Assembly (NCBI GenBank): GCA_025056175.1
Contig: JANWWK010000008.1
Location: 1-64,000, forward strand
Source: Anaerolineales bacterium
GTDB lineage: Bacteria > Chloroflexota > Anaerolineae > Anaerolineales > Villigracilaceae
Reading direction: 5' to 3'
Length of the DNA: 64,000 nt
The translations under genes and the position numbers were made by a program. Of the stretch, positions 1 to 64,000 are shown piece after piece (the stretch's first letter is position 1; every line of letters begins with the position of its first letter). Under the pieces are notes generated by a model, which made no database searches, was not told the DNA's origin, and saw only the letters and a list, made by a program, of their open reading frames with translations.

Positions 1-1551
1 CACGCGCTCATTGACTACAATCGGCACAGCCACTTCAGCGCGCGTCTCGGGCAGGAGTGGATTGGGTAGCCAGCCCGGGTCAGAACGGGTATCGGGAACG
101 AGAACGGCTTCTCCGCTTTCCGCAGCGCGCCCCACCAGGCCGCGCCCGCGCGGAATTTTGTGATTGCGTTCCAGCAGGGTCTTCCCTACTTCGCCCGTGC
201 CGCCCACCATGACCAGGTTCTCTCTGTTCTCATCGAACAGATAAATGTGCGCGTGGTAATAATTGAAAGCTTGCTTAAGTTGTTCAACCACTTCCACAAC
301 CATCGCTGACTGGTCACGGATGGCAGAAATGCGCTGACTGACTTCAGCGGCGAGTTCGAGCGCACGGGTGCGTTCCTGCACGCGATGCTCCAGAGAGGTA
401 AACAAAGACTGCAACTGATTGGCCATGCTGTTGAATGCGTGAGCAAGAACGCTGATTTCATCGCGGCTCGTGATATTAATTCTTTGAGAAAAATCTCCTT
501 GCTCAATTGCAGCCGCCATGTTGGTCATGTTATGGAGCGGGATAAGCGTTCGATTGGTAGAGGCTACCATGATTGCTATTCCTACTCCCAAAAGGACAAC
601 AATTCCAACAAAAACCAGCAGTAAGCGATTAATATGCGCCTGGACAACACTTGTAATATCTGTTAAGGACTCTGCTATTCCTATTATTTGACCACTATAG
701 TCTCTGATTGGCAAAGATGTGATTAGGAAAATCTGGTCTGTATTGTTCTGAATTTGAGTGGTGATGCTCTCGCCCGAAAGAACAGAGGAATAAACCGCGG
801 GCGTTTGATAAATTCCATGTATCGTACTACCTAGTATAAGAAGATTTTTTGCTGGAGCCGGTTCATACTGAGAAATATCATCCAGTGTAGCCAACTCTAG
901 CGATTCGCGCGTGAGAAGAATACGCCATTCATTTCCATACTCTTCCTTGAGAAACTGTACGAAACCTTCATCAACATTGAAGCCAAATTCAACGCTGCCA
1001 ATATGCATCCCTTGGTAAAAAACTGGCTGTACACCACGCATTCCGACGCCGCCACGACCTACTTCAATGCCAGAAACGCTCTGTTTTGTTTGGTTGACTT
1101 GAACAACGCTTGCACGAAACAGAGACAAATCATCGCCAAAATTGTTAAGACTATGTAATCGTAAGAAAGATAACGCAGGAGGAAGATGATATTGATATTG
1201 TCGTATGCCAAATTTATCCTTTAAGGCAGTAAAACTATTCAGCGTAAGAGTTTGCAACTTTTCACGCTCACGGTTTGCAAGCGCTTTTTGAATTTCAGGG
1301 TTTTCGGCAGCCTCAAGTGCCAATGCAAGCGCAAAGTCACTTAGTTTTTTTAGCTCGGTATTGATAATTTGCTCAGTGCGTTTCTGATGCTCGGCTTTGC
1401 GTGCTTGTTCCTCGACATTAAATTCATTTAAGATAAACGCCGAGAAGAGTAATGCTAGAAGCACAAATGTAACAACGATGGGAACCAAAAGTTTTGTTGC
1501 CAGAGTGGAAACCGAAACCAACTTTCTTAAGGATGAAAAAACAGCGCTCAT
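1..1551 (-). CDS. Membrane sensor with dCache, HAMP and GAF domains (3' end beyond window)
   Basis: The frame is open from an ATG at 1551 to the window edge, giving 517 residues with no stop, so the C-terminus is missing. Residues 20-42 form a first membrane helix and 309-331 a second. The extracytoplasmic part between them resembles the dCache_3 sensor of chemoreceptors and kinases: [16 protein letters not shown] near 131 and [19 protein letters not shown] near 173. A HAMP linker follows (about 332-390), then a coiled coil and the start of a GAF domain (from about 403). An SD-like AAAGGAAT lies upstream of the ATG. The family usually ends in a histidine kinase, cyclase or further GAF modules, and the output here cannot be seen. 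It probably belongs with the signalling genes up to 6551. It is more AT-rich at its 5' end than its neighbours. Confidence 0.85.
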
Positions 1552-1683
1552 TTCTGCAAGATTCCTTTCGTCACAGCAATCATCCAGTCTTCTTCACCAT
1601 GTTTTGTGGGGTTCTCTGGTTCGCGTCCTCGCGTTGCTTAGCTATTGGGTAAGAAACGGCTCGGAGAAAGAGTAGATGGTTAA

Positions 1684-3012
1684 TTACAACAAATCTGATT
1701 TCTCACAAGTTATCACCAAAGAAACCATGTAAGCAACACTTTGCAACAGCGAAAACGCCTGCTGGTCAAAGCAACCGGGTTGTTCGCTGAGAACAAGCAA
1801 TAGGCCAGATTGATTAATCAGCGGAACGGCCGCCATAGACCGAACGCTATCATTCGGCGGGAAAATACAATCCGTCACTTTGCGAACATCTTCCACGAAC
1901 CAACCTTCTGGCTGTTGTTGAAATTTCTCCAAAATCGAAAAAACTTGTGGAGGAGGGGCAGAGACAGGTGCAGTTTGATTGGTAAGGAAAGCACGGAAAA
2001 TAATCTTATCGTTGATTTTAGCCCATAAATAGCCGCATTGTGCCTGTAAAGTTTCAGAAAGACGCCGCAAGAGAGATGCCAGCCTGTCTTCTTCTGAACC
2101 TGGTTGAGCAAGCATACGTTCTGTTTCCAGCAAAAAGTCGAGATATTGGCTGCGTCGGCGCAGGACATCTTCGGCTTGTTTGACGCGCAAGCGGGTACGA
2201 ATGCGCGCCATCAGCTCGCGACGGTCGAAGGGTTTGGTGATGTAATCATCTGCGCCCATGTTCAGGGCATATTGCATATCCACCGGGTCGAGCCGGGCGG
2301 CAGTAACGATAATGACCGGGATGTGCTGGAGTGCGGGGTCGGCGCGCATTTTTTCCAGCACTTGAAACCCATCCATCTCCGGCATGTTCACATCAAGCAG
2401 AAGCAAATCGGGCGGTTCGGCGCGCAGTTTTTCGAGGGTCTCGGTGCCGTTGCTGGCAGTGGTGATGCGATAGGATTCCGTTTGCAAATACCGCATCAGC
2501 AGAGAAATATTGCTGGGATTATCATCAGCCACAAGCAAATGAGCTATGGGACGAGAAGGCTCCAAAGCGGCCGAGGGCGCAGTCAGCGCAGGGACAGGCT
2601 GGGTGCGTTCCAGGGCGCGGCGGACGATTTCGCAAATCTTTTCTGGCGGGAAGGGCTTGATGAGAACATCGTTGACTTTCATACGGCGGGCGCTCTCACG
2701 CAAACCTGGCACTTCGTACGCCGTGATAAGGATGGAATATAACTGATTGCCCTGCGACTGTTTGCGAAGGCGCTCTATCAGTTCCAGTCCGTTCATGTCC
2801 GGCATCATCATGTCGGTAATCACCAAATCTACCGCTTCGCCATCCAGTTGCTTGAGTGCTGTTTTGGCGCCATCGGCTGCAATTACCTGCAAGTTCGGGC
2901 TTATGCGGGAAACAGCGCGCGCCAGTGTTTCGGCCGTGCCGGGGTTATCGTCTACCACCAGAATGCGCGCCGCAACAACATCAGAAGAAGGGGAGGAAAT
3001 CTCAATCGCCAT
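1684..3012 (-). CDS. Double receiver (REC-REC) protein with C-terminal GAF-like domain
   Basis: The 442-residue protein carries two complete response-regulator receiver domains. The first (about 12-135) has VVDDN, DLVITDMMMPDMNG and a KPF lysine. The second (about 160-280) has VADDN, LLLLDVNMPEMDG and TKPF. A helical linker (RRRSQYLDFLLETERML) leads to a C-terminal domain of about 150 residues with GAF character. There is no kinase, DNA-binding or cyclase output, so it probably acts as a phosphorelay or scaffold component, possibly for the histidine kinase encoded at 3924-6551. I chose the ATG at 3012 (MAIEISSPSSD) because the longer in-frame extension runs through a terminator hairpin and a repeat array upstream. 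Confidence 0.85.
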   Translation of the reverse strand: MAIEISSPSSDVVAARILVVDDNPGTAETLARAVSRISPNLQVIAADGAKTALKQLDGEAVDLVITDMMMPDMNGLELIERLRKQSQGNQLYSILITAYEVPGLRESARRMKVNDVLIKPFPPEKICEIVRRALERTQPVPALTAPSAALEPSRPIAHLLVADDNPSNISLLMRYLQTESYRITTASNGTETLEKLRAEPPDLLLLDVNMPEMDGFQVLEKMRADPALQHIPVIIVTAARLDPVDMQYALNMGADDYITKPFDRRELMARIRTRLRVKQAEDVLRRRSQYLDFLLETERMLAQPGSEEDRLASLLRRLSETLQAQCGYLWAKINDKIIFRAFLTNQTAPVSAPPPQVFSILEKFQQQPEGWFVEDVRKVTDCIFPPNDSVRSMAAVPLINQSGLLLVLSEQPGCFDQQAFSLLQSVAYMVSLVITCEKSDLL

Positions 3013-3045
3013 ACTCTTATTTTGCAGGAAAATCGCTCGTGTGCA

Positions 3046-3085
3046 GTTGGCGAAAGACGGGAATGGTTGGCAAAAGTTGGCAAAA
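3046..3085 (-). promoter_or_regulatory. 10-bp phased direct repeat array upstream of the REC-REC gene
   Basis: On the plus strand GTTGGCGAAA (3046-3055), a 10-base spacer, GTTGGCAAAA (3066-3075) and GTTGGCAAAA (3076-3085) lie in exact 10-base register, 34-73 bases upstream of the start at 3012. Direct repeats phased by one helical turn are typical binding sites for OmpR/PhoB-type winged-helix regulators. One such regulator is encoded immediately upstream (3124-3927). The link is an inference. Confidence 0.45.
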
Positions 3086-3086
3086 C

Positions 3087-3116
3087 GTTTGGGGCGAGGT
3101 TTTCCCCGCCCCAAAC
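3087..3116 (-). terminator. Probable intrinsic terminator after the REC-wHTH gene
   Basis: A 10-base perfect stem (GTTTGGGGCG / CGCCCCAAAC) follows the stop of the REC-wHTH gene and is followed on the minus strand by GTTTTGCCAACTTTTG. It would end the kinase-regulator transcript. Confidence 0.55.
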
Positions 3117-3123
3117 ATGACGG

Positions 3124-3927
3124 TCAGTCCACCACCAGACGATAGCCAATTCCACGCACGTTTATCAGGTGGCGAGAATTCCGCTCCTCTGGCTCAAGCG
3201 CCTGACGAATCTGGTGAATATGCCATTTGACCAGTTCCTGCGCTTCTCGAAACGCAACCTGATACCCCTGTGCTTCGGTGACCAGCGTAGGATAATCTAC
3301 CACATTTGGTGCGTGACGAACCAGAACGAGAAGATAATCGAAGGCGGACGGGGGAAGACTCAATTCGCGGCCCTCGAAGCGGGCGCGGCGGGCGTGCAAA
3401 TCCAGGCAAAATTTGCCGCGTGTCAGAAAACGCCCATCGTCGTTCTCGGAGGACAAAGCAGCAGGTTCAATCGCCATATCGGCGCTCTCCAGGCGTTCAA
3501 GCTCAGCCTGAAGCGCAGCAATCTGTTCGCGAATTTGACGTTTGCGGCGTTCGCGCGCCTGCCTGGCGAGGAGATGATTGGCGCGCTCAACCAGCTTTTC
3601 CGGCTGAAGCGGTTTGAGCAAGTAATCCGCTGCTCCCTGGCGCAGGGCTTCCAAGGCGGAGCTTAAGTCGGGCTGACCGGTAAACAAGACCACCGGCAGG
3701 TCGGGCCGGACGGCATGAATCCGCTTAAGAACTTCCATGCCGCTCATATCAGGCAAACGAATATCGAGATACACCAGGTCAAAGTTCTGCTGTTCTAACA
3801 GAAGCAGGCCTTCGGCACCAGCAGATGCAGTGGTCGCCTGAAAACCGGCATGTTGAAGAATGCGCGCCAGGGTGTGCCGCAGCGCCGGTTCGTCGTCAAT
3901 CACAAGAATCTGTCCACCGGCGCTCAT
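3124..3927 (-). CDS. Response regulator, REC plus winged-helix DNA-binding domain
   Basis: The 267-residue protein has an N-terminal receiver (VIDDEPALR, phosphoacceptor in VYLDIRLPDMSG, VLFTG, LLKPL; about 1-120). A short charged coiled coil follows (about 125-155), then a C-terminal OmpR/PhoB-type winged helix (about 165-267) ending in RHLINVRGIGYRLVVD, which matches the Trans_reg_C wing. The coiled-coil linker is longer than usual for OmpR proteins and may hold a dimer. Its start overlaps the stop of the histidine kinase gene by four bases (ATGA), so the two form a two-component operon. The phased repeats at 3046-3085 are a possible target. Confidence 0.9.
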   Translation of the reverse strand: MSAGGQILVIDDEPALRHTLARILQHAGFQATTASAGAEGLLLLEQQNFDLVYLDIRLPDMSGMEVLKRIHAVRPDLPVVLFTGQPDLSSALEALRQGAADYLLKPLQPEKLVERANHLLARQARERRKRQIREQIAALQAELERLESADMAIEPAALSSENDDGRFLTRGKFCLDLHARRARFEGRELSLPPSAFDYLLVLVRHAPNVVDYPTLVTEAQGYQVAFREAQELVKWHIHQIRQALEPEERNSRHLINVRGIGYRLVVD

Positions 3928-6551
3928 ACGCTGCTCCCCTGATGGTTACAAGGCAGCCAAACGCGAAACACCGCTCCGCGTTCGGGGAGATTTTCGGCCT
4001 GAATTTCGCCACGATGCTGGCGGATGATGTCGGCGGTGATGGTCAGCCCCAGTCCGGTGCCGGCAGGTTTATCGGTGACGAACGGTTCAAAGATGCGGTC
4101 ACGAATATCCGGGTTGATGCCGGGACCGGTATCTGCAAAGGTGAGCAACACCTGCTCCCGCTCCGGCAAATAGGCGGTGGAAACCGTCAATTCGCCGCCG
4201 CCGGGCATGGCTTCGATGGCATTCATCACCAGGTTCAAAACCACCTGGCGAATTTTATCGGGGATGGCCGGAACAATCGGCAAATCGGGGGCAGGGTGAA
4301 AGACAAAGCGGATATTCTTGTGCCGCATATAGGTCGAGGTCAGCGCATGAACGTCCTGGATGAGCTCGTTGATACGGGCAGGTTGGAATTCTTCGGCCTG
4401 TGAAGCGCGATAGGTGGCGCGCAAGCGGCCAATCAGCGAGGCCATGCGTTCGGTTTCGGACAAAATAATCGCCAAATCACGCTTGCCCTGTTCCGAAAGT
4501 CGTTCTTCTTCGCGCAAAAGAAACAACGCATTTTGGATGGCCTGCAAAGGGTTATTGAGTTCATGGGAAACAGAGGCCAGCAGCCGTCCGGCGAGTATCA
4601 GCCGTTCGTTGCGGAGCAGTTGCGCGCGCATTTCCTGTTCCTGGCGCAGTGAGGTCTGTAACTCCTGATACAAAGTGGCTTTTTGCAATGCAACCGCCAA
4701 CTGGTCTGCAATCGCCGCCATGAGTTGCATCTGTCGCCGCGAGAACTGGCGCGGCGGCCTTTCCTGAATATCCAGCACACCAAAGACCTGACCAGTGGCT
4801 TTGATGGGCAGTGCCATCTCAGATTGCGTTGCGGAGAGCAGGGGATGGCGTATATAGAAAACCACATTTTCGACGTTGTTGGTGACGAACGGCTCACCAA
4901 TTTCGGCCACATGGCCGATGATGCCTGCGCCAATTTCGATTTCATAGCCCGATTGCAACAATTCGGATGCCCGTTCCCCGCTGGCAGCCCGCACGACCAG
5001 TTTTTTACGTTCGGGGTCGGCAACAAAGATTTGCACGTGGTAAAAACCGAATAACTCCCAGAGCAGGTTGACCGTATCCTGGAACAATTCATCGGGTTCC
5101 AGCGTAGCCGCCAGCGCACTGCCGATGTGGTGCAGGGCGCGGATTTCCTGTAAATCTTGCCGGGTGGTTTCGAGTAGACGCGCATTCTCAATGGCAATCG
5201 CGGCATGCACACTCAGCGCATTGAGAAGCCGTTCGTCCTCCGCATTGAACGCATTGATGATTGGGCTGTCAATACTGATGGTTCCCAGCACCTGGTTGCT
5301 GCTCTTTTTGATAGGGGAGGTGAGCAAAGAACGGTAGCGGACGGCCACGCTCCGCTGCACGAAGCGGTCATCAGCGAGCACATCGGGAACATACAGGCTT
5401 TCGCCAGTCGCAATCACCTGTCCGGCAATGCCTTCTCCCAACCGTAAAGAGGGTTTGGTATCAAATTCAAGATGCTTGCCTGCCACGGCATGAGGCACCA
5501 GGGTTCCGCTTTCAGCATCTACAAGGTGTAAAACCGCTTCCTGCGCGGCGGGGATGAGCTCCCGCGCCGAATTCACGATGCGTTGCAGCAAGGTTTTCAG
5601 CCCAACGGTTTCGGTTTCGCTCAGAGCGCGTTCAATTTCAAGCAACGTACGGGCTTCGCGCAGATGTTTTTGAATTTGAGTCTCCTGTTCAAGCGCCCAC
5701 AATGCCAGTGCGCCCTGCACACAGGTCATCTGCACGAAAATTACCTCATCACCAGAAAGTAAACGTGGACTACCAAAACCGGCCACAATCGCACCAAAGC
5801 GATAACCGCCGGCCACAATCGGCAGGGCCAGTTCCGCCCCGGTGGAAAGTTCGATGTTCGTCAACCCGGCAAGCGAGAGAAAACGCGGCGAGATGGAATC
5901 TTCTATCACAACTGCCTGATGCGGCTGAAGAGAAATCATATCCGGTGAATCTGGACGTTCTTCCAGTGTAAAACGTCGGCGGCATTCGCCAGCGGGATGT
6001 GTGCTGGCAAGCAAATTCATCTCACCAGTCTGTTCATTCCACCATAAGAGATGCACATAATCGGCCAAAAGCAGATGGGTCACATGTTCAGCCAGGCGCT
6101 GGCGTCTTTCTGACAGGGCGGAAGAGGCGAGAATATCGCGCGCCAGCAAACCCAGAGTTTCGATAAAGCGATTGCGGGCGTCTAGTTCTAAGTTCAGGCG
6201 TGTTTTTTCGTAAACCTGTTCTCGAAATAAGCCCATGCTGTAGCCAGCCAGCAAAACCACCAGGCTGCCAGGCCAGGCAGCGAGAAATTCTATCCAACCT
6301 TTTTGTCCGTAAACGACCGTTATCCACACCGCATTGAACGTCACCCCTGCCAAACCAGCCAGAATTCCTGCCAGCGGTCCCCAAAACCACGCCATGACGG
6401 ACACAGGAACAACGACCAGCACCATGCTGTGCAAAACGCCCAAAGGAAGCAAAACGTACAGAGCCAGGAAGTACGCCAAAGCCAGGCTCACGGCAATCAA
6501 AATGCGGCGACGGATGGAAAGGATTTGCGTTAATCGCTTCCAAAGGGACAT
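3924..6551 (-). CDS. Membrane histidine kinase with three GAF domains
   Basis: From the ATG at 6551 the protein has 875 residues. Four hydrophobic segments lie in about residues 15-115, then three GAF-type domains at about 150-290, 315-460 and 490-630. The kinase core follows, with phosphoacceptor H663 in SVSHELNNPLQ and an ATPase domain with N-box NLVMNAIEAMPGG, G1 DTGPGI and G2 GTGLGL. No receiver is attached, and the cognate regulator is the next gene (four-base overlap). The GAF domains could sense small molecules or redox state, but no ligand can be read from the sequence. An in-frame ATG 12 codons upstream (6587) is possible; neither start has a strong SD. Confidence 0.9.
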   Translation of the reverse strand: MSLWKRLTQILSIRRRILIAVSLALAYFLALYVLLPLGVLHSMVLVVVPVSVMAWFWGPLAGILAGLAGVTFNAVWITVVYGQKGWIEFLAAWPGSLVVLLAGYSMGLFREQVYEKTRLNLELDARNRFIETLGLLARDILASSALSERRQRLAEHVTHLLLADYVHLLWWNEQTGEMNLLASTHPAGECRRRFTLEERPDSPDMISLQPHQAVVIEDSISPRFLSLAGLTNIELSTGAELALPIVAGGYRFGAIVAGFGSPRLLSGDEVIFVQMTCVQGALALWALEQETQIQKHLREARTLLEIERALSETETVGLKTLLQRIVNSARELIPAAQEAVLHLVDAESGTLVPHAVAGKHLEFDTKPSLRLGEGIAGQVIATGESLYVPDVLADDRFVQRSVAVRYRSLLTSPIKKSSNQVLGTISIDSPIINAFNAEDERLLNALSVHAAIAIENARLLETTRQDLQEIRALHHIGSALAATLEPDELFQDTVNLLWELFGFYHVQIFVADPERKKLVVRAASGERASELLQSGYEIEIGAGIIGHVAEIGEPFVTNNVENVVFYIRHPLLSATQSEMALPIKATGQVFGVLDIQERPPRQFSRRQMQLMAAIADQLAVALQKATLYQELQTSLRQEQEMRAQLLRNERLILAGRLLASVSHELNNPLQAIQNALFLLREEERLSEQGKRDLAIILSETERMASLIGRLRATYRASQAEEFQPARINELIQDVHALTSTYMRHKNIRFVFHPAPDLPIVPAIPDKIRQVVLNLVMNAIEAMPGGGELTVSTAYLPEREQVLLTFADTGPGINPDIRDRIFEPFVTDKPAGTGLGLTITADIIRQHRGEIQAENLPERGAVFRVWLPCNHQGSSV

Positions 6552-6729
6552 AGCAGTCTCACGGGAAGGCGTGCAGCGTATATACAACCATTTTACATGA
6601 TTCGCACAAACATGCGCTGGTTCTTTCGTTTCGGGATAGTATCAGTTTACAACGCGCCAGGCGCAATAGAGGCACTCTTTGAAAAGGGAAAGGGTTCTCC
6701 TGCGAAATGCATGAGAAAAGGATGAAACA

Positions 6730-6753
6730 GCCGGCGGCTTTTGAGCCGCCGGC
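6730..6753 (-). terminator. Intrinsic terminator after pyrH
   Basis: A perfect 9-base GC stem (GCCGGCGGC / GCCGCCGGC) with a 6-base loop lies 37 bases past the pyrH stop. On the minus strand it is followed by TGTTTCATCCTTTTC. It would end the rpsB-tsf-pyrH transcript. The rest of 6552-6789 shows no gene. Confidence 0.7.
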
Positions 6754-6789
6754 ACAATGCTTCATTTCCTGGATGGTTCCCCTGCACGC

Positions 6790-7521
<732 letters not shown>

Positions 7522-7526
7522 TCAAG

Positions 7527-7556
7527 AAAAAAGCCAACCGCCTGGTTGGCTTTTTT
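7527..7556 (-). terminator. Intrinsic terminator or attenuator between tsf and pyrH
   Basis: The hairpin AGCCAACC-loop-GGTTGGCT is bounded by A6 on one side and T6 on the other, so it reads as a terminator on both strands. It lies between the tsf stop (7569) and the pyrH start (7506), leaving no room for a promoter between it and pyrH. Confidence 0.75.
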
Positions 7557-7568
7557 CATCACAGGTTA

Positions 7569-8174
7569 TCAGGCTGCAAGCCCTTCGCCCAGTTCCCAGC
7601 GAGCGAAGCGGCGGATGACAATGTTCTCGCCCGTGCTGGCAATCGTCTGGTGCAGAAGCTTTTCGATGGTGGTGTCTTCGTCGCGGATGTATGTCTGGCG
7701 CAGCAGGCAAACTTCGTCTTTGAATTTGTTGAGACGTCCTTCCACAATGCGCTCGGCCACTGCTTCGGGCTTGCCTTCTTCCAGGGCGCGCTTGCGGGCA
7801 ATTTCGGCTTCGTGGGCCAGCACGCTTTCGGGAATGTCGGCCTCGGAGATGTATTGCGGCGATTGCGCAGCAATTTGCAGGGCAACTTCATGGGCAAAGT
7901 TGCGGAAGGTTTCAGAACGGGCAACGAAATCGGTTTCGCAGTTGACTTCTACCATGACACCTACGCGCCCGCCACCGTGCGAATACAGTTCCACAATGCC
8001 GTTGGAGGCCACGCGGTCAGAGCGTTTGGCAGCGGTGGCCATCCCTTTTTCGCGCAGCCAATCCACCGCTTTGTCAAAATCGCCATTGGACTCGATGAGT
8101 GCTTTGCGGCAATCCAACACGCCAGCGTTGGTCGCAGCGCGCAGTTCCTTAATCATTTCGGTCGTAATTTCCAT
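7569..8174 (-). CDS. tsf: Translation elongation factor Ts
   Basis: EF-Ts is the guanine nucleotide exchange factor for EF-Tu in the cytosol. The 201-residue protein starts MEITTEMIKELRAATNAG, continues DCRKALIESNGDFDKAVDWL, and has the core motif VEVNCETDFVARSETFRNF. This is the short form of the family (Thermus-like) and lacks the longer C-terminal module of the E. coli protein. The ATG at 8174 is preceded by AGAGGAACGAAC, a clear SD, so the 11 residues upstream in frame are not used. It lies 36 bases downstream of rpsB in the same direction. Confidence 0.97.
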   Translation of the reverse strand: MEITTEMIKELRAATNAGVLDCRKALIESNGDFDKAVDWLREKGMATAAKRSDRVASNGIVELYSHGGGRVGVMVEVNCETDFVARSETFRNFAHEVALQIAAQSPQYISEADIPESVLAHEAEIARKRALEEGKPEAVAERIVEGRLNKFKDEVCLLRQTYIRDEDTTIEKLLHQTIASTGENIVIRRFARWELGEGLAA

Positions 8175-8210
8175 GTTCGTTCCTCTCGAAAAATCCGGTC
8201 GGGTCAAAAA

Positions 8211-9089
8211 TTATTCTTCGTCTGCGGTTTCGTCGTCCAATTCATCCAGGTCGGCGGGTTTGCCGATTTTCGCAAGAGTAGATTTGCCCAGCAGTTCATC
8301 ATCGCTGGCGTCTTCATCTATATCCAGGATACGGGCACCGCGCCGCGCGGGGGTGGCGATACGGGTCGCAACCGGGGTTTCCGGTTCGCCCAGGTCTTCG
8401 TCTTTGCGCATGGCTTTGCCTTCCAGCACAGCATCGGCAATTTTGGCAACCAGCAATTTGATGGCGCGGATAGCGTCATCATTGGAGGGGATGACGTAAT
8501 CCACATTCTGCGGGTTGCAGTTGGTATCCACCAGCGCCACAACCGGAATGCCCAGCAGATTGCACTCATGGACGGCGGCGTATTCCCGTCCAACATCCAC
8601 GATGAAGACCAAATCGGGCAGGCGTTTCATGTGGCGCACACCCTCCAGCCGAATTTGCAGACGCGTGATTTCGCGCTGAATGAGCAGGCCTTCTTTTTTG
8701 GTCAGGCGGTTGATTTCACCGCTATCGCGCATGGCTTCCAGACGCTCCAGTTCTTCGATACGGGCGCGCATGGTACTCCAGTTGGTCAACATGCCGCCCA
8801 GCCAGCGTTCGGTCACATAGGGCATGCCGCAGCGAATGGCTTCTTCACGCACGGTATCTTGCGCCTGACGTTTGGTGCCAACGAACAAAACCGTGCCGCC
8901 CTTCTGGACGGTGTCGCGCGTCAGGTTATATGCAGTTTGAAGCGCCTTGACCGTTTGTTGAAGGTCAATGATGTGAATGCCGTTCCGCTCGGTGAAGATG
9001 TACGGCTTCATGCGGGGGTCCCACTTGTTGGTGCGATGTCCAAAGTGAACACCACTTTCCAAGAGGGCTTTCATCGAAATAACTGCCAT
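8211..9089 (-). CDS. rpsB: 30S ribosomal protein S2
   Basis: S2 binds the head-body junction of the small subunit. The 292-residue protein opens MAVISMKALLESGVHFGHRT, has KPYIFTERNGIHIIDLQQTV, VGTKRQAQDTV, ERWLGGMLTNWSTM, and the C-terminal core GIPVVALVDTNCNP with NVDYVIPSNDDAIRAIKL. After the conserved core it carries an acidic tail of roughly 55 residues (DIDEDASDDE, DELDDETADEE), longer than in E. coli. The ATG at 9089 has AAAAGGAGAACC before it. It heads the rpsB-tsf-pyrH cluster. Confidence 0.97.
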   Translation of the reverse strand: MAVISMKALLESGVHFGHRTNKWDPRMKPYIFTERNGIHIIDLQQTVKALQTAYNLTRDTVQKGGTVLFVGTKRQAQDTVREEAIRCGMPYVTERWLGGMLTNWSTMRARIEELERLEAMRDSGEINRLTKKEGLLIQREITRLQIRLEGVRHMKRLPDLVFIVDVGREYAAVHECNLLGIPVVALVDTNCNPQNVDYVIPSNDDAIRAIKLLVAKIADAVLEGKAMRKDEDLGEPETPVATRIATPARRGARILDIDEDASDDELLGKSTLAKIGKPADLDELDDETADEE

Positions 9090-9246
9090 GGTTCTCCTTT
9101 TCTTCGTTTCCGTCTGCCGTTCGTTTCCAGCGAAACGTGAGACGGAGTTGAGTTTAGCGGGGATGTGCTCACCCGCTCAGGGATGCTTGTTGCCCATCCC
9201 AGGCAAGATGTGGCTTTGCAGGGCGCAAAGCGGCGCAAGTATACCA
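9090..9246 (-). promoter_or_regulatory. rpsB promoter (extended -10) and about 150-base leader
   Basis: On the minus strand TGGTATACT (9238-9246) is an extended -10 element (TGN-TATACT) with no clear -35. It lies against the prfB stop. The transcript would carry a leader of roughly 145 bases before rpsB. The leader contains GCGC/GGGATG-rich complementary segments, such as GGGATGGGC and GCATCCC, but I do not recognise a known S2 autoregulatory fold. Confidence 0.45.
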
Positions 9247-9253
9247 CAATTTT

Positions 9254-10340
9254 TTACTTCTCTGCCTGCCGCAGCCAGGCTTCCATAAACCCATCCAGGG
9301 CGCCATCCAGCACCGCCTGGGCGTTTCCGACTTCGTAATCGGTGCGGTGGTCTTTGACCATTTGGTAAGGGTGCAGAACGTAGGAGCGAATCTGGCTGCC
9401 CCATTCGGCTTTGGTGTAATCGCCACGCAAAATGGCAATTTCGGCTTCCTGTCTGGCCTGTTGTATCTGGAGCAGGCGCGCCCGCAAGACTTTCATAGCT
9501 GCTTCGCGGTTTTGAGTTTGCGAACGCTCGTTCTGACAGGTGACAACAATCCCGGTGGGCAAGTGTCGAATCCGCACAGCGGTTGAGTTCTTTTGCACGT
9601 TCTGCCCGCCCGCGCCGGAGGAACGATAGACTTCGATTTCAATATCCGAGGGGTTGATTTGCACTTCGGCATCGTCCATCGCCACCTGAGGCAGGACTTC
9701 GACCAGAGCAAAGGAGGTATGGCGGCGGTGGGCCGCATCAAACGGAGAGAGACGCACCAGGCGGTGAACGCCTTTTTCGGAACGCAGGTAACCGTAGGCA
9801 TACCGTCCGCTGACGGCAATCGTCACCGATTTGATGCCAGCTTCTTCGCCTTCGGTCATATCCAGAATTTCGGTCTCATACCCGCGCGATTCCGCCCAGC
9901 GCAGATACATCCGCTGAAGCATGGCAGCCCAATCCTGACTATCAGTGCCACCGGCCCCGGCATGAATGGCGAGGATGGCATCACCCTCATCGTATTTGCC
10001 AGAGAGCATGGTTTCGAGGGCGCGTTTTTCCAGTTCGCTTTCAATCGCGCTGACTTCGGATTCCAGTTCAGGGCGCAGGGATTCGTCATCCAGCGCGGCC
10101 AATTCGTGGGCTTCGTGAATACGTTGCTCAAATGCACGCCAATCGTCTATCTGGTCTCGCAATTGGGCCGCGGTTTTGCTCACTGCTTGCGCCGTCTGCG
10201 GGTCGTTCCAGAAGTCTGGCGCATTGATTTGTCGTTCCAGTTCGGTCAATTGGGCTTCTTTGGCAGAGAAGTCAAAGACGCTCCAAAAGCTGCCGGGTGA
10301 CTTCTTGCGCCTGTTGTAAACGGTCTATCAGGTCTTGCAT
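9254..10340 (-). CDS. prfB: Peptide chain release factor 2, made by programmed +1 frameshift
   Basis: RF2 releases peptides at UAA and UGA stop codons. The first 22 codons start at the ATG at 10340 (SD GGAGGTAGC) and end at an in-frame UGA (10272-10274). Reading resumes +1 at GAC and runs to 9254, giving 361 residues in all. The RF2 body has the SPF tripeptide (RLVRLSPFDAAHR), which recognises UGA and UAA, and the GGQ loop (RSSGAGGQNVQKNSTAVRI), which triggers hydrolysis. Gene finders would start at an internal codon and miss the frameshift. Its stop lies next to the rpsB promoter. Confidence 0.96.
10271..10284 (-). promoter_or_regulatory. prfB +1 programmed frameshift site
   Basis: The minus strand reads GGAG-CGT-CTT-TGA-C. 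The SD-like GGAG is three bases before the CTT slippery codon and the UGA follows at once, matching the E. coli prfB arrangement, where RF2 shortage at UGA favours the shift. Confidence 0.93.
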
Positions 10341-10407
10341 GCTACCTCCATAACATAGCCGCAGTGACATTGAAGCATGCGGCGAGAATTTGGGTGGCTG
10401 GCTGATT

Positions 10408-11004
10408 TCAGCGCACCACGATTTCCATATATACCACATCCCCGAAGGGATTGCCATCCGGGTCGAAGGCCTGCCAGACCGTGCGGTAGGAGCCGGGGTC
10501 GAGCGGAGCGGTGAAAAGGATTTCAATAACTGCCTGAGAACCGGCACGGGCAGGGTAGAGGGCAACTTCTCCAAAAACGCCCAACGGAAAACCGCCGACC
10601 AGTTTCAAGCGGTAACCGGGGCCCCAATCGCAAGAGCCGTTGTTTTCGACTTGCCATTGTTTCGCGAGGCGTTCGCCCGGCGCGACAAGCGTACCATCGG
10701 GGTAAGTCAAGTCACTGATATAGCGCAGGGAGGAAAAACATGGCACGGTCGGTGTAACGGTCGGCTGCGCAGGCGTGGAAGAGGGCTGTGGTGTGGCAGT
10801 AGCCGTTGGCAGCGCAATTTCCAGTGCGGTGGGCGAAGGCAAAGCGCTCTGAGAATCCGGCGTTGGTGCAGGCAACGCGCGGGTGGGCGGAAGAAAGGGT
10901 GTAGGGGTGGGTTGCGGCAGGCAGGCAGAAAGCAAAATAAGAAAAAATACGCAACACGCGAAACGGAAGGCGTTATGCGTGTTGCGTATGGAGTGCTGTT
11001 TCAT
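10408..11004 (-). CDS. Lipoprotein with NBR1-type Ig-like domain
   Basis: The 198-residue protein has a lipoprotein signal ending in LILLSACLP (lipobox LSAC). A Pro/Thr-rich stalk of about 60 residues follows, then a C-terminal Ig-like domain of about 110 residues: ISDLTYPDGTLVAPGE, KQWQVENNGSCDWGPGY, GSYRTVWQAFDPDG. This pattern (GE.F.K.W.V.N.G.C.W) matches the NBR1-like Ig domain, common in surface proteins of Chloroflexota. The domain probably mediates protein or glycan contacts outside the membrane; no enzyme activity is visible. The ATG at 11004 was chosen over a TTG two codons upstream. It lies 45 bases downstream of recA and may share its transcript. Confidence 0.8.
   Translation of the reverse strand: MKQHSIRNTHNAFRFACCVFFLILLSACLPQPTPTPFLPPTRALPAPTPDSQSALPSPTALEIALPTATATPQPSSTPAQPTVTPTVPCFSSLRYISDLTYPDGTLVAPGERLAKQWQVENNGSCDWGPGYRLKLVGGFPLGVFGEVALYPARAGSQAVIEILFTAPLDPGSYRTVWQAFDPDGNPFGDVVYMEIVVR
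10947..10989. repeat. 13-base perfect inverted repeat inside the signal-peptide coding region
   Basis: ATACGCAACACGC (10947-10959) and its exact reverse complement (10977-10989) flank a 17-base loop. They encode parts of the odd N-terminus MKQHSIRNTHNAFRFACC of the lipoprotein. Confidence 0.7.
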
Positions 11005-11049
11005 TGCCAAAACGGGCGTGCCAGCAGCGACCAGCCTGCTGAGGGGAAA

Positions 11050-12132
11050 TTACTCGTCTGCGCCATCGCCGATGTCCATCGGCAAGACAAGTTCACCGCC
11101 CATTGCCTTTTGGCGGATGACAGTTTCAATTTCGAGCGCCAGGTCGGGGTTCTGACGCAGGAATTCTTTGGAATTTTCGCGTCCCTGTCCTATGCGGATG
11201 TCGCCATAGGAGAAGAAGGCGCCGCGTTTCTGGACAATTTCCAGTTTGGTCGCCAGGTCGAGCAGGTCACCGACTTTGGAGATGCCCTCGTTGAACATAA
11301 TGTCGAATTCGGCGGTGCGGAAAGGCGGGGCGACCTTGTTCTTGACGACGCGAACACGAGTGCGGTTGCCGATGACTTCTTCGCCAACTTTGATGGCCTG
11401 AATGCGGCGCACATCCAGGCGCACAGAAGCGTAGAATTTGAGCGCCTGTCCGCCGGTGGTGGTTTCGGGGTTGCCGAACATGACGCCGATTTTCTGACGC
11501 AGCTGGTTGGTAAAGATGACGGTGGTTTTGGTCTGGTTGATGGCGCCGGAGAGTTTCCGCAGTGCCTGGCTCATCAGGCGCGCCTGTACGCCCATGGTGG
11601 CATCGCCCATATCGCCTTCCAGTTCGGAGCGGGGAACAAGGGCCGCAACCGAGTCTATCACGACCACATCCACTGCGCCGGAGCGGACGAGGGTTTCGGC
11701 AATTTCGAGTGCCTGTTCGCCGGTATCGGGCTGGGAAACGAGCAGGTTATCAATATCTACCCCGCATTTGGCGGCATAGGCCGGGTCGAGGGCGTGTTCC
11801 ATGTCAATGAAGGCGGCTGTGCCACCCATGCGCTGGGCTTCGGCCACGATGTGCTGACAGATGGTGGTTTTACCGGAGGATTCCGGGCCGTAGATTTCGG
11901 TGATGCGCCCGCGTGGAATACCACCCACACCCAGGGCAATATCGAGCGAGAGCGAACCGGTCGGGATGGCATCTACGACCATGTGCTGGGCTTTGCCCAG
12001 AAACATAATGGCGCCATCCCCATAGCGTTTTTCGATGTCGCTGAGGGCTTTATCCAACACGGCGCGGCGGGCTTCGTCGCTGCTGTTGCGGGTGGCGGCA
12101 GGTAATTCAGGTTGTTGGGTTTTGCGGGGCAT
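11050..12132 (-). CDS. recA: RecA recombinase
   Basis: RecA forms filaments on single-stranded DNA, drives strand exchange and triggers LexA self-cleavage. The 360-residue protein has Walker [10 protein letters not shown], the family sequence [12 protein letters not shown], Walker [14 protein letters not shown], and the L2 region [19 protein letters not shown]. The acidic C-terminus (MDIGDGADE) is typical. The start at 12132 (MPRKTQQP) has SD TTGGAGAAGCC; the 26 residues upstream in frame run into the promoter and are rejected. A good sigma70 promoter with a LexA-like element lies at 12183-12210. Confidence 0.98.
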
Positions 12133-12182
12133 GGCTTCTCCAAAAACAAGTTTCAAGGTAACGAATCGGCTGATTGCGTTAC

Positions 12183-12210
12183 AGTATAGCACATCTGTTC
12201 GATGCGTCAA
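12183..12210 (-). promoter_or_regulatory. recA promoter with imperfect LexA-like operator in the spacer
   Basis: The minus strand reads TTGACG, 16 bases, TATACT. The spacer contains GAACAGATGTGC (12189-12200), one mismatch from the GAAC-N4-GTTC box used by LexA in many Gram-positive-type lineages. Control by LexA is inferred. Confidence 0.6.
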
Positions 12211-12271
12211 GATTCAAGCAAGGAGAAAGGGGCAGGCAGGTGACCTATTTCCTATCGCTTTCGGGAGGCAG

Positions 12272-13396
12272 TCAGCGCCGCGGGGTGGGGGTGGGCTGAC
12301 GCGTGGGGCGCGGCGTGGGGGTGGGATAGTCGGTGCTGTAGCCAAAACTGCCACGAAAGGTGAAGTAGGTGATGCGCCCCGGCCAGATTTCGACTTGCAG
12401 GCGTTGTTCTTTGCCATCGTAGACGATGGAAACGGTGTAACTGCCTGCCGGCAGGTCGCCAATGACCATGTTTTCGTTGTAGTAGGGGTCGGGGTTGACG
12501 GCTTCGGGGCCGTAGGTGTTCACTTCCCACTGCCGGCCGGTTTCGTTGGAGCGGATGATGACGGGCGTGCGGCGCATGAGTTCGCGGTTCGATTCCATCA
12601 CACGCCCGGCCAGCACGCCCCAGCCCTGCGGAGGAGCAACCCATAGTTCGGGGTTGTAGGTGTGGAAGTAGGTGTTCTCGCCCATGCGAATTTCCAGGTG
12701 CAGGTGCGGGCCGGTGGTGATGCCGGTATCGCCCACTTCGCCCAGCGGTGTGCCGGTATCTACCCACTGACCGTTGGCAACGTACACTTCGCGCAGATGG
12801 GCATAGATGGTGTAGAGCGGTTCGCCGTTGTACCCGAAGTCGTGCCGGATGGCAACGGCGCGGCCATACGGGTCTTTGTAATTATCGGGAACGCCGCTGA
12901 ACAAACCCCAATCGGCCCAGATGACGGTGCCGGGGCCGGCGGCCAGAACAAGCGTGCCGGGTTTGGCGGGAATATCTACGCCGGTGTGGGTGACTTCTTG
13001 AAAGAAGGTGCCGCCGTAGCGGTAGTTGGCCACCGGCCAGTTGACTTCGTCGGCGGCGATGGGACGGGCAAAATAGAAGTGGTCGTAGGGGCCGAGCGCC
13101 AGGGGGACGGGGAACTGCGGAGGCCGCCAGATGGTTTTGGGTTCGGGGCCGGGCGTAGGGATGTTGAAACGCAGCGGCTCGGCGGCGCTTTTTGGGGTTA
13201 TGACCACGCATTCAGGGTTGGGGCAGCCCGGTGCAGGCTGGGTACCTGCCTGGGGTAGGGGGGCAGGCGTCAGTGGAGTCGCGCCGAAGGCGATGACCGG
13301 GGTCGGAGTCGGCTGGGGCGCGGGAGGCGCGGCACAGGCACAGAGAATGATGGACGCGATTCCCCAAAGAAGTAACTGGTAAATGGTCGTTCGCAC
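12272..13396 (-). CDS. M23 (LytM-type) metallopeptidase lipoprotein
   Basis: The 374-residue protein is read from a GTG at 13396 (SD AGGAAT); the longer frame upstream only shadows the neighbouring gene. A signal peptide ends in ILCACAAP, giving a lipoprotein. After a Pro-rich stalk comes the peptidase domain (about 145-270) with Zn-binding HTGVDIPA and HLHLE plus the catalytic-site histidine in YTIYAHL. This family cuts peptidoglycan cross-links or serves as a scaffold; all key residues are present. A C-terminal beta-rich domain of about 90 residues and a Pro/Thr/Arg tail (PTPTPRPTRQPTPTPRR) follow. The tail is unusual for an endopeptidase and could bind wall polymers. Confidence 0.88.
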   Translation of the reverse strand: MRTTIYQLLLWGIASIILCACAAPPAPQPTPTPVIAFGATPLTPAPLPQAGTQPAPGCPNPECVVITPKSAAEPLRFNIPTPGPEPKTIWRPPQFPVPLALGPYDHFYFARPIAADEVNWPVANYRYGGTFFQEVTHTGVDIPAKPGTLVLAAGPGTVIWADWGLFSGVPDNYKDPYGRAVAIRHDFGYNGEPLYTIYAHLREVYVANGQWVDTGTPLGEVGDTGITTGPHLHLEIRMGENTYFHTYNPELWVAPPQGWGVLAGRVMESNRELMRRTPVIIRSNETGRQWEVNTYGPEAVNPDPYYNENMVIGDLPAGSYTVSIVYDGKEQRLQVEIWPGRITYFTFRGSFGYSTDYPTPTPRPTRQPTPTPRR

Positions 13397-13425
13397 TTCG
13401 TGATTCCTGTATTTCTGGATTGAAT

Positions 13426-15288
13426 TCAGGGCGCCGGGGTGAAGGTGGGACGCATGGTGGGGGTATCGGTCACCGTGGGGGTGGGGGTTTTGTAGCGGTA
13501 GCCGGTGGGGGTGATGGTGGGGGTTTTGGTGGGTGGAATGACGATGGTGGGGGTGACGAAGATGTCGGGTGGGTAGAGTTGCAGCATGGCGGCGCGCCAA
13601 TCGAGACCGCCGGTGAGGACGAACTGGTTGAAGCGTGCGCCCTTAAAGAAACTGCGCCAGTTGGGCAGGGCAGGCTGACGCTCCCAGCCGTATTCACGCG
13701 CCAGGGCGGTGAAGTCTATCCAGTAGCCGGGAGGGATGCTTTCAGCGTAGGCGCCGCCCTGGTCGTAGGCGCGTGGGTTGAGGCTGTACCGGGCGTTGAG
13801 GTCCCAGGGACGCTCGCGCAGAGGCTGGCCAACCGAACCATCTTGTGCAACCGGGCGGAGGTAGATGCGCCAGTACGTTTCGCCCTGGATGTCTTCGCGG
13901 AAGGTCAGTATCCATCCGGCGCGGGCGACCAGGGGGTTAAAGGCAAAGGCGCGCCCGGTGAAGAGCCAGTCTTGTCCGCGGCCGGGGTCGAGGCTGGAGG
14001 TAACAGGGGTGTAGGCGTTTTCCAGGCTGGCGAGGACATCCCAACCAGCATCCTGCAGCAGGCGTTCGCGCAGAGCATCGAAGGATTCATCTACGGCATC
14101 ATGGAGGAAAGGATGGGGCGCCTGCACGTTGCGCAATGGGACGATGGCCGCGCGCTGGTTGGGGATGTCGGTGACGAGTTCGAGCCCGAATTGCCAGAGC
14201 GGGGTGGGGGTGAGGAAGGCCTGTTTTTGGAAGATAACCGGCAGAATGGTAACGCGTTTGATGCGCCAATCCAGGCCGTGCATGCTGCCGAGCGGGGTGG
14301 GCGGAAAGAGCAGAACGCCATCCAGGCTGTAGGCGGTCAGGTAGTCCTGGTTGGGTGTGGAGAGGCGGGCGGCGATTTCGTTGCCGCTTTCGCTCCAGGC
14401 CGGCCAGTTGCCGGGGCCAACCCGGCGAGCGGGTTCGGACGGGCGGGCTGAATCCCAGACGTAGATGCTTTCGGGCTGACTTTCCAGGCGCGCAGCCCAG
14501 GCCAGGCGGGTGCCATCCGGCGACCAGGCGGGGTGGGTTTCTGCGATGGTGGGGCTGTTGGTCAGGTTGATAAAGCGGCCTTCATCGGGGTTGTCCAGGT
14601 TGGCTATCCAGATGTCGTTGTTGCCGCTGCGGTCAGAGACGAAGGCAATCTGACGTCCGCCGGGCGACCAGACGGGGGTCTGGTCGAGGGCGGAATCATC
14701 GGTCAGGCGCAAGACCTGGCCGCGATTGACGGTGGAGAGGATGAAAATATCAAGCTGGTCTTGAAGATAGGTTTCATAGACCACCCACAGGCCATCTGGT
14801 GACCAGGATGGGTTGCCGTCGAACTCGGGGGTGTCGGTCAGGCGTTCGGTTTTGGCAGTTTCCAGGTCGAGCAGGTACAGGTCCCAGTATTCGTTGCGGT
14901 CAGAGGCAAAGACCAGTTTGCGTCCATCGGGGCTGAAGGCCGGGGCTGTATCGTTCCATTGGCCAGCCGTGAGGCGGGTAAGAGGCAGTTTGAAGGGGGC
15001 GTAGATGAAGAGGTGGTTGTAGCCGTTATCGCCCAGCGAGAGGGCGAACGTATGGGTGGCGTCACCGGGCAGGGGGGAGGGCGTGAAAGTAGGCGCAGGG
15101 GTAAGCGTGGCCGTGACGGTGACTGACGGGCTGGGGGTGAGGGTCAGGCTGGCGATGGGGCTGGGGGCCAGCACTGCCGGACGGGGGATGACGATAACGC
15201 AGGAGGAGAGCAGAAGGGAGGCCAGTAGAGAAGCGGTAAGGAGAACAAGGCGCGCAGGGAAAGAAACACGAGGTGAAAAAGGTTTCAT
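13426..15288 (-). CDS. TolB-like beta-propeller lipoprotein
   Basis: From the ATG at 15288 the protein has 620 residues. The signal peptide ends in LLLSSCVIV (lipobox). A Thr/Pro stalk leads to a PD40/TolB-type propeller (about 75-320) with repeated FSPDGRKLVFASDR, WSPDGLWVVY, WSPGGRQIAFVSDR and WSPDGTRLAWAA blades. The second half (about 330-590) has no family I recognise and includes an Arg/Trp-rich region (EYGWERQPALPNWRSF). The end is another Pro/Thr tail (TPTVTDTPTMRPTFTPAP). It is probably a surface sensing or binding protein. An alternative ATG at 15339 has a GAGAG sequence upstream but would push the signal peptide inside. The M23 lipoprotein is 30 bases downstream, so the two are probably cotranscribed. 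Confidence 0.8.
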   Translation of the reverse strand: MKPFSPRVSFPARLVLLTASLLASLLLSSCVIVIPRPAVLAPSPIASLTLTPSPSVTVTATLTPAPTFTPSPLPGDATHTFALSLGDNGYNHLFIYAPFKLPLTRLTAGQWNDTAPAFSPDGRKLVFASDRNEYWDLYLLDLETAKTERLTDTPEFDGNPSWSPDGLWVVYETYLQDQLDIFILSTVNRGQVLRLTDDSALDQTPVWSPGGRQIAFVSDRSGNNDIWIANLDNPDEGRFINLTNSPTIAETHPAWSPDGTRLAWAARLESQPESIYVWDSARPSEPARRVGPGNWPAWSESGNEIAARLSTPNQDYLTAYSLDGVLLFPPTPLGSMHGLDWRIKRVTILPVIFQKQAFLTPTPLWQFGLELVTDIPNQRAAIVPLRNVQAPHPFLHDAVDESFDALRERLLQDAGWDVLASLENAYTPVTSSLDPGRGQDWLFTGRAFAFNPLVARAGWILTFREDIQGETYWRIYLRPVAQDGSVGQPLRERPWDLNARYSLNPRAYDQGGAYAESIPPGYWIDFTALAREYGWERQPALPNWRSFFKGARFNQFVLTGGLDWRAAMLQLYPPDIFVTPTIVIPPTKTPTITPTGYRYKTPTPTVTDTPTMRPTFTPAP

Positions 15289-15376
15289 GGCGGCCAGAGA
15301 GCAGTGAGCAGGGAAGAGTGGGGAGATAGGAAAGTTCATGCTGCTCTCGATGGGAGAGGTGGGAGGGCAGGCAGGG

Positions 15377-15751
15377 TCAAATGACGAAATGGTATTCTGC
15401 TGTGTCGCATTCTGGACCATCGGGGTAATAGAGACGGGCCCGAAGCGTAAACGCGCCGCTTTGCTGCGAGCCGCGAAGGTGGAGGGTGATGACATTCTTA
15501 CGCTGCATCGGTTCGATGATGTTGGCCGAGGCAATTTCCAGGCCATCAGCATTCGTCAATGCCACGTCAATGTGTGGGCGTTTTCGAAATGGGGTGACTT
15601 CGAGATAGACGCGTGTCCGCAGCGGGCCATCATCGCGCACGGGTTCAGCGCGCAGTTCCAGAAAGCGCATCTCCTCCGGTGGGACGGGGACGTTTCCTCC
15701 GTCTTCGGAGAGTTCCGGGAAGAAGAAATCCATGTTCAGGTCGTTGGACAT
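15377..15751 (-). CDS. Conserved-looking small beta-rich protein of unknown function
   Basis: This 124-residue protein is not a family I recognise. It starts MSNDLNMDFFFPELSEDGG, then alternates short strands rich in Arg, Thr and Val (RTRVYLEVTPFRKRPHIDVAL, ITLHLRGS, FTLRARLYY), suggesting a single beta-sandwich domain. It has no signal peptide or membrane segment. It sits between a zinc-ribbon protein upstream (21 bases) and the TolB-like lipoprotein gene downstream, all on the minus strand, so it may be cotranscribed with them. Confidence 0.65.
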   Translation of the reverse strand: MSNDLNMDFFFPELSEDGGNVPVPPEEMRFLELRAEPVRDDGPLRTRVYLEVTPFRKRPHIDVALTNADGLEIASANIIEPMQRKNVITLHLRGSQQSGAFTLRARLYYPDGPECDTAEYHFVI

Positions 15752-15772
15752 CGGGTATCCGTCAGGAGCGGG

Positions 15773-16069
15773 TCAGGGGTAAATTTCGTCCAGCACGGGG
15801 GCGTAGTTACAACGGCACCCTTGCGGATGCGAACAGCCCTCGTGCGGTAAAAGCGGTACGGTGTCTTTGTCGAACGTTCCCCGCGACTCGTAGCACAAGG
15901 GGCAGGCATCGTGCGCCACGCTGATTCGGATGGCGCTCACGCGCGGATTGGCGCGAAATTTTTTGAGCGCTACTGCATTCACTGAGACTTCACGTAAATC
16001 GGCCTGGCAATGGACGCAGTAGCGTGCCGTATCGGGCGAGGAAGCGTTACACAGCGAACAGGTTTGCAC
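15773..16069 (-). CDS. Small zinc-ribbon protein (GTG start)
   Basis: The 98-residue protein starts at GTG 16069, chosen because GGAGG sits five bases before it. The longer ATG-started frame would use bases that form a terminator hairpin (16089-16130). Two cysteine pairs (CSLCN and CVHCQ) form an N-terminal zinc ribbon, CPLC lies in the middle, and CSHPQGCRCNYAP lies near the C-terminus, enough for two metal sites. It is probably a structural zinc protein of unknown partner. It may be cotranscribed with the genes downstream. Confidence 0.7.
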   Translation of the reverse strand: MQTCSLCNASSPDTARYCVHCQADLREVSVNAVALKKFRANPRVSAIRISVAHDACPLCYESRGTFDKDTVPLLPHEGCSHPQGCRCNYAPVLDEIYP

Positions 16070-16080
16070 AGCAGCCTCCA

Positions 16081-16130
16081 AAACAAAAATCGGGTGATGG
16101 TCACTCGTTTGAGCAACCATCACCTGATTG
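16081..16130 (-). terminator. Intrinsic terminator after the single-REC gene
   Basis: On the minus strand AATCAGGTGATGGT pairs with ACCATCACCCGATT (one mismatch) and is followed by TTTTTGTTTT. The U-tract ends next to the SD of the zinc-ribbon gene, leaving no space for a promoter. Confidence 0.75.
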
Positions 16131-16165
16131 TACTCTGCGGGGTTATGCCTGCAAAGGTTTTGCGC

Positions 16166-16591
16166 CTAACGAACCGAGGGCGTAACCAGAGACCCGGTTT
16201 GACGGATGAGGGCGTTTTTTTGCTCTGCAAGGTGTCTTCGGGCCAGGTTGTTGATGTGCGCAACCAGCACACCGCCAGGAGTGGGCTTTACCAGATAGTC
16301 ATCGGCACCCGAATCAAGCGCACTGGCAATCACAGCCGGGTCATCTATTGCAGAAAGAATGGCAATGGGAACGCGGCTGAAGGCACGAATGGCTTTACAT
16401 ACTTCCCAGCCATCCTGACCGGGCATCATCAAATCCAGCAAAATGACATCCGGGTTTTCACCCTTCACCATCTCGACGCTTTGGGTACTGTCGTTGCAGG
16501 CAACGACACTCATACCATGACTGCGTAACAAGAGCGCAATCAGTTCCGTCATGGCGGGGTCATCATCAATCATTAAAACTTTGACACTCAT
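16166..16591 (-). CDS. Single-domain response regulator
   Basis: The 141-residue protein is one receiver domain with VLMIDDDPAMTE, phosphoacceptor in VILLDLMMPGQDGWEV, the Ser-containing switch segment AILSA and the lysine in VKPTP. A short basic tail follows (LARRHLAEQKNALIRQTG). It has no output domain, so it probably works by phosphorylation-dependent protein contact, as in CheY/Spo0F types. No kinase gene is adjacent. A terminator follows at 16081-16130. Confidence 0.88.
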   Translation of the reverse strand: MSVKVLMIDDDPAMTELIALLLRSHGMSVVACNDSTQSVEMVKGENPDVILLDLMMPGQDGWEVCKAIRAFSRVPIAILSAIDDPAVIASALDSGADDYLVKPTPGGVLVAHINNLARRHLAEQKNALIRQTGSLVTPSVR

Positions 16592-16818
16592 GGGCTGGGG
16601 TCCTCTGCTATGCTGGCTGAAATCATTATGCTTGATTTTACCTGTTTCTGACTTTGCATATGGCTAACAATTTGGACAGGTGGTTTTGTGCATGAAATCA
16701 CAATAAGGGCGGGTGAAAATCACTCCGCGCGTTTTCATTTGTGGTAAACTTCGGCTGATTTGCCGAAAAACGGCTGTGGACATGCTATCATACTTTCTCT
16801 CAATTCAGGAGGCCACAC
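16592..16818. promoter_or_regulatory. Divergent control region of the REC and ppdK genes
   Basis: No gene is seen here. A perfect dyad TTCGGC-N6-GCCGAA at 16750-16767 could be an operator. A -10-like TATCAT lies at about 16786, without a convincing -35. The ppdK SD AGGAGG precedes the ATG at 16819. Confidence 0.4.
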
Positions 16819-19581
16819 ATGGCAAAAAAATGGGTATATCTTTTTGAAGAAGTCGCTGAAGCAGAACGCTATGCCGGTGATTGGGAAGGCGTGCGCGCCC
16901 TGCTCGGCGGGAAAGGTTCCGGCCTGGCCGATATGACCCGCGCTGGCGTGCCGGTGCCGCCCGGTTTTACCGTCACCACTGAAGCCTGCAACGAATTTCG
17001 CAAGACCGGCCAGTTCCCCGAAGGGATGTGGGAGCAGGAATTAGAAGCCCTGAAAGTCGTCGAAGAGAAAACCGGTAAAAAATTCGGCGACCCGAACAAC
17101 CCCCTGCTCGTCTCCTGCCGCTCTGGGGCCAAGTTCTCTATGCCGGGTATGATGAACACCATCCTGAATATCGGCATGAACGACGAAGTAGTGGAAGGCA
17201 TGGCGAAATTGACCGGCAATCCGCGCTTTGCGTGGGATTCTTACCGCCGCCTGGTAGAAATGTTTGGCACCACCGTCTTCGGGCTGGATGACGAAGTGTT
17301 TGAGCATCCGATGGCCGAATACAAGGCCAGCAAAGGCTACAAGCTCGATACAGAAATGACTGCCGAAGACTGGAAAGCCCTGGTCGCCATTTTCAAGGAA
17401 GAGTACAAAAAAGGCGTGGGCGAAGACTTCCCGCAGGATGTGTACAAACAGCTGGAACTGGCAACCAAAGCCGTCTTTGAGTCCTGGATGGGCAAGCGCG
17501 CAATTGACTACCGCCGCGCCACCGGCATTTCAGACGACCTCGGCACTGCTGTCAACATCGTCACGATGGTGTTCGGCAACATGGGCAACGACTCTGGTAC
17601 GGGCGTGGCTTTCACCCGCAACCCCTCCACTGGCGATAAAAAGATGATGGGCGAATACCTGCTCAACGCCCAGGGCGAAGACGTGGTGGCGGGCATCCGC
17701 AACACCGACCCGGTCGAACACATGGCCGAGACGATGCCCGAAGTGTACGCCCAGTTCATGGAAATTGCCGACAAACTGGAAAAGCACTACAAAGACATGC
17801 AGGATGTCGAGTTCACCATCGAACGCGGCAAACTGTGGATGCTGCAAACCCGCAACGGCAAGCGCACTGCCAAAGCCGCCGTCAAAATTGCGGTGGATAT
17901 GGCGAATGAGGGCCTCATCTCGAAGGAAGAAGCCGTCCTGCGCGTCAGCCCGGAAAATGTCGATTCGCTCCTGCACCCGCAGTTCGATGAAAAGGCCAAA
18001 AAGGAAGCTCAGAAAGCCGGTCAGTTCTTCGCCAAAGGCGTCAACGCTTCGCCGGGTGCGGCTGTCGGTCAATGCTATTTCGATGCCGATACCGCTGAAA
18101 AGATGGCGAAAGAACACAAGCAAGACACCATCATGGTGCGCCCCTTCACCAAGCCCGATGACGTTCACGGCATGATTGCCTCCAAAGGCGTGCTGACCAG
18201 CGAAGGCGGCGCGACTTCACACGCGGCGGTCGTGGCGCGTCAGTTCGGCATTCCGTGCGTGGTGGGCGCTTCGTCCATCAAAATTGACATGGAAGCCCGC
18301 ACGATGACCGTTGGCGAAGTGACCGTCAAAGAAGGTGACTGGATTTCGGTGGATGGCACGACCGGCGAAGTGTTCATCGGTAAGATTCCGACCACCTCCC
18401 CCAGCCTGGAAGAACAGACCGAACTGATGACCCTGCTGACCTGGGCGGATGAAATTTGCGCTCGCCCCGAAATCCGCACCCTGCCGGATGGACGCAAGAG
18501 CCGCGGTCTGCAAGTGTGGACGAATGCTGACTATCCCAAAGATGCCCGCCGCGCCCGCTCCTATGGCGCCGTAGGCATTGGCCTGTGCCGCACGGAACAC
18601 ATGTTCTTTGAACCAGAACGCCTGCCGATTGTCCAGCGCATGATTCTGGCAAAGACGAGCGAAGAGCGCGTGGCCGCCCTGAACGAGCTGTTGCCCAGCC
18701 AGCGCTCCGATTTCGACGGTCTGTTCGAGGCCATGAACGGCTACCCGGTCATCATCCGTCTGATTGACCCGCCCCTGCACGAGTTTATGCCCGATGAAGA
18801 AGCCCTGCTGGAAGAAGTCATCACCATGCGCGTCAAGGGTGAAACACAGGGCCTGGCCGAAAAAGAAAGCCTGCTGGCCGCCATCCGCAACCTGCACGAA
18901 TCGAACCCGATGATGGGTCTGCGCGGCGTGCGTCTCTCGATTGCCATGCCGGAAATCGTGGAAATGCAGGTGCGCGCCATCTTCGAGGCGGCTGCCGATT
19001 GCACCAAACGCGGCATCGTGGTCAAACCGGAAATCATGATTCCGCTGACCGGCACGGTGAAGGAACTGGAATGGATTCAACCGCGCCTGGAGCGCATTGC
19101 CAAAACTGTGCTGGCCGAAAAAGGCATCGAAAAACTCGATTACAAGTTCGGCACGATGATTGAAATCCCGCGCGCAGCCGTCACCGCCGGAGAAATTGCC
19201 AAACTGGCCGAGTTCTTCTCCTTTGGCACCAACGACCTGACCCAGATGACCTTTGGCTACTCGCGCGACGATGCGGAACGCAACTTCCTGGTCACCTATG
19301 TCGAGCAAGGCATCCTGCCCAAGAATCCCTTCCAGACACTCGACCGCGCCGGCGTTGGCCGTCTGATGCAGATGGCAATCAACGATGGCCGCGCCACCCG
19401 TCCGGACCTGGAGGTGGGCATCTGCGGCGAACACGGCGGCGACCCCGATTCCATTGAGTTCTGCCACATGATTGGCAACAACTACGTCTCCTGCTCGCCC
19501 TTCCGCGTGCCGGTAGCCCGCCTGGCAGCCGCTCATGCGGCGCTCAAGCACTCCGGCGCCAAGGTGAAGGAAGACAAGTAA
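16819..19581 (+). CDS. ppdK: Pyruvate, phosphate dikinase
   Basis: PPDK interconverts pyruvate + ATP + Pi and PEP + AMP + PPi in the cytosol. It can serve gluconeogenesis or a PPi-dependent glycolysis. The 920-residue protein has the full order: N-terminal ATP-grasp domain (GGKGSGLADM near 31, about 1-345), swivelling phosphohistidine domain with catalytic H468 in GGATSHAAVVARQ, and C-terminal PEP/pyruvate barrel with IGLCRTEHMFFE, GLRGVRLS, PEIMIPLTG, FSFGTNDLTQMTFGY and the catalytic cysteine in EVGICGEHGG. SD AGGAGG is present. The window also encodes three pyrophosphatases that could pull the PPi-forming direction. Confidence 0.97.
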   Translation: MAKKWVYLFEEVAEAERYAGDWEGVRALLGGKGSGLADMTRAGVPVPPGFTVTTEACNEFRKTGQFPEGMWEQELEALKVVEEKTGKKFGDPNNPLLVSCRSGAKFSMPGMMNTILNIGMNDEVVEGMAKLTGNPRFAWDSYRRLVEMFGTTVFGLDDEVFEHPMAEYKASKGYKLDTEMTAEDWKALVAIFKEEYKKGVGEDFPQDVYKQLELATKAVFESWMGKRAIDYRRATGISDDLGTAVNIVTMVFGNMGNDSGTGVAFTRNPSTGDKKMMGEYLLNAQGEDVVAGIRNTDPVEHMAETMPEVYAQFMEIADKLEKHYKDMQDVEFTIERGKLWMLQTRNGKRTAKAAVKIAVDMANEGLISKEEAVLRVSPENVDSLLHPQFDEKAKKEAQKAGQFFAKGVNASPGAAVGQCYFDADTAEKMAKEHKQDTIMVRPFTKPDDVHGMIASKGVLTSEGGATSHAAVVARQFGIPCVVGASSIKIDMEARTMTVGEVTVKEGDWISVDGTTGEVFIGKIPTTSPSLEEQTELMTLLTWADEICARPEIRTLPDGRKSRGLQVWTNADYPKDARRARSYGAVGIGLCRTEHMFFEPERLPIVQRMILAKTSEERVAALNELLPSQRSDFDGLFEAMNGYPVIIRLIDPPLHEFMPDEEALLEEVITMRVKGETQGLAEKESLLAAIRNLHESNPMMGLRGVRLSIAMPEIVEMQVRAIFEAAADCTKRGIVVKPEIMIPLTGTVKELEWIQPRLERIAKTVLAEKGIEKLDYKFGTMIEIPRAAVTAGEIAKLAEFFSFGTNDLTQMTFGYSRDDAERNFLVTYVEQGILPKNPFQTLDRAGVGRLMQMAINDGRATRPDLEVGICGEHGGDPDSIEFCHMIGNNYVSCSPFRVPVARLAAAHAALKHSGAKVKEDK

Positions 19582-19606
19582 ATCCGCTCCCCCTGCATCG
19601 AACACG

Positions 19607-19644
19607 GTGGCGCAAGTCTTCGGACTTGCGCCACGTTGTTTTTA
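19607..19644 (+). terminator. Intrinsic terminator after ppdK
   Basis: A 12-base perfect stem (GTGGCGCAAGTC) closes on a TTCG tetraloop and is followed by GTTGTTTTTA. Its T-tract overlaps the stop of the convergent lipoprotein gene. Confidence 0.85.
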
Positions 19645-20157
19645 GCCATCAATTTCGCCAATTTTTTCGCCGTTCAGCCACACAGTATAACGCCCCGGAA
19701 TGAGATTTTTTATCGGCACCTGTGCATCGAACGATTGCAATACCTGCGTGCAAATGGCATTCGGGTCGGAGACCGAATAGACCTCGACATCCAGACGATT
19801 CTGTTCCTGAGAAACGTTCACGCGAACACGGAGCGCATGACACGGGGTCGGAAGCGAGCCGCGCAGCGCCAGGGTATACTCCGGCGGCAAATTCGAGACG
19901 GGTTGCAACTCGTAATCATCCAGATACACCGGGCCGGTTTGCAGGTTGGCATCTGCGGGCAAGGGGGCATAGGGGTTATCCGGGTCGGCAGGCTGGGCTG
20001 GGGGAAGATACGTCTGAACGGGTTTTCCCGAACCGGAGGGGTAGGAAGGATAAGCATTCGGGTAAGCGGGTTGTGGATTGTCGCCCTGCGAGGGGTTTGC
20101 GCACGCGCTCAACAGCGCCAGCAACAAGAGGGAAAGGAGCAACAAATAGCGTTTCAT
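19642..20157 (-). CDS. Small lipoprotein of unknown function
   Basis: The 171-residue protein starts MKRYLLLLSLLLLALLSAC, a classic lipoprotein signal with lipobox LSAC at about 17-20. The mature part begins with a Pro/Tyr-rich stretch (PQPAYPNAYPSYPSG), then a beta-rich domain (about 80-171) with VYLDDYELQPVSNLPPEYTL and RYTVWLNGEKIGEIDG. I do not recognise the domain. It is a single gene, convergent with ppdK. Confidence 0.75.
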   Translation of the reverse strand: MKRYLLLLSLLLLALLSACANPSQGDNPQPAYPNAYPSYPSGSGKPVQTYLPPAQPADPDNPYAPLPADANLQTGPVYLDDYELQPVSNLPPEYTLALRGSLPTPCHALRVRVNVSQEQNRLDVEVYSVSDPNAICTQVLQSFDAQVPIKNLIPGRYTVWLNGEKIGEIDG

Positions 20158-20272
20158 AAAGTCACCTCGTTTTGAGTAGGACGCTCAACTGTATCACGAA
20201 GTTCCCATCCGCGCAAAGAGAAGGAACAATTGCGGTAAAATCCTGTGCATTCCTCACCGTCAGTTTTTGTCT

Positions 20273-20920
20273 ATGCTCACCGAATTTGAGAACCGTTTGC
20301 CGCCAGATTTGAGAGAGCGCTTTCGCAACCTGCAAAGCCCTTTCGCCATTCAAGAGTACCTGGATTCGATGCCCTACGTGGCCGAAGAGCGCGACCGCGC
20401 ACCGCTGCAAGTGATGCTCGATGGGCAATGCCACTGCCTGGATGGCGGCTTTTTTGCTGCGCTGGCGCTGTGGCGGCTGGGATTTCCTCCCTTGTTGATA
20501 GATTTGACCCCAGAACCAGGCGCAGATGACGACCATGTCCTGGCGCTGTATCGCATCGAAGGCCGCTGGGGCGCTATTGCCAAATCTAACTACGTCAATT
20601 TGGGCTTTCGTGAACCTGTTTACAAAAATCTGCGCGAACTTGCGATGACCTATTTTGAACATTATTGTAGCATTCACAAAACCAAAACGCTGCGCGGCTA
20701 CACGCGCCCCTTCGATGCCTCACGCTACACCCACCTGCATTGGGCCTGGGACGAAGCCGGCGCAAACAGACTTTACCGCATCTTTTATCGTCGCAAACCC
20801 ATCCCGCTGATTAGCGCCTCGATGGCCGCGCGGCTGCACCCCTTGACGGAACGCGCCTATGCTGCCGAAACCCTCTACACCGATTTGCGCTGGTCGTTCG
20901 GCAACCGGGCTGAACATTAA
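20273..20920 (+). CDS. Putative transglutaminase/papain-fold protein
   Basis: This 215-residue protein has no signal or membrane segment. A cysteine in GQCHCLDGGFFAALALW, followed by GFPPLLIDLTPEPGADDDH and VLALY, suits the Cys-His order of transglutaminase-like and papain-like folds, but no database-level family is certain. A second part (FREPVYKNLRELAMTYFEHY) is helical and basic. The ATG at 20273 is preceded by a TTG two codons upstream; neither has an SD. The start of the family II pyrophosphatase gene is 84 bases downstream on the same strand. Catalytic activity is a guess. Confidence 0.55.
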   Translation: MLTEFENRLPPDLRERFRNLQSPFAIQEYLDSMPYVAEERDRAPLQVMLDGQCHCLDGGFFAALALWRLGFPPLLIDLTPEPGADDDHVLALYRIEGRWGAIAKSNYVNLGFREPVYKNLRELAMTYFEHYCSIHKTKTLRGYTRPFDASRYTHLHWAWDEAGANRLYRIFYRRKPIPLISASMAARLHPLTERAYAAETLYTDLRWSFGNRAEH

Positions 20921-21004
20921 TGGGGATAGAAAGAAAACCGCGTTTGTGCTACGATTAGCCCACTGAAAACAACCAAAACACCCAAAAACGAGGATAAACA
21001 ACCA

Positions 21005-22351
21005 ATGAGCGACCGCGTGTACGTCACCGGACACGTCAACCCCGATACCGATTCGATTGCTTCTGCCATGGGTTACGCCTGGCTCTTACGTCAACGTGAC
21101 GGTCTGGATACCGTCGCCTGCCGCGCCGGCCCCGTGAATCAACAAACTGCCTGGATTTTGAAGCGGTTGGGGCTGGAAGCGCCGATGTTGCTGACCGATG
21201 CTTCTCCGCGCTTTGAATCCGTCACCCGACAACTCGATACGCTTCCGCCCGACGCCCCGTTGACCGAAGCCTGGGCACTTGCCAGCCGCACCGGCGGCAT
21301 TGCGCCAATTGTGGAGGAAAACGGCAAACCTTACGGTATCATTGATGGTTTCAGTCTGTTCAGTTTCTTCCGCCAGGTGGTAGGGCCGCGCCTGGATACA
21401 AGCGAGCAACGTATTACCGATATTCTCTCAGCCCCCTGCCGCGAAGCCGCCGATACCGGTGTTCCCCGATTCCCGGTCAACGCCCGCATCCGCGATATGC
21501 TGAACCGGATTCTGCGCGAGGAATACAACGACTTTTTTGTAGTAGATGAAAACGGTCACTATCTGGGCGTGTGTCACCAGCGCGGGGTTCTGAACCCACC
21601 ACGTCTGAAACTGGTGCTGGTGGACCACAACGAGCCGCGTCAGGCCATTGCTGCACTCGAAGAAGCCGAGTTGCTCGAAATTCTCGACCACCACCGTCTG
21701 GGCAACCCGCACACCCACCAGCCGATTCGTTTTACGGTCGATATTGTTGGTTCAACTTCGACGCTCGTCTCCGAACTGACTGCCGAAGCCGGTTTGCTCA
21801 TGCCCGCGCCGCTGGCGGGTCTCTTGCTGGCAGGCCTGCTGGCCGATACGTTGATATTGACCTCCCCGACCGTCACCGAGCGCGATAAACAGGCTGCCAC
21901 CCGCCTGGCGCGCTGGGCCTTTGTGGGCAACGGCCCGCTGGCTGGAGAAACCATCCAATCGTACGGTCAGCAGGTACTGGCCGCTGGCGCCGGCCTCTCG
22001 AACCGCGACCCGAAAGAAATCGTCAGCACAGACATCAAGCCCTATGAAGCCGGCGGGTTCAAGTTCGCCGTCTCACAGGCCGAAGTAACCGACCTGATGA
22101 CCATTGGCGAACACCTGGAAGGATTGCGCAACGCCCTCGAACATTACCGCGAAACTCACGCACTCGATTTTGCCATGTTGCTGATAACGGATGTCGTGCG
22201 AAATTCCAGCCGTCTGGTAATTGCCAACCCCCACCCGATTCTGGATGACCTGCCCTACCCTAAATTGCCCGATGGCACACGCGATGCGCCGGGCGTCGTC
22301 TCGCGCAAGAAGCAGTTATTGCCCACCGTGCTGGGCTTGCTGGAAAAATAA
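21005..22351 (+). CDS. ppaC: Manganese-type (family II) inorganic pyrophosphatase with CBS region
   Basis: The enzyme hydrolyses PPi to two phosphates in the cytosol. The 448-residue protein starts with the DHH-family metal site GHVNPDTDSIASAMGYAWL. About 140 residues with CBS character follow (residues 70-190: PIVEENGKPYGIIDG and FVVDENGHYLGVCHQ). The remaining DHH core has LVDHNEPRQA and LDHHRLGN, and the C-terminal DHHA2 domain has the substrate motif SRKKQLLP. CBS-containing family II enzymes are usually regulated by adenine nucleotides. A DRTGG domain, present in some members, is not seen. SD GAGGAT is present. Confidence 0.93.
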   Translation: MSDRVYVTGHVNPDTDSIASAMGYAWLLRQRDGLDTVACRAGPVNQQTAWILKRLGLEAPMLLTDASPRFESVTRQLDTLPPDAPLTEAWALASRTGGIAPIVEENGKPYGIIDGFSLFSFFRQVVGPRLDTSEQRITDILSAPCREAADTGVPRFPVNARIRDMLNRILREEYNDFFVVDENGHYLGVCHQRGVLNPPRLKLVLVDHNEPRQAIAALEEAELLEILDHHRLGNPHTHQPIRFTVDIVGSTSTLVSELTAEAGLLMPAPLAGLLLAGLLADTLILTSPTVTERDKQAATRLARWAFVGNGPLAGETIQSYGQQVLAAGAGLSNRDPKEIVSTDIKPYEAGGFKFAVSQAEVTDLMTIGEHLEGLRNALEHYRETHALDFAMLLITDVVRNSSRLVIANPHPILDDLPYPKLPDGTRDAPGVVSRKKQLLPTVLGLLEK

Positions 22352-22410
22352 TGCACTGGTAACAACGTGTTAATCTCCCTTGCAAACTCAAAGGTTAAAA
22401 TTCCGCCAGT

Positions 22411-24369
22411 ATGCCCACCGAACCGCCCAACCGCTACCCCGAAGAACGCCGCATCGCCACTGTCCTGTTTGCCGATGTGCATGGGTTCACGTCGCTGGCC
22501 GAACAGCTGGATGACGAAACCGTCTCTGACCTGATTAAGGGCATCTGGCTTAGCCTGGATAAGGTCATCGAATTGCACAACGGCTACATTGACAAGCATC
22601 TGGGCGATGGCATCATGGCCGTGTGGGGTGCGCCCTTCGCCGGAGACAACGACGCGGTGGAGGCCGTCTCTGCCGGGTTGGACCTGGTGAAAGCACTCAA
22701 CGAATACTGTCAAAAGAGCAAAATTCCCGGCGCAACACATCTCAAATTGCGAGTAGGGGTCAACAGCGGGCCGGTCTTTGCCGGTTACGTGGGCATGCGT
22801 AACGAATACACCGTCATCGGTGATACCGTCAACGTGGCCGCCCGGCTGGAACAAATTGCCGAGCCAGGAACGGTGGTTATCGGCGAAAGCACGTTACAGA
22901 TGGTGCAGGGCAGTTTTCGCGTCAAGGCCTTGCAGCCCACACACGTCAAAGGCAAGGCCGAAGCCGTCCAACCTTACCGTGTTGAAGGGCGGCTGGTGAA
23001 CCCGGGGCGCATTCGCTACCAAAGCGCCGATAGCCTGGTGACCCATCTGGTTGGACGCGACGAGGAGATGGAGCATCTCCACGCTCTCTACGAGCGCACC
23101 TTTGAGAGCACCAAACCAGTCATGGCTTTGCTGAGCGGCGAAGTGGGGATTGGTAAATCGCGTCTGCTGATGGAGTTCAGCAATTCACTCGAAGCACGCG
23201 GTGACGATATTCACTTGCTCTCCTCGCGCGGGCTGGCGCAGGCTTCCAAAATTCCCTTCTACCTGTGGCGAGTTCTGCTCCGTAACCGTTTTGGCGTGCG
23301 CGAGGAAGACTCTGCCCCCATTGCTGTTGAGCGTTGGACGCGCGGGATTGAAGCCGTGTGGGATAGCGACCAGCCAGTCTCTAAAGTCGAAGCCACACAA
23401 GTATTGGGAGAAATGGTGGGACTGGCAGGCAACCTGAACCCCAGCACAGAGCAATTACAACGCATTTTTTACCTCATGCGTGAACTCTTGCGGCAAATGG
23501 GAAAACGTAAACACCTGGTGATTTTGCTCGATGACCTGCAATGGGCAGACCGGGAATCGTTGCAACTGCTCTCATATCTGCTGGCAGCCGAAGTGCCCCC
23601 GTTGCAAATGTTCATTGTCGGTGCAGCGCGGCCCGAATTTCTCAAAACGCAACCGCAGTGGCACAATCAGGCGCGCGTGATTTCCCTGCAACCGCTTGAA
23701 CTTTCCTGCCAGCGGCTTCGGCAGGCTTATCCTGACCTGAACAACCTGCCCGATTCGGTGCTGGGAGAAATTGCCCAACGCGCCGAGGGCAACCCATATT
23801 TTTTGGAGGAAATCGTCAAGAGCCTGCTCAAGGCCGGCTTGCTCTCCGAAAACCTGCCCGCCGAAGAACTGCGGGCGCGCGTTCTGGCGCAAACACCGGA
23901 ATCACTGCGCGCCACCTTGCAAGCACGGCTTGATAGTCTCTCGCGCGAGGCGCGCGCCGTTGCTTTGCTGGCCTCCGTGGTTGGACGTGTTTTCTGGGTA
24001 GGCGCTGTAATGGCACAGGCGCGCGCCGCCCCCTTGCCAGGCGCCAACCCCAACTTTAACGCGCCCGAGGCCGTGATTGACCGTTTCATCCAGGAAGGGT
24101 TGCGTCAACTGGTGCGCGCCGAACTGGCCTTTCCGCGCAGTGGGTCACGGTTTTCTGAGGAGCAGGAATACATCTTCAAGAACTCCTACCTGCGCGATGT
24201 GGCTTATAGCCTGATTCCGAACCGCAGCCGCGCCCTGTATCACAAAGCCGTTGCCGAGTGGTTGCGCGCCAAGACTGACCCGGCCTTTCAGCAGATGGCA
24301 CAGGAACACGAGCGCAGCGCACAGCAATCGGCAAAAATCAACACCGGAACGCTCACACTTCCATCCTGA
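22411..24369 (+). CDS. Class III nucleotide cyclase domain fused to an AAA-type ATPase, short C-terminus
   Basis: The 652-residue protein starts with a cyclase homology domain (about 10-175) with metal aspartates in FADVHGFTSLAEQ and KHLGDGIMAVWGAP and with NEYTVIGDTVNVAARLE. An ATPase domain follows, with Walker A LLSGEVGIGKSRLL and Walker B LVILLDDLQWAD, then helical regions with RAEGNPYFLEEIV. Members usually carry several hundred residues of TPR-like repeats after this point; here the protein stops at QSAKINTGTLTLPS just as that region would begin. It is either a short natural form or truncated. It is probably a signalling protein. Product (cAMP or cGMP) cannot be read. Confidence 0.85.
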   Translation: MPTEPPNRYPEERRIATVLFADVHGFTSLAEQLDDETVSDLIKGIWLSLDKVIELHNGYIDKHLGDGIMAVWGAPFAGDNDAVEAVSAGLDLVKALNEYCQKSKIPGATHLKLRVGVNSGPVFAGYVGMRNEYTVIGDTVNVAARLEQIAEPGTVVIGESTLQMVQGSFRVKALQPTHVKGKAEAVQPYRVEGRLVNPGRIRYQSADSLVTHLVGRDEEMEHLHALYERTFESTKPVMALLSGEVGIGKSRLLMEFSNSLEARGDDIHLLSSRGLAQASKIPFYLWRVLLRNRFGVREEDSAPIAVERWTRGIEAVWDSDQPVSKVEATQVLGEMVGLAGNLNPSTEQLQRIFYLMRELLRQMGKRKHLVILLDDLQWADRESLQLLSYLLAAEVPPLQMFIVGAARPEFLKTQPQWHNQARVISLQPLELSCQRLRQAYPDLNNLPDSVLGEIAQRAEGNPYFLEEIVKSLLKAGLLSENLPAEELRARVLAQTPESLRATLQARLDSLSREARAVALLASVVGRVFWVGAVMAQARAAPLPGANPNFNAPEAVIDRFIQEGLRQLVRAELAFPRSGSRFSEEQEYIFKNSYLRDVAYSLIPNRSRALYHKAVAEWLRAKTDPAFQQMAQEHERSAQQSAKINTGTLTLPS

Positions 24370-24374
24370 ACACG

Positions 24375-25169
24375 ATGAACGAGAACCTGTACCGATTGAT
24401 TTCCGAAGCCCTGGAACGCGGCGAGAGTACGGCGCTCTGCACCATCACCGAAGCGCATGGCTCAACGCCTCGCCATACCGGCAGTAAAATGCTGGTTTTT
24501 GAAGACGGACGCTTTATCGGCACGATAGGAGGGGGCGAGCTGGAGCGCCGCGTGCTGGACGAAGCCCGCAAGGTGATTCAAGCCGGCAAACCCGTCAAAC
24601 TGCATTACGCCATGTCGGACCCGGCGCGTGGTGATCCCGGTGTGTGTGGAGGACAGGTGGAGGTGTTCGTGGAACCAATTCTGCCCAAAGAAACCATTGT
24701 AGTCATCGGCGGTGGGCATGTGGGCAAAGCGGTTGCGCATCTGGCAAAGTGGCTGGGGTTTTGGGTGGTGGTTTCTGATGACCGTGCAGAGTTCTGCACC
24801 CCAGAAATGAACCCCGATGCCGATGTGTTCCTCCACGTCCCAATGGCAGAATTACCCCGACATTTGAACATCAACCGCAACACGTACCTGCTCCTGACAA
24901 CGCGCGGCTCGGCAGTGGATGTGGCCGGTCTGCCTGCGCTCCTGGAGACTCCTGCGCGCTACATCGGCGTCATCGGCTCAAAGCGGCGTTGGGCAACGAC
25001 TGTCAAGGCACTGAAAGAACGCGGTATCAGCGAGCAGGCGCTTGCACGCGTCCACTCGCCGATGGGGCTGGAACTCAACGCGGAAACACCCGAGGAAATT
25101 GCCGTCAGCATGATGGCCGAAATCCTGTTACTCAAACACGGAGGCGACGGGAAGCCGATGAGTAAGTAG
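24375..25169 (+). CDS. XdhC/CoxI family protein (molybdenum-enzyme maturation type)
   Basis: The 264-residue protein has the XdhC N-terminal module (TITEAHGSTPRHTGSKMLV, FIGTIGGGELERRVL) and the C-terminal Rossmann-like module (IVVIGGGHVGKAVAHLAKW, VVSDDRAEF, YIGVIGSKRR, HSPMGLELNAETPEEIAVS). Known members bind molybdenum cofactor and insert it, after sulfuration, into xanthine dehydrogenase-type enzymes. No such enzyme lies next to it. The cysteine often found after the first glycine triplet is a glutamate here (GGGE). It starts six bases after the cyclase-ATPase gene. Confidence 0.9.
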   Translation: MNENLYRLISEALERGESTALCTITEAHGSTPRHTGSKMLVFEDGRFIGTIGGGELERRVLDEARKVIQAGKPVKLHYAMSDPARGDPGVCGGQVEVFVEPILPKETIVVIGGGHVGKAVAHLAKWLGFWVVVSDDRAEFCTPEMNPDADVFLHVPMAELPRHLNINRNTYLLLTTRGSAVDVAGLPALLETPARYIGVIGSKRRWATTVKALKERGISEQALARVHSPMGLELNAETPEEIAVSMMAEILLLKHGGDGKPMSK

Positions 25170-25224
25170 GATAAGGGAATCGAAAGGACAGGAAACTTTT
25201 CCTGCAAGACTGCGTAGATTGGTC

Positions 25225-25253
25225 TTGAATCCAACAACTCCATCGGCTACAAT
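25225..25253 (+). promoter_or_regulatory. Promoter of the SPFH gene
   Basis: TTGAAT, 17 bases, TACAAT; the SPFH start is 38 bases downstream of the -10. The SD is AAGGAGAG. Confidence 0.6.
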
Positions 25254-25290
25254 GAACCTGTATTGACCGAACTCGATAAAGGAGAGAACT

Positions 25291-26382
25291 ATGGCGCGTA
25301 TTTTTGATGTCATTGAATATCGCAATGAGATGGTGGATGAAATCGTCCACCGTTTTCCCGATGACACCAGTATTGGAGATTACCGGCTCGGCTCGAATGT
25401 CATCGTCCGAGATGGGCAGGCGGCGGTCTTCTTCCGCGATGGTCTGGCGCTGGATGTTTTTGGGCCGGGACGTCACATCATCAGCACAGCAAACATTCCC
25501 AAACTGATTGATTTCATCGGCAAAGCCTTCAACGACCGCACGCCTTTCCCGGCGGAAGTGTATTTCGTCTCGATGAAGGAATTTGCCAACAAGAAGTGGG
25601 GGACGCCACAACCAATTATCGTGCGCAATCCTGGCATGGGGTTGGGCGTAGCGCTCTTACAAGGGTTCGGTACTTACTCGTTCCAGGTGGTGGACCCGCA
25701 ATTGTTCGTTACGAACATCGTTGGCAAACAGGCCAAATTCCACACATCGGAAATTGAAGAACGCCTTCGCACCATTCTGCTCTCCAAATTCCAGGATTTA
25801 CTCGGCGAAACTGCCGCCCGTAAGAGCGTGGTCGAGCTGATTGGGCTGACAGAAGAACTTGGTGCCGGCGTGCGTGCCAAAGCGCAAGATGATTTTGCTG
25901 CCCTCGGCCTGACGCTGAAATCGTTCTACATCGGTAACCTGAAGCCTTCAGAAAAGTCGGCTCAGGAACTGCGCGATATGGGCATGCTGGATATGAACGT
26001 TTACACGCAACTCCAGGCTGCCGATGCCATGCGTGACGCCGCCCAAAACCCCAGCGGAGGCGCGGGCTTGACGGCAGGCATTGGCGCAGGGATAGGAATT
26101 GGCAACATCATGAACCAGGCGCTGGCGGGTGGCATGGCAAACCAGGCGCAACAACCCACCGCCCAACCTCCAGCAGCAGCAACGGCGGCCAGTGCAGGGG
26201 CAGCAGCGGCGTCCAGCGCAGGCATCCCCGAAGTGATGACCCCCTCCGAAGCAGCTGCAATTTTGCGCGTTTCCGAAGAAGATGTGATTGCCGCCATCGA
26301 AGCCGGCGACCTGAAAGCCCGTAAATTGGGCAGCGCCTATCGCATCAGCAAATCTGCACTGGAAGAATTTTTGAAGGGCTAA
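25291..26382 (+). CDS. SPFH/band-7 protein with C-terminal excisionase-type helix-turn-helix
   Basis: The 363-residue protein has an SPFH core resembling the YdjI virion-core-like family (about 20-240): NVIVRDGQAAVFFRDG, GRHIISTANIPKL, EVYFVSMKEFANKKWGTPQPI, DFAALGLTLKSFYIGNLKPSE. It lacks a leading membrane helix. A glycine/alanine-rich linker follows (about 255-315), and the last 50 residues form an HTH_17/MerR-like fold: MTPSEAAAILRVSEEDVIAAIEAGDLKARKLG, SAYRISKSALEEFLKG. In relatives the C-terminus is often a zinc ribbon or other adaptor. The fold may act as a peptide- or cargo-binding module or bind DNA; both are guesses. Confidence 0.85.
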   Translation: MARIFDVIEYRNEMVDEIVHRFPDDTSIGDYRLGSNVIVRDGQAAVFFRDGLALDVFGPGRHIISTANIPKLIDFIGKAFNDRTPFPAEVYFVSMKEFANKKWGTPQPIIVRNPGMGLGVALLQGFGTYSFQVVDPQLFVTNIVGKQAKFHTSEIEERLRTILLSKFQDLLGETAARKSVVELIGLTEELGAGVRAKAQDDFAALGLTLKSFYIGNLKPSEKSAQELRDMGMLDMNVYTQLQAADAMRDAAQNPSGGAGLTAGIGAGIGIGNIMNQALAGGMANQAQQPTAQPPAAATAASAGAAAASSAGIPEVMTPSEAAAILRVSEEDVIAAIEAGDLKARKLGSAYRISKSALEEFLKG

Positions 26383-26397
26383 CCCAGACCAATCCAG

Positions 26398-26428
26398 GAG
26401 GGCCGGACAAACCGACCCTCTCTTTTTG
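26398..26428 (+). terminator. Intrinsic terminator after the SPFH gene
   Basis: GAGGGCCGG and CCGACCCTC pair with one mismatch, then TCTTTTTG. The next SD (AAGGAG) starts within a few bases of the T-tract. Confidence 0.65.
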
Positions 26429-26443
26429 CCTTAAGGAGCAAGC

Positions 26444-26872
26444 ATGGGTGTCGAAAACGTCTTGCAGGAATACAATCAGGTCGCCACGCTGGCGGGCATT
26501 CTGGCAGGGTTTGCCTTTTCGGCAGTGATTCAACTGCTTTCAGTAGATAGGCCAGGACGATTGATGACTATCGTCCTGATTATCTTTTCCACTTCGTCGC
26601 TCATGTTTTTGTTTACGCTGTTTGCGTTCGTGTTGAACGCTTCTGCCATCGCAGAGATAGGAAAAGAAGTTGAGGAACTGGCCGGCTGGTCGGCATTTGC
26701 ATTCGTAATTGCCCTGCTGGGTCTGAACCTGTTCCTGCTTGGCGTGGGATTAACGGGCTGGCTGCGCTCACGCGTAACAGGCATCATCACCACAATCGCA
26801 GCTCTTATCACGTTCTGCCTGGTGAACTGGCTATTTATCGCCATCATTGGCGTTTTCATCAATCAGACGTGA
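26444..26872 (+). CDS. Four-helix small membrane protein of unknown function
   Basis: The 142-residue protein has four hydrophobic segments (about 17-36, 45-68, 80-102, 113-138) joined by short loops. No conserved catalytic motif is recognised. It has a good SD (AAGGAG) directly after the SPFH terminator, so it is likely to be expressed by read-through or its own hidden start. Association with the SPFH protein at the membrane is possible. Confidence 0.7.
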   Translation: MGVENVLQEYNQVATLAGILAGFAFSAVIQLLSVDRPGRLMTIVLIIFSTSSLMFLFTLFAFVLNASAIAEIGKEVEELAGWSAFAFVIALLGLNLFLLGVGLTGWLRSRVTGIITTIAALITFCLVNWLFIAIIGVFINQT

Positions 26873-26916
26873 AAAAGCCCGGATGTGCCATCGGTAGCAC
26901 GCGCAAGAAAGATGGC

Positions 26917-27825
26917 TTACCCATTCTGGCGGGGTGGGGTCAACCGTCCGGTCGTTCTTCTGCGAAACAGTTCGGGTGGAGGGTCGCCCAACCACATCTC
27001 GACACGCCGAAACGATTCGACGTAACCCATTTCGTAGAAGGCGGGCAGGTGCGGGTCGTTGACCTGAATGTTTTCCAGGTGGGTATCGAGACGTGGGTAC
27101 TGTGAATGCAGGTGTGAAAGAAACGCATACGCCACCGTGGCAGGGTCTCCACGTTCAGTTTTATAGGCAAAGCGGGTAAGCGTAAATTTCTGGCGTTGAT
27201 ACACCAGCCAACCGGAGCTGTCGTCGGGCAGGGTCACGGTCAACCCACACACATCGGGGATATTGAAGAAGGTTTCCGACTGGTTGGTCCAGGGCAGGGT
27301 GCCACGTCCGCGCCGAATGAGCCGCCGGGCATCGTCGTCTTCCAACCGTTGAGCATCGGCAACGACCGGTTCGGGTGGTGAAAGCACGGGAGGGCGGCGC
27401 AGAACCAGCAGTTCGCCGATTTCTCGAAACCCCAGTTTGAGAAACAACTGATGCGCCGGCACGTTGTTCTTGATGACTTCGAGCATGATGAACGAGATTC
27501 CCAACCGTGCAGCATTTTCGAGCAAGCCGTTCATCAGCGCCTGCCCCACCCCACCGCGCCGAATGTTGGGCAGCACACCCAGGCGGGTTATCCAGGCGCG
27601 GTTTTTGCGAATTCCGAGCATGGCAACCCCCAGCAGTTCTTCTCCCTGCATGGCAACAAGCGAGTGTTCCAGGCTGACATCATAAGCAGTGATGTATTCC
27701 TGTAAGCGCCGCGCGTTCATCGGCATGGGGACGAGGTAATCTACACGCGTCTGGTTGTAAATGGCCGTCAACTGTTCGATTGTAAAACGATTGGTTGGGA
27801 CAAGTTGTATCGCGCTAGTGAGCAT
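26917..27825 (-). CDS. GNAT-family N-acetyltransferase, two-domain
   Basis: The 302-residue protein has an N-terminal GNAT domain (about 10-150) with the acetyl-CoA signature ITRLGVLPNIRRGGVGQAL and LEVIKNNVPAHQLFLKLGF. The C-terminal half (about 165-295) has a weaker GNAT-like pattern (FFNIPDVCGLTVTLPDDSSGWLVY, VAYAFLSHLHSQYP, FYEMGYVESFRRVEMW), suggesting a tandem fold. The acceptor substrate is unknown. The start overlaps the end of the receiver gene upstream by 11 bases, so it is part of the transporter-REC-GNAT operon. Confidence 0.87.
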   Translation of the reverse strand: MLTSAIQLVPTNRFTIEQLTAIYNQTRVDYLVPMPMNARRLQEYITAYDVSLEHSLVAMQGEELLGVAMLGIRKNRAWITRLGVLPNIRRGGVGQALMNGLLENAARLGISFIMLEVIKNNVPAHQLFLKLGFREIGELLVLRRPPVLSPPEPVVADAQRLEDDDARRLIRRGRGTLPWTNQSETFFNIPDVCGLTVTLPDDSSGWLVYQRQKFTLTRFAYKTERGDPATVAYAFLSHLHSQYPRLDTHLENIQVNDPHLPAFYEMGYVESFRRVEMWLGDPPPELFRRRTTGRLTPPRQNG

Positions 27826-28207
27826 CGCCGCCCCGAGAGGTTTCGGTCAAAAATGTTTCAATCAGTTCGATGAATTCTTTTACGCGCACGATGGGCTTGG
27901 GGATATAGCCATTACAGCCATAACTTTCAACCATACGACGAGCGGTTTCCTGCGGCCAGGCAGTAAACGCAACAATGGGAATGCCCTGCAAGGCCGGTTC
28001 GGCGCGCAACCAACCCGCCAGCGTTTGACCATCATAATCGGGCAGGCCCAAATCGAGCAGAATGAGCGCCGGGTGATGTTCCAGTGCCATTTGCAAGCCG
28101 GTCTCGGCATCGGGGGCGTGCAGCAAGTCGTAGCCATGCGCTGTGAGCGCGCGCCGCACAAGTTCCACCGTATCGGGAATGTCTTCCACGAGCAGAATGG
28201 TGGTCAT
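27815..28207 (-). CDS. Single-domain response regulator
   Basis: The 130-residue receiver has TILLVEDIPDTVELVRRAL, phosphoacceptor in LILLDLGLPDYDGQTLAGW, VAFTAW and the lysine in IPKPI. There is no output domain. Start ATG 28207 is used because it overlaps the transporter stop by four bases (ATGA); five residues upstream in frame are dropped. It probably works in phospho-relay with a kinase elsewhere. Confidence 0.87.
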   Translation of the reverse strand: MTTILLVEDIPDTVELVRRALTAHGYDLLHAPDAETGLQMALEHHPALILLDLGLPDYDGQTLAGWLRAEPALQGIPIVAFTAWPQETARRMVESYGCNGYIPKPIVRVKEFIELIETFLTETSRGGDAH

Positions 28208-28875
28208 GAATGAGCTCCGCATTCGTCTTCACAGGCACAGCTCATGCCGGCGGCCTTCTGGAATGCCTCCTGCCCTTCCTTGTACGAGAAATAGACCAGC
28301 CCGGCGGCGCCCAGACTATCTACAAACCCAAGTCCGGTCACTTGATAGACCAGACTGGCCGCAAGCAGAACAATGGACATGTAGACACAGGTCAGGGTGC
28401 AGTTGGCATCGGCCAGGATCGGGGGTGAGTTGAGAGCGCGTCCTACCCGCCGTTTGGCAGCCACCAGCCATAACATGACAACAATCGAAATCGCCGAAAT
28501 GATGATGCCTGGCAGGGTTGTTTCGGGGCGGTGACCGGTGAGCAGGTTGACCACGATGGTCAGTACCAGACCAACAGCCAGGATATAAAATGCCGCACCA
28601 GTCACGCGCAAAGCGGTCTGCTCAAATTGCGAACGCGGGGTATCGGGATTCTGGCGAATGCGGACAATCATGGCAATAATGCCCACGCCCGAAAGAACTT
28701 CGATGAACGAATCCACGCCAAAACCAAACAAGGCTATCGTTTCATCAGATGCGCCAAAATACACCGAGACCAGTCCTTCGAGCAGGTTATAAACAACGGT
28801 AAAGATGCCCAGTACCAGGGCGGTAAGCCAGAGTTTTTTGTTGGCTTCCAGAGAGGTTTGCAGTTCCAGATTCAT
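28204..28875 (-). CDS. Cation diffusion facilitator-like membrane transporter
   Basis: The 223-residue protein has about five or six membrane helices and resembles a branch of cation efflux proteins. In the second helix FGFGVDSFIEVLSG holds an acidic pair where CDF proteins bind the metal. The fifth holds ILADANCTLTCVYMS, where Asp and Cys replace the common His-Asp pair. The C-terminus ends CACEDECGAHS, a likely metal-binding tail, instead of the usual cytoplasmic CDF domain. Zn, Co or another soft metal is plausible. The ATG at 28875 was preferred to a TTG at 28914 that lies inside a terminator hairpin. Confidence 0.8.
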   Translation of the reverse strand: MNLELQTSLEANKKLWLTALVLGIFTVVYNLLEGLVSVYFGASDETIALFGFGVDSFIEVLSGVGIIAMIVRIRQNPDTPRSQFEQTALRVTGAAFYILAVGLVLTIVVNLLTGHRPETTLPGIIISAISIVVMLWLVAAKRRVGRALNSPPILADANCTLTCVYMSIVLLAASLVYQVTGLGFVDSLGAAGLVYFSYKEGQEAFQKAAGMSCACEDECGAHS

Positions 28876-28897
28876 CCGAATCTCGCTTTCTACAGGC

Positions 28898-28923
28898 AAG
28901 AAAAGGCTTTTCAAACAAAAGCC
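28898..28923 (-). terminator. Probable terminator after vanZ or attenuator for the transporter operon
   Basis: On the minus strand GGCTTTT-GTTTG-AAAAGCC is followed by TTTTCTTGCC, with the transporter ATG only 22 bases beyond. The AT-rich stem makes strength uncertain. Confidence 0.5.
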
Positions 28924-28958
28924 AGACGCGAACAGATGAAATTGTAACGCATCTCTGC

Positions 28959-29312
28959 TTACCGTGCAGCAAAAAGCCGCCGCATTAAAATGCCGAGCAA
29001 GGCACCCCCATTATCGAAAATTAACACGTCGGCGAGAGAAGGTTGTCTTCCTGGCGTGAACGATTGGTGCAGTTCATCGGTGATGGCGTAGAGGACGGCC
29101 ATCAGCCAGACCAACCAGCGTTTGCGCGGGTCGAAATCTAACCCGTACCAGTAAGCCAGCGAGAGCAAAGCATACCCGATGACATGTCCGCCTTTTTTTA
29201 CCAGACGGTCGAACACACCATAATCCGGCAGATTGGCCGAGGGCATCGAAGAGGAGACAAAGATGACCGCCATGAGAATCAGGGCGGGAATCCAGCGCAG
29301 GAAACGACTCAT
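28959..29312 (-). CDS. VanZ-like membrane protein
   Basis: The 117-residue protein has the VanZ-like pattern: an N-terminal helix, KKGGHVIGYALLSLAYW, a third helix with AITDELHQSFTPGRQPSLADV and a fourth with FDNGGALLGILM. The DELHQ-F-PGR motif is diagnostic. The family is broadly found in Gram-positive-type bacteria and Chloroflexota; most members have no proved function, although VanZ gives low teicoplanin resistance. Its start overlaps the ABC gene stop by four bases. Confidence 0.88.
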   Translation of the reverse strand: MSRFLRWIPALILMAVIFVSSSMPSANLPDYGVFDRLVKKGGHVIGYALLSLAYWYGLDFDPRKRWLVWLMAVLYAITDELHQSFTPGRQPSLADVLIFDNGGALLGILMRRLFAAR

Positions 29313-31108
29313 CCCAACTCTTTGGTTCGATAAACGGGCTTTTCGACCAGCACCGGTTCGGCTTCTACCTGCCAGGCGGCGTTTGCTAACTGCAAATCGT
29401 GAATTTCGCGGTACAGGCCATCCTGCGCCAGCAGTTCCTCGTGCGTTCCAATTTGAACGATTTGACCTTTGTCCATCACGACAATCCGGTCGGCACGGCG
29501 CACGGTACTCAAACGGTGAGCAATGACGAAGGTGGTACGACCTTCCATGAGTCGGTCGAGCGCGCGTTGAATCAGTTGCTCGGTTTGGGTATCTACGTTG
29601 GAAAGAGAATCGTCCAGGATAAGGATGCGCGGGTTCATCAGGAGGGCGCGGGCAATCGCCACCCGTTGACGCTGACCACCGGAGAGCGTCACTCCCCGTT
29701 CGCCCACAACCGTATCGTAACCTTTCTCGAAACCTATGATGAACTCGTGCGCCTGCGCCGCCTGCGCCGCAGCGATAATCTCCTCTTCAGTGGCATCCGG
29801 GCGACCGTACGCGATATTCGCGCGAATTGTATCGGAAAACAGGAGCGAAGTCTGTAAAACAATGCCAATCTGGCGGCGCAGACTGCTCAATTCCACACGG
29901 CGCACATCCACACCATCTACCAGTACCGCTCCTTCGGTAACATCGTAAAAGCGCGGAATCAGATTGATGAGTGAGGTCTTACCGCTGCCAGTGGGGCCGA
30001 TGAGCGCAATCAGCTGGTTGGGGCGCACGTGCAGGTTGATGTTACGCAGGGAAGCTTTTTTCTCGTCCTGATAGGTCAGCCAGACATCCCGAAATTCCAC
30101 CTCGCCTCGCAAAACAGGCAGTTCGATGGCATCGGGCGGGGAGGCAATTTCGATGGGTGTATCCAGCACCTCGAAGACGCGCCGCGCACCCGCAGCGGCC
30201 TCGCCTGCGGCATTGACCAACCAGGTAAGTTGTTGAGCCGGCGTGGCAAGCATCAACACATAAGCATTGAAGGCCACCAGTTCGCCCACCGTCAACGTCC
30301 CCGCCAGCACCATCCGCCCGCCAAACCACAAAATGAGAATGGTGCAAAGGGTAACGAAGAAATCAGTGGTGGGCATGACCTTCGACCAGGTATTGATAAC
30401 GCGGATACGGGCGTTGTAATAGGCACGATTGGTCTCGTCGAAGCGGCGCATCTCATACTCTTCGCGTGCAAAAGCACGTACCACCTGCACACCGGTTACA
30501 TTTTCCTGCAAGCGGGAGGATAAATCTCCCAAAGCAGTATCTACTTTGAAAAAGAGTGCGGTAATGCGGTTTCCAAAATCGAAGGTCATCCACACCAGAG
30601 GAAAAATCGGCAAGATGGCAATCAGCGTCAATTGCCAGTTGGCAGCCAGCATCACCCACAGCGCACCAAACAGGAGCAAAACCAGCTGCGAGAGTTCCAC
30701 AATTGAACTGCCAATAAACTGCTGTACCGAGCGCACGTCTTCGATACAGCGCGAGATGAGTTGTCCCGTTTGGGCGTGGTCGTGATAGGAAAACGAGAGA
30801 TTCTGGATGTGGTTGTACAATCGGTTGCGAAGGTCGTAACCGATATGACCGCTAATCCATTCCGAGAGATAGCGCTGGAAGCCATTCATCACGGCGGTGA
30901 GCAGGCCCAATCCCAGAAGCAGCAACGCCGAGCGGACGAGAAAGCCACGTTCGGCGCGCAACAGGCCCTCGTCAATCACATCGCGGATGATGGAGGGAAT
31001 ATACAGGCTAAGGGCGGTGAGCGCCGTCAGGTTGAGCATGCTGACGACAATCTGAAAACGGTATGGACGGATGGCAAAACGGAGACGAAGAAGGGGATGA
31101 CGGTTCAT
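29309..31108 (-). CDS. ABC-type exporter, fused membrane and ATPase domains
   Basis: This half-transporter of 599 residues has a six-helix ABC transmembrane domain (about 15-310) and a nucleotide-binding domain (about 340-575) with Walker A GPTGSGKTSL, signature LSGGQRQRVAIARALL, Walker B ILILDDSLS and H-loop HRLSTV. This layout is typical of MsbA/LmrA-type multidrug or lipid exporters that work as homodimers. It is the middle gene of marR-ABC-vanZ, joined by four-base overlaps. The upstream MarR regulator suggests induction by a small molecule. Confidence 0.93.
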   Translation of the reverse strand: MNRHPLLRLRFAIRPYRFQIVVSMLNLTALTALSLYIPSIIRDVIDEGLLRAERGFLVRSALLLLGLGLLTAVMNGFQRYLSEWISGHIGYDLRNRLYNHIQNLSFSYHDHAQTGQLISRCIEDVRSVQQFIGSSIVELSQLVLLLFGALWVMLAANWQLTLIAILPIFPLVWMTFDFGNRITALFFKVDTALGDLSSRLQENVTGVQVVRAFAREEYEMRRFDETNRAYYNARIRVINTWSKVMPTTDFFVTLCTILILWFGGRMVLAGTLTVGELVAFNAYVLMLATPAQQLTWLVNAAGEAAAGARRVFEVLDTPIEIASPPDAIELPVLRGEVEFRDVWLTYQDEKKASLRNINLHVRPNQLIALIGPTGSGKTSLINLIPRFYDVTEGAVLVDGVDVRRVELSSLRRQIGIVLQTSLLFSDTIRANIAYGRPDATEEEIIAAAQAAQAHEFIIGFEKGYDTVVGERGVTLSGGQRQRVAIARALLMNPRILILDDSLSNVDTQTEQLIQRALDRLMEGRTTFVIAHRLSTVRRADRIVVMDKGQIVQIGTHEELLAQDGLYREIHDLQLANAAWQVEAEPVLVEKPVYRTKELG

Positions 31109-31557
31109 GAGCGGGATTCTTCAAAGATTCGGCGAAGGCTATCCATCGCGGCGAGCAGCGCGGTGCGTTCAGCGGAGGAAAGCGGTTCAAAGCGTTCGGC
31201 CAGCCAGGCTTCAGCCTGGTTGTAAATGGCTGCCAGGAGGCGGTTGCCCTCGTCAGTCAAAACCAGACGAATCTGACGCCGGTCGTGCGCATCGGGCAGG
31301 CGAGCAACCAGGCCCTTTTGCACCAGGGCCTCCACCGCTTTGCTGACCGCCGGACGACTGGTTCGGTTGGCTTCAGCCAGGTCGCTGACCGTATCTACCC
31401 CTTTACGGATACGCCTTAACACCTGGAACTGCCCCACCGTCATGTCGAACTGTTCGATGGCAATGCGCCGAATGGTCTCGCGCGTTTCTCGCCAGGCAGG
31501 AGGAATGCTTTCCCAGAATTTTTCGATAAGCTCGCCAACTTCAGGGGAGGGGGACAT
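31105..31557 (-). CDS. MarR-family transcriptional regulator
   Basis: The 150-residue protein has the MarR winged helix: FDMTVGQFQVLRRIRKG, VSDLAEANRTSRPAVSKAV, LVQKGLVARLPDAHDRRQIR, LVLTDEGNRLLA, with the wing residues DRR present. It probably represses its own operon (ABC exporter and vanZ), as a promoter and two direct repeats overlap the transcription start just upstream (31562-31623). The start ATG at 31557 has no SD, and the second operator repeat sits just before it. Confidence 0.9.
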   Translation of the reverse strand: MSPSPEVGELIEKFWESIPPAWRETRETIRRIAIEQFDMTVGQFQVLRRIRKGVDTVSDLAEANRTSRPAVSKAVEALVQKGLVARLPDAHDRRQIRLVLTDEGNRLLAAIYNQAEAWLAERFEPLSSAERTALLAAMDSLRRIFEESRS

Positions 31558-31561
31558 AATC

Positions 31562-31585
31562 GTTAACCAGAAAAATAGTTAACCA
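31562..31585 (-). promoter_or_regulatory. Candidate MarR operator: repeated GTTAACCA
   Basis: GTTAACCA occurs at 31562-31569 and 31578-31585, 16 bases apart, between the promoter -10 and the marR start codon. GTTAAC is itself palindromic. Confidence 0.5.
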
Positions 31586-31594
31586 ACGAAATGA

Positions 31595-31623
31595 ATTGTA
31601 TCCGCACTACAGAAAAACGACAA
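31595..31623 (-). promoter_or_regulatory. marR-ABC-vanZ operon promoter
   Basis: The minus strand reads TTGTCG, 17 bases, TACAAT, followed by the two GTTAACCA-type repeats. Confidence 0.6.
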
Positions 31624-31671
31624 GGCACTTCAGGGCAAGCTGCGTCCAGAACGGACAATGACTTTCGTCCA

Positions 31672-31700
31672 TTGCGCAGCGAGGGCATTCGTTCTATACT
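31672..31700 (+). promoter_or_regulatory. panB operon promoter
   Basis: TTGCGC, 17 bases, TATACT; panB starts 54 bases beyond the -10 with SD AGGAGG. Confidence 0.6.
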
Positions 31701-31753
31701 GGTGTAGGATTAAGAAAATGCTCGTCCGACATTTCACAAAATAGGAGGCCCGA

Positions 31754-32677
31754 ATGCCCGAACCCCGCAAAAAAATCACTCTGCCCTACCTGTTTGAAAA
31801 AGCCGCTCGGGGCGAACCCATCACCTGGCTGACCTGCTATGATTACCCCACCGCCTACCTGCAAGAACAGGCCGGAATCGAGATGATTCTGGTGGGCGAT
31901 AGCCTGGGAATGACCATGCTCGGTTACGATTCCACCCTGCCGGTGACGATGGACGACATGATTCGGCACGCACAAGCCGTGCGGCGGGGCGCGCCCACTG
32001 CGTTCGTGGTTGGCGATATGCCTTACATGACATATCAACCCTCGGTCGAAACTGCTGTACGCAACGCCGGGCGCTTCATGGCCGAAGCCGGATGCGATGC
32101 CATCAAGCTGGAAGGCGGCGCGGCGATGGCCGACCGCATCAAAGCAATTGTGGACGCCGGCATCCCGGCCATCGGCCACCTGGGGCTAACGCCACAATCC
32201 GTCTCGGCACTGGGCGGTTTCCGCGTGCAGGGCAAAAGCGCAGCCATGGCGAAGAAGATTATGGACGATGCCAAAGCGCTCGAACAGGCCGGCGCTTTCA
32301 TGATTCTGCTGGAAATGGTGCCAGACCGGCTATGTAAACTCATCACCGAGCGGGCCGAAACCTGCCTTATTATGAGTCTCGGCTCCGGGCCACACGCACA
32401 CGGGCAGCTGCTCATCTACCACGATATGTTTGGCCTGTACCCCAAGTTCAAGCCCAAAATGGCAAAAGTATATGGCAACGCAGGTGAGGTGATTCTGAAC
32501 GGATTGAAGGCTTACCACGACGAGGTGATTAACAGACAATTCCCTCAACCAGAGAACTGGTTTGGGATGAAAGACGAGGAATACGCCGAGCTCGAAAAGC
32601 TGCTCAGCATTGCGCCCCAAACCACAACGCCAGAAGAAACCGCAGAAAGCAAAAAGAAAAAGGGCAAAAAGAAATAG
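31754..32677 (+). CDS. panB: 3-methyl-2-oxobutanoate hydroxymethyltransferase (PanB-like)
   Basis: PanB adds a hydroxymethyl group from methylene-tetrahydrofolate to 2-oxoisovalerate, the first step to pantothenate. Metal and catalytic residues are present: ILVGDSLGMTMLGYDSTLPVT, VVGDMPYM, DAIKLEGG, HLGLTPQSV, MILLEMVP and HGQLLIYHDMFGL. Two departures from the family stand out. The loop normally read as GIGAG is SLGSG, and a 45-residue C-terminal extension ends in a lysine-rich tail (SKKKKGKKK). Length is 307 against about 260-280. It is followed 12 bases later by an unknown gene and then by a split-barrel gene. No panC or panD is present. It could be a true PanB or a paralogue with another substrate. 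Confidence 0.85.
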   Translation: MPEPRKKITLPYLFEKAARGEPITWLTCYDYPTAYLQEQAGIEMILVGDSLGMTMLGYDSTLPVTMDDMIRHAQAVRRGAPTAFVVGDMPYMTYQPSVETAVRNAGRFMAEAGCDAIKLEGGAAMADRIKAIVDAGIPAIGHLGLTPQSVSALGGFRVQGKSAAMAKKIMDDAKALEQAGAFMILLEMVPDRLCKLITERAETCLIMSLGSGPHAHGQLLIYHDMFGLYPKFKPKMAKVYGNAGEVILNGLKAYHDEVINRQFPQPENWFGMKDEEYAELEKLLSIAPQTTTPEETAESKKKKGKKK

Positions 32678-32689
32678 GGAGAAGCCAGA

Positions 32690-33952
32690 ATGAGCAAACT
32701 GCTGGAAAAACTCGAAATCCCGAAAGACCGTCTGAAAGCGATTAACGCCCTGCTGCTCGATGGGAATATGCAGGTGATGGGCGATTTTCTGGCGGTGGTC
32801 GAAAAATACGGCAGCCCCAAAGAAATCAACCGGAAACACCGCCAGGCGCGTAAACTCAAAAACCTGATGCGTCTGGTGGAAGAGCGTGCGCCCGGTCATC
32901 TGGCCGACTTGAAGTGGCTGATAGAGCAGCGCGATGCGGGAGCATTCATCTCGGTGGCCGATTACCGGCGCAGCGTGCTGGGAGAAAACGCAAATTCAGT
33001 GGATTTTGCCGAAGATTTCGCCGTTACGCTCGAAGTTTCAGCATTGCAATACTTCCCGTGGATACGCGTGATGTGTGAACGCGCGATTGAACAGCGTACG
33101 CTGGTGCCGGGGCGCTTCATCGCCGTTCGCAAGATGAAAGAATCTGAAGCCGATGGCGATTTACCTGCCATCGTGGCAGCCCTGGACATCATCGGCGCAT
33201 CGTTCGTAGAGACTCTGGATACCAAAGGAACCGACGGCTCTAACCCACATCTGGGCGGCCCGGCCACTCTCACCGGCTATTTTGGCGGCATCGGCCAGCC
33301 CAACGAACACGCTTTGCAATGGCTGGATGAATTTCTTTACTACTACACGAACTACGGTGTGCAACACGTCCTGAACTTCAATGCCGGAACGATTTTGCTC
33401 GGCTTCCTGCTTTACAAACTGGGCGTGGACATCAACTTCAAAATTTCCGTGTTTTTCGGCTCCGATAACCCGTACCACGCCCTGTGGATTCTGACTGCCG
33501 CCAAGCTGTTCAGCCGCAAAGATGGAACCACCCCGCTCATCGGCTTCAACTGGTCGAACTCGGTCAACAACCGCACGATGGAAATCACCGCCCAATTCCG
33601 CAAGGCGCTGGGGTTTGAGCCGGTAGTACGCTTTGAGCATCACATCACCGAAACCTGGAAGAGCATCGTGATTCAGCCGTATGACCGCCGCGCCGAACTG
33701 ATGCAACTGGCCGACCATGTGGCAAATATCAGCGCCAAGCACGAGGGCGGCCTGCCCGAAGTAGAGCAAACGCGCAGCCACCCATCAGATATTCTGGATT
33801 ACTTCCGCGCCAAAGACGAAATCATCGCCAGCGGCGATTGGGATGCGCTCCAACAGAATTTTCTGGATAAAGTGGATGCCTGTAACTCCACCGCCCGCAT
33901 GTTGACCGAACGCGGGATGAGTTTCCTTGCTGCCCGGAATTTGCACCGATGA
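32690..33952 (+). CDS. Unrecognised 420-residue protein, cotranscribed with panB
   Basis: I do not recognise the family. The protein is soluble, with a helical N-terminal part (about 1-100; RKHRQARKLKNLMRLVEER) and a larger core (about 120-360) with glycine/asparagine-rich loops: GTDGSNPHLGGPATLTGYFGG, LNFNAGTILLGFLLYKLGVD, FFGSDNPYHALW, IGFNWSNSVNNRTME, RFEHHITETWKSIV. The pattern of short strands followed by helices and the histidine pairs suggest a TIM-barrel-type enzyme, but this is only a fold guess. It has SD GGAGAA and lies 12 bases after panB; the next gene overlaps its stop by four bases. The tight coupling suggests a shared pathway. Confidence 0.75.
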   Translation: MSKLLEKLEIPKDRLKAINALLLDGNMQVMGDFLAVVEKYGSPKEINRKHRQARKLKNLMRLVEERAPGHLADLKWLIEQRDAGAFISVADYRRSVLGENANSVDFAEDFAVTLEVSALQYFPWIRVMCERAIEQRTLVPGRFIAVRKMKESEADGDLPAIVAALDIIGASFVETLDTKGTDGSNPHLGGPATLTGYFGGIGQPNEHALQWLDEFLYYYTNYGVQHVLNFNAGTILLGFLLYKLGVDINFKISVFFGSDNPYHALWILTAAKLFSRKDGTTPLIGFNWSNSVNNRTMEITAQFRKALGFEPVVRFEHHITETWKSIVIQPYDRRAELMQLADHVANISAKHEGGLPEVEQTRSHPSDILDYFRAKDEIIASGDWDALQQNFLDKVDACNSTARMLTERGMSFLAARNLHR

Positions 33953-34371
33953 GCGTCATCATTTCACCAGAAGCCCAGGCTTTTCTCGCTCGTCGCCTGC
34001 TGGGTCGTCTGGCAACTGCCTCACCCGATGGTCAACCCCACGTTGTGCCGGTATGGTTTCTTTGGGAGGACGGATGCGTGTGGGTGAGTTCGTTCCAATC
34101 CACCCGCAAAGTCATAGACCTGCAAAATAACCCCCAGTGCGCCATCGTGGTTGACATCGAACAGGGACAGGAACCCCTCTCGGCGGTGGTCATCGAAGGA
34201 CACGCCGAATTGATTCGCGCGCCGTTCAGCGAGGTACGCCAGCGCGCTCAGCGAATTTACGCGAAATATCTGGGCGCCGAAGGTGTATTGGCTGCCGAAC
34301 CGCAAAGCTGGCTCGATTCGCCCGAAAATCTGCTCATCAAAATTACGCCAAAGCGAGTGAAGACGTGGTAA
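33949..34371 (+). CDS. Split-barrel FMN or F420-binding oxidoreductase-like protein
   Basis: The 140-residue protein matches the pyridoxamine-phosphate-oxidase-like split barrel: RRLLGRLATASPDGQPHVVPV, VWVSSFQSTRKVIDLQNNP, CAIVVDIEQ, VVIEGHAELI. Family members bind FMN, F420 or heme and reduce or sense small molecules. The PDGQPHVVPVWF segment resembles the PPOX-type F420-dependent clade, but cofactor choice cannot be fixed. It overlaps the preceding unknown gene by four bases (ATGA). Confidence 0.8.
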   Translation: MSVIISPEAQAFLARRLLGRLATASPDGQPHVVPVWFLWEDGCVWVSSFQSTRKVIDLQNNPQCAIVVDIEQGQEPLSAVVIEGHAELIRAPFSEVRQRAQRIYAKYLGAEGVLAAEPQSWLDSPENLLIKITPKRVKTW

Positions 34372-34374
34372 GCG

Positions 34375-35352
34375 TCAGCCCACGTCGCGCATCATTCCGC
34401 TTTCTGCAACATCATACCCGCCCAACCGCTGCACCGCCTGCCGAAAAGCAGCAGTGTGAAGCGCCTCAAGCAGAGGAGTCAGGGCGGGTATTTGTTCTTC
34501 TGGCACGACCAGGTCATATCTTTCCTGAAACAGCGGTACAAAATCTAACCCCTGCTGGCGTGCCGCTGCCTCCAACCCAAGCGCAACATCGGCCTGGCCG
34601 CAGGCAATCTGTTCGGCAGCCTCCACATGGGTCGAGACGACCTGCGAATAGCCGGGAATCGCGTCTGCAGGAATCCCCCTGCGTTTCCGTTCCATATCCA
34701 GCCACAGGCGCGTGCCGGAACCAGGATTACGGTTGAGAAAACGCAGGCCGGGCTGAAGCAAGTCTTCCACACCAAGTACTCCGCGCGGGTTGCCAGGCCA
34801 GGTCATCCACCCCTGCGTACGGTGCGCCAGCGTCACCAGGCGGATTGGACGGTCTGGAAACATGCGGCTAACGAAAGGAGTATTGTATTCGCCATTTGCA
34901 TCACACAGATGTGCCCCAGCGAAATGACAAAGCCCCAGGCGAAGGTCTGCCAACCCATCCAGGCTGCCCACGGGCCACAGGAGCAAATTCAGGTGCGGAG
35001 CAAGAAATTCAGCGAGCCATTCCAGCACCAGGTCATGGCTGCCAGCAAAGACCAGCGCAAACCTGTCTCCTTGCGGCAAAATCAGCTCTCGAAAGGCGAA
35101 ACCGCCCGCTCGGGCTCGGTATAACTTCTCTGGCAAGCCGGCGTTCATTCGCACTTCGGCCACTTGCACCAGGCCAATACGCTCCAGCGTGCGGACATGG
35201 TGCTGTACCCACGCCGGGTGTTTGCCTAGAATCCGGCCCAACTGGCTAAGCGTGGCAGCCTGTGCCATTAACAAGCGAAGAATTTCCAAGCGGCGCGGGT
35301 CAGCCAGCAGTTTGATTTGCGCCAGCGAAGAGAGCAAAGCAAACGTTTTCAT
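34375..35352 (-). CDS. ArsR-type HTH regulator fused to a binding-protein-like domain
   Basis: From ATG 35352 the protein has 325 residues. The N-terminus is an ArsR-like winged helix (about 8-90): LLADPRRLEILRLLMAQAATLSQLGRILG, HPAWVQHHVRTLERIGLV. The rest resembles the periplasmic-binding-protein-like domain (PF12727 type) found on molybdate-responsive regulators: GSHDLVLEWLAEFLAP, RFLNRNPGSGTRLWLDMER, VSTHVEAAEQIACGQADVALG. It probably senses a small anion or metabolite and binds DNA. No molybdate transporter is in the window. The ArsR-PBP pairing is unusual (MerR or ModE HTHs are common). No clear SD is seen. Confidence 0.8.
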   Translation of the reverse strand: MKTFALLSSLAQIKLLADPRRLEILRLLMAQAATLSQLGRILGKHPAWVQHHVRTLERIGLVQVAEVRMNAGLPEKLYRARAGGFAFRELILPQGDRFALVFAGSHDLVLEWLAEFLAPHLNLLLWPVGSLDGLADLRLGLCHFAGAHLCDANGEYNTPFVSRMFPDRPIRLVTLAHRTQGWMTWPGNPRGVLGVEDLLQPGLRFLNRNPGSGTRLWLDMERKRRGIPADAIPGYSQVVSTHVEAAEQIACGQADVALGLEAAARQQGLDFVPLFQERYDLVVPEEQIPALTPLLEALHTAAFRQAVQRLGGYDVAESGMMRDVG

Positions 35353-35747
35353 AACTATAGAAGAGATTGAAATTCGACACAAACCCCAACGTCTTTGCGG
35401 TTTTTGCGCCTTTGGGATGGAGAACAGATTTTTCCGATGGCACCTTTAATGAAAAACTTAATACCATTCTAGAGGAAAAAAGAAGATAGTCAAGCAGGAT
35501 GATGCGAATTCACCCCTGCGAAAACAGAGGCAAAAAGTAATCAAAACATCTGGCCGCCCTCACCCCCTCGCACGGGGCTCGCTCAGCTTTCTCCTATAGG
35601 GTTACATAGTTACGGCAAAAAAATTAATGATAAAATCTTCAAATGCTTTGCTGCGCCAGCCCGTTTTCAATCAGAAAACGGGCTGATATTTACGGGCTAA
35701 CCTGACAAGCCTGATAAGCGGCATTTTTCAAATGCAGGAGTAACCAA
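35353..35747 (+). promoter_or_regulatory. metH upstream region with a structured leader candidate
   Basis: No gene is present in these 395 bases. A degenerate copy of the CCCTCACCCC repeat family lies at about 35557-35598. A possible -10 TAAAAT lies at 35631-35636 with TTACGG 15 bases before it. The leader then has an 11-base perfect stem (CAGCCCGTTTT, 35657-35667, with 35675-35685), a short GGCT/AGCC stem (35695-35711), and GCATTT (35721-35726) that can pair either with AAATGC at 35730-35735, next to the SD AGGAG, or with AAATGC at 35641-35646. I cannot match it to the SAM, SAH or cobalamin riboswitches I know. Confidence 0.4.
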
Positions 35748-38700
35748 ATGAACCGAATTTACACCAACCGCCGTTACCTGGATGCACTCGCCGAGCGTGT
35801 TCTCATTTTCGATGGGGCGATGGGCACCAGTTTGCAAAAGCAAAATCTCACCGCCGAACACTTCGGAGGAGAGCAATACAACGGCTGTAACGACTACCTG
35901 GTGATTTCTTACCCCCAGGCGGTCGAGAACGTCCATCGCTCGTTTTTAGAAGTGGGTGTGGATGTGCTGGAAACCGATACTTTCCGTTCCAACCGCCTGA
36001 CCCTGGCAGAATATGGCCTGGCCAACCGTGTTATCGAAATCAACCAGGCAGCGGCACGGCTGGCCAGGCAGCTTGCCGACGAGTATGCCGAAAAGACCGG
36101 TCAACCCCGCTTTGTGGCCGGTTCGATCGGCCCCAGCGGTAAACTTCCCTCTGCCGATGACCCGGAACTCTCGAACATCTCCTTCGATGAACTGGCAGAT
36201 ATCTTCCGCGAGCAAACCGTCGGCCTGATACGCGGCGGGGTGGATGTCGTCCTCATCGAGACGTCACAGGACATCCTGGAAGTGAAAGCCGCCATTCACG
36301 GTATCCTGCGCGCTTTTGAGCAGACGGGCGTCTGGCTGCCGATTCAGGCGCAGGTGACGCTCGATACCAGCGGACGGATGCTGCTTGGCACCGACATCGA
36401 AGCCGCGCTGACCATCCTGGAAGGGCTGCCGATTGATGTCATCGGCCTGAACTGCTCCACCGGTCCCGAACACATGCGCGAACCGATTCGCATTCTCGGT
36501 GAGAGTTCGCGCCTGCCGGTTTCGTGCATTCCCAACGCCGGCTTGCCGCTCAACGTAGATGGGCAGGCCGTCTATCCGCTCGAACCGGAACCGTTCGCCG
36601 AGGCGCTTTTCGAGTTTGTGGAAAAACACAAGATTTCGGTGGTCGGCGGCTGTTGCGGCACCACACCGGCGCATCTTCAGCGGCTGGTGCAAAAACTGCG
36701 CGGACGTCCCCGCCCGCCGCGTCCCATCTTGAACCTGCCGCGCCTGGCCTCCGGCGTGCGCGCTTACGATATGCGCCAGGACCCGCCGCCGTTCCTCATC
36801 GGCGAACGGCTCAACGCTCAGGGCAGCCGTGCCTTCAAGCGACTTCTACTGGCAGAAGATTGGGACGCGATTCTGACGATTGCTCAGGACCAGATTTCCA
36901 ACGGCGCACACGGGTTGGATATTTCCGTTGCCGTCACCGAACGCGCCGATGAACCCTATCTCATGCGCCAGGTGGTGCGAAAACTGGTGACCGCTGGTAT
37001 CGAATTGCCGCTGGTGATAGATACGACCGAGCTGGACGTTCTCGAAACGGCGCTCAAAACCGCGCCGGGGCGCTGTCTCATCAATTCCACGCACTTCGAG
37101 AGCGGCCGCGCCAAAGCCGATAAAGTCTTTCAACTGGCAAAAGAACACAACGCCGCTGTCATCATCCTGACGATTGACGAACAAGGCATGGCAAAAACAC
37201 GCGAGCGCAAACTGGAGGTTGCCAGGCGCATTTACGAGGTGGCCGTGAACGAACACGGCTTATCGCCCTCAGACCTGGTGTTCGATGACCTGACCTTTAC
37301 CCTCGCCACCGGAGACCCGGAATTTGCCAACTCGGCCATCGAAACCATCGAGGGGATTCGTCTCATCAAACAACATCTGCCCGGCGTGCTGACCTCGCTG
37401 GGCGTCTCCAATCTATCCTTTGGATTAGCGCCGCACGCCCGCCCCACGCTGAACTCAGTCATGCTCTATCACTGCGTGCAGGCCGGGTTGGATATGGCGA
37501 TCGTCAACCCGGCACACGTCACGCCGTATGCTGAAATCTCCACCGAGGAGCGCGAACTGGCCGAGGACCTCATCTTCAACCGCCGCCCCGATGCGCTTCA
37601 GCGTTACATCGAGTACTTTGAGGGTCGTAAGGGCAGCGCCCAGAAACAACAAACCGACCCCACCGAAGGGATGACGCCGGCTCAACGCATTCACTGGCGC
37701 ATCGTGGCGCGGCATAAGGAAAATATCGAGGCGGATATTGATGCGTTGATAGAGGCGTTGACCCTCCCCCCCCAACCCCCGACCCTCGCCCCTAACCCCT
37801 CTTCCACAGGGAGAGGGGGACAGGCGCATCCGCGCCTGCCGGCAGAACTCAAAGCCCGCATTCGGGAACTGCGTAAAAACGCTACCGAAGCAGAAGCCTT
37901 CCTGTGGAGCATTCTCCGCAACCGGGCGTTTCACCATTTCAAATTCCGCCGCCAGCATCCAATTGGCAGGTTCATCCTGGATTTCTATTGCCACGCAGCA
38001 CGGCTTGCCATCGAACTGGATGGGTATCCTCACACAACCACAGAACAAAGACAAATGGATGCAGAACGCGACCAGATTTTGCGAGAACAATACGGCGTTG
38101 AGGTACTTCGGTTCTGGAACAAGGATTTGCTCGAAAGCCCCGAAGATACGCTCGAACAAATCTGGAATGCTTTGCAAGCGCGGGTTGTTCCCTCACCCCT
38201 GGCCCCTCTCCCATCGGGAGAGGGGGACTCCCTTCCCCCTTCGGGGGAAGGGACGGGGATGAGGGCACTCCCCCCCTCTCCCGATGGGAGAGGGGAAGGG
38301 GGTGAGGGCGCACCCCCTCTCCCAGCGGGAGAGGGCCGGGGTGAGGGCGCACTCCCTCTCCCACCGGGAGAGGGCCGGGGTGAGGGCGCACCCGGCATGA
38401 CCCGCCACGAAGCCGCCGTTCACATCCTCAACACCGTCCTTCTGCCTGCCATGAAGGAAGTCGGCGACAAATTCGGCGCGGGCGAACTGATTTTACCGTT
38501 CGTTCTGCAATCGGCAGAGGTGATGAAAAAAGCCGTCGCCCATCTGGAAAACTATTTGGAAAAGGTAGAAGGCGTCACCAAAGGCACAGTTGTCCTTGCC
38601 ACCGTGTATGGCGATGTCCATGACATCGGCAAAAACCTGGTCAAAACCATACTGGTCAACAATGGCTACACCGTGATTGATTTGGGCAAACAAGTGCCGG

Positions 38701-39896
38701 CCGAGACCATCATCAGCAAAGCGGTCGAAGTAGATGCCACCGCCATCGGCTTGAGCGCCTTACTGGTCAGCACATCCAAACAAATGCCGCTCATCGTCAA
38801 CGAACTGCACCGACGCGGGTTGAAATTTCCTGTGCTGGTGGGTGGTGCGGCCATCAACCGCCGCTTTGGGCGCAGAATTTTGCAAACTGAGAGCGGTGAC
38901 TACTACGAACCAGGCGTTTTCTACTGTAAAGACGCCTTCGAAGGCCTGGAAACAATGGACATTCTGATAGATGCTTCCCGGCGCCCGGCCTTCCTGGAAA
39001 AAATCCGCCAGGAAGCCGACATGGAACTGGGACGGGCAGCCGCCAAACAGGAACACAGAGAAACCGGAACACGTTCGAACATCACTCCGCAGCCGCTCTC
39101 CCTGCCGAATGGCGTTAACTTCGGCTGGAGAGTTGTCCGCGCCATGCCGCTGGAAATCGTCTTCCAACATCTGAACATCAACGAACTCTACCGCCTTTCG
39201 TGGGGCGCAAAGAACGCTCATGGCGCCGAATGGGAAAAACTGAAAGCCGAATTCGACACCCGTCTGGAACGCATGAAGCGTGAAGCCCTGAAAACCGGCT
39301 GGCTCAAACCGCAGGGTGTCTACGGCTATTTCCCCTGCCAATCGGATGGAGACGACCTCATCATTTACTCCCCTCTCCCTGTGGGAGAGGGGACGGGGAT
39401 GAGGGAGCTGACCCGCTTCGTCTTCCCACGTCAGCCTTATGACGAACATCTGTGCCTGGCCGATTACTTCGCGCCGGTCGACTCGGGCGTGTTTGATGTG
39501 GTCGCCTTCCAGGTCGTCACCGTCGGGCAAAGCGCCACCGAAAAATTCGACGCTCTGCAGGCCGCCAACGACTACACCGAAGCCTATTTCGTGCATGGAC
39601 TGGCCGTCCAGACCGCCGAAGCCACCGCCGAATACCTGCATCGTCACGTGCGCCGTGAGTTAGGATTAGCCGAAGGACAGGGCAAACGCTACTCTTGGGG
39701 TTACCCGGCCATCCCCGACCTGGAAGACCATCGCAAAGTCTTCGACCTGCTTCCTGCCGAGCGGGAGCTGGGCATGACTCTCAGCCCGGCGTATCAGTTA
39801 ATCCCCGAACAATCCACCGCGGCAATTATCGTGCATCACCCGCAGGCAAAGTATTACTCAGTCGGCGAGAGCCGGGTAGAACAGTTGATGCGGTAG
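35748..39896 (+). CDS. metH: Cobalamin-dependent methionine synthase with in-frame DUF559 insertion
   Basis: MetH transfers a methyl group from methyl-tetrahydrofolate to homocysteine through cobalamin. The 1382-residue frame has all four modules. The homocysteine domain (about 1-320) has Zn ligands C236 (GLNCSTGPEH) and C302/C303 (GGCCGTTP). The pterin domain (about 345-620) has GERLNAQGSRAFK and HGLDISVAV. The cobalamin cap and binding domains follow (about 885-1085), with H958 in YGDVHDIGKN and LSALLVSTS. The activation domain (about 1115-1380) has RYSWGYPAIPDL. Between pterin and cobalamin modules, about 211 extra residues (671-882) hold a DUF559 endonuclease domain plus GEG-rich repeats; a short repeat copy lies at about 1208-1219. 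Without them the length is normal. The cobalamin histidine and other ligands are intact, so the enzyme may tolerate the insertions. Confidence 0.93.
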   Translation: MNRIYTNRRYLDALAERVLIFDGAMGTSLQKQNLTAEHFGGEQYNGCNDYLVISYPQAVENVHRSFLEVGVDVLETDTFRSNRLTLAEYGLANRVIEINQAAARLARQLADEYAEKTGQPRFVAGSIGPSGKLPSADDPELSNISFDELADIFREQTVGLIRGGVDVVLIETSQDILEVKAAIHGILRAFEQTGVWLPIQAQVTLDTSGRMLLGTDIEAALTILEGLPIDVIGLNCSTGPEHMREPIRILGESSRLPVSCIPNAGLPLNVDGQAVYPLEPEPFAEALFEFVEKHKISVVGGCCGTTPAHLQRLVQKLRGRPRPPRPILNLPRLASGVRAYDMRQDPPPFLIGERLNAQGSRAFKRLLLAEDWDAILTIAQDQISNGAHGLDISVAVTERADEPYLMRQVVRKLVTAGIELPLVIDTTELDVLETALKTAPGRCLINSTHFESGRAKADKVFQLAKEHNAAVIILTIDEQGMAKTRERKLEVARRIYEVAVNEHGLSPSDLVFDDLTFTLATGDPEFANSAIETIEGIRLIKQHLPGVLTSLGVSNLSFGLAPHARPTLNSVMLYHCVQAGLDMAIVNPAHVTPYAEISTEERELAEDLIFNRRPDALQRYIEYFEGRKGSAQKQQTDPTEGMTPAQRIHWRIVARHKENIEADIDALIEALTLPPQPPTLAPNPSSTGRGGQAHPRLPAELKARIRELRKNATEAEAFLWSILRNRAFHHFKFRRQHPIGRFILDFYCHAARLAIELDGYPHTTTEQRQMDAERDQILREQYGVEVLRFWNKDLLESPEDTLEQIWNALQARVVPSPLAPLPSGEGDSLPPSGEGTGMRALPPSPDGRGEGGEGAPPLPAGEGRGEGALPLPPGEGRGEGAPGMTRHEAAVHILNTVLLPAMKEVGDKFGAGELILPFVLQSAEVMKKAVAHLENYLEKVEGVTKGTVVLATVYGDVHDIGKNLVKTILVNNGYTVIDLGKQVPAETIISKAVEVDATAIGLSALLVSTSKQMPLIVNELHRRGLKFPVLVGGAAINRRFGRRILQTESGDYYEPGVFYCKDAFEGLETMDILIDASRRPAFLEKIRQEADMELGRAAAKQEHRETGTRSNITPQPLSLPNGVNFGWRVVRAMPLEIVFQHLNINELYRLSWGAKNAHGAEWEKLKAEFDTRLERMKREALKTGWLKPQGVYGYFPCQSDGDDLIIYSPLPVGEGTGMRELTRFVFPRQPYDEHLCLADYFAPVDSGVFDVVAFQVVTVGQSATEKFDALQAANDYTEAYFVHGLAVQTAEATAEYLHRHVRRELGLAEGQGKRYSWGYPAIPDLEDHRKVFDLLPAERELGMTLSPAYQLIPEQSTAAIIVHHPQAKYYSVGESRVEQLMR
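37761..38392 (+). mobile_element. DUF559 (Vsr-like) endonuclease element inserted in frame in metH
   Basis: Residues 697-814 of MetH (37836-38189) form a complete DUF559 domain: ELKARIRELRKNATEAEAFLW, FHHFKFRRQHPIGRFILDFYC with D745, LAIELDGYPH with E756 and D758, EVLRFWNKDLL. This is the PD-(D/E)XK nuclease fold of Vsr. It is bounded on the left by CCCTCTTCCACAGGGAGAGGGGG-type palindromes and on the right by a five-unit array. About 632 bases (a multiple of three within the uncertainty of the ends) keep the frame open. It is the sole evident mobile-type element of the window. No separate SD or start is needed, but a free domain could be made from internal starts. Confidence 0.75.
38190..38392 (+). 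repeat. Five-unit GC-rich palindromic repeat array in metH
   Basis: Units of the form CCCTCTCCC-NNN-GGGAGAGGG followed by a GGTGAGGGCGCAC-type tail are repeated. The last two (38315-38352 and 38354-38391) have a 39-base period (13 codons) and differ at two or three bases. They encode GEG-rich linkers such as PLPPGEGRGEGA. Units are palindromic, can fold into hairpins, and stay in frame. Confidence 0.85.
39370..39405 (+). repeat. Single repeat copy inserted in frame in the MetH activation domain
   Basis: CCCTCTCCCTGTGGGAGAGG followed by GGACGGGGATGAGGG matches a unit of the 38190-38392 array; GGGACGGGGATGAGGG is shared exactly with 38251-38266. It encodes SPLPVGEGTGMR in the loop after DDLIIY, where E. 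coli MetH has a short surface loop. Confidence 0.8.
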
Positions 39897-39919
39897 CATA
39901 CAGGAAAACCAAAGAGTAT

Positions 39920-39950
39920 CCTTCCTGTGAGAACAGACTGGAAGGTTTTT
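39920..39950 (+). terminator. Probable terminator after metH
   Basis: CCTTCC-N14-GGAAGG followed by TTTTT, 24 bases beyond the metH stop. Confidence 0.55.
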
Positions 39951-39960
39951 CGCGCGCGTC

Positions 39961-39990
39961 TTGTCAGGTCTGCCCCTCTGGTGCTATAAT
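39961..39990 (+). promoter_or_regulatory. efp promoter
   Basis: TTGTCA, 18 bases, TATAAT, with a 5' leader of about 57 bases before the efp ATG. Its place shows that an in-frame efp start at 39961 is not used. Confidence 0.75.
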
Positions 39991-40053
39991 CGCGCCCGCT
40001 CCAACCGGCAAATCAGCAAGAAACGCAAAAGGTTAGAAAACGAGGAAAGACTC

Positions 40054-40611
40054 ATGATTGATGTAAACGATTTACGCAAGGGTGTCACGTTCGAGTATGA
40101 TGGGCAGTTGTTCAAAGTGTTGGAATATAGCCATCACAAACCGGGACGCGGTAACGCTACCATTCGTGTCAAAGCACGCAACCTGCGCACCGGTGCCAAC
40201 ATCGAAAAGACCTTCCAATCCGGCGACCGCGTTCCAGAAGCCAGCCTGGATTTTCACAACGCGCAATACCTCTACAACGATGGCGACATGTACTACTTCA
40301 TGGACAACGAAACCTTCGACCAATCGGCCATCCGTGCAGATGTTATCGGTGAAAGCGCCAAATTCCTGAAGGAAGGCATGGAGTGCAAACTGACCTTCTA
40401 CAAGGGTGAACCGCTGGATGTGGAAATGCCTAACACTGTGGATTTGGTCGTAGAATATGCTGAAACAGCAGTGCGTGGCGATACCGCCACCAACGTCACC
40501 AAAAAAGTACGCACCGAAACAGGCGTTGAAGTGCAATGCCCCAGCTTCGTCAAAGCCGGCGATGTCATCCGTGTAGATACGCGCACAGGGGAATACATCA
40601 CCCGTGTCTAG
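40054..40611 (+). CDS. efp: Translation elongation factor P
   Basis: EF-P relieves ribosome stalling at proline runs. The 185-residue protein starts MIDVNDLRKGVTFEYDGQLF at the ATG at 40054 (SD GAGGAAAG), which is correct family length. Domain I ends at about 65 and has the tip loop HHKPGRGNATIR, where the residue at the E. coli Lys34 position is Arg. This could be unmodified or modified by a mechanism different from EpmA/EpmB, and neither epmA, epmB nor earP is in the window. Domain III ends VRTETGVEVQCPSFVKAGDVIRVDTRTGEYITRV. A terminator follows. Confidence 0.96.
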   Translation: MIDVNDLRKGVTFEYDGQLFKVLEYSHHKPGRGNATIRVKARNLRTGANIEKTFQSGDRVPEASLDFHNAQYLYNDGDMYYFMDNETFDQSAIRADVIGESAKFLKEGMECKLTFYKGEPLDVEMPNTVDLVVEYAETAVRGDTATNVTKKVRTETGVEVQCPSFVKAGDVIRVDTRTGEYITRV

Positions 40612-40660
40612 TCTGGCAGAGTAGTTCCCAACCATCTCCGACATTAAAATTTGGCTAACA

Positions 40661-40692
40661 AGCCCCGGAAAACCCATCCGGGGCTTTCGTTT
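40661..40692 (+). terminator. Intrinsic terminator after efp
   Basis: AGCCCCGG-N9-CCGGGGCT followed by TTCGTTTC. Confidence 0.75.
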
Positions 40693-40740
40693 CGATGTTA
40701 AAATGCACTGTCGAAACCACCCAACCACTTTTTCAATCAC

Positions 40741-41070
40741 ATGCGTACCCCCTCTGGCATAGACTGCCCCCACTTCTACGGCGATTACTTTCGCGGACGT
40801 TCAATAGAAGAATGCCGCCTGCTAAAAGCCGCCGGGCAAACATGGTCACCCGATTTGTGCAAAACCTGCCCGGTGCCGGGCATCGCCCGCGCCAATGCCT
40901 GCGAACACCTGCAACTGAAACCGGTCATTGGCCGTCCTCTGAGCGCCATGTTCATGCGCCGCGTACAAATCAGCGCCTATTGCGCCAAAACCAGACGCAA
41001 CGTCAAAGAGCCGCACATCGGTTGCGGCGAATGTCATCCTTTACCACCCATCTTCGACACATCATCATGA
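40741..41070 (+). CDS. Small cysteine-rich protein of unknown function
   Basis: The 109-residue protein has eight cysteines in likely metal-binding spacing: CPHFYGDYFRGRSIEEC near the N-terminus, LCKTCPVPGIARANAC in the middle, and YCAK, GCGEC near the end. A zinc or iron-sulfur site is plausible. The middle HLQLKPVIG segment is not a family I know. It overlaps the HAD-DinB gene start by four bases (ATGA), so the two proteins probably act together. Confidence 0.7.
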   Translation: MRTPSGIDCPHFYGDYFRGRSIEECRLLKAAGQTWSPDLCKTCPVPGIARANACEHLQLKPVIGRPLSAMFMRRVQISAYCAKTRRNVKEPHIGCGECHPLPPIFDTSS

Positions 41071-42263
41071 CCATCCATCTGCTCTTCGACCTCGACGACA
41101 CCCTGCTAGACTCGAACATCGAAGCCCTGATACCAGTGTACTTTCAGAAGCTCACCGCCCACCTGGCCGACCTTGTGCCACCCGACCGGATGCTTCAGGA
41201 ACTGACGCGCTCGACGATGACAATGTACCGGAACACGCGCCCCGACCAGACGCTGGAAGAAGTCTTCAGCGCAGCGTTCTACCCCCCGCTTGGCACCAGC
41301 CGCGAGGCGCTGGCCGAACGAATCGAACAGTTTTACGATGAAATTTTCCCCACCCTTCAACCGCTTACCCGTCCACGCCCCGAAGCGATTGAACTGGTAG
41401 AATGGGCATTCTCGCAGGGGTGGACGCTTTCGGTTGCGACCGACCCGCTCTTTCCGCGCAAAGCCATTTTACATCGCCTGCGCTGGGCCGGTTTGCCGCC
41501 AGAAACTTACCCTTTCCGCCTGATTTCGGATTTTGAAACCTTTCACTTCGCCAAAGCAACCGTGGCCTTCTTCCCTGAATTTCTCGGTCATCTTGGATGG
41601 GATGGAGAAAGTCCTGTACTGATGATTGGAGACAGCATCGAGCGGGATGTCATCCCTGCGCGGCAAGCCGGAATCCCCGTCTTCTGGCTGCGCACTGAAG
41701 GCCAGACCGCCCCCGAAGCAGAGGGTATCCCCCAGGGGACACTGACCGACTTACGAAGATTTCTCGAAACACTGAAAGCCTCGCCACCCAAACCTGATAG
41801 CGCCTGCCCAGTCGCTCTGCTGGCCGCGCTACAAGCCGGGCCGGCGCTGTTACATCACTGCACCCGCATCACTCCACCAGCAAAATGGTCTGTACGCCCC
41901 GCACAGGACCAATGGGCTCTGACCGAGATAATCTGTCACTTGCGTGACGTAGATACCGAAGTGAACCTGCCACGTATCGAATCCGTTCTGCGTGAGGAAA
42001 ACCCCATCCTGACCGGACAAGACACCGACCTTTGGGCTGAACAACGCCAATACATTCAGGAAGACGGTGCCACTGCGTTTGGGGAGTTCGTCTCTGCACG
42101 TATCCGCCTGGTCGAACGGCTGAAGTCGCTGCCCCCGCACGCATGGGAACGGCCTGCCCGTCACACCATCTTTGGCCCGACCCATCTGCGAGAACTCGTC
42201 GGCTTCATGGTGCAACACGACCAGGCGCACATTCAGCAGGCCAGAGAAGCAATTGCATCATAA
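41067..42263 (+). CDS. HAD hydrolase fused to a DinB-like domain
   Basis: The 398-residue protein starts at ATG 41067. The N-terminal half (about 1-235) is a HAD phosphatase: nucleophile LLFDLDDTLLDS (catalytic D in motif I), SVATDP (motif II), RKAILHRL and LMIGDSIERDVIPARQAG (motif IV). The C-terminal half (about 255-398) is a DinB/YfiT-like four-helix bundle with metal-type histidines EIICHLRD and VQHDQAHIQQ. HAD plus DinB is an unusual pairing; DinB-type domains often act in thiol or metal-linked transferase or hydrolase reactions. The substrate is unknown. Confidence 0.87.
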   Translation: MTIHLLFDLDDTLLDSNIEALIPVYFQKLTAHLADLVPPDRMLQELTRSTMTMYRNTRPDQTLEEVFSAAFYPPLGTSREALAERIEQFYDEIFPTLQPLTRPRPEAIELVEWAFSQGWTLSVATDPLFPRKAILHRLRWAGLPPETYPFRLISDFETFHFAKATVAFFPEFLGHLGWDGESPVLMIGDSIERDVIPARQAGIPVFWLRTEGQTAPEAEGIPQGTLTDLRRFLETLKASPPKPDSACPVALLAALQAGPALLHHCTRITPPAKWSVRPAQDQWALTEIICHLRDVDTEVNLPRIESVLREENPILTGQDTDLWAEQRQYIQEDGATAFGEFVSARIRLVERLKSLPPHAWERPARHTIFGPTHLRELVGFMVQHDQAHIQQAREAIAS

Positions 42264-42330
42264 CCACGTGTGGCATACGGTTTCACCGCCCAAAAGCCTT
42301 ACACAGGATGATACTACAAGAAGAAACCCC

Positions 42331-42942
42331 TCACTCGCATCGAAAACGCCCCAGCGCTTCTTTAAGCAGTTCAAGCGCCATTCCGTCCTGTGGCGTATAG
42401 GCCTTCCAGACAAAATCACGTCGCCCACATTGCCAGGCCGCCATACCGCCAAACGGCAAAACCGATTGGTTTGAAACGGTGATGGGTTGATAAAAAACGT
42501 TCAGGGTGGGCAGAACAATCGTTTGCATCCCCCCCTGCAACTGTTCGGCAGGGTCAAGAATCAGACGCATGACACCCTGGGGGTCAAACGAGGGGCCGCT
42601 CAACGTCCAGGCCATTTGCAGGAAGAGACTCGCACTATAACTGAATAAGACACCGTAATCGTAGGTGCTGGGAATGGGTGGGTTGCGCCGCGCACCCTGG
42701 TCAATCAGGTACACATCCTGCGGATGCCCAATACAAAAACGATACGAACAAAACAAATTCGCCAGCGAAACCGGCGTATAGGTGGGATATGGCGTAGGAA
42801 TAGGCGCGGGCGTGGCAGACGGCATCGCAGCCAGCGTGGCCGAGACAGCAATCCGAACTTGCGCCTGCAGGTCCGGGGCAGGTGCGGTACACGAAACCAC
42901 CCACAGCAAAATCACCAGAGAAAGCAGAAGGACTCGTTTCAT
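42331..42942 (-). CDS. Lipoprotein of unknown function
   Basis: The 203-residue protein starts MKRVLLLSLVILLWVVSCTA (lipobox VVSC), then a Pro/Thr stalk (PSATPAPIPTPYPTYTP). The C-terminal domain (about 65-200) includes FCSYRFCIGHPQDVYLIDQG and WQCGRRDFVWKAYTPQDGM, so it has several cysteines that could form disulfides outside the membrane. No family is recognised. It overlaps the AlaX gene upstream by four bases, suggesting one transcript although the functions look unrelated. Confidence 0.75.
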   Translation of the reverse strand: MKRVLLLSLVILLWVVSCTAPAPDLQAQVRIAVSATLAAMPSATPAPIPTPYPTYTPVSLANLFCSYRFCIGHPQDVYLIDQGARRNPPIPSTYDYGVLFSYSASLFLQMAWTLSGPSFDPQGVMRLILDPAEQLQGGMQTIVLPTLNVFYQPITVSNQSVLPFGGMAAWQCGRRDFVWKAYTPQDGMALELLKEALGRFRCE

Positions 42943-43658
42943 GACAGCTCGATGTAAATGCGCTTGTTGATAGCGCCCTTCGATTTGTAATCCACCACCC
43001 GAATCGGCCCAACTTCCGACGTGTTGCGGACATGAGTGCCACCATCGGCTTGCAAATCCAGGCCAAGAATTTCCACCGTACGAACTTCGGTGATTCCTTC
43101 GGGGAGCAGGTTGATTTTGGTGCGAATCAGGTCGGGGATGCGAAAGGCTTCTTCGCGCGGCAGAATTTTGACATGTACCTCGCGCGCGGCGGCGACTTCA
43201 CGGTTCACGGCAGCCTCAATTTCCCCAACTAACTCCGCACGCAAAGTCTCAAACTCAAAATCCATCCGTCCCTGCAGCGGGTCCATGTTACCACCTGTGA
43301 CCAATGCACCATAATCCCGAAAAACACATCCACATAAAATATGCAATGCTGTGTGCGTGCGCATCAGGGCATAGCGGCGCTCCCAATCGAGCATCCCTGT
43401 TACCTTCGCACCAATGGCGGGGAGGGGCATCTCGCCGCCCACAATGTGCAGAACTTCGCTCCCCTGCTTCTTGACTTGAGTCACCGGGTAAGCCACTTCC
43501 TCAATCAGAAGCACGCCGAAATCACAGGGCTGGCCGCCCCCACCGGGATAAAAAGCCGTCTGGTCGAGCAAAACGGCACGTGCAGCCTCATCAACACCCG
43601 TCACCCGTGCCTGGAACTCCCTGAGATAAGAATCGGTCTGGTAGAGAAGGGTTGTCAT
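42939..43658 (-). CDS. Alanyl-tRNA editing protein (AlaX type)
   Basis: This free-standing editing domain clears serine or glycine mischarged on tRNA-Ala. The 239-residue protein begins TDSYLREFQARVTGVD and has the editing core with the HTALH zinc-binding pair (HxxxH), GGNMDPLQGRMDF, and ADGGTHVRNTSEVGPIRV. The third metal ligand of AlaRS (Cys in CGGTH) is replaced by Asp (DGGTH), a form I recall in some AlaX-M proteins. No alaS is nearby. The ATG at 43658 has SD GAGCAAGAC-like bases. Confidence 0.93.
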   Translation of the reverse strand: MTTLLYQTDSYLREFQARVTGVDEAARAVLLDQTAFYPGGGGQPCDFGVLLIEEVAYPVTQVKKQGSEVLHIVGGEMPLPAIGAKVTGMLDWERRYALMRTHTALHILCGCVFRDYGALVTGGNMDPLQGRMDFEFETLRAELVGEIEAAVNREVAAAREVHVKILPREEAFRIPDLIRTKINLLPEGITEVRTVEILGLDLQADGGTHVRNTSEVGPIRVVDYKSKGAINKRIYIELS

Positions 43659-43861
43659 GTCTTGCTCCTCATGGCAAATGGCTGGCCGAAGTTTACCACC
43701 AGTGATGGATTTTGTCCGTGCCTTGTAATGTCTATGAGAAAGAAACTATGATAACAATAATGTGATGGAACAACAATGCGGAATCGCCTGAAAAATTGTG
43801 ACCAGAGAGATGCAGCTCAAAGCACACAAATAAAACACGTAACAAATTAAACAAGCACATA

Positions 43862-46800
43862 ATGAACGAACTCGACATCCTGTTATCTGGCATTCAGTTT
43901 CTCGCAGCGCTATCCGCAGCCTGGATAGCGCTGATTGCCTGGCAGCAGCGCGCGCAACCTGGCAGTTTACCGCTGGCATTCCTGATGATTGCCGTCATGG
44001 TATGGGGAATTGGCGCCGGCGCTATTCCGTTTGCACTGCCAGAACGACAAATTTTCTGGCACGCGCTGGAAATTCTGGGCGCCGGGCTGGCTTCTACGCT
44101 TTATCTGATTTTTATCATCGAATATGCGCGGCAAGAAAAACTCATTCGGCGGAAAATCACTTATCTTCTCTGGCTGGTACCGGTTGCTTCGGCCATTCTG
44201 GCATATACCAACCCCCGCCACTTCTTATTTTGGAAACATCCCGAGATAGGGGGAATTTCTCTGTTTGTGGCGTTTCTGGTGTATTACTATTCCCTGCGAC
44301 TGATTGCCACAACTATCCTTGCGCGCGCCATTCTGCGCTTGCCGCCTGGCTCACACGCCCAGGCCTGGGTTTTCACACTGGGTGCCCTCACGCCATGGTT
44401 GAGCAACATCGTTTACGCAATCATTGCCCCCGCCGAGCAATTTTCATCTACCAGCCTGGAGTTTCATCCCATTGCTTACGCGCTCAGCGGTCTCATTCTG
44501 GGATGGGGCATCCTGCGCTACCGCCTTCTGGATGTCGTCCCCCTGGCGCGTGACCTGGCAATGGAACATTTGCGCGATGCCATCATCACGCTGGATTTAC
44601 AAAACCGCATCATAGATTTGAACCCCGCAGCAGAAACCCTGCTCGGAACAACGCGCAAAACCTGCTTTGGCCATGCACTGGGAGACGTCCTGCCTACAAA
44701 TCATCCCTTGCGGGAAATCATCCTCAACCGCGCCATCAGTCAGCAGGTACACATCCCCCATCCGTTCGACCAGTACTACGACGTCGAAACTATCCCCGTC
44801 ACCGATAAACAGAGCCAATTGCGCGGCTGGCTGGTGGTTCTGCACGATACCACAGCACGAAACAAGGCCGAACAAGACCTGTTACAAAGCCAGCAAACGC
44901 TGGATAACATCCTGAAAACAGCACCGTTTGCGCTGGCAATTACTTCGCTGGAGGGTGGAGAAATTCTTTACATCAACTCGGTGACGCGGGAATTGTTCGA
45001 AATGGAAAACAAGCCGCTTCACCACTTTCGCAGTGCTGCTTTTTACGATGAACCACATCTGCGTCCGCTTATCATCGAAACCATCCGCGAAACCGGAAAA
45101 ATTGACAGCATTGAACTGCGCATGAGAACGGCCAATAAAAACCAGCGCTGGGTGCTGGCCTCAATGCGAAGGATGACCTATCAGGGCAAAGATGCGATTC
45201 TGGTTGCAATGACCGACATCAGCGAACGCAAAAAGATGACCGATGAATTGGAGAGGAGCCGCGCACAACTCAAGGTCATCTTCGATTTTGCCGGACTGGG
45301 CATCCGCGTCACTGACCGCTACGGGCGGTATCAGTTCGTCAACGAACAGTGGGCTAACATGCTGGGACTGACGCCCGAAGCCCTGCTTGGACAGGAAGAA
45401 TGGATGTTCTTGCACCCCAACCATGTGCCGTTCAACCGCGAACAGCACCGCGCCCTGATACAGCGGGAAATCGAACAATACCGGCTTGAAAACCGCTACC
45501 TGACCGCACAGGGAGAGTGTTTTTGGGGTGAAATTACGGTTTCGCCAACCCTCACTCCTATGGGCGAAGTTGAATCCACCATCGGCTTCATTTTAGACAT
45601 CAGCAAACGCAAACAGGCCGAACTTGCCCTTCGTGAAACCGAGCGCCGCTTCCGCGAGATTTTGGAACACATTCAACTCCTGGCGGTCATGCTCGATGCC
45701 GAAGGTAATCTGACCTTCTGCAACGCTCACTTCCTGGAAGTCACTGGCTGGGAACGCGACGAAATTTTGGGCCGTAACTGGCTAAACCTTACGGGCAACT
45801 CTGATGAATCTGCCATGCGTGCGCTTGCACGCGCAATTCAACGTGGCAGCATCCTTTCGCGCAACGAATCTCTGCTAACCACACGCCGCAACGAGAAACT
45901 GGTCATTTCGTGGACAAACATCACGCTCAAAGATGAAAGCGGTCAGAACATCGGCCTGGCCAGCCTGGGCCTGGACATTACCGAACGCCGCCGCGCACAT
46001 GAAGCCGAACGCGAACAGCGACTGCTGGCTGAGGCCCTGACCCATACCGCCGAAGCCCTGACCTCCAGCCTGGAGTTTGAGCAAATCCTTCAACGTATTC
46101 TCGAACACGTTGGTCAGGTGGTGCCGCACGATGCCGCCAACATTGCGCTCATCGAGGGGGACCACGTCATCTATGCAGGCATGAAAGGGTACGAAAAATA
46201 TGGCGTGCAGCTGGAAGATGTAAAGGCGCTCAAATTCAAATTTAGAGAGGTTTATAACCTGCGCCAGATGTACCGCACCAAACAGCCGGTCGTCACCCCC
46301 AACACGGTAGATGACCCGCACTGGGTGCGCGTTCCAGAAGCAGCCTGGATTCAATCTCACGTCGGCGCACCTATCACCGTACAGAACAAAGTCGTGGGGT
46401 TTCTCAATCTCGATAGTGCCACACCAAACTTTTTCAACCAGGAACATGCCCGCCGCCTGGCGGCCTTCAGCGCACAGGCCGCCATTGCCATCGAAAACGC
46501 CCGACTGTTCGAGAAAGTGAAACGCGCCCTGCTCGAGCGCCGTAAAGCCCAGCAAAATCTGCGCCGCGCCAACAAACGGCTCGAAAGCAAAATTGCCGAA
46601 ATTGAAAAATTGCAGCGAAAGCTGCGCGAACAGGCCATCCGCGACCCGCTGACCGGTCTCTACAACCGTCGTTTCATGGACGAAACCCTTGCACGTGAAA
46701 TCGCCCGCGCGCAGCGTGATGACCTGCCCATCTCGATTATGATGCTGGATATTGACCATTTCAAGAAGGTCAACGACACTTATGGACACGAAGCCGGGGA

Positions 46801-47131
46801 CTTGATGCTCAAAACCCTGGCAAACATCCTGCTGCGCGAAAGCCGGCGTTCCGACATCCCCTGCCGTTACGGCGGCGAGGAGTTTTGCGTCATCATGATT
46901 GGCGCCCCCCTGCCTATCGCTCTGCAACGCGCCGAAGCCTGGCGTAAACAATTCTGCCAGACAGTCGTTTTATACAAACATCAGCCCCTGCAAGCCACCA
47001 TCTCGATCGGCGTAGCCGTCTTCCCGGAGCATGGCGTAAAGGCAGAAACCATCTTACGTGCTGCCGACGAAGCCTTGTACATCGCCAAGCAGAGCGGACG
47101 TAACCGCGTTATCGAAGCCACGCCGGTTTGA
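43862..47131 (+). CDS. Large diguanylate cyclase with 7TM, PAS and GAF domains
   Basis: The 1089-residue protein makes c-di-GMP if active. An N-terminal seven-helix membrane region (about 1-215) resembles the HisKA_7TM type. Four PAS-type regions follow at about 228-340, 350-465, 470-590 and 595-715 (e.g. TLDLQNRIIDLNPAAETLLG and FDFAGLGIRVTDRYGRYQFVNE), then a GAF (about 730-880), a coiled coil and the GGDEF domain (about 925-1085). The active site is GGEEF (residues 1004-1008). RRSD five residues before it fits the inhibitory RxxD site. DPLTGLYNRR and ISIGVAVFP are also present. No SD is evident before the ATG. Confidence 0.93.
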   Translation: MNELDILLSGIQFLAALSAAWIALIAWQQRAQPGSLPLAFLMIAVMVWGIGAGAIPFALPERQIFWHALEILGAGLASTLYLIFIIEYARQEKLIRRKITYLLWLVPVASAILAYTNPRHFLFWKHPEIGGISLFVAFLVYYYSLRLIATTILARAILRLPPGSHAQAWVFTLGALTPWLSNIVYAIIAPAEQFSSTSLEFHPIAYALSGLILGWGILRYRLLDVVPLARDLAMEHLRDAIITLDLQNRIIDLNPAAETLLGTTRKTCFGHALGDVLPTNHPLREIILNRAISQQVHIPHPFDQYYDVETIPVTDKQSQLRGWLVVLHDTTARNKAEQDLLQSQQTLDNILKTAPFALAITSLEGGEILYINSVTRELFEMENKPLHHFRSAAFYDEPHLRPLIIETIRETGKIDSIELRMRTANKNQRWVLASMRRMTYQGKDAILVAMTDISERKKMTDELERSRAQLKVIFDFAGLGIRVTDRYGRYQFVNEQWANMLGLTPEALLGQEEWMFLHPNHVPFNREQHRALIQREIEQYRLENRYLTAQGECFWGEITVSPTLTPMGEVESTIGFILDISKRKQAELALRETERRFREILEHIQLLAVMLDAEGNLTFCNAHFLEVTGWERDEILGRNWLNLTGNSDESAMRALARAIQRGSILSRNESLLTTRRNEKLVISWTNITLKDESGQNIGLASLGLDITERRRAHEAEREQRLLAEALTHTAEALTSSLEFEQILQRILEHVGQVVPHDAANIALIEGDHVIYAGMKGYEKYGVQLEDVKALKFKFREVYNLRQMYRTKQPVVTPNTVDDPHWVRVPEAAWIQSHVGAPITVQNKVVGFLNLDSATPNFFNQEHARRLAAFSAQAAIAIENARLFEKVKRALLERRKAQQNLRRANKRLESKIAEIEKLQRKLREQAIRDPLTGLYNRRFMDETLAREIARAQRDDLPISIMMLDIDHFKKVNDTYGHEAGDLMLKTLANILLRESRRSDIPCRYGGEEFCVIMIGAPLPIALQRAEAWRKQFCQTVVLYKHQPLQATISIGVAVFPEHGVKAETILRAADEALYIAKQSGRNRVIEATPV

Positions 47132-47155
47132 CAAATTGCCCGCTTGTGCTATACT
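47128..47155 (+). promoter_or_regulatory. rnj promoter
   Basis: TTGACA, 16 bases, TATACT. The -35 overlaps the stop of the cyclase gene. A leader of about 150 bases follows. Confidence 0.75.
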
Positions 47156-47222
47156 GCCATTATTCTGTGGACTATTCCTGCCCGTTTGGGCAGTGTTTGG
47201 CAAGCCAGACGAAATATACACG

Positions 47223-47258
47223 AAAACCCCTCATCCATAGGGGCGTTTTGTCTTTTCA
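47223..47258 (+). terminator. Terminator-like hairpin in the rnj leader
   Basis: AAAACCCCT pairs with AGGGG-CG-TTTT (two-base bulge) and is followed by GTCTTTTC. It lies 55 bases before rnj. A smaller CTGCCC-GTTT-GGGCAG hairpin lies at 47178-47193. Together they suggest attenuation or autoregulation by RNase J. Confidence 0.5.
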
Positions 47259-47312
47259 CGAACCCAACCGCCACGGGCGGATACCGACTTCTTTGGAGAT
47301 TCTTTCGATACC

Positions 47313-48950
47313 ATGAGCAACAAACTGAAAATCATACCCCTGGGGGGACTGGGGGAAGTAGGCAAGAACATGATGGCCTACGAGTTCGACGGCCAGATTC
47401 TGGTCGTGGATGCCGGCTTGATGTTCCCCGAAAACGATATGATTGGGGTGGACTACATCATCCCCGATTTTGAGTACCTGTACGACAAAAGCCATCAGGT
47501 CGTTGGCATCATCATCACGCATGGACACGAAGACCACATCGGGGCCATCCATCATGTCGTCCCCCGTGTGCCGGCCCCCATTTTTGGCACGCAGCTGACC
47601 CTCGGCCTGGTCGAAGTCAAACTCGCGCGCAACGGCCTGGCTTCCAAAGCCGAGTTAAGGCGCATCAACGCCGGAGAAAGTGTGCAAATCGGGCCATTTC
47701 GAGTCGAATTTTTCCACGTTTGCCACTCCATCCCCGATGCCGTTGGCCTGGGAATCACCACGCCAGCGGGGTTGGTCGTTCACACCGGCGATTACAAGTT
47801 CGACCACACCCCCATAGACAACTGGCCGACCGATTACGCCAAACTAGCGGAGTTCTCGCAAAGGGGAGTAGATTTGCTCCTCAGCGACTCGACCAACGCC
47901 GAACGACCCGGCTGGACTCCCTCCGAGCGAGTCATCGGCCCGGCGCTGGATGAAATCATCAAGAACGCGCCGGGGCGGGTTATCGTTGCCACGTTTGCCT
48001 CCCTCATCGCCCGTATGCAGCAAGTGGCCGATGCGGCCGTACGTCACCGCCGCAAACTCGCCTTCGTTGGAACGAGTATGGTGGATAACGCCAAAATGGC
48101 GCGCAAACTGGGCTACCTGCTCGTGCCAGATGAAACACTCGTCACAGTGGAGACCGCGCTGAAACTACCGCCCGAACAGGTCGTTTTGATGTGTACTGGC
48201 TCGCAGGGCGAACCTTCCTCGATTATCGGACGGCTCTCCGCCGGTACCAACCGGCAGTTTGACCTGCTCCCTACGGATACGGTGGTGCTTTCCTCCCATC
48301 CTATTCCAGGAAATGAGGAAACCATCAGCAAAACCATCAACCGCATGCTTCGGCTGGGCGCAAACGTCATCTATGATAGCATTGCTCCCGTTCACGTCTC
48401 CGGCCATGCCAGCCAGGAAGAGCAAAAACTCATGCTCAACCTGGTACGACCCAAATACTTCATGCCCATTCACGGCGAATTACGCCAGCTCAAGCGCCAT
48501 GCCTGGCTGGCCGAGCAGATGGGTTTGCCCAAAGAGAACATCGTGGTTGTCGAAAACGGCCAGGTAGTGGAACTGGAAGATGGCAAATTGACCGTAGGCG
48601 AGCGCATTCCTGGTGGATACGTCTTCGTAGAAGGCGGCGCCATCGGCGATGCCGACCCAGACGTCATGCGTGAACGCGAACAGCTGGCGCGTTCTGGTAT
48701 CTTCATCGTCAATTTGAGCATTGACAAATACACTAACCGCCTGCTTGAGAACCCCGAAATCATTACACGCGGCTTTGTCTCAAACGAAGATGCTGAAACA
48801 CTCATCCCCCTGGTACGCAAACGGGTCATTGATGTCATCCACAACGGCGGATTGGATATGCAGAAAGACATTGTGGACGTGGTGAAAACCTATCTCTACA
48901 ACGAAACCCGCCGTAAGCCAATGGTGTTCGTCACGCTGACGAAGGTTTGA
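47313..48950 (+). CDS. rnj: Ribonuclease J
   Basis: RNase J combines 5'-3' exo- and endonuclease action in mRNA decay. The 545-residue protein opens KIIPLGGLGEVGKNMMAYE and has the metallo-beta-lactamase motif THGHEDHIGA, a HVCHSIPDA histidine, HTGDYKFDHTP, the beta-CASP region LSDSTNAERPGWT, CTGSQGEPSS, and HVSGHASQEEQKLML with FMPIHGELR. Length and order are typical, with the C-terminal domain present (about 445-545). A long leader with hairpins precedes it. A bidirectional terminator follows. Confidence 0.97.
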   Translation: MSNKLKIIPLGGLGEVGKNMMAYEFDGQILVVDAGLMFPENDMIGVDYIIPDFEYLYDKSHQVVGIIITHGHEDHIGAIHHVVPRVPAPIFGTQLTLGLVEVKLARNGLASKAELRRINAGESVQIGPFRVEFFHVCHSIPDAVGLGITTPAGLVVHTGDYKFDHTPIDNWPTDYAKLAEFSQRGVDLLLSDSTNAERPGWTPSERVIGPALDEIIKNAPGRVIVATFASLIARMQQVADAAVRHRRKLAFVGTSMVDNAKMARKLGYLLVPDETLVTVETALKLPPEQVVLMCTGSQGEPSSIIGRLSAGTNRQFDLLPTDTVVLSSHPIPGNEETISKTINRMLRLGANVIYDSIAPVHVSGHASQEEQKLMLNLVRPKYFMPIHGELRQLKRHAWLAEQMGLPKENIVVVENGQVVELEDGKLTVGERIPGGYVFVEGGAIGDADPDVMREREQLARSGIFIVNLSIDKYTNRLLENPEIITRGFVSNEDAETLIPLVRKRVIDVIHNGGLDMQKDIVDVVKTYLYNETRRKPMVFVTLTKV

Positions 48951-48962
48951 CGAAGATTAAAA

Positions 48963-49003
48963 ACAAGCGCAGGGCAAGGGTTGACCTTGCCCTGCACGTT
49001 TTT
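48963..49003. terminator. Bidirectional terminator between rnj and hppA
   Basis: GCAGGGCAAGG (48969-48979) pairs with CCTTGCCCTGC (48985-48995). It is followed by ACGTTTTTC on the plus strand and by GCTTGTTTTTAATC on the minus strand. Confidence 0.85.
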
Positions 49004-49012
49004 CAGAGCCAT

Positions 49013-51361
49013 TTACGCCGCTTCCAGTTCCTTAACGGGTGCTTTGGAGCGGAAAATTGCCCAGGCAGTGGCGGCCAACAGGGCAATTGCAATCACAGCA
49101 ACACCCCAGTTGAGCGAACCATCCGCATTTTGCAGAGGGTATTTGACGATAATAGGCGCAGCCAGCAGAGAAACCAGGTTCGCCACCTTAATCATCGGGT
49201 TGAGTGCCGGGCCAGCAGTATCTTTCATCGGGTCACCAACCGTATCACCGACCACACCTGCTTTGTGGCGTTCCGAGCCTTTGCCGGTGTTCTTTGCCAG
49301 GTCGCGGGGTTCGTCTTCGATGGCCTTTTTGGCGTTATCCCACGCGCCGCCTGCGTTGGAAAGGAAGACCGCCAGCAGTTGCCCGGAGAGAATGATGCCT
49401 GCCAGAAAACCGCCCAAGGCTTCCACTTGCAAAATTAAGCCAACGGCCAGCGGCATGAGAACCGAAATGGTCGCCAGCGGAATCAGTTCCTTCTGTGCCG
49501 AAGCCGTAGAGATGCTCACCACGCGGGCATAGTCCGGCGCGCGCGTCCCTTCCATAATTCCCGGAATTTTGAACTGATTGCGGACTTCTTCCACAATCTG
49601 CCCGGCGGCGCGGCTGACAGCACGGATGGAGAGAGAAGAGAACAGCCAGGGCAAGGCACCGCCCAACAGCAGCCCGATGAACACGCGCGTATCGGAAACG
49701 CGAATGGCTTCCATTAACGGCTGACCCAACTGGCTCTGCACGCGGCCCACATCAGTAATGTACGAAGCGAACAGCGAGACCGCCGCAATCACTGCAGAGG
49801 CAATCGCAACACCTTTGGTGATGGCTTTGGTCGTGTTCCCCACCGCATCCAGGTCAGCCATAATCTGGCGGGCTTCCAGGGTATTTTTGTCTTCCATCCC
49901 ATGCCAGGCCATTTCGCCAATGCCGTTGGCATTATCGGAAATCGGCCCGTAAGAGTCCATCGCCACGTTGTTGCCAGTGTGTGAGAGCATGCCGATGCCA
50001 ATCATTGCCACGGCGTATAAAACGTAAACCGTCCCATCCGCACTATACAACAAGATGCCGATGATGAAACTGACCACAATCACCACCAGCGCCCATACGC
50101 TCGATTCCATGCCAACCGAAAGGCCAGAGAGAATGGTCGTCGCTGGACCAGTTTTGGTGGATTGCACAATTTCTTTGACTGGCGCTTTCTTGGTGGAAGT
50201 GAAGTACGAAGTGAGCGGGTTGAAAGCAACCGCCAGGCCGACCCCCACTGCCGTCAGCGCAGCCAACCGCCAATCGTTGGCGTAAGTGAGCGCCAAAATG
50301 AAGGAGATGACGATGGTGAAGATGCTGGAGACTTCATACGAGCGGAACATGGCCTCTTCGGCATCGTGCGCGCGCAAGAACTTGATGGGGAACTTCTCCC
50401 AAATTGGCACGGTGAAAGTCCCAAGCATAGAGGAGATGACCCCCACCGCACGGATGACCAGCGGATACACAATCCACTTCAGGTCGCCGGTAATTGCCAC
50501 CAGCGAGAGGCCCAAAATCAGGCCAGAGACGATGGTCACTTCATAGGACTCGAAAATATCCGCCGCCATGCCGGCGCAATCCCCTACGTTATCGCCCACC
50601 AGGTCGGCAATCACTGCTGCATTGCGCGGGTCATCTTCGGGAATGTCTTTTTCGACTTTGCCGACCAGGTCAGCACCCACATCGGCGGCTTTGGTGTAAA
50701 TGCCGCCGCCCACGCGCATGAAGAGTGCCAGCAGCGTGCCGCCAAAGCCAAATCCCAATAAGGCGTCGGGGGCCGCCGTTCCGAAGATAATGAAAATGAC
50801 CGTGCCGCCCAACAGGCCAAGTCCATCGGTCAACATGCCGGTAATCGTCCCGGCGTAATAGGCAATCGAAAGCGCCTCATTGAAGCCGCGCCGCGAAGCC
50901 GAAGCCACACGAATGTTGGCCTGCACAGCCATGCGCATACCCCACTGCCCCACCAGCAGAGAAAAAGTAGCGCCCATGATGAAAGCCACCGTGCGCCCAA
51001 TGGCAACCACCAGCTGCACGCCGTTCATCCACAAAAAGTGGGTGTTTTCGAGCGCTTTGAACTCCTCCACCGCCTCGTGCGAGGGTGGAACAATGCCCAC
51101 GCTGAGAAACATGAGAATGGTCAGCACGCCAATCAGCGGCAGGATGGTGCGGAGTTGTCGATTCAGGTAAGAATCCGCGCCAATCCGAATAGCGTTCCAC
51201 ACTTCTTGCATCTTTTCCGTGCCTTTATCTTTCTTCAGCACGGTGCTGCGCAGCCACCAGGCATACGCCAGGCTCAAAAACGCTGCTACCAGGACGAGCA
51301 AAATGGCAACCTGCTCAAAGTCATTCAGACCGTGCCGGCTGCCAAGCAAGAAAATATCCAT
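49013..51361 (-). CDS. hppA: Membrane-bound proton-translocating pyrophosphatase, K+-independent type
   Basis: The enzyme couples PPi hydrolysis to ion pumping across the membrane. From ATG 51361 (SD TTTGGAGG) the protein has 782 residues and about 16 membrane helices. The substrate sites are DVGADLVGKVEKDIPEDDPRN, DLVGDNVGDCAG and ADIFESY, and later NAGGAWDNAKK and GDTVGDPMKDTAGP. The marker sequence is GNTTKAITKG: Lys at the A460-equivalent position and Thr three later is the known signature of K+-independent, H+-pumping enzymes. The adjacent paralogue has the K+-dependent form (GNTTAAIGKG). A promoter -10 at 51431 suggests independent transcription. Confidence 0.93.
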   Translation of the reverse strand: MDIFLLGSRHGLNDFEQVAILLVLVAAFLSLAYAWWLRSTVLKKDKGTEKMQEVWNAIRIGADSYLNRQLRTILPLIGVLTILMFLSVGIVPPSHEAVEEFKALENTHFLWMNGVQLVVAIGRTVAFIMGATFSLLVGQWGMRMAVQANIRVASASRRGFNEALSIAYYAGTITGMLTDGLGLLGGTVIFIIFGTAAPDALLGFGFGGTLLALFMRVGGGIYTKAADVGADLVGKVEKDIPEDDPRNAAVIADLVGDNVGDCAGMAADIFESYEVTIVSGLILGLSLVAITGDLKWIVYPLVIRAVGVISSMLGTFTVPIWEKFPIKFLRAHDAEEAMFRSYEVSSIFTIVISFILALTYANDWRLAALTAVGVGLAVAFNPLTSYFTSTKKAPVKEIVQSTKTGPATTILSGLSVGMESSVWALVVIVVSFIIGILLYSADGTVYVLYAVAMIGIGMLSHTGNNVAMDSYGPISDNANGIGEMAWHGMEDKNTLEARQIMADLDAVGNTTKAITKGVAIASAVIAAVSLFASYITDVGRVQSQLGQPLMEAIRVSDTRVFIGLLLGGALPWLFSSLSIRAVSRAAGQIVEEVRNQFKIPGIMEGTRAPDYARVVSISTASAQKELIPLATISVLMPLAVGLILQVEALGGFLAGIILSGQLLAVFLSNAGGAWDNAKKAIEDEPRDLAKNTGKGSERHKAGVVGDTVGDPMKDTAGPALNPMIKVANLVSLLAAPIIVKYPLQNADGSLNWGVAVIAIALLAATAWAIFRSKAPVKELEAA

Positions 51362-51430
51362 AGGGCCTCCAAAGTTGGGAATTTTTGCGAGCGCGCCGAT
51401 GAACATAGAGGCCGCTCATACTAATAAAAC

Positions 51431-51436
51431 AGTATA
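51431..51436 (-). promoter_or_regulatory. -10-like TATACT upstream of the first hppA
   Basis: TATACT lies 70 bases upstream of the ATG at 51361; the -35 is poor. Confidence 0.35.
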
Positions 51437-51470
51437 CTCCGCTCCCCAAAGCAAAACGAGTATGACAAAT

Positions 51471-51504
51471 GAAATAAAAACGGGCGTGACGAATGTCACG
51501 CCCG
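51471..51504 (-). terminator. Intrinsic terminator after the second hppA
   Basis: CGGGCGTGAC-GAAT/ATTC-GTCACGCCCG, then TTTTTATTT on the minus strand, 15 bases past the stop at 51520. Confidence 0.85.
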
Positions 51505-51519
51505 CATAAAAGCCGCTGG

Positions 51520-53841
51520 TTAGCGGCTCAACAACATCATCAACAAGCCCTGCCCATTGCTGAAGGCCACAATCAGCCCGGCAAAGACGACTGAGACCAT
51601 AGACATCAACTTAATGAGAATGTTGAGCGAAGGCCCGGCAGTGTCCTTGAACGGGTCTCCGACCGTATCCCCAACCACCGCTGCTTTGTGGGCTTCAGAG
51701 CCTTTGCCGCCATGTTCGCCGCCTTCGATGTACTTCTTGGCGTTATCCCACGCACCACCCGCGTTCGACATGGTCAGCGCCATAGAGAACCCGGCTGCCA
51801 GCGCCCCCGCCAGCAACCCCAGCACGCCGGCTACACCAAACACGATGCCCGTCAAAACGGGAATGACGATGGAAAGCAGTGCCGGGTCAATCATCTCGCG
51901 CTGCGCCGCTGCGGTGCTGATTTCCACACAGCGGGCATAATCGGGTTTGGCTTTGCCCTCCAAAATGCCAGCAATCTCGCGGAACTGACGGCGGACTTCA
52001 TCCACCATGCCACCCGCAGCACGCCCGACGGCGCTCATCGTCATGGCAGAGAAATAAAAAGTAGTTGCTACGCCCGCAAAAACACCAACCAGCACCGAAG
52101 GGTTAAGCAAAGTGACGCCGTAGAAGGCCATGAACTGCTCGATGGACATTTCGGTCACTTTGACCATCTGTCCGTTCACAAGAAGCGCTTCGACCCCACG
52201 CAGTTCATGCAGCACCAGGCGAATCTCTTCCAGATAGGCCGCCAACAAAGCCATGGCGGTCAGAGCAGCAGAGCCAATGGCAAAGCCTTTGCCAATCGCG
52301 GCGGTGGTGTTCCCTACAGCGTCCAGCTGGTCAGTACGGTGACGGACAACCGGGTCGAGTTTGGACATTTCGGCGTTCCCACCGGCGTTATCGGCAATCG
52401 GGCCATAGGCATCGGTTGCCAGCGTAAAGCCCAGCGTGGAGAGCATGCTCACCGCCGCCAGCCCAACCCCATACAGACCCAGCAAGATGTTCCCGGCCCC
52501 ACCAGAGACGTAGAAACTGACCACAATCCCAATGACCACCACCGCCACCGGCAAACCACCGGAGCGCATCCCAACCGCCAGACCTTCAATCATCGCCGTT
52601 GCCACGCTGGTACTGGCATGGCTGGCGATACTGCGGGTCGGCTCGAAGGCGTGCGAGGTATAGTATTCGGTCAGTTTGCCAACCGCAATCCCCACCGCCA
52701 GACCGGTGAGAACGACCACCCACAGGTTGATGGGGTTGGGAATGCCCAGCAAGAAGAACAACGGCAACGAAAGAACAGCAATACCGGCAGAACTGATGTA
52801 CAACCCGCGGCTGAGCGCACCAATCAGTTCGGCCTGGTTCGCATCTTCTCTGGCGCGCACCACAAAAATTGCCAGAATAGAGAGCAAAACGCCTACCGCG
52901 GCCAGCGCAATCGGCGCAGCGATATAAATCATCCCCATTTCCAGCGCCGATTTGCCGCCCAGCAATTCAGCGCCTTTGAAGCCGACCGCCGCCACACCCA
53001 ACGCAGCAGTTGCGAGAATCGAGCCGGCATACGATTCGTACAGGTCGGCGCCCATGCCCGCAACATCGCCCACGTTATCGCCCACGTTATCGGCGATGGT
53101 GGCCGGGTTGCGGGGGTCATCTTCGGGGATATTGGCTTCCACTTTGCCGACCAGGTCGGCGCCCACATCGGCGGCTTTGGTGTAAATGCCGCCCCCCACG
53201 CGGGCAAACAAAGCCTGGGTAGAAGCGCCCATGCCAAAACTCAACATGATGGCCGTAATTTGTGGCAGAGGGTTTTCGGCCAGACTGATGAAGTTGTTCG
53301 GGAAGAGAATCGGAAAGACGTTGTAGAGGAGAAGGAACCAGACTGTGATGTCGAGCAGAGCAAAGCCAACCACCACCAGCCCCATCACAGCGCCACCGCG
53401 CAAAGCGACTTGTAAGGCGCTATTCAGGCTTTTGGTGGCCGCAAACGCGGTGCGTGCCGAAGCATTGGTGGCTGTCTTCATGCCGATGAACCCACACAAG
53501 CCAGAAAACAGACCTCCCGTGAGAAAAGCAAACGGCACAATCGGATTTTGAAGGCCAAAGAACGCCAGCACCAGGAAAATGGCGAACAAAATGCCAAACA
53601 CAACGGCCACCACCCGATACTGACGCCGCAGATAAGCCATCGCGCCCTCGCGCACGGCCTGGGCAATCTCACGCATACGCTCATTGCCCTCGCTCAACTG
53701 CATCATTTGCCGGTATAAGACGTAGGCAAATAGCAGGGCAACCAGCGCCATTACCGGCCCCAACCACCACAACAACGGCAACGGCGGCCTGGCAGCATTC
53801 GCCGCCAGTTCTAACGGAAACGAAGAAAGTGAAACGTGCAT
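51520..53841 (-). CDS. hppA: Membrane-bound ion-translocating pyrophosphatase, K+-dependent type
   Basis: The 773-residue paralogue has the same fold, with DVGADLVGKVEANIPEDDPRN, DNVGDNVGDVAGMGADLYESY, NAGGAWDNAKKYIEGG and GDTVGDPFKDTAGPS. The marker sequence is GNTTAAIGKGFAIG: Ala at the A460-equivalent position and Gly three later is the signature of K+-dependent enzymes, which pump H+, Na+ or both. A Glu that selects Na+ cannot be placed with certainty by eye. It is transcribed in the same direction as the neighbouring K+-independent enzyme, but a terminator lies between them. Confidence 0.92.
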   Translation of the reverse strand: MHVSLSSFPLELAANAARPPLPLLWWLGPVMALVALLFAYVLYRQMMQLSEGNERMREIAQAVREGAMAYLRRQYRVVAVVFGILFAIFLVLAFFGLQNPIVPFAFLTGGLFSGLCGFIGMKTATNASARTAFAATKSLNSALQVALRGGAVMGLVVVGFALLDITVWFLLLYNVFPILFPNNFISLAENPLPQITAIMLSFGMGASTQALFARVGGGIYTKAADVGADLVGKVEANIPEDDPRNPATIADNVGDNVGDVAGMGADLYESYAGSILATAALGVAAVGFKGAELLGGKSALEMGMIYIAAPIALAAVGVLLSILAIFVVRAREDANQAELIGALSRGLYISSAGIAVLSLPLFFLLGIPNPINLWVVVLTGLAVGIAVGKLTEYYTSHAFEPTRSIASHASTSVATAMIEGLAVGMRSGGLPVAVVVIGIVVSFYVSGGAGNILLGLYGVGLAAVSMLSTLGFTLATDAYGPIADNAGGNAEMSKLDPVVRHRTDQLDAVGNTTAAIGKGFAIGSAALTAMALLAAYLEEIRLVLHELRGVEALLVNGQMVKVTEMSIEQFMAFYGVTLLNPSVLVGVFAGVATTFYFSAMTMSAVGRAAGGMVDEVRRQFREIAGILEGKAKPDYARCVEISTAAAQREMIDPALLSIVIPVLTGIVFGVAGVLGLLAGALAAGFSMALTMSNAGGAWDNAKKYIEGGEHGGKGSEAHKAAVVGDTVGDPFKDTAGPSLNILIKLMSMVSVVFAGLIVAFSNGQGLLMMLLSR

Positions 53842-53964
53842 CAGCAGCCCTCCGATTTGGCGAATAAATTTGAATGGCCGAAACGCCTGTGGCGCTCCGC
53901 GCCAGCGCGAACGCTGTATTTTACAAGCCAGATAAAAACGGCGTCAAGCCGCCTGAGGCTGGTC

Positions 53965-54399
53965 TTACCCGTTTCTTACAGTTTCCTGTTTTTTGAGCAA
54001 TTCCTGCCAGGCTCCCTGCCAGGGGCGGCCCAGCCGATGACCTGCCGGCACCTGCACTTTGGCAAATTTCTGCGCCGTCTGGGTCATGACCAGCGCAACC
54101 CCAGCCCAATCTTCGGCCAGCAAAGCAGCCCGCATCTTCCCGGCATACGTGCCACACCACAACCACTCCATGCGGAATTTATCGGCCTTGACCCAATACC
54201 CGCGTTTTTCCCACGCCGCCACCGAAACATCAATACCGTCTGCAATCTGCGTCAGCGCCAGCGCAATAAAAGCCGCCAGGTCGCGGAATTCGGGACCGGG
54301 TTCAGTTTGTTTTGCCAGTTCGCGGATGGCAAGCACAATGCTGCGGGTCAACTGGGTACGTTCTTTGCCCGCCGAATCCGGGTTGATGACTCGTCCCAT
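53965..54399 (-). CDS. Conserved-looking protein of unknown function
   Basis: The 144-residue protein starts at ATG 54399 (SD GAGGAG), MGRVINPDSAGKERTQL; the 14 residues upstream in frame are rejected. It is mainly helical (LTRSIVLAIRELAKQTEPGPEFRDLAAFIALALTQI is one long helical stretch, broken here only by a turn) and has a basic, Trp-rich second half (YWVKADKFRMEWLWC, HRLGRPWQGAWQELLKK). No signal or membrane segment is present and no family is recognised. It is divergent from tRNA-Leu. Confidence 0.7.
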   Translation of the reverse strand: MGRVINPDSAGKERTQLTRSIVLAIRELAKQTEPGPEFRDLAAFIALALTQIADGIDVSVAAWEKRGYWVKADKFRMEWLWCGTYAGKMRAALLAEDWAGVALVMTQTAQKFAKVQVPAGHRLGRPWQGAWQELLKKQETVRNG

Positions 54400-54501
54400 A
54401 CACACTCCTCGTAGTGATTTGACAGCCCGCCGATTATACACTACGATTAATGTTCAACTCGATGCACCAGGAATATCTCCAATGCCTCACCTGTTTCGCG
54501 G

Positions 54502-54507
54502 TATAAT
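54502..54507 (+). promoter_or_regulatory. -10 box of the tRNA-Leu/tig transcript
   Basis: TATAAT lies 12 bases before the tRNA 5' end. No good -35 is seen. Confidence 0.55.
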
Positions 54508-54518
54508 TCGGCGCGCCT

Positions 54519-54600
54519 GGGGACATGCTGGAACTGGCATACAGGCATGACTTAGGATCATGTGCCGCAAGGCGTGAGGGTTCGACCCCCTCTGTCCCCA
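54519..54600 (+). tRNA. tRNA-Leu (anticodon UAG)
   Basis: The 82-base class II tRNA has acceptor GGGGACA paired with TGTCCCC, discriminator A, anticodon stem CATGA/TCATG with loop CTTAGGA (anticodon TAG, reading CUN codons), a long variable arm TGCCGCAAGGCG, and T arm GAGGG-TTCGACC-CCCTC. CCA is not encoded. Confidence 0.95.
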
Positions 54601-54635
54601 CAGCAAAACGACTCAACCAGAAAGGAACGCTTACT

Positions 54636-56039
54636 TTGAAAATCGAAACCCATCCTCGCGATGACCACCAGATGACGATGGTGGTCGAACTCGAAACCGA
54701 ACAGATGGAAAGCGCACGCCGGAAAGCCGCCCGCCGCATTGCCGAAAAAGTGAACATCCCTGGATTTCGGCGCGGTAAAGCGCCATATGAGGTCGTGCGC
54801 CGCCTTTACGGTGACGGCGTGCTGAACGAGGAAGCCATTGAACTCCTCGTAGATGAAATTTACCCCAAAGCACTCAGCCAGGCCGGCCTGAAACCTGCTG
54901 CCGCCGGCTCACTCGAAAATATCGAAAGCCTGGAGCCGCCAAAATTCGTCTTCAACGTCCCGCTCGCTCCTACTGTCGAATTGGGCGATTACAAATCCAT
55001 CCGCCTGCCGTATGAATGGGTTGCGCCAGACGAAAGCAAGGTGGAACAGGAAATTGAACAACTTCGACAGATATACGCCACCAGCCAGACGGTCGAACGC
55101 CCGGCACAAGAGACCGATTACGTCCTGGTGGCCGTCACCGGACGCAAAGCCGGCGCTCCCGAAGGCGAAGACGCCGTTCTCCTGGAACGGTCGGCCTACG
55201 CTGTGGTCATGCGCACAGAACCCAAAGATGGCGAATGGCCATTCCCTGGATTTTCCACGCACCTGCTCGGCGCCAGGCCAGGCGATGTGGTCGAGTTTAC
55301 CCACACCTACCCCGAAGACTTCGACGACGAAACCCTGCGTGGACAGAGCGTCCAGTTCTCCGTGACGGTCAAATCCATTCGCGGAGTTACGCTGCCGGAA
55401 CTGAACGATGAATTTGCCCAAAAAACCGGTCTGGGAGCAACGGTGGAAGAATTGCGCCAGAAGATGCGCGAGAATGTCAACCTCGAATCGCAAAATGAGT
55501 ATGATGACAGGTATTTCGAGAATCTGTTCGAGCAAATTCAGGCCGGAGCCACCATCAAATACCCGCCCCAGGTGTTGGAACACGAAATCGAACACGTGTT
55601 GGAAGATGTAGACCGCCGTCTGCGCGCTCAGGGCATCGGAGGCCTGGAAAAATATCTGGAAATCACCGGTTCCACCCGCGAGCAGTTCATCGAAGAAAAG
55701 GCACGTCCTACAGCCAAAAAACGCCTGGAGCGCGGGCTGCTCATGGATGAGCTGGCACGTGTTGAGAATATCGAAGTAGACCAGAAATCACTGGAAGAAG
55801 AATTTGGCTATCTCTGGATCGCGCTGGCTAACACCGATGAAGAATTTGCCCGCCGTACCAAAGGCGGCACCAAACCCACCCGCGAAATTGTGGATGCAGT
55901 TGCTATGGACTCTATCAACCGCGTGATGACCCGGCGCGTGTTGGAGCGTCTCAAAACAATTGCCACCGGCCAGGCGGATACAGCAGCAAATACAACGAGT
56001 ACGGCAGATACCCCATCAGAAGAAGCGCAAGATGCGTAA
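54636..56039 (+). CDS. tig: Trigger factor, ribosome-associated chaperone
   Basis: Trigger factor binds nascent chains at the ribosome exit. From the TTG at 54636 the protein has 467 residues, starting KIETHPRDDHQMTMVVELE after the initiator. The ribosome-binding loop is NIPGFRRGKAPYEVV. A PPIase (FKBP) domain lies at about 155-245 and a helical C-terminal domain (about 265-420) follows with LPELNDEFAQKTGL and IEHVLEDVDRRLR. The TTG start is supported by SD AAAGGA (54621-54626) and by the tRNA-Leu that occupies the longer in-frame extension. The tail is Thr/Ala-rich. A terminator follows. Confidence 0.92.
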   Translation: MKIETHPRDDHQMTMVVELETEQMESARRKAARRIAEKVNIPGFRRGKAPYEVVRRLYGDGVLNEEAIELLVDEIYPKALSQAGLKPAAAGSLENIESLEPPKFVFNVPLAPTVELGDYKSIRLPYEWVAPDESKVEQEIEQLRQIYATSQTVERPAQETDYVLVAVTGRKAGAPEGEDAVLLERSAYAVVMRTEPKDGEWPFPGFSTHLLGARPGDVVEFTHTYPEDFDDETLRGQSVQFSVTVKSIRGVTLPELNDEFAQKTGLGATVEELRQKMRENVNLESQNEYDDRYFENLFEQIQAGATIKYPPQVLEHEIEHVLEDVDRRLRAQGIGGLEKYLEITGSTREQFIEEKARPTAKKRLERGLLMDELARVENIEVDQKSLEEEFGYLWIALANTDEEFARRTKGGTKPTREIVDAVAMDSINRVMTRRVLERLKTIATGQADTAANTTSTADTPSEEAQDA

Positions 56040-56056
56040 GTTGTAGGAAACATAAG

Positions 56057-56098
56057 AAGAACTTCCCAAAGGTCGCAGCCTTCGGGAAGTTCTTTTTT
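56057..56098 (+). terminator. Intrinsic terminator after tig
   Basis: AAGAACTTCCC (56057-56067) pairs with GGGAAGTTCTT (56084-56094), then TTTT. Confidence 0.85.
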
Positions 56099-56113
56099 GA
56101 CGCAAAAAAGCGC

Positions 56114-57688
56114 TTACTTTTTCCTCACCAACGTCCGAATTTGTTCGTGCATGTAGAGCGGCAGATAATACAAACCACCGGCATTCTTGCCGCTGGAACC
56201 AGAGCCTTTCCAGCCGCCAAACGGTTGGAACCCCGGCCAGGCGCCGGTGGTTGCGCCCTGCGGACGGTTGGCATACGTCACACCGGCTTCAATGTTCTCA
56301 AAGAACCACTGGGCTTCTTCTTCTGTGCCATAAAACCCGGCAGTCAGCCCGTAGTTGACGCTGTTGGCAATCTGCATGGCTTCATTCAGGTCTCGCACTT
56401 TGCCGATGGTAGCAATCGGCAGGAACATCTCATGCTGCCACAGCGGGTGAGAATACGGCACATCTACCGCCAGAGTAGGCTGACAGAAGTAACCTTTGGC
56501 AAATTCCCCGTTCAGCGTCTGTCCACCCGTAAGAAAACGCCCGGCCTGCGAGAGTTCTTCTGCATAGTGTTTGAAATCATCATAAGCCGCCTGGTTGATG
56601 ACCGGTCCCAGGAACGTGTTGCGCTCGGTGGGGTCGCCGATGACCAGTTTTTCGGTCAATTCTTTCAGACGGGCAGTCAATTCATCATAAACCGGCTCTT
56701 CGATGAGAATCCGGCTGGCTGCCGAGCATTTTTGCCCTTGCAAACCAAAGGCCGAGCGCACAATTCCGGTTGCAGCTTCTTCCAGGTTGGCATGACGCGA
56801 GACGATAGCGGGGTTCTTGCCGCCCAACTCCAGAATGACGGGACGGATATAGTTGCGGGCAGCAAAGTCACGGAACAATTTCATGCCCACATCGAAGGAA
56901 CCGGTAAACGTCACGCCGTCCACGTCGGGGCTATCTACCAGCGCCTGGCCGAGCGTGCGCCCCGGACCGGTGACGAAGTTCACCACCCCATCAGGAAGGC
57001 CTGCATCGCGGAAGCAGTCTACCAGCAAACGCACAATCCAGGCCGTATCGGTCGCCGGTTTAATGACGACCGTATTGCCGGTGACAAGCGCCGCTCCCGC
57101 CGGGCCACCGGTGAGCGCAAAGGGGAAGTTGAACGGGCTAATGACTAGCCATACCCCATACGGACGCAAAATCGAGATGTTGGTCGAGTCGTGATGAGGA
57201 AGCGGGTCTTTCCCCAACGGCTTGATGTAGCCGTCATTGGCTTCCATCTGGTCACAGGCGTAATAAATCAGGTCGGCAGTTTCCTGAACATCTCCAATCG
57301 CCTCCATGCGGTTCTTGCCGACTTCCAACGAAAGCGCTGCGCTCAGGCGGAACAACCGCTCTTCAATCAACCCTGCCGCGCGGCGCAACAATGCAACCCG
57401 TTCCTGCCAGGGAGTGCGGCTCCAGACGGGAAACGCCTTGCGCGCGGCAGTCAGCGCCTGATGAGCATGTTCAGCGTTGCCTTTCTGCATCACGGCCAGC
57501 ACAATCTCGGTATTGATGGGGGTGCGGTCTTCAAACTTCTCTTCCGCAAACACATCACGCCCATCAATAAACATGGCATATTCCCCGCCCAGACTGGCTT
57601 TTTGCGCAGCCAGCGCCTGGTCGTAACGCTCGTGCAGCGTTTCGGGCGGGTTGAACATGGTGGCATAGGTAAATTTGAAGTCGGTCAT
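56114..57688 (-). CDS. 1-pyrroline-5-carboxylate (glutamate semialdehyde) dehydrogenase
   Basis: The NAD-dependent enzyme oxidises glutamate-5-semialdehyde to glutamate in proline or arginine breakdown. The 524-residue aldehyde dehydrogenase has the P5CDH-type features: VISPFNFPFALTGG, VVIKPATDTAWIV, VTFTGSFDVGMKLF, the general-base region LELGGKNPAIV, catalytic Cys in GLQGQKCSAASRILI, and the C-terminal PFGGWKGSGSSGKNAGG. Length is typical of RocA (about 515). No proline dehydrogenase is adjacent. The divergent neighbour is an aldehyde oxidoreductase gene. Confidence 0.9.
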   Translation of the reverse strand: MTDFKFTYATMFNPPETLHERYDQALAAQKASLGGEYAMFIDGRDVFAEEKFEDRTPINTEIVLAVMQKGNAEHAHQALTAARKAFPVWSRTPWQERVALLRRAAGLIEERLFRLSAALSLEVGKNRMEAIGDVQETADLIYYACDQMEANDGYIKPLGKDPLPHHDSTNISILRPYGVWLVISPFNFPFALTGGPAGAALVTGNTVVIKPATDTAWIVRLLVDCFRDAGLPDGVVNFVTGPGRTLGQALVDSPDVDGVTFTGSFDVGMKLFRDFAARNYIRPVILELGGKNPAIVSRHANLEEAATGIVRSAFGLQGQKCSAASRILIEEPVYDELTARLKELTEKLVIGDPTERNTFLGPVINQAAYDDFKHYAEELSQAGRFLTGGQTLNGEFAKGYFCQPTLAVDVPYSHPLWQHEMFLPIATIGKVRDLNEAMQIANSVNYGLTAGFYGTEEEAQWFFENIEAGVTYANRPQGATTGAWPGFQPFGGWKGSGSSGKNAGGLYYLPLYMHEQIRTLVRKK

Positions 57689-57883
57689 TCAGGCATCTCC
57701 TTTTGGCAGGCGAAATTATTATGATTATTTTCATAAATTTTATCAGATTTTCCACAAAAGGCAAATTTTCATTCCTCCTGACACGCCAAAAACGGGACAA
57801 TCATCAGTAGCCAAAAGCAATGAGGGCTGTCATAATCAAATATATCCTCCGCCTTCCCATTCCCTGTTCAGGAGACCCTGTCC

Positions 57884-60058
57884 ATGACCCTTTCCGAAAC
57901 TCTAATTGAAAACGCCCTTTTGGCCGAATATCACTACGAACTGCGCCCGGTCGAACGCGGATATGCCAACCGCACCCTCTACATCAACCTGAATGATTTC
58001 ACCATCCGCGAAAAACCGGTGAGCCAGCAGATGAAAGACCTGTTTACCGGCGGGCGTGGGTTCGCACTCAAATTGTTATGGGATGCCGTGACCCCTCAAA
58101 CCCGCTGGAATGACCCCGAAAACGAACTGGTGATTGCCAACGGTCCCATTTGCGGCATTACCGCCTACCCCGGCAGCGGCAAAGCCACGGTCGTAGGCCT
58201 TTCGCCGCTGACCGACAATGTGATGGACAGCAACGTTGGCGGTTACTTCGCACCATTCCTGAAATTCTCCGGGTTCGATGCGCTCGAAATTCAAGGCAAG
58301 GCACAGGAAGATGTCATCATTTACATTGATGGCGATACCGGTCTGGTGACGATTACCCGCAACTCCCTGCCAGAAGTGGATGCTCACGAAATCGGCAAGG
58401 TGCTGACCGAACGCATCGGGGGCGATGAACGCGGAAAACGCGGCATTTCGGTACTTTCCACCGGACAGGCGGCCGAACATGTTCGCATTGCGCTCATCAA
58501 CTCCACCTGGTACGATGTGCGCCGCAAGGAAGTCCGCATGAAACAGGCCGGGCGCGGCGGACTGGGGCGCGTCTTCCGCGACAAGAAAATCAAAGCCATC
58601 GTCGTCCGCTTTACCGATATGGGCGGCGACCTGAACGGTGTGGCCGATATGGCACTCATCCGCAAGGCCGGGCAAAGAATCAACAAAGAAATCGCCGAAC
58701 TGGATGACAAACAAAACCAGATGCGTAAGGTCGGCACGGCCAATATCGTCGAAATCATGGACCATTTCGACCTGCTCCCCACCCACAACTTCCGCTATGG
58801 TTCCCACCCCGAAACGTACAAAATCGACTCGAAGGTGTGGAAGGAAGCCTTTACGCAAGGCCTGCCCGATGGCTGCTGGCTCGGCTGCACGCTCTCCTGT
58901 TCGCATGGGGTAGACCATTTCCCGCTCAAGACCGGGCCGTATGCCGGCCAATGTGTGCTGGTGGATGGCCCTGAATATGAAAACGCTGCCGGGTTGGGGG
59001 CCAACATCGGAAACTTCGATGCCCAAAAAGTGCTGGAACTGAACTTCTATTGCGATACCTACGGAGTAGATACCATCTCCTTCGCCAACTGCGTCGCCTT
59101 TGCGATGGAATGCTACGAAGAGGGCATTTTGAACAAAGAACGCACGGGCGGCCTGGAACTCAACTTCGGAAATGGCACAGCGGCGCTGGAACTGCTGCAC
59201 CAGATGGCACGCGGTGAAGGCTTTGGCGTCATCGTTGGACAGGGTGTCCGTTACATGAAAGAATACTTTGCCCGCGAATTCGGCGCCGACCCGGCCTTCC
59301 TGCATGATATTGGCATGGAAATCAAGGGGCTGGAAATTTCAGAATACATGACGAAAGAATCCATCGCCCAGCAAGGCGGTTACGGCCTGGCAACCAAAGG
59401 CCCCCAACACGACGAGGCCTGGCTCATCTTCATGGACCAGGTTCACAATCTGTTGCCGACCTTCAAAGACAAGGCCGAAGCCCTGCATTACTTCCCGATG
59501 TGGCGCACCTGGTTCAGCCTGCATGGCTTATGCAAACTGCCCTGGAACGACATCACCCCTGAAAACAACAAGAACACCAAAGAACCGGCCAAAGTGGAAG
59601 AACATGTCGAAAACTACACCTGGATTCATCAGGGCGTGACCGGTATCCCCACCACCACCGAAACGTTGCTGGCGCAATCCGAACGCGTGTACAACTTCCA
59701 GAAAGTCTTTGCCCTGCGGATGGGCCGGGTTGGACGTCAGCATGACGTGCCACCCTACCGCGCGATGGGACCGGTCACCAAAGTCGAATACGAATCGCGC
59801 CAGGAACGCTACGACAAACAACTGCGCGAACTGGTGGGGATTGACCCGGTCGGTCTTTCGACTGAAGAAAAAATGGCGCACCTGCGAAAATACCGCGAAG
59901 AGCAGTATCGCAAGATGCAGGATGCCGTCTATGAGCGGCGCGGCTGGGATGAAAACGGCATCCCGAAGGTGGAAAAATTGAAAGCACTGGGCATGGACTT
60001 GCCCGAACTGGTGGAAGTGGTAGAACAGGCCAGAAAGAAACTAAGCCAGCAGCCATAA
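57884..60058 (+). CDS. Aldehyde ferredoxin oxidoreductase family protein
   Basis: The family oxidises aldehydes to acids using a tungsten- or molybdenum-bispterin, with ferredoxin as electron acceptor. The 724-residue protein has the N-terminal fold (LYINLNDFTIREKPVS, DLFTGGRGFALKLLW, ITAYPGSGKATVVGLSPLTDN, GRGGLGRVFRDKKIKAI). The cluster cysteines are C331, C335 and C339 (CWLGCTLSC) and a distal C550 (LHGLCKLPWND). The CX3CX3C spacing departs from the usual CX2CX3C. DTISFANCVAFAMECYEEG is typical of family members. The substrate is unknown. SD AGGAGACC. It is divergent from P5C dehydrogenase. Confidence 0.9.
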   Translation: MTLSETLIENALLAEYHYELRPVERGYANRTLYINLNDFTIREKPVSQQMKDLFTGGRGFALKLLWDAVTPQTRWNDPENELVIANGPICGITAYPGSGKATVVGLSPLTDNVMDSNVGGYFAPFLKFSGFDALEIQGKAQEDVIIYIDGDTGLVTITRNSLPEVDAHEIGKVLTERIGGDERGKRGISVLSTGQAAEHVRIALINSTWYDVRRKEVRMKQAGRGGLGRVFRDKKIKAIVVRFTDMGGDLNGVADMALIRKAGQRINKEIAELDDKQNQMRKVGTANIVEIMDHFDLLPTHNFRYGSHPETYKIDSKVWKEAFTQGLPDGCWLGCTLSCSHGVDHFPLKTGPYAGQCVLVDGPEYENAAGLGANIGNFDAQKVLELNFYCDTYGVDTISFANCVAFAMECYEEGILNKERTGGLELNFGNGTAALELLHQMARGEGFGVIVGQGVRYMKEYFAREFGADPAFLHDIGMEIKGLEISEYMTKESIAQQGGYGLATKGPQHDEAWLIFMDQVHNLLPTFKDKAEALHYFPMWRTWFSLHGLCKLPWNDITPENNKNTKEPAKVEEHVENYTWIHQGVTGIPTTTETLLAQSERVYNFQKVFALRMGRVGRQHDVPPYRAMGPVTKVEYESRQERYDKQLRELVGIDPVGLSTEEKMAHLRKYREEQYRKMQDAVYERRGWDENGIPKVEKLKALGMDLPELVEVVEQARKKLSQQP

Positions 60059-60078
60059 AACAGTAAACAATCCACAGT

Positions 60079-60123
60079 CAAAACGGTCTTCTGGTGCATT
60101 TTTGCGCCCGGAAGACCGTTTTG
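60079..60123 (+). terminator. Intrinsic terminator after the AOR gene
   Basis: CAAAACGGTCTTC (60079-60091) pairs perfectly with GAAGACCGTTTTG (60111-60123). Confidence 0.75.
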
Positions 60124-60237
60124 GTCTATCAGAATTTTTCATCCCTCTGTTCCTCAAAAACACGGTAAAATGTCTTCACCGGTTTCTGCAGGAGAAAGCT
60201 TCTGTATCTTCCAAACTTTTAAAGAAAAGAGCAAACG

Positions 60238-60729
60238 ATGGAAAAACCAACAGTACAAGACGGGCAGGTCGTCTCACTAGAATATACCCTGCATGTAGAT
60301 GGGCAACTGGTTGACTCCTCGAAAGGAGGCGCGCCGCTGGAATTTCTGCAAGGGGCAGGCAACATCATCCCCGGCCTGGAAGACGAACTCTACGGGATGG
60401 AAGTCGGTGAGAGCAAGAACGTCATCGTCGCCGCCGAAGACGGCTATGGCGAACTCGACCCCGATGCCTTCGTAGATGTACCGCGCACGCAATTCCCGGC
60501 GGAAATTCCGCTACAGCCGGGCATCGAATTACAGGTGCGCGATGACGCAGGGCGCGTCCTGTTTGCGCGCATTGACCGGGTGGACGATGAAAGCGTGCGG
60601 CTCGATTTCAACCACCCCCTGGCGGGAAAAGAATTGAACTTCAACGTCAAGGTAGTGGGTCTGCGCGACGCCACCGACGAAGAACTCGAACACGGACACG
60701 TTCACGGTCAGGGTCACGCTCACCATTAA
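60238..60729 (+). CDS. slyD: SlyD-type FKBP peptidyl-prolyl isomerase
   Basis: SlyD-like proteins catalyse prolyl isomerisation and chaperone folding. The 163-residue protein has the FKBP core (VSLEYTLHVDGQLVDSS, PLEFLQGAGNIIPGLEDELYG, AAEDGYGELDP), the inserted chaperone flap (about 75-125), and a C-terminal histidine-rich tail (HGHVHGQGHAHH) that should bind Ni or Zn. SlyD tails help nickel delivery to hydrogenases in some bacteria; no hydrogenase is in the window. It has a terminator on each side and is likely monocistronic. Confidence 0.9.
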   Translation: MEKPTVQDGQVVSLEYTLHVDGQLVDSSKGGAPLEFLQGAGNIIPGLEDELYGMEVGESKNVIVAAEDGYGELDPDAFVDVPRTQFPAEIPLQPGIELQVRDDAGRVLFARIDRVDDESVRLDFNHPLAGKELNFNVKVVGLRDATDEELEHGHVHGQGHAHH

Positions 60730-60759
60730 ACCCTGCCTGTTTCAAACCGGGTCACAATG

Positions 60760-60790
60760 CCCCCGCGCAGGCGGGGGTTGTTGTTTTTCT
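60760..60790 (+). terminator. Intrinsic terminator after slyD
   Basis: CCCCCGC-GCAG-GCGGGGG followed by TTGTTGTTTTTCT. A separate hairpin, GAAGGCGGCC/GGCCGCCTTC (60803-60836), follows the stop of the minus-strand peptide gene. Confidence 0.8.
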
Positions 60791-60863
60791 GACAAATACG
60801 TCGAAGGCGGCCCGCTTGTCGTGCCAGGCCGCCTTCAGGGAGATTGGGGGTCGTCCATCATAC

Positions 60864-60980
60864 TCACTCGTGACGCTCTACCAGAGAGTTGTCGTCTGCA
60901 CCGGCAAAGAGCGGCAGGAGGCTGATGGTGACGAACAGCCCAACCACAAAAACCAGAACTGCGACTTCGTATGGGGTCAT
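60864..60980 (-). CDS. 38-residue single-pass membrane peptide
   Basis: This short frame reads MTPYEVAVLVFVVGLFVTIS in its first 20 residues, then LLPLFAGADDNSLVERHE. The start at 60980 is preceded by AAAGGAGGCTCTT, an excellent SD at good spacing. One hydrophobic helix (about 6-27) precedes an acidic/polar tail. It is below the usual length cut-off but has strong translation signals and a downstream hairpin. Its role is unknown; such peptides often tune a membrane complex. No neighbouring membrane complex is evident. Confidence 0.65.
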   Translation of the reverse strand: MTPYEVAVLVFVVGLFVTISLLPLFAGADDNSLVERHE

Positions 60981-61307
60981 AAGAGCCTCCTTTCAGGGTG
61001 GTTTGGATGAAGATATAACGATTCGAGTGGGCGTTTAGTTCCATCTTTCGTATTAATCAAACACCATTTGAAGCGCTTTGTTCCTTACAACCATCCTTAC
61101 AAATACATGACAAACACGGACAGAAGAGTGTTTGCATTTCAGTATACGCAGGAGTGATGGTTTTTCTATTCCCCCACAAGTCTTACCTGCCTTACACTCG
61201 GATTACAAATTCGAAACCCAATTGCGTTACTGAAAACCGTCCGTTATAGTGAATGCGTGAAACGATCTGCCGCCACCAACGTAATTCCCTGTAAGGAGAA
61301 TTCGCCT
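60981..61307 (+). promoter_or_regulatory. Intergenic control region with WD40-gene promoter
   Basis: The region contains no other gene. TTGCGT (61222-61227), 17 bases, TATAGT (61245-61250) forms the promoter for the WD40 lipoprotein, with an SD TAAGGAGAA before the ATG at 61308. A repeated CCTTACAA occurs at about 61083 and 61095. Confidence 0.55.
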
Positions 61308-63302
61308 ATGAGAGCATTTGCATCTCTGTTTCTGCTAACTGCGCTCGTGCTGACTGCCTGTAGCGCACCCACCCAGCCGTCTGCGCCTGCCCCTATCCCC
61401 ACCCACACGCGCATTGCCCCCACCGCGCCAGCCACATTGCCGATTTTCACACCCACAAACACCCCTCGCCCGCTTGAAATCAGTCCATTCAACGCTGAAA
61501 GGCTTCAGGAAACAGCCCGCATCGGAAACGGCAACTTAAACCAGATAGAGGTCTCGCCCGATGGCAGGCAAATTGCCGCAGCTACTTCGGTTGGTGTATA
61601 TCTTTACGACCTGCAAACGCTCACCTTACAAAGCTTCATCCCGTCCGAAAAATGGATGGGAAGCCTGGCCTATTCCCCCGATGGTCGCCGGCTGGCAACC
61701 TGGCAGTCAGATGGTATCGTCAAACTGTGGGATTCAGAGACCGGTCAGGAGATGCTCTCGCTCGGCCAATTCCAGAATCAGGAGTTTACTGCCGACACGC
61801 TATCGAACCTGGCTTTTTCGCCGGATGGGGCGCTGCTCTATGCCGGCGGGCTGGGGGGTGAAATTTACGTTTGGGACCTGACCACGGGTCAACTCCGAAA
61901 TACACTTGGCGGTAACAATGCGCCCTCCATGCAAGTCAGCCTCTCTTCTAATGGGAATCTGGTGGCGAATCTCAAAATATTCGATATGGCATTGACCGTT
62001 TGGGACGTGCAAACCGGTGAAACTGTGCTTGCATTATCGCTGGATGACTTTCTGGCAAACAGCATCGCCTTTGCGCCTGCCGAAAGCCTGCTGGCCGTTT
62101 GCGGCGTCAGCATTCCGGCGCCGATGCAATTCGAGGGCAAATTGCGCCTGCTCGATGCACGCAGCGGAGAAATTCGCCTGAACATAGACCTGCCCGAAGG
62201 CTGCGCCGGTCGGCCGGCGTTTTCTCCGGATGGGAAGTGGCTGGCGCTCGGCACGGGTCGAAATGCCATCGAAATTTGGGAACTCACCAGCGGAGAGAAG
62301 ACCGCCACGTTGAAAGGGCATTACAACCCGGTCCACACGCTGAAATTCTCGCGTGATGGACGGGTTCTGGTCAGCGGGTCATTTGATGGGAACCTGAAAG
62401 TTTGGCAAACCACCGATTGGCGCGAGACCGGGACAACGGGCGGGTTTGGTCGCCCCATTGAGGATGCCGCGCTCAGCCCAGATGGCCGCCTGCTGGCAAC
62501 GGCTTCGTTCAGCGGCGCCGTCAGCGTGTGGGAGGTGGAGACCCGCGCCGAACGGGTGCGCTGGATGAACCCCGGCAAATGGGCCGAAAGCGTCGCCTTC
62601 TCACCAGATGGCAACATCCTGGCGGCAGGTTTCAACGATGGACAGGTCAAACTGTGGAATGTAACCACCTACCAGGAAATCCACACCATCCAGGCACACG
62701 AAGAACATGCCGAAACACTCACCTTTGCCCCTGACGGTCAGTGGCTGGCAACCGGCGGTGGCGACAACGCCATCCAGTTGTGGGACGTAACCACCGGCGC
62801 GCCGATTCGCACCTTGAGCGGTCACGAAAATGGCATTGAACACATTGCCCTTTCGCCTGATGGTCGTTTGCTGGCCTCAGGGGCAAGCGGAAGTGAATTC
62901 GACATCCGCATTTGGGAAACCGCCAGCGGAAAAGAATTGCGCAGGGTCGAAGGCTCCATCATCAGCCGGGTAGCAATTTTTTCACCAGGCGGAGCATACC
63001 TGGTTACCGGCTCAACAGGCGGCAAACTCGGTGTGTGGGAGACCAGTACCTGGAACCTCCTCTTCGAGTTCGACCAAACCGGCCTGGGCGTGGAAACGCT
63101 GGCGTTTTCCCCCAGCGAAATGCTCCTGTTCTCCGGCGGCGGAGATAAGACAGTTTCTGTGTGGGATTTCACAGGCCGGCGCTTGCTCACCCATCTGAAA
63201 GGACATACGCAAGCTGTCAACCGGGTGCTGGTAACGCCCGACGGAAAAACACTGGTCAGCGTCTCGAACGATGGCACTGTTCGGTTTTGGAACGTAAAAT
63301 AG
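61308..63302 (+). CDS. WD40-repeat lipoprotein
   Basis: The 664-residue protein starts at ATG 61308 (SD AAGGAG), MRAFASLFLLTALVLTAC, with lipobox LTAC at about 15-18. The GTG-started extension at 61257 lies at the transcription start and is rejected. After a Pro/Thr stalk, WD40 or YVTN-type blades cover about residues 75-664: VSPDGRQIAAATSVGVYLYD, YSPDGRRLATWQSDG, FSPDGKWLALGTG, LSPDGRLLATASFSG and VTPDGKTLVSVSNDG. With about 13-14 blades it could form two propellers. It is probably a surface binding scaffold; no enzymatic domain is attached. Confidence 0.9.
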   Translation: MRAFASLFLLTALVLTACSAPTQPSAPAPIPTHTRIAPTAPATLPIFTPTNTPRPLEISPFNAERLQETARIGNGNLNQIEVSPDGRQIAAATSVGVYLYDLQTLTLQSFIPSEKWMGSLAYSPDGRRLATWQSDGIVKLWDSETGQEMLSLGQFQNQEFTADTLSNLAFSPDGALLYAGGLGGEIYVWDLTTGQLRNTLGGNNAPSMQVSLSSNGNLVANLKIFDMALTVWDVQTGETVLALSLDDFLANSIAFAPAESLLAVCGVSIPAPMQFEGKLRLLDARSGEIRLNIDLPEGCAGRPAFSPDGKWLALGTGRNAIEIWELTSGEKTATLKGHYNPVHTLKFSRDGRVLVSGSFDGNLKVWQTTDWRETGTTGGFGRPIEDAALSPDGRLLATASFSGAVSVWEVETRAERVRWMNPGKWAESVAFSPDGNILAAGFNDGQVKLWNVTTYQEIHTIQAHEEHAETLTFAPDGQWLATGGGDNAIQLWDVTTGAPIRTLSGHENGIEHIALSPDGRLLASGASGSEFDIRIWETASGKELRRVEGSIISRVAIFSPGGAYLVTGSTGGKLGVWETSTWNLLFEFDQTGLGVETLAFSPSEMLLFSGGGDKTVSVWDFTGRRLLTHLKGHTQAVNRVLVTPDGKTLVSVSNDGTVRFWNVK

Positions 63303-63325
63303 CGCGAGGGTCTCCTCGCGCTATT
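63298..63325. terminator. Bidirectional hairpin between WD40 gene and reductase
   Basis: AATAGCGCGAGG-GTCT-CCTCGCGCTATT; on the minus strand it is followed by TTACG. It lies between convergent genes. Confidence 0.65.
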
Positions 63326-63342
63326 CACTCGCCTGGCCTGGG

Positions 63343-64000
63343 CTAGCCAACCGACATGATGCGTTCCAGCATTTCCTCGTTGGTGCCGAATTTGAAGGTT
63401 TCCAGCCCGCGCTGACGGGCAATTTCATCTTCGATTTCGGCCAATTTGCGAATATCAGAAAACCCAACCACGGGCTTGCCAAGTGCTTTCAGCCGACGCA
63501 CCAGCGCAGCTTCATCTGGCACAATCGGCTGTAAGGTTTGCAGATATTGCAACACGGCTTTTGCGCCGTTCACGCCATCTTTACGGGCATAACCTACCAG
63601 CCCGGTGCTGGCCTGACGACTCCAACCGGCAATGAACACATCCGGGATAATTGCATTTGCTTCGGGGTCATAGGCCTCGTAGGAGATGTCTTCCACCGGA
63701 AAGCGCGGCGCGGGGTTCTTGGCAAATTCTGCCGAGGAAACTGGCAGACCGAAGTCCTGGTCTACTTTATCGCCCACCGCAAACACCACCGAGTCCACGC
63801 GAATTTCACGGAACTTGCCCGTGCCGCGCGCCTTGACGACGCCGTTCTTGTCTACCGTCAGGATGTTCTCTTCTACTTCAAGCCCTTCGGCCTTTTGCTC
63901 CCCCAAAACCCGGCTGGGTGACACCAGGAACTCCAACCGAAAACGCGAGCGGGAACTGGGCGGCTCGGCTTTTGGCAACGCGGCCAGAATGTTCTCTTTG
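63343..64000 (-). CDS. Ferredoxin-NADP+ reductase type flavoprotein, C-terminal part
   Basis: The frame is open to the right edge, so the N-terminus is missing; 219 residues are visible. The fragment resembles the C-terminal half of adrenodoxin-reductase/FprA-type FAD and NADPH-binding enzymes: RFRLEFLVSPSRVLGE, IRVDSVVFAVGDKVDQDFGLP, DVFIAGWSRQASTGLVGYARKDG. They move electrons between NADPH and ferredoxin, which could link with the AOR at 57884, although no shared operon exists. A TTG inside the frame is not a real start. Confidence 0.8.
   Translation of the reverse strand, partial: KENILAALPKAEPPSSRSRFRLEFLVSPSRVLGEQKAEGLEVEENILTVDKNGVVKARGTGKFREIRVDSVVFAVGDKVDQDFGLPVSSAEFAKNPAPRFPVEDISYEAYDPEANAIIPDVFIAGWSRQASTGLVGYARKDGVNGAKAVLQYLQTLQPIVPDEAALVRRLKALGKPVVGFSDIRKLAEIEDEIARQRGLETFKFGTNEEMLERIMSVG

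Follow-up and report, generated by a model that had tools for sequence, protein, structure and literature searches.

A DUF559 nuclease bordered by palindromic triplex-motif repeats within methionine synthase: a likely unspliced in-frame mobile element

A guest domain in metH

The analysed window is a 64,000-nucleotide stretch of an Anaerolineales genome (contig JANWWK010000008.1), which comprises 3.57 Mb with a completeness rating of 100% and belongs to the same genus as the genomes G002 and G003. Within the window, the methionine synthase gene metH forms a single open frame (Table 1). The Pfam content of the encoded MetH consists of the S-methyltransferase, pterin-binding, B12-binding, and activation domains, together with DUF559 (PF04480), which matches residues 701–809 (E 9.2e-33) with 112.8 bits, as compared to the curated cut-off of 20.6. 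An earlier note, made from the DNA letters alone, had reported a Vsr-like DUF559 domain with the residues D745, E756, and D758 between the pterin-binding and cobalamin-binding modules, in a frame open on both sides. The order of the Pfam matches and the uninterrupted frame bear this out, and the guest retains E716, D745, E756, D758, and H762. D745, E756, and D758 correspond to positions D49, E60, and D62 of our alignment A3. All 45 rows of this alignment share E20, D49, E60, and H66, and the conservation of D62 is 90% or more.

Without the 211 residues of the insert, the 1382-residue MetH would have 1171 residues, close to the guest-free metH frames of its relatives (mostly ~1170–1230 aa), and the earlier claim of a normal length without them thus holds. 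Because the B12-binding_2 match begins at residue 888 with profile position 28 of 74, we infer that a loop within the cobalamin cap domain is the probable site of the insert. The profile search found one Met_synt_B12 match and no MetE-type (Meth_synt_2) match in the window genome, which is rated complete. Therefore, we infer that the fused MetH is probably the sole methionine synthase of this bacterium and must work with the guest in place.

DUF559 occupies the matching metH linker in five other genomes (G002, G003, G014, G017, and G042) of the 61 searched. This identical arrangement in several genomes rules out an assembly join of two genes, and the stop codon that the earlier note feared between them does not exist. 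In five of the six metH copies, the 85 nt preceding the domain contain no in-frame ATG, GTG, or TTG; such a codon is present in some of the other guests. The splicing (Hint) family is absent among the eight Pfam families listed for MetH, which leaves an intein unsupported. An Rfam search of positions 37500–38700 gave no family at the gathering score, and its 30 hits at E ≤1 were mostly hairpin RNAs. A group I or group II intron is likewise unsupported, given the lack of a known intron RNA in this search and the frame, which is open throughout.

Table 1. Positions of metH, its guest domain, and the TM units in the window
Feature	Position	Strand	Basis
metH, 1382 aa, single open frame	35748..39896	+	ORF and Pfam
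Left-end TM unit: CCCTCGCCCC tail and one-mismatch hairpin (CCCCTCTTCCACAGGGAGAGGGG)	37783..37818	+	
Guest DUF559 / Vsr-fold nuclease domain, MetH residues 697-811	37836..38180	+	Pfam, alignment, structure model
TM unit R1, left-type orientation (CCCTCACCCCTGG and hairpin)	38190..38225	+	
TM unit R2, right-type orientation (hairpin and GGGGATGAGGG)	38230..38266	+	
TM unit R3, right-type	38273..38309	+	
TM unit R4, right-type; equals E. coli TMECO no. 1 except for the loop	38315..38348	+	
TM unit R5, right-type; right end of the element (..GGGGTGAGGG)	38354..38387	+	
In-frame TM-only insert in the metH activation domain, SPLPVGEGTGMRE replacing a variable loop	39370..39405	+	

Fold of the guest

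A profile search of the PDB with alignment A3 retrieved 3hrl, an endonuclease-like protein (E 1.6e-31), and 3r3p, the homing endonuclease I-Bth0305I (E 2e-4), which is the only characterised nuclease in the list; the weak matches at E ≥0.03 were taken as chance. The AlphaFold model of the guest alone has a pLDDT of 94, and Foldseek returned 3hrl and 3r3p again as its best two structures, with 3r3p second (E 2.1e-3, TM-score 0.75 by target). By profile and predicted structure, the guest meets the definition of the Vsr-fold / EDxHD homing endonuclease relation. In contrast, the model of the fused MetH piece is poor: its mean pLDDT is 58 and the host helices also score low, with the guest at ~66–91 and the repeat-encoded linkers at ~50 or less. 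These linkers are probably disordered, if the model is a guide.

E. coli YcjD was already placed in the PD-(D/E)XK superfamily and linked to Vsr, according to the accessible part of PMC1189080. In a Caulobacter methyltransferase mutant, the SOS response requires the DUF559 protein VsrA, and the authors propose very-short-patch or mismatch repair as the explanation (PMC12907096, as far as its accessible text goes). DUF559 might accordingly be a host-serving, Vsr-type mismatch repair nuclease, around which repeats gather incidentally and which is fused into host frames by accident. E. coli Vsr (1vsr) is indeed a fold neighbour of the guest, but it ranks lower (E 0.11), and I-Bth0305I fits the fold better.

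Hairpin units around the guest and in the genome

The earlier note had described GC-rich palindromic repeats bordering the domain, and C/G-rich hairpins indeed lie on both sides. One palindrome is matched five times around the guest, at 37797 (with one mismatch), 38204, 38274, 38315, and 38354, and a sixth match, at 39371, lies within the activation domain and keeps the frame. Shuffled sequences gave 0.03 expected matches per window, and none of the 100 shuffles reached six, which rules out chance palindromes.

These units belong to a known family. The window sequence CCCTCTCCCAGCGGGAGAGGGCCGGGGTGAGGGC matches CCCTCTCCCTGTGGGAGAGGGCCGGGGTGAGGGC of the published E. coli table, where it represents the “intrastrand triplex motif” (TMECO; Holder et al. 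2015, PMC4666352, of which a part was available), and we hereafter call the unit TM. The membership feature, a C/T-rich hairpin followed by the third-strand block GGGGTGAGGG, is met at the level of sequence, with no triplex data. The window genome contains 109 TM copies at ≤1 mismatch, as compared to 1 for a reversed-pattern control, and a single DUF559. Other TM-only inserts in open frames were seen by eye elsewhere in this genome, without a Pfam check, and by eye the activation-domain loop also carries TM-like peptides in G003, G022, G009, and G035.

Two further arrangements of TM units were observed. A MITE-like element of ~150 bp, with the terminal repeats GTAACTATCTA..TAGATAGTTAC, holds two TM units 80 nt apart (L253, L260, and L263; C12, C26, and C35 of the window genome), and a piece of a further copy is found at the end of a contig (L256). 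At L257:185-560, about ten TM units follow one another with a 39-nt period in an open frame, so that the unit number could vary without a frame shift.

The metH and ValS sites across relatives

How is the metH linker occupied in the relatives? It is polymorphic: short or empty, filled with TM alone, filled with other repeat-like peptides, or occupied by DUF559. DUF559 and TMs are present together in G000, G002, G003, G014, and G017, and G042 has TM hairpins on the left side only. Only TM-like peptides, identified by eye, are found in G007, G015, G016, and G047, and a metH fragment of G035 begins at a contig end inside TM peptides (also by eye). The linkers of G060 and G026 carry other repeat-like peptides, TDYTDYTDFTEEKSAESVKSVV (L081) and SPITNYQLP (L017), respectively; the metH loop thus seems to tolerate several unrelated inserts. 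The comparison for empty sites that the earlier note had proposed is thereby made, and the outcome that would have refuted the note's reading, with all close relatives occupied and repeats absent, was not met, since the relatives are polymorphic and the repeats are present.

A second site lies in valyl-tRNA synthetase (ValS). The guest is present in G043, G452, G453, and G449 (in G449 from the match extent and the guest sequence), and absent from G450, G451, G056, G455, and G456, with TM remnants in G458; both states occur among the members of one genus. The ValS copies represent the minimal form of the element: CTCCCTCACCC..hairpin, ~400 nt including DUF559, and hairpin..GTGAGGG. In G041, from another family, the contig ends inside a left-type TM at the protein site used in G043 (L279), which suggests that the assembly gap conceals one more insert.

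Neither ValS nor the metH activation loop showed a target-site duplication, and the linkers are too variable for a clean test. At both of these sites, the linker residues of the empty allele are replaced rather than cleanly interrupted. The genomes compared include no very close strain pair with and without an insert.

Hosts and distribution of DUF559

Besides MetH, 13 protein families, identified by Pfam and found in several phyla, serve as hosts with an open frame on both sides of the guest: ValS, UvrA, an HrpA-type helicase (two sites), a YgiQ-like radical SAM protein, HMG-CoA reductase, lipoyl ligase A/B, PIG-L, a UvrD-like helicase, and the MmeI-like, Eco57I-like, HsdM, type ISP, and DUF1156 proteins. 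The HrpA-type name is one that we assume from the DUF3418 set of this host, and the YgiQ-like name is also an assumption. Five hosts, namely lipoyl ligase, HMG-CoA reductase, radical SAM, MmeI, and type ISP, show two separate matches to their own domain, the best of which falls entirely or nearly so on one side of the guest. We infer that the guest splits these five domains, although the location of the second match is not given. Three further hosts are incomplete or doubtful: the contig of the kinase L069 ends just past the guest, the frame of the methylase-like L071 is cut before it, and in the MetF-like L068 the guest is only an N-terminal extension, possibly by read-through.

Frames of at least 100 aa are open on both sides of DUF559 at 47 of the 79 full-length loci from named genomes and at 14 of the 66 from relatives; contig ends cut some frames, and the two locus sets overlap. 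Of 79 DUF559 rows from the 61 genomes (E ≤2.5e-20), 18 lie in stop-free frames of at least 300 aa, as compared to one row with a frame >300 aa among the matches listed for PIN, a control family of small nucleases. A search of 400 genomes of the phylum found matches at E ≤1e-20 in 114, and all eight matches above 186 bits lie in frames of 792–1407 aa. The named carriers, not all of which have DUF559 in frame in a host, include Chloroflexi, Geobacteraceae, other Desulfuromonadales, Gallionella, Sideroxydans, Undibacterium, Ignavibacteria, Bacteroidota, and Zixiibacteriota. A plasmid search returned 43 records, all below 60% identity. The locus L126 (G012:C18:54500-63000) holds a cluster of several partial DUF559 pieces.

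A useful domain fusion, in which the nuclease lends its host an activity such as DNA targeting, could make sense in the several hosts that take part in restriction-modification or otherwise act on DNA. No use is evident in MetH, ValS, HMG-CoA reductase, lipoyl ligase, or PIG-L, the ValS guest is not shared by all members of one genus, and the linkers are modelled with low confidence and are probably disordered. We regard this explanation as very improbable.

Phylogeny, selection, and transfer of the guests

The tree was built from the 66 full-length sequences of 89 DUF559 hits. In this tree, 12 rows form a clade (support 100/98) in which 12 of 12 lie in frames of at least 300 aa and none is free-standing; six further in-frame rows fall outside it. 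The G042 metH guest is the sister of a UvrD-like guest, and metH was therefore entered at least twice.

The median pN/pS is 0.21 in 18 metH guests, as compared to 0.20 for the host segment. The dN/dS values are 0.05–0.24 for the closest metH guest pairs among those listed, where computable, and 0.06–0.10 for the three of six ValS guest pairs that could be computed, with synonymous sites near saturation. As judged from these substitution ratios, the guests are under purifying selection.

The guest alignment (14 full-length rows) rejects the MetH host tree by 125 log-likelihood units (p-AU 8e-63). This test left out L171 and four partial rows; all 19 rows gave 153 log units. Six host windows of the same length differ from the host tree by only 12–40 log units, and three of the six are also significant. 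Because the conflict of the guest is far larger, the alignments indicate that guests moved between the metH genes of different species, or were replaced there, to an extent that exceeds the background discordance seen for the host gene itself. A single metH insertion followed by vertical descent is supported neither by the DUF559 tree nor by this test. What the earlier note saw in one gene is more general: its repeats are a known family, one DUF559 clade is exclusively in frame, and metH is not special.

Pairing of the nuclease with the hairpin type

We counted C/T-armed hairpins within 250 nt of DUF559 at the loci with flanks of this length, 73 of 79 in the named set and 55 of 66 in the relatives' set. 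The named set was found with the in-frame guests as the query and thus leans to that lineage; the relatives' set was found by Pfam alone. At the named loci, TM-type hairpins flank DUF559 on both sides in 45 cases, on one side in 22, and on neither in 6. The search for DUF559 flanked by matching repeats, which the earlier note had suggested, therefore succeeds on at least one side at 67 of 73 loci. The hairpin density is 4.19 per kb, as compared to 0.11 beyond 1 kb (~38 times the background), and none of 958 control windows has hairpins on both sides, with any hairpin in 4.6%. The relatives' loci have hairpins on both sides in 18 cases, on one side in 16, and on neither in 21 (2.59 vs 0.04 per kb), and none of their 247 control windows has them on both sides. 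The criterion misses imperfect units; among those left uncounted are the TMs on the left side in G000 and G003 and the TMECO near ycjD.

The ends of the element recur as well. A left CTCAyCC together with a right GGrTGAG is present at 20 of 47 embedded loci and at 9 of 25 other named loci, with 0.03–0.07 expected per motif per 250 nt. Both motifs are found on both sides, because the units often occur in inverted pairs. The pyrimidine content of the outer 14 nt separated the inner from the outer sides poorly.

The nuclease and its own hairpin type go together in the genome. The UvrA guests of G047 and G060 are bordered by CTCCCTTnnnAAGGGAG hairpins, which have 11 and 9 copies in these genomes (≤1 mismatch) and no more than 2 in the other 59. 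The CCTTCCCTnnnAGGGAAGG type has 11, 8, 5, 3, and 1 copies in its five carriers; G034 has 4, and no other genome has more than 2. After the removal of the nuclease-adjacent copies, the tests of these two types gave p 0.0005 and 0.001, the flavour-B test being weaker after this removal (p 0.001). The median TM number is 41.5 in the carriers of the in-frame clade (n=12) and 2 in the others (n=49; p 4e-5), a comparison that includes nuclease-adjacent copies and has no kinship correction.

The repeats might instead be spread by other machinery, such as a transposase, replication slippage, or template switching at triplex DNA, with DUF559 as the cargo between two TMs. TMs far outnumber the nuclease (109 vs 1 in the window genome), some lie within the MITE-like element with its own terminal repeats, and a good DUF559 is missing from some genomes with many TMs: in G034, 150 TMs stand against one partial, weak match (E 2.4e-12, in a 1503-aa frame), and G007 and G020 have 14 and 11 TMs with no DUF559 match. 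Cargo should be diverse, yet one nuclease family recurs beside TMs in several phyla, with the reservation that the loci were sought by DUF559 and other cargo would be missed. Moreover, the hairpin type that multiplies in a genome is that of its nuclease, and the accessible part of Holder et al. describes no mobility gene, transposase, or integrase near the E. coli TMECO sites (PMC4666352). Transport of DUF559 as mere cargo is, in our judgement, quite unlikely.

The repair explanation introduced above draws support from the DUF559 genes that stand apart from the repeats. By our hairpin criterion, no TM-type hairpin lies on either side of 20 of 41 not-embedded loci in the relatives' set, about half, as compared to 1 of 14 embedded ones there and 6 of 47 embedded loci in the named set. 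It leaves unexplained the clade found only in frame, the polymorphic sites, the conflict between the guest and host trees, and the hairpin types matched to the nuclease, and we consider it unlikely as well, though somewhat less so than cargo transport.

The free-standing DUF559 genes of L034 and L037 have other upstream hairpins (TCCCCAAATCC.. and CCTCCCCCAAATC.., respectively) and no TM-type ones; these are perhaps another cognate repeat type.

The E. coli ycjD gene

In E. coli K-12, TMECO no. 9 of the published table lies 167 nt downstream of ycjD, which is annotated as DUF559, and the chance that one of the 18 TMECO regions lies so near is ~0.003. The end of ycjD itself falls in degenerate TM-like sequence, as seen by eye and unlisted by the hairpin finder. 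The ycjD region is present at ≥80% coverage in 3333 of 5426 E. coli genomes, and according to the part of PMC12817139 available to us, ycjD occupies the place of the eef operon where the latter is absent. The E. coli control genome of our family search gave no DUF559 match, which would fit a strain without ycjD.

Proposed mechanism

We think it likely that the metH guest represents an unspliced, in-frame mobile element, composed of a DUF559 nuclease and its cognate palindromic TM repeat, although its cutting and movement are unobserved. The earlier note's proposal of an intein-like but unspliced element in a domain linker fits the lack of a Hint domain and of an intron RNA, the polymorphic site, the many hosts, and the tree conflict, all of which come from DNA comparison with the protein product unexamined. 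Genome comparison establishes the in-frame position, the polymorphic sites, the many hosts, the adjacent hairpins, the purifying selection, the tree conflict, and the type matching; the steps of cutting and copying set out below are inferred. For homing, the backing is only indirect, from the polymorphic site and the tree conflict.

The element: A nuclease frame without its own stop is bounded by inverted TM units, with CCCTCAyCC and a hairpin on the left and a hairpin and GGrTGAGGG on the right. It resides in loops of host proteins and would be translated as a guest domain with TM-encoded linkers.

Movement: The nuclease may cut TM-hairpin DNA or the vacant host site, and repair from the occupied copy would then introduce the element, the numerous TM arms serving either as homology or as targets. 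The TM-only copies would be non-autonomous or decayed forms.

Maintenance: An in-frame site in a needed gene would provide expression and make disruptive loss costly.

More tentatively, and with slightly less than even confidence, we suggest that DUF559 recognises the TM hairpin, the triplex, or the CCCTCAyCC end, which would make each TM both a target and a homology arm, and that one lineage, having lost its stop and usually its start, lives only in frame and unspliced in host proteins, some of them housekeeping enzymes with a single copy, and reaches the same loop of the protein in other species by homing.

The mobile element proposed here would offer an enzyme for a widespread repeat family whose spread its describers could not explain, and it points to mobile DNA that spares the host gene without splicing, as an extra domain kept in the protein. 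It would alter the annotation of DUF559 genes and of the “PLPxGEG / GRGAGGEG” protein inserts, and the insertion sites are natural data on protein loops that tolerate 100–200 added residues. Since K-12 ycjD lies beside a TM, the question is directly testable in E. coli.

Comparison with known systems

The repeat is the same as TMECO, which in K-12 is always intergenic according to the accessible part of Holder et al. (PMC4666352), whereas here it occurs in frame and paired with a nuclease. I-Bth0305I is the closest characterised enzyme, being the only such nuclease by profile and second by fold. In the portion of PMC3943268 available, its active site is grouped with the PD-(D/E)xK type, and it is counted among the endonucleases of group I introns; its DNA-binding regions are long, and its target spans nearly 60 bp. 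In contrast, the guest has only ~115 aa, no surrounding intron, and TM hairpins at its borders.

The TM-only inserts of metH meet the tested feature of the rickettsial palindromic elements (RPE), that is, a palindromic insert in frame in a protein gene. RPE is a different repeat and is not known to carry a nuclease. We regard the TM inserts as analogous to RPE rather than as members; one in-frame RPE example is given in the accessible part of PMC5656822.

In the literature searched, which excludes most subscription papers, we found no link between DUF559 and TM and no comparable in-frame nuclease guests. Fungal mitochondria have in-frame fusions of homing endonucleases and double-hairpin elements inserted in genes; those are other nuclease families, in organelles, and we know of no pairing there of a nuclease with a genome-wide TM family. 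Inteins with a homing nuclease also place it in frame inside housekeeping enzymes, whereas the guest lacks a splicing domain and remains in the protein, as far as can be read from the DNA. The RAYT system combines a single HUH transposase with many type-matched REP/REPIN hairpin repeats with inverted ends. The enzyme beside the TM repeats is instead PF04480, with a Vsr-like fold and a PD-(D/E)XK-type active site, and its guests are in frame; the definition of RAYT/REP, an HUH Y1 transposase beside the repeat, is not fulfilled. Mobility is unproven, but as the element lacks the tested defining feature of inteins, introns, and RAYT/REP, we think that it likely represents a class of mobile DNA of its own, and that it is a candidate for what drives the TM repeat family, whose origin has been unknown.
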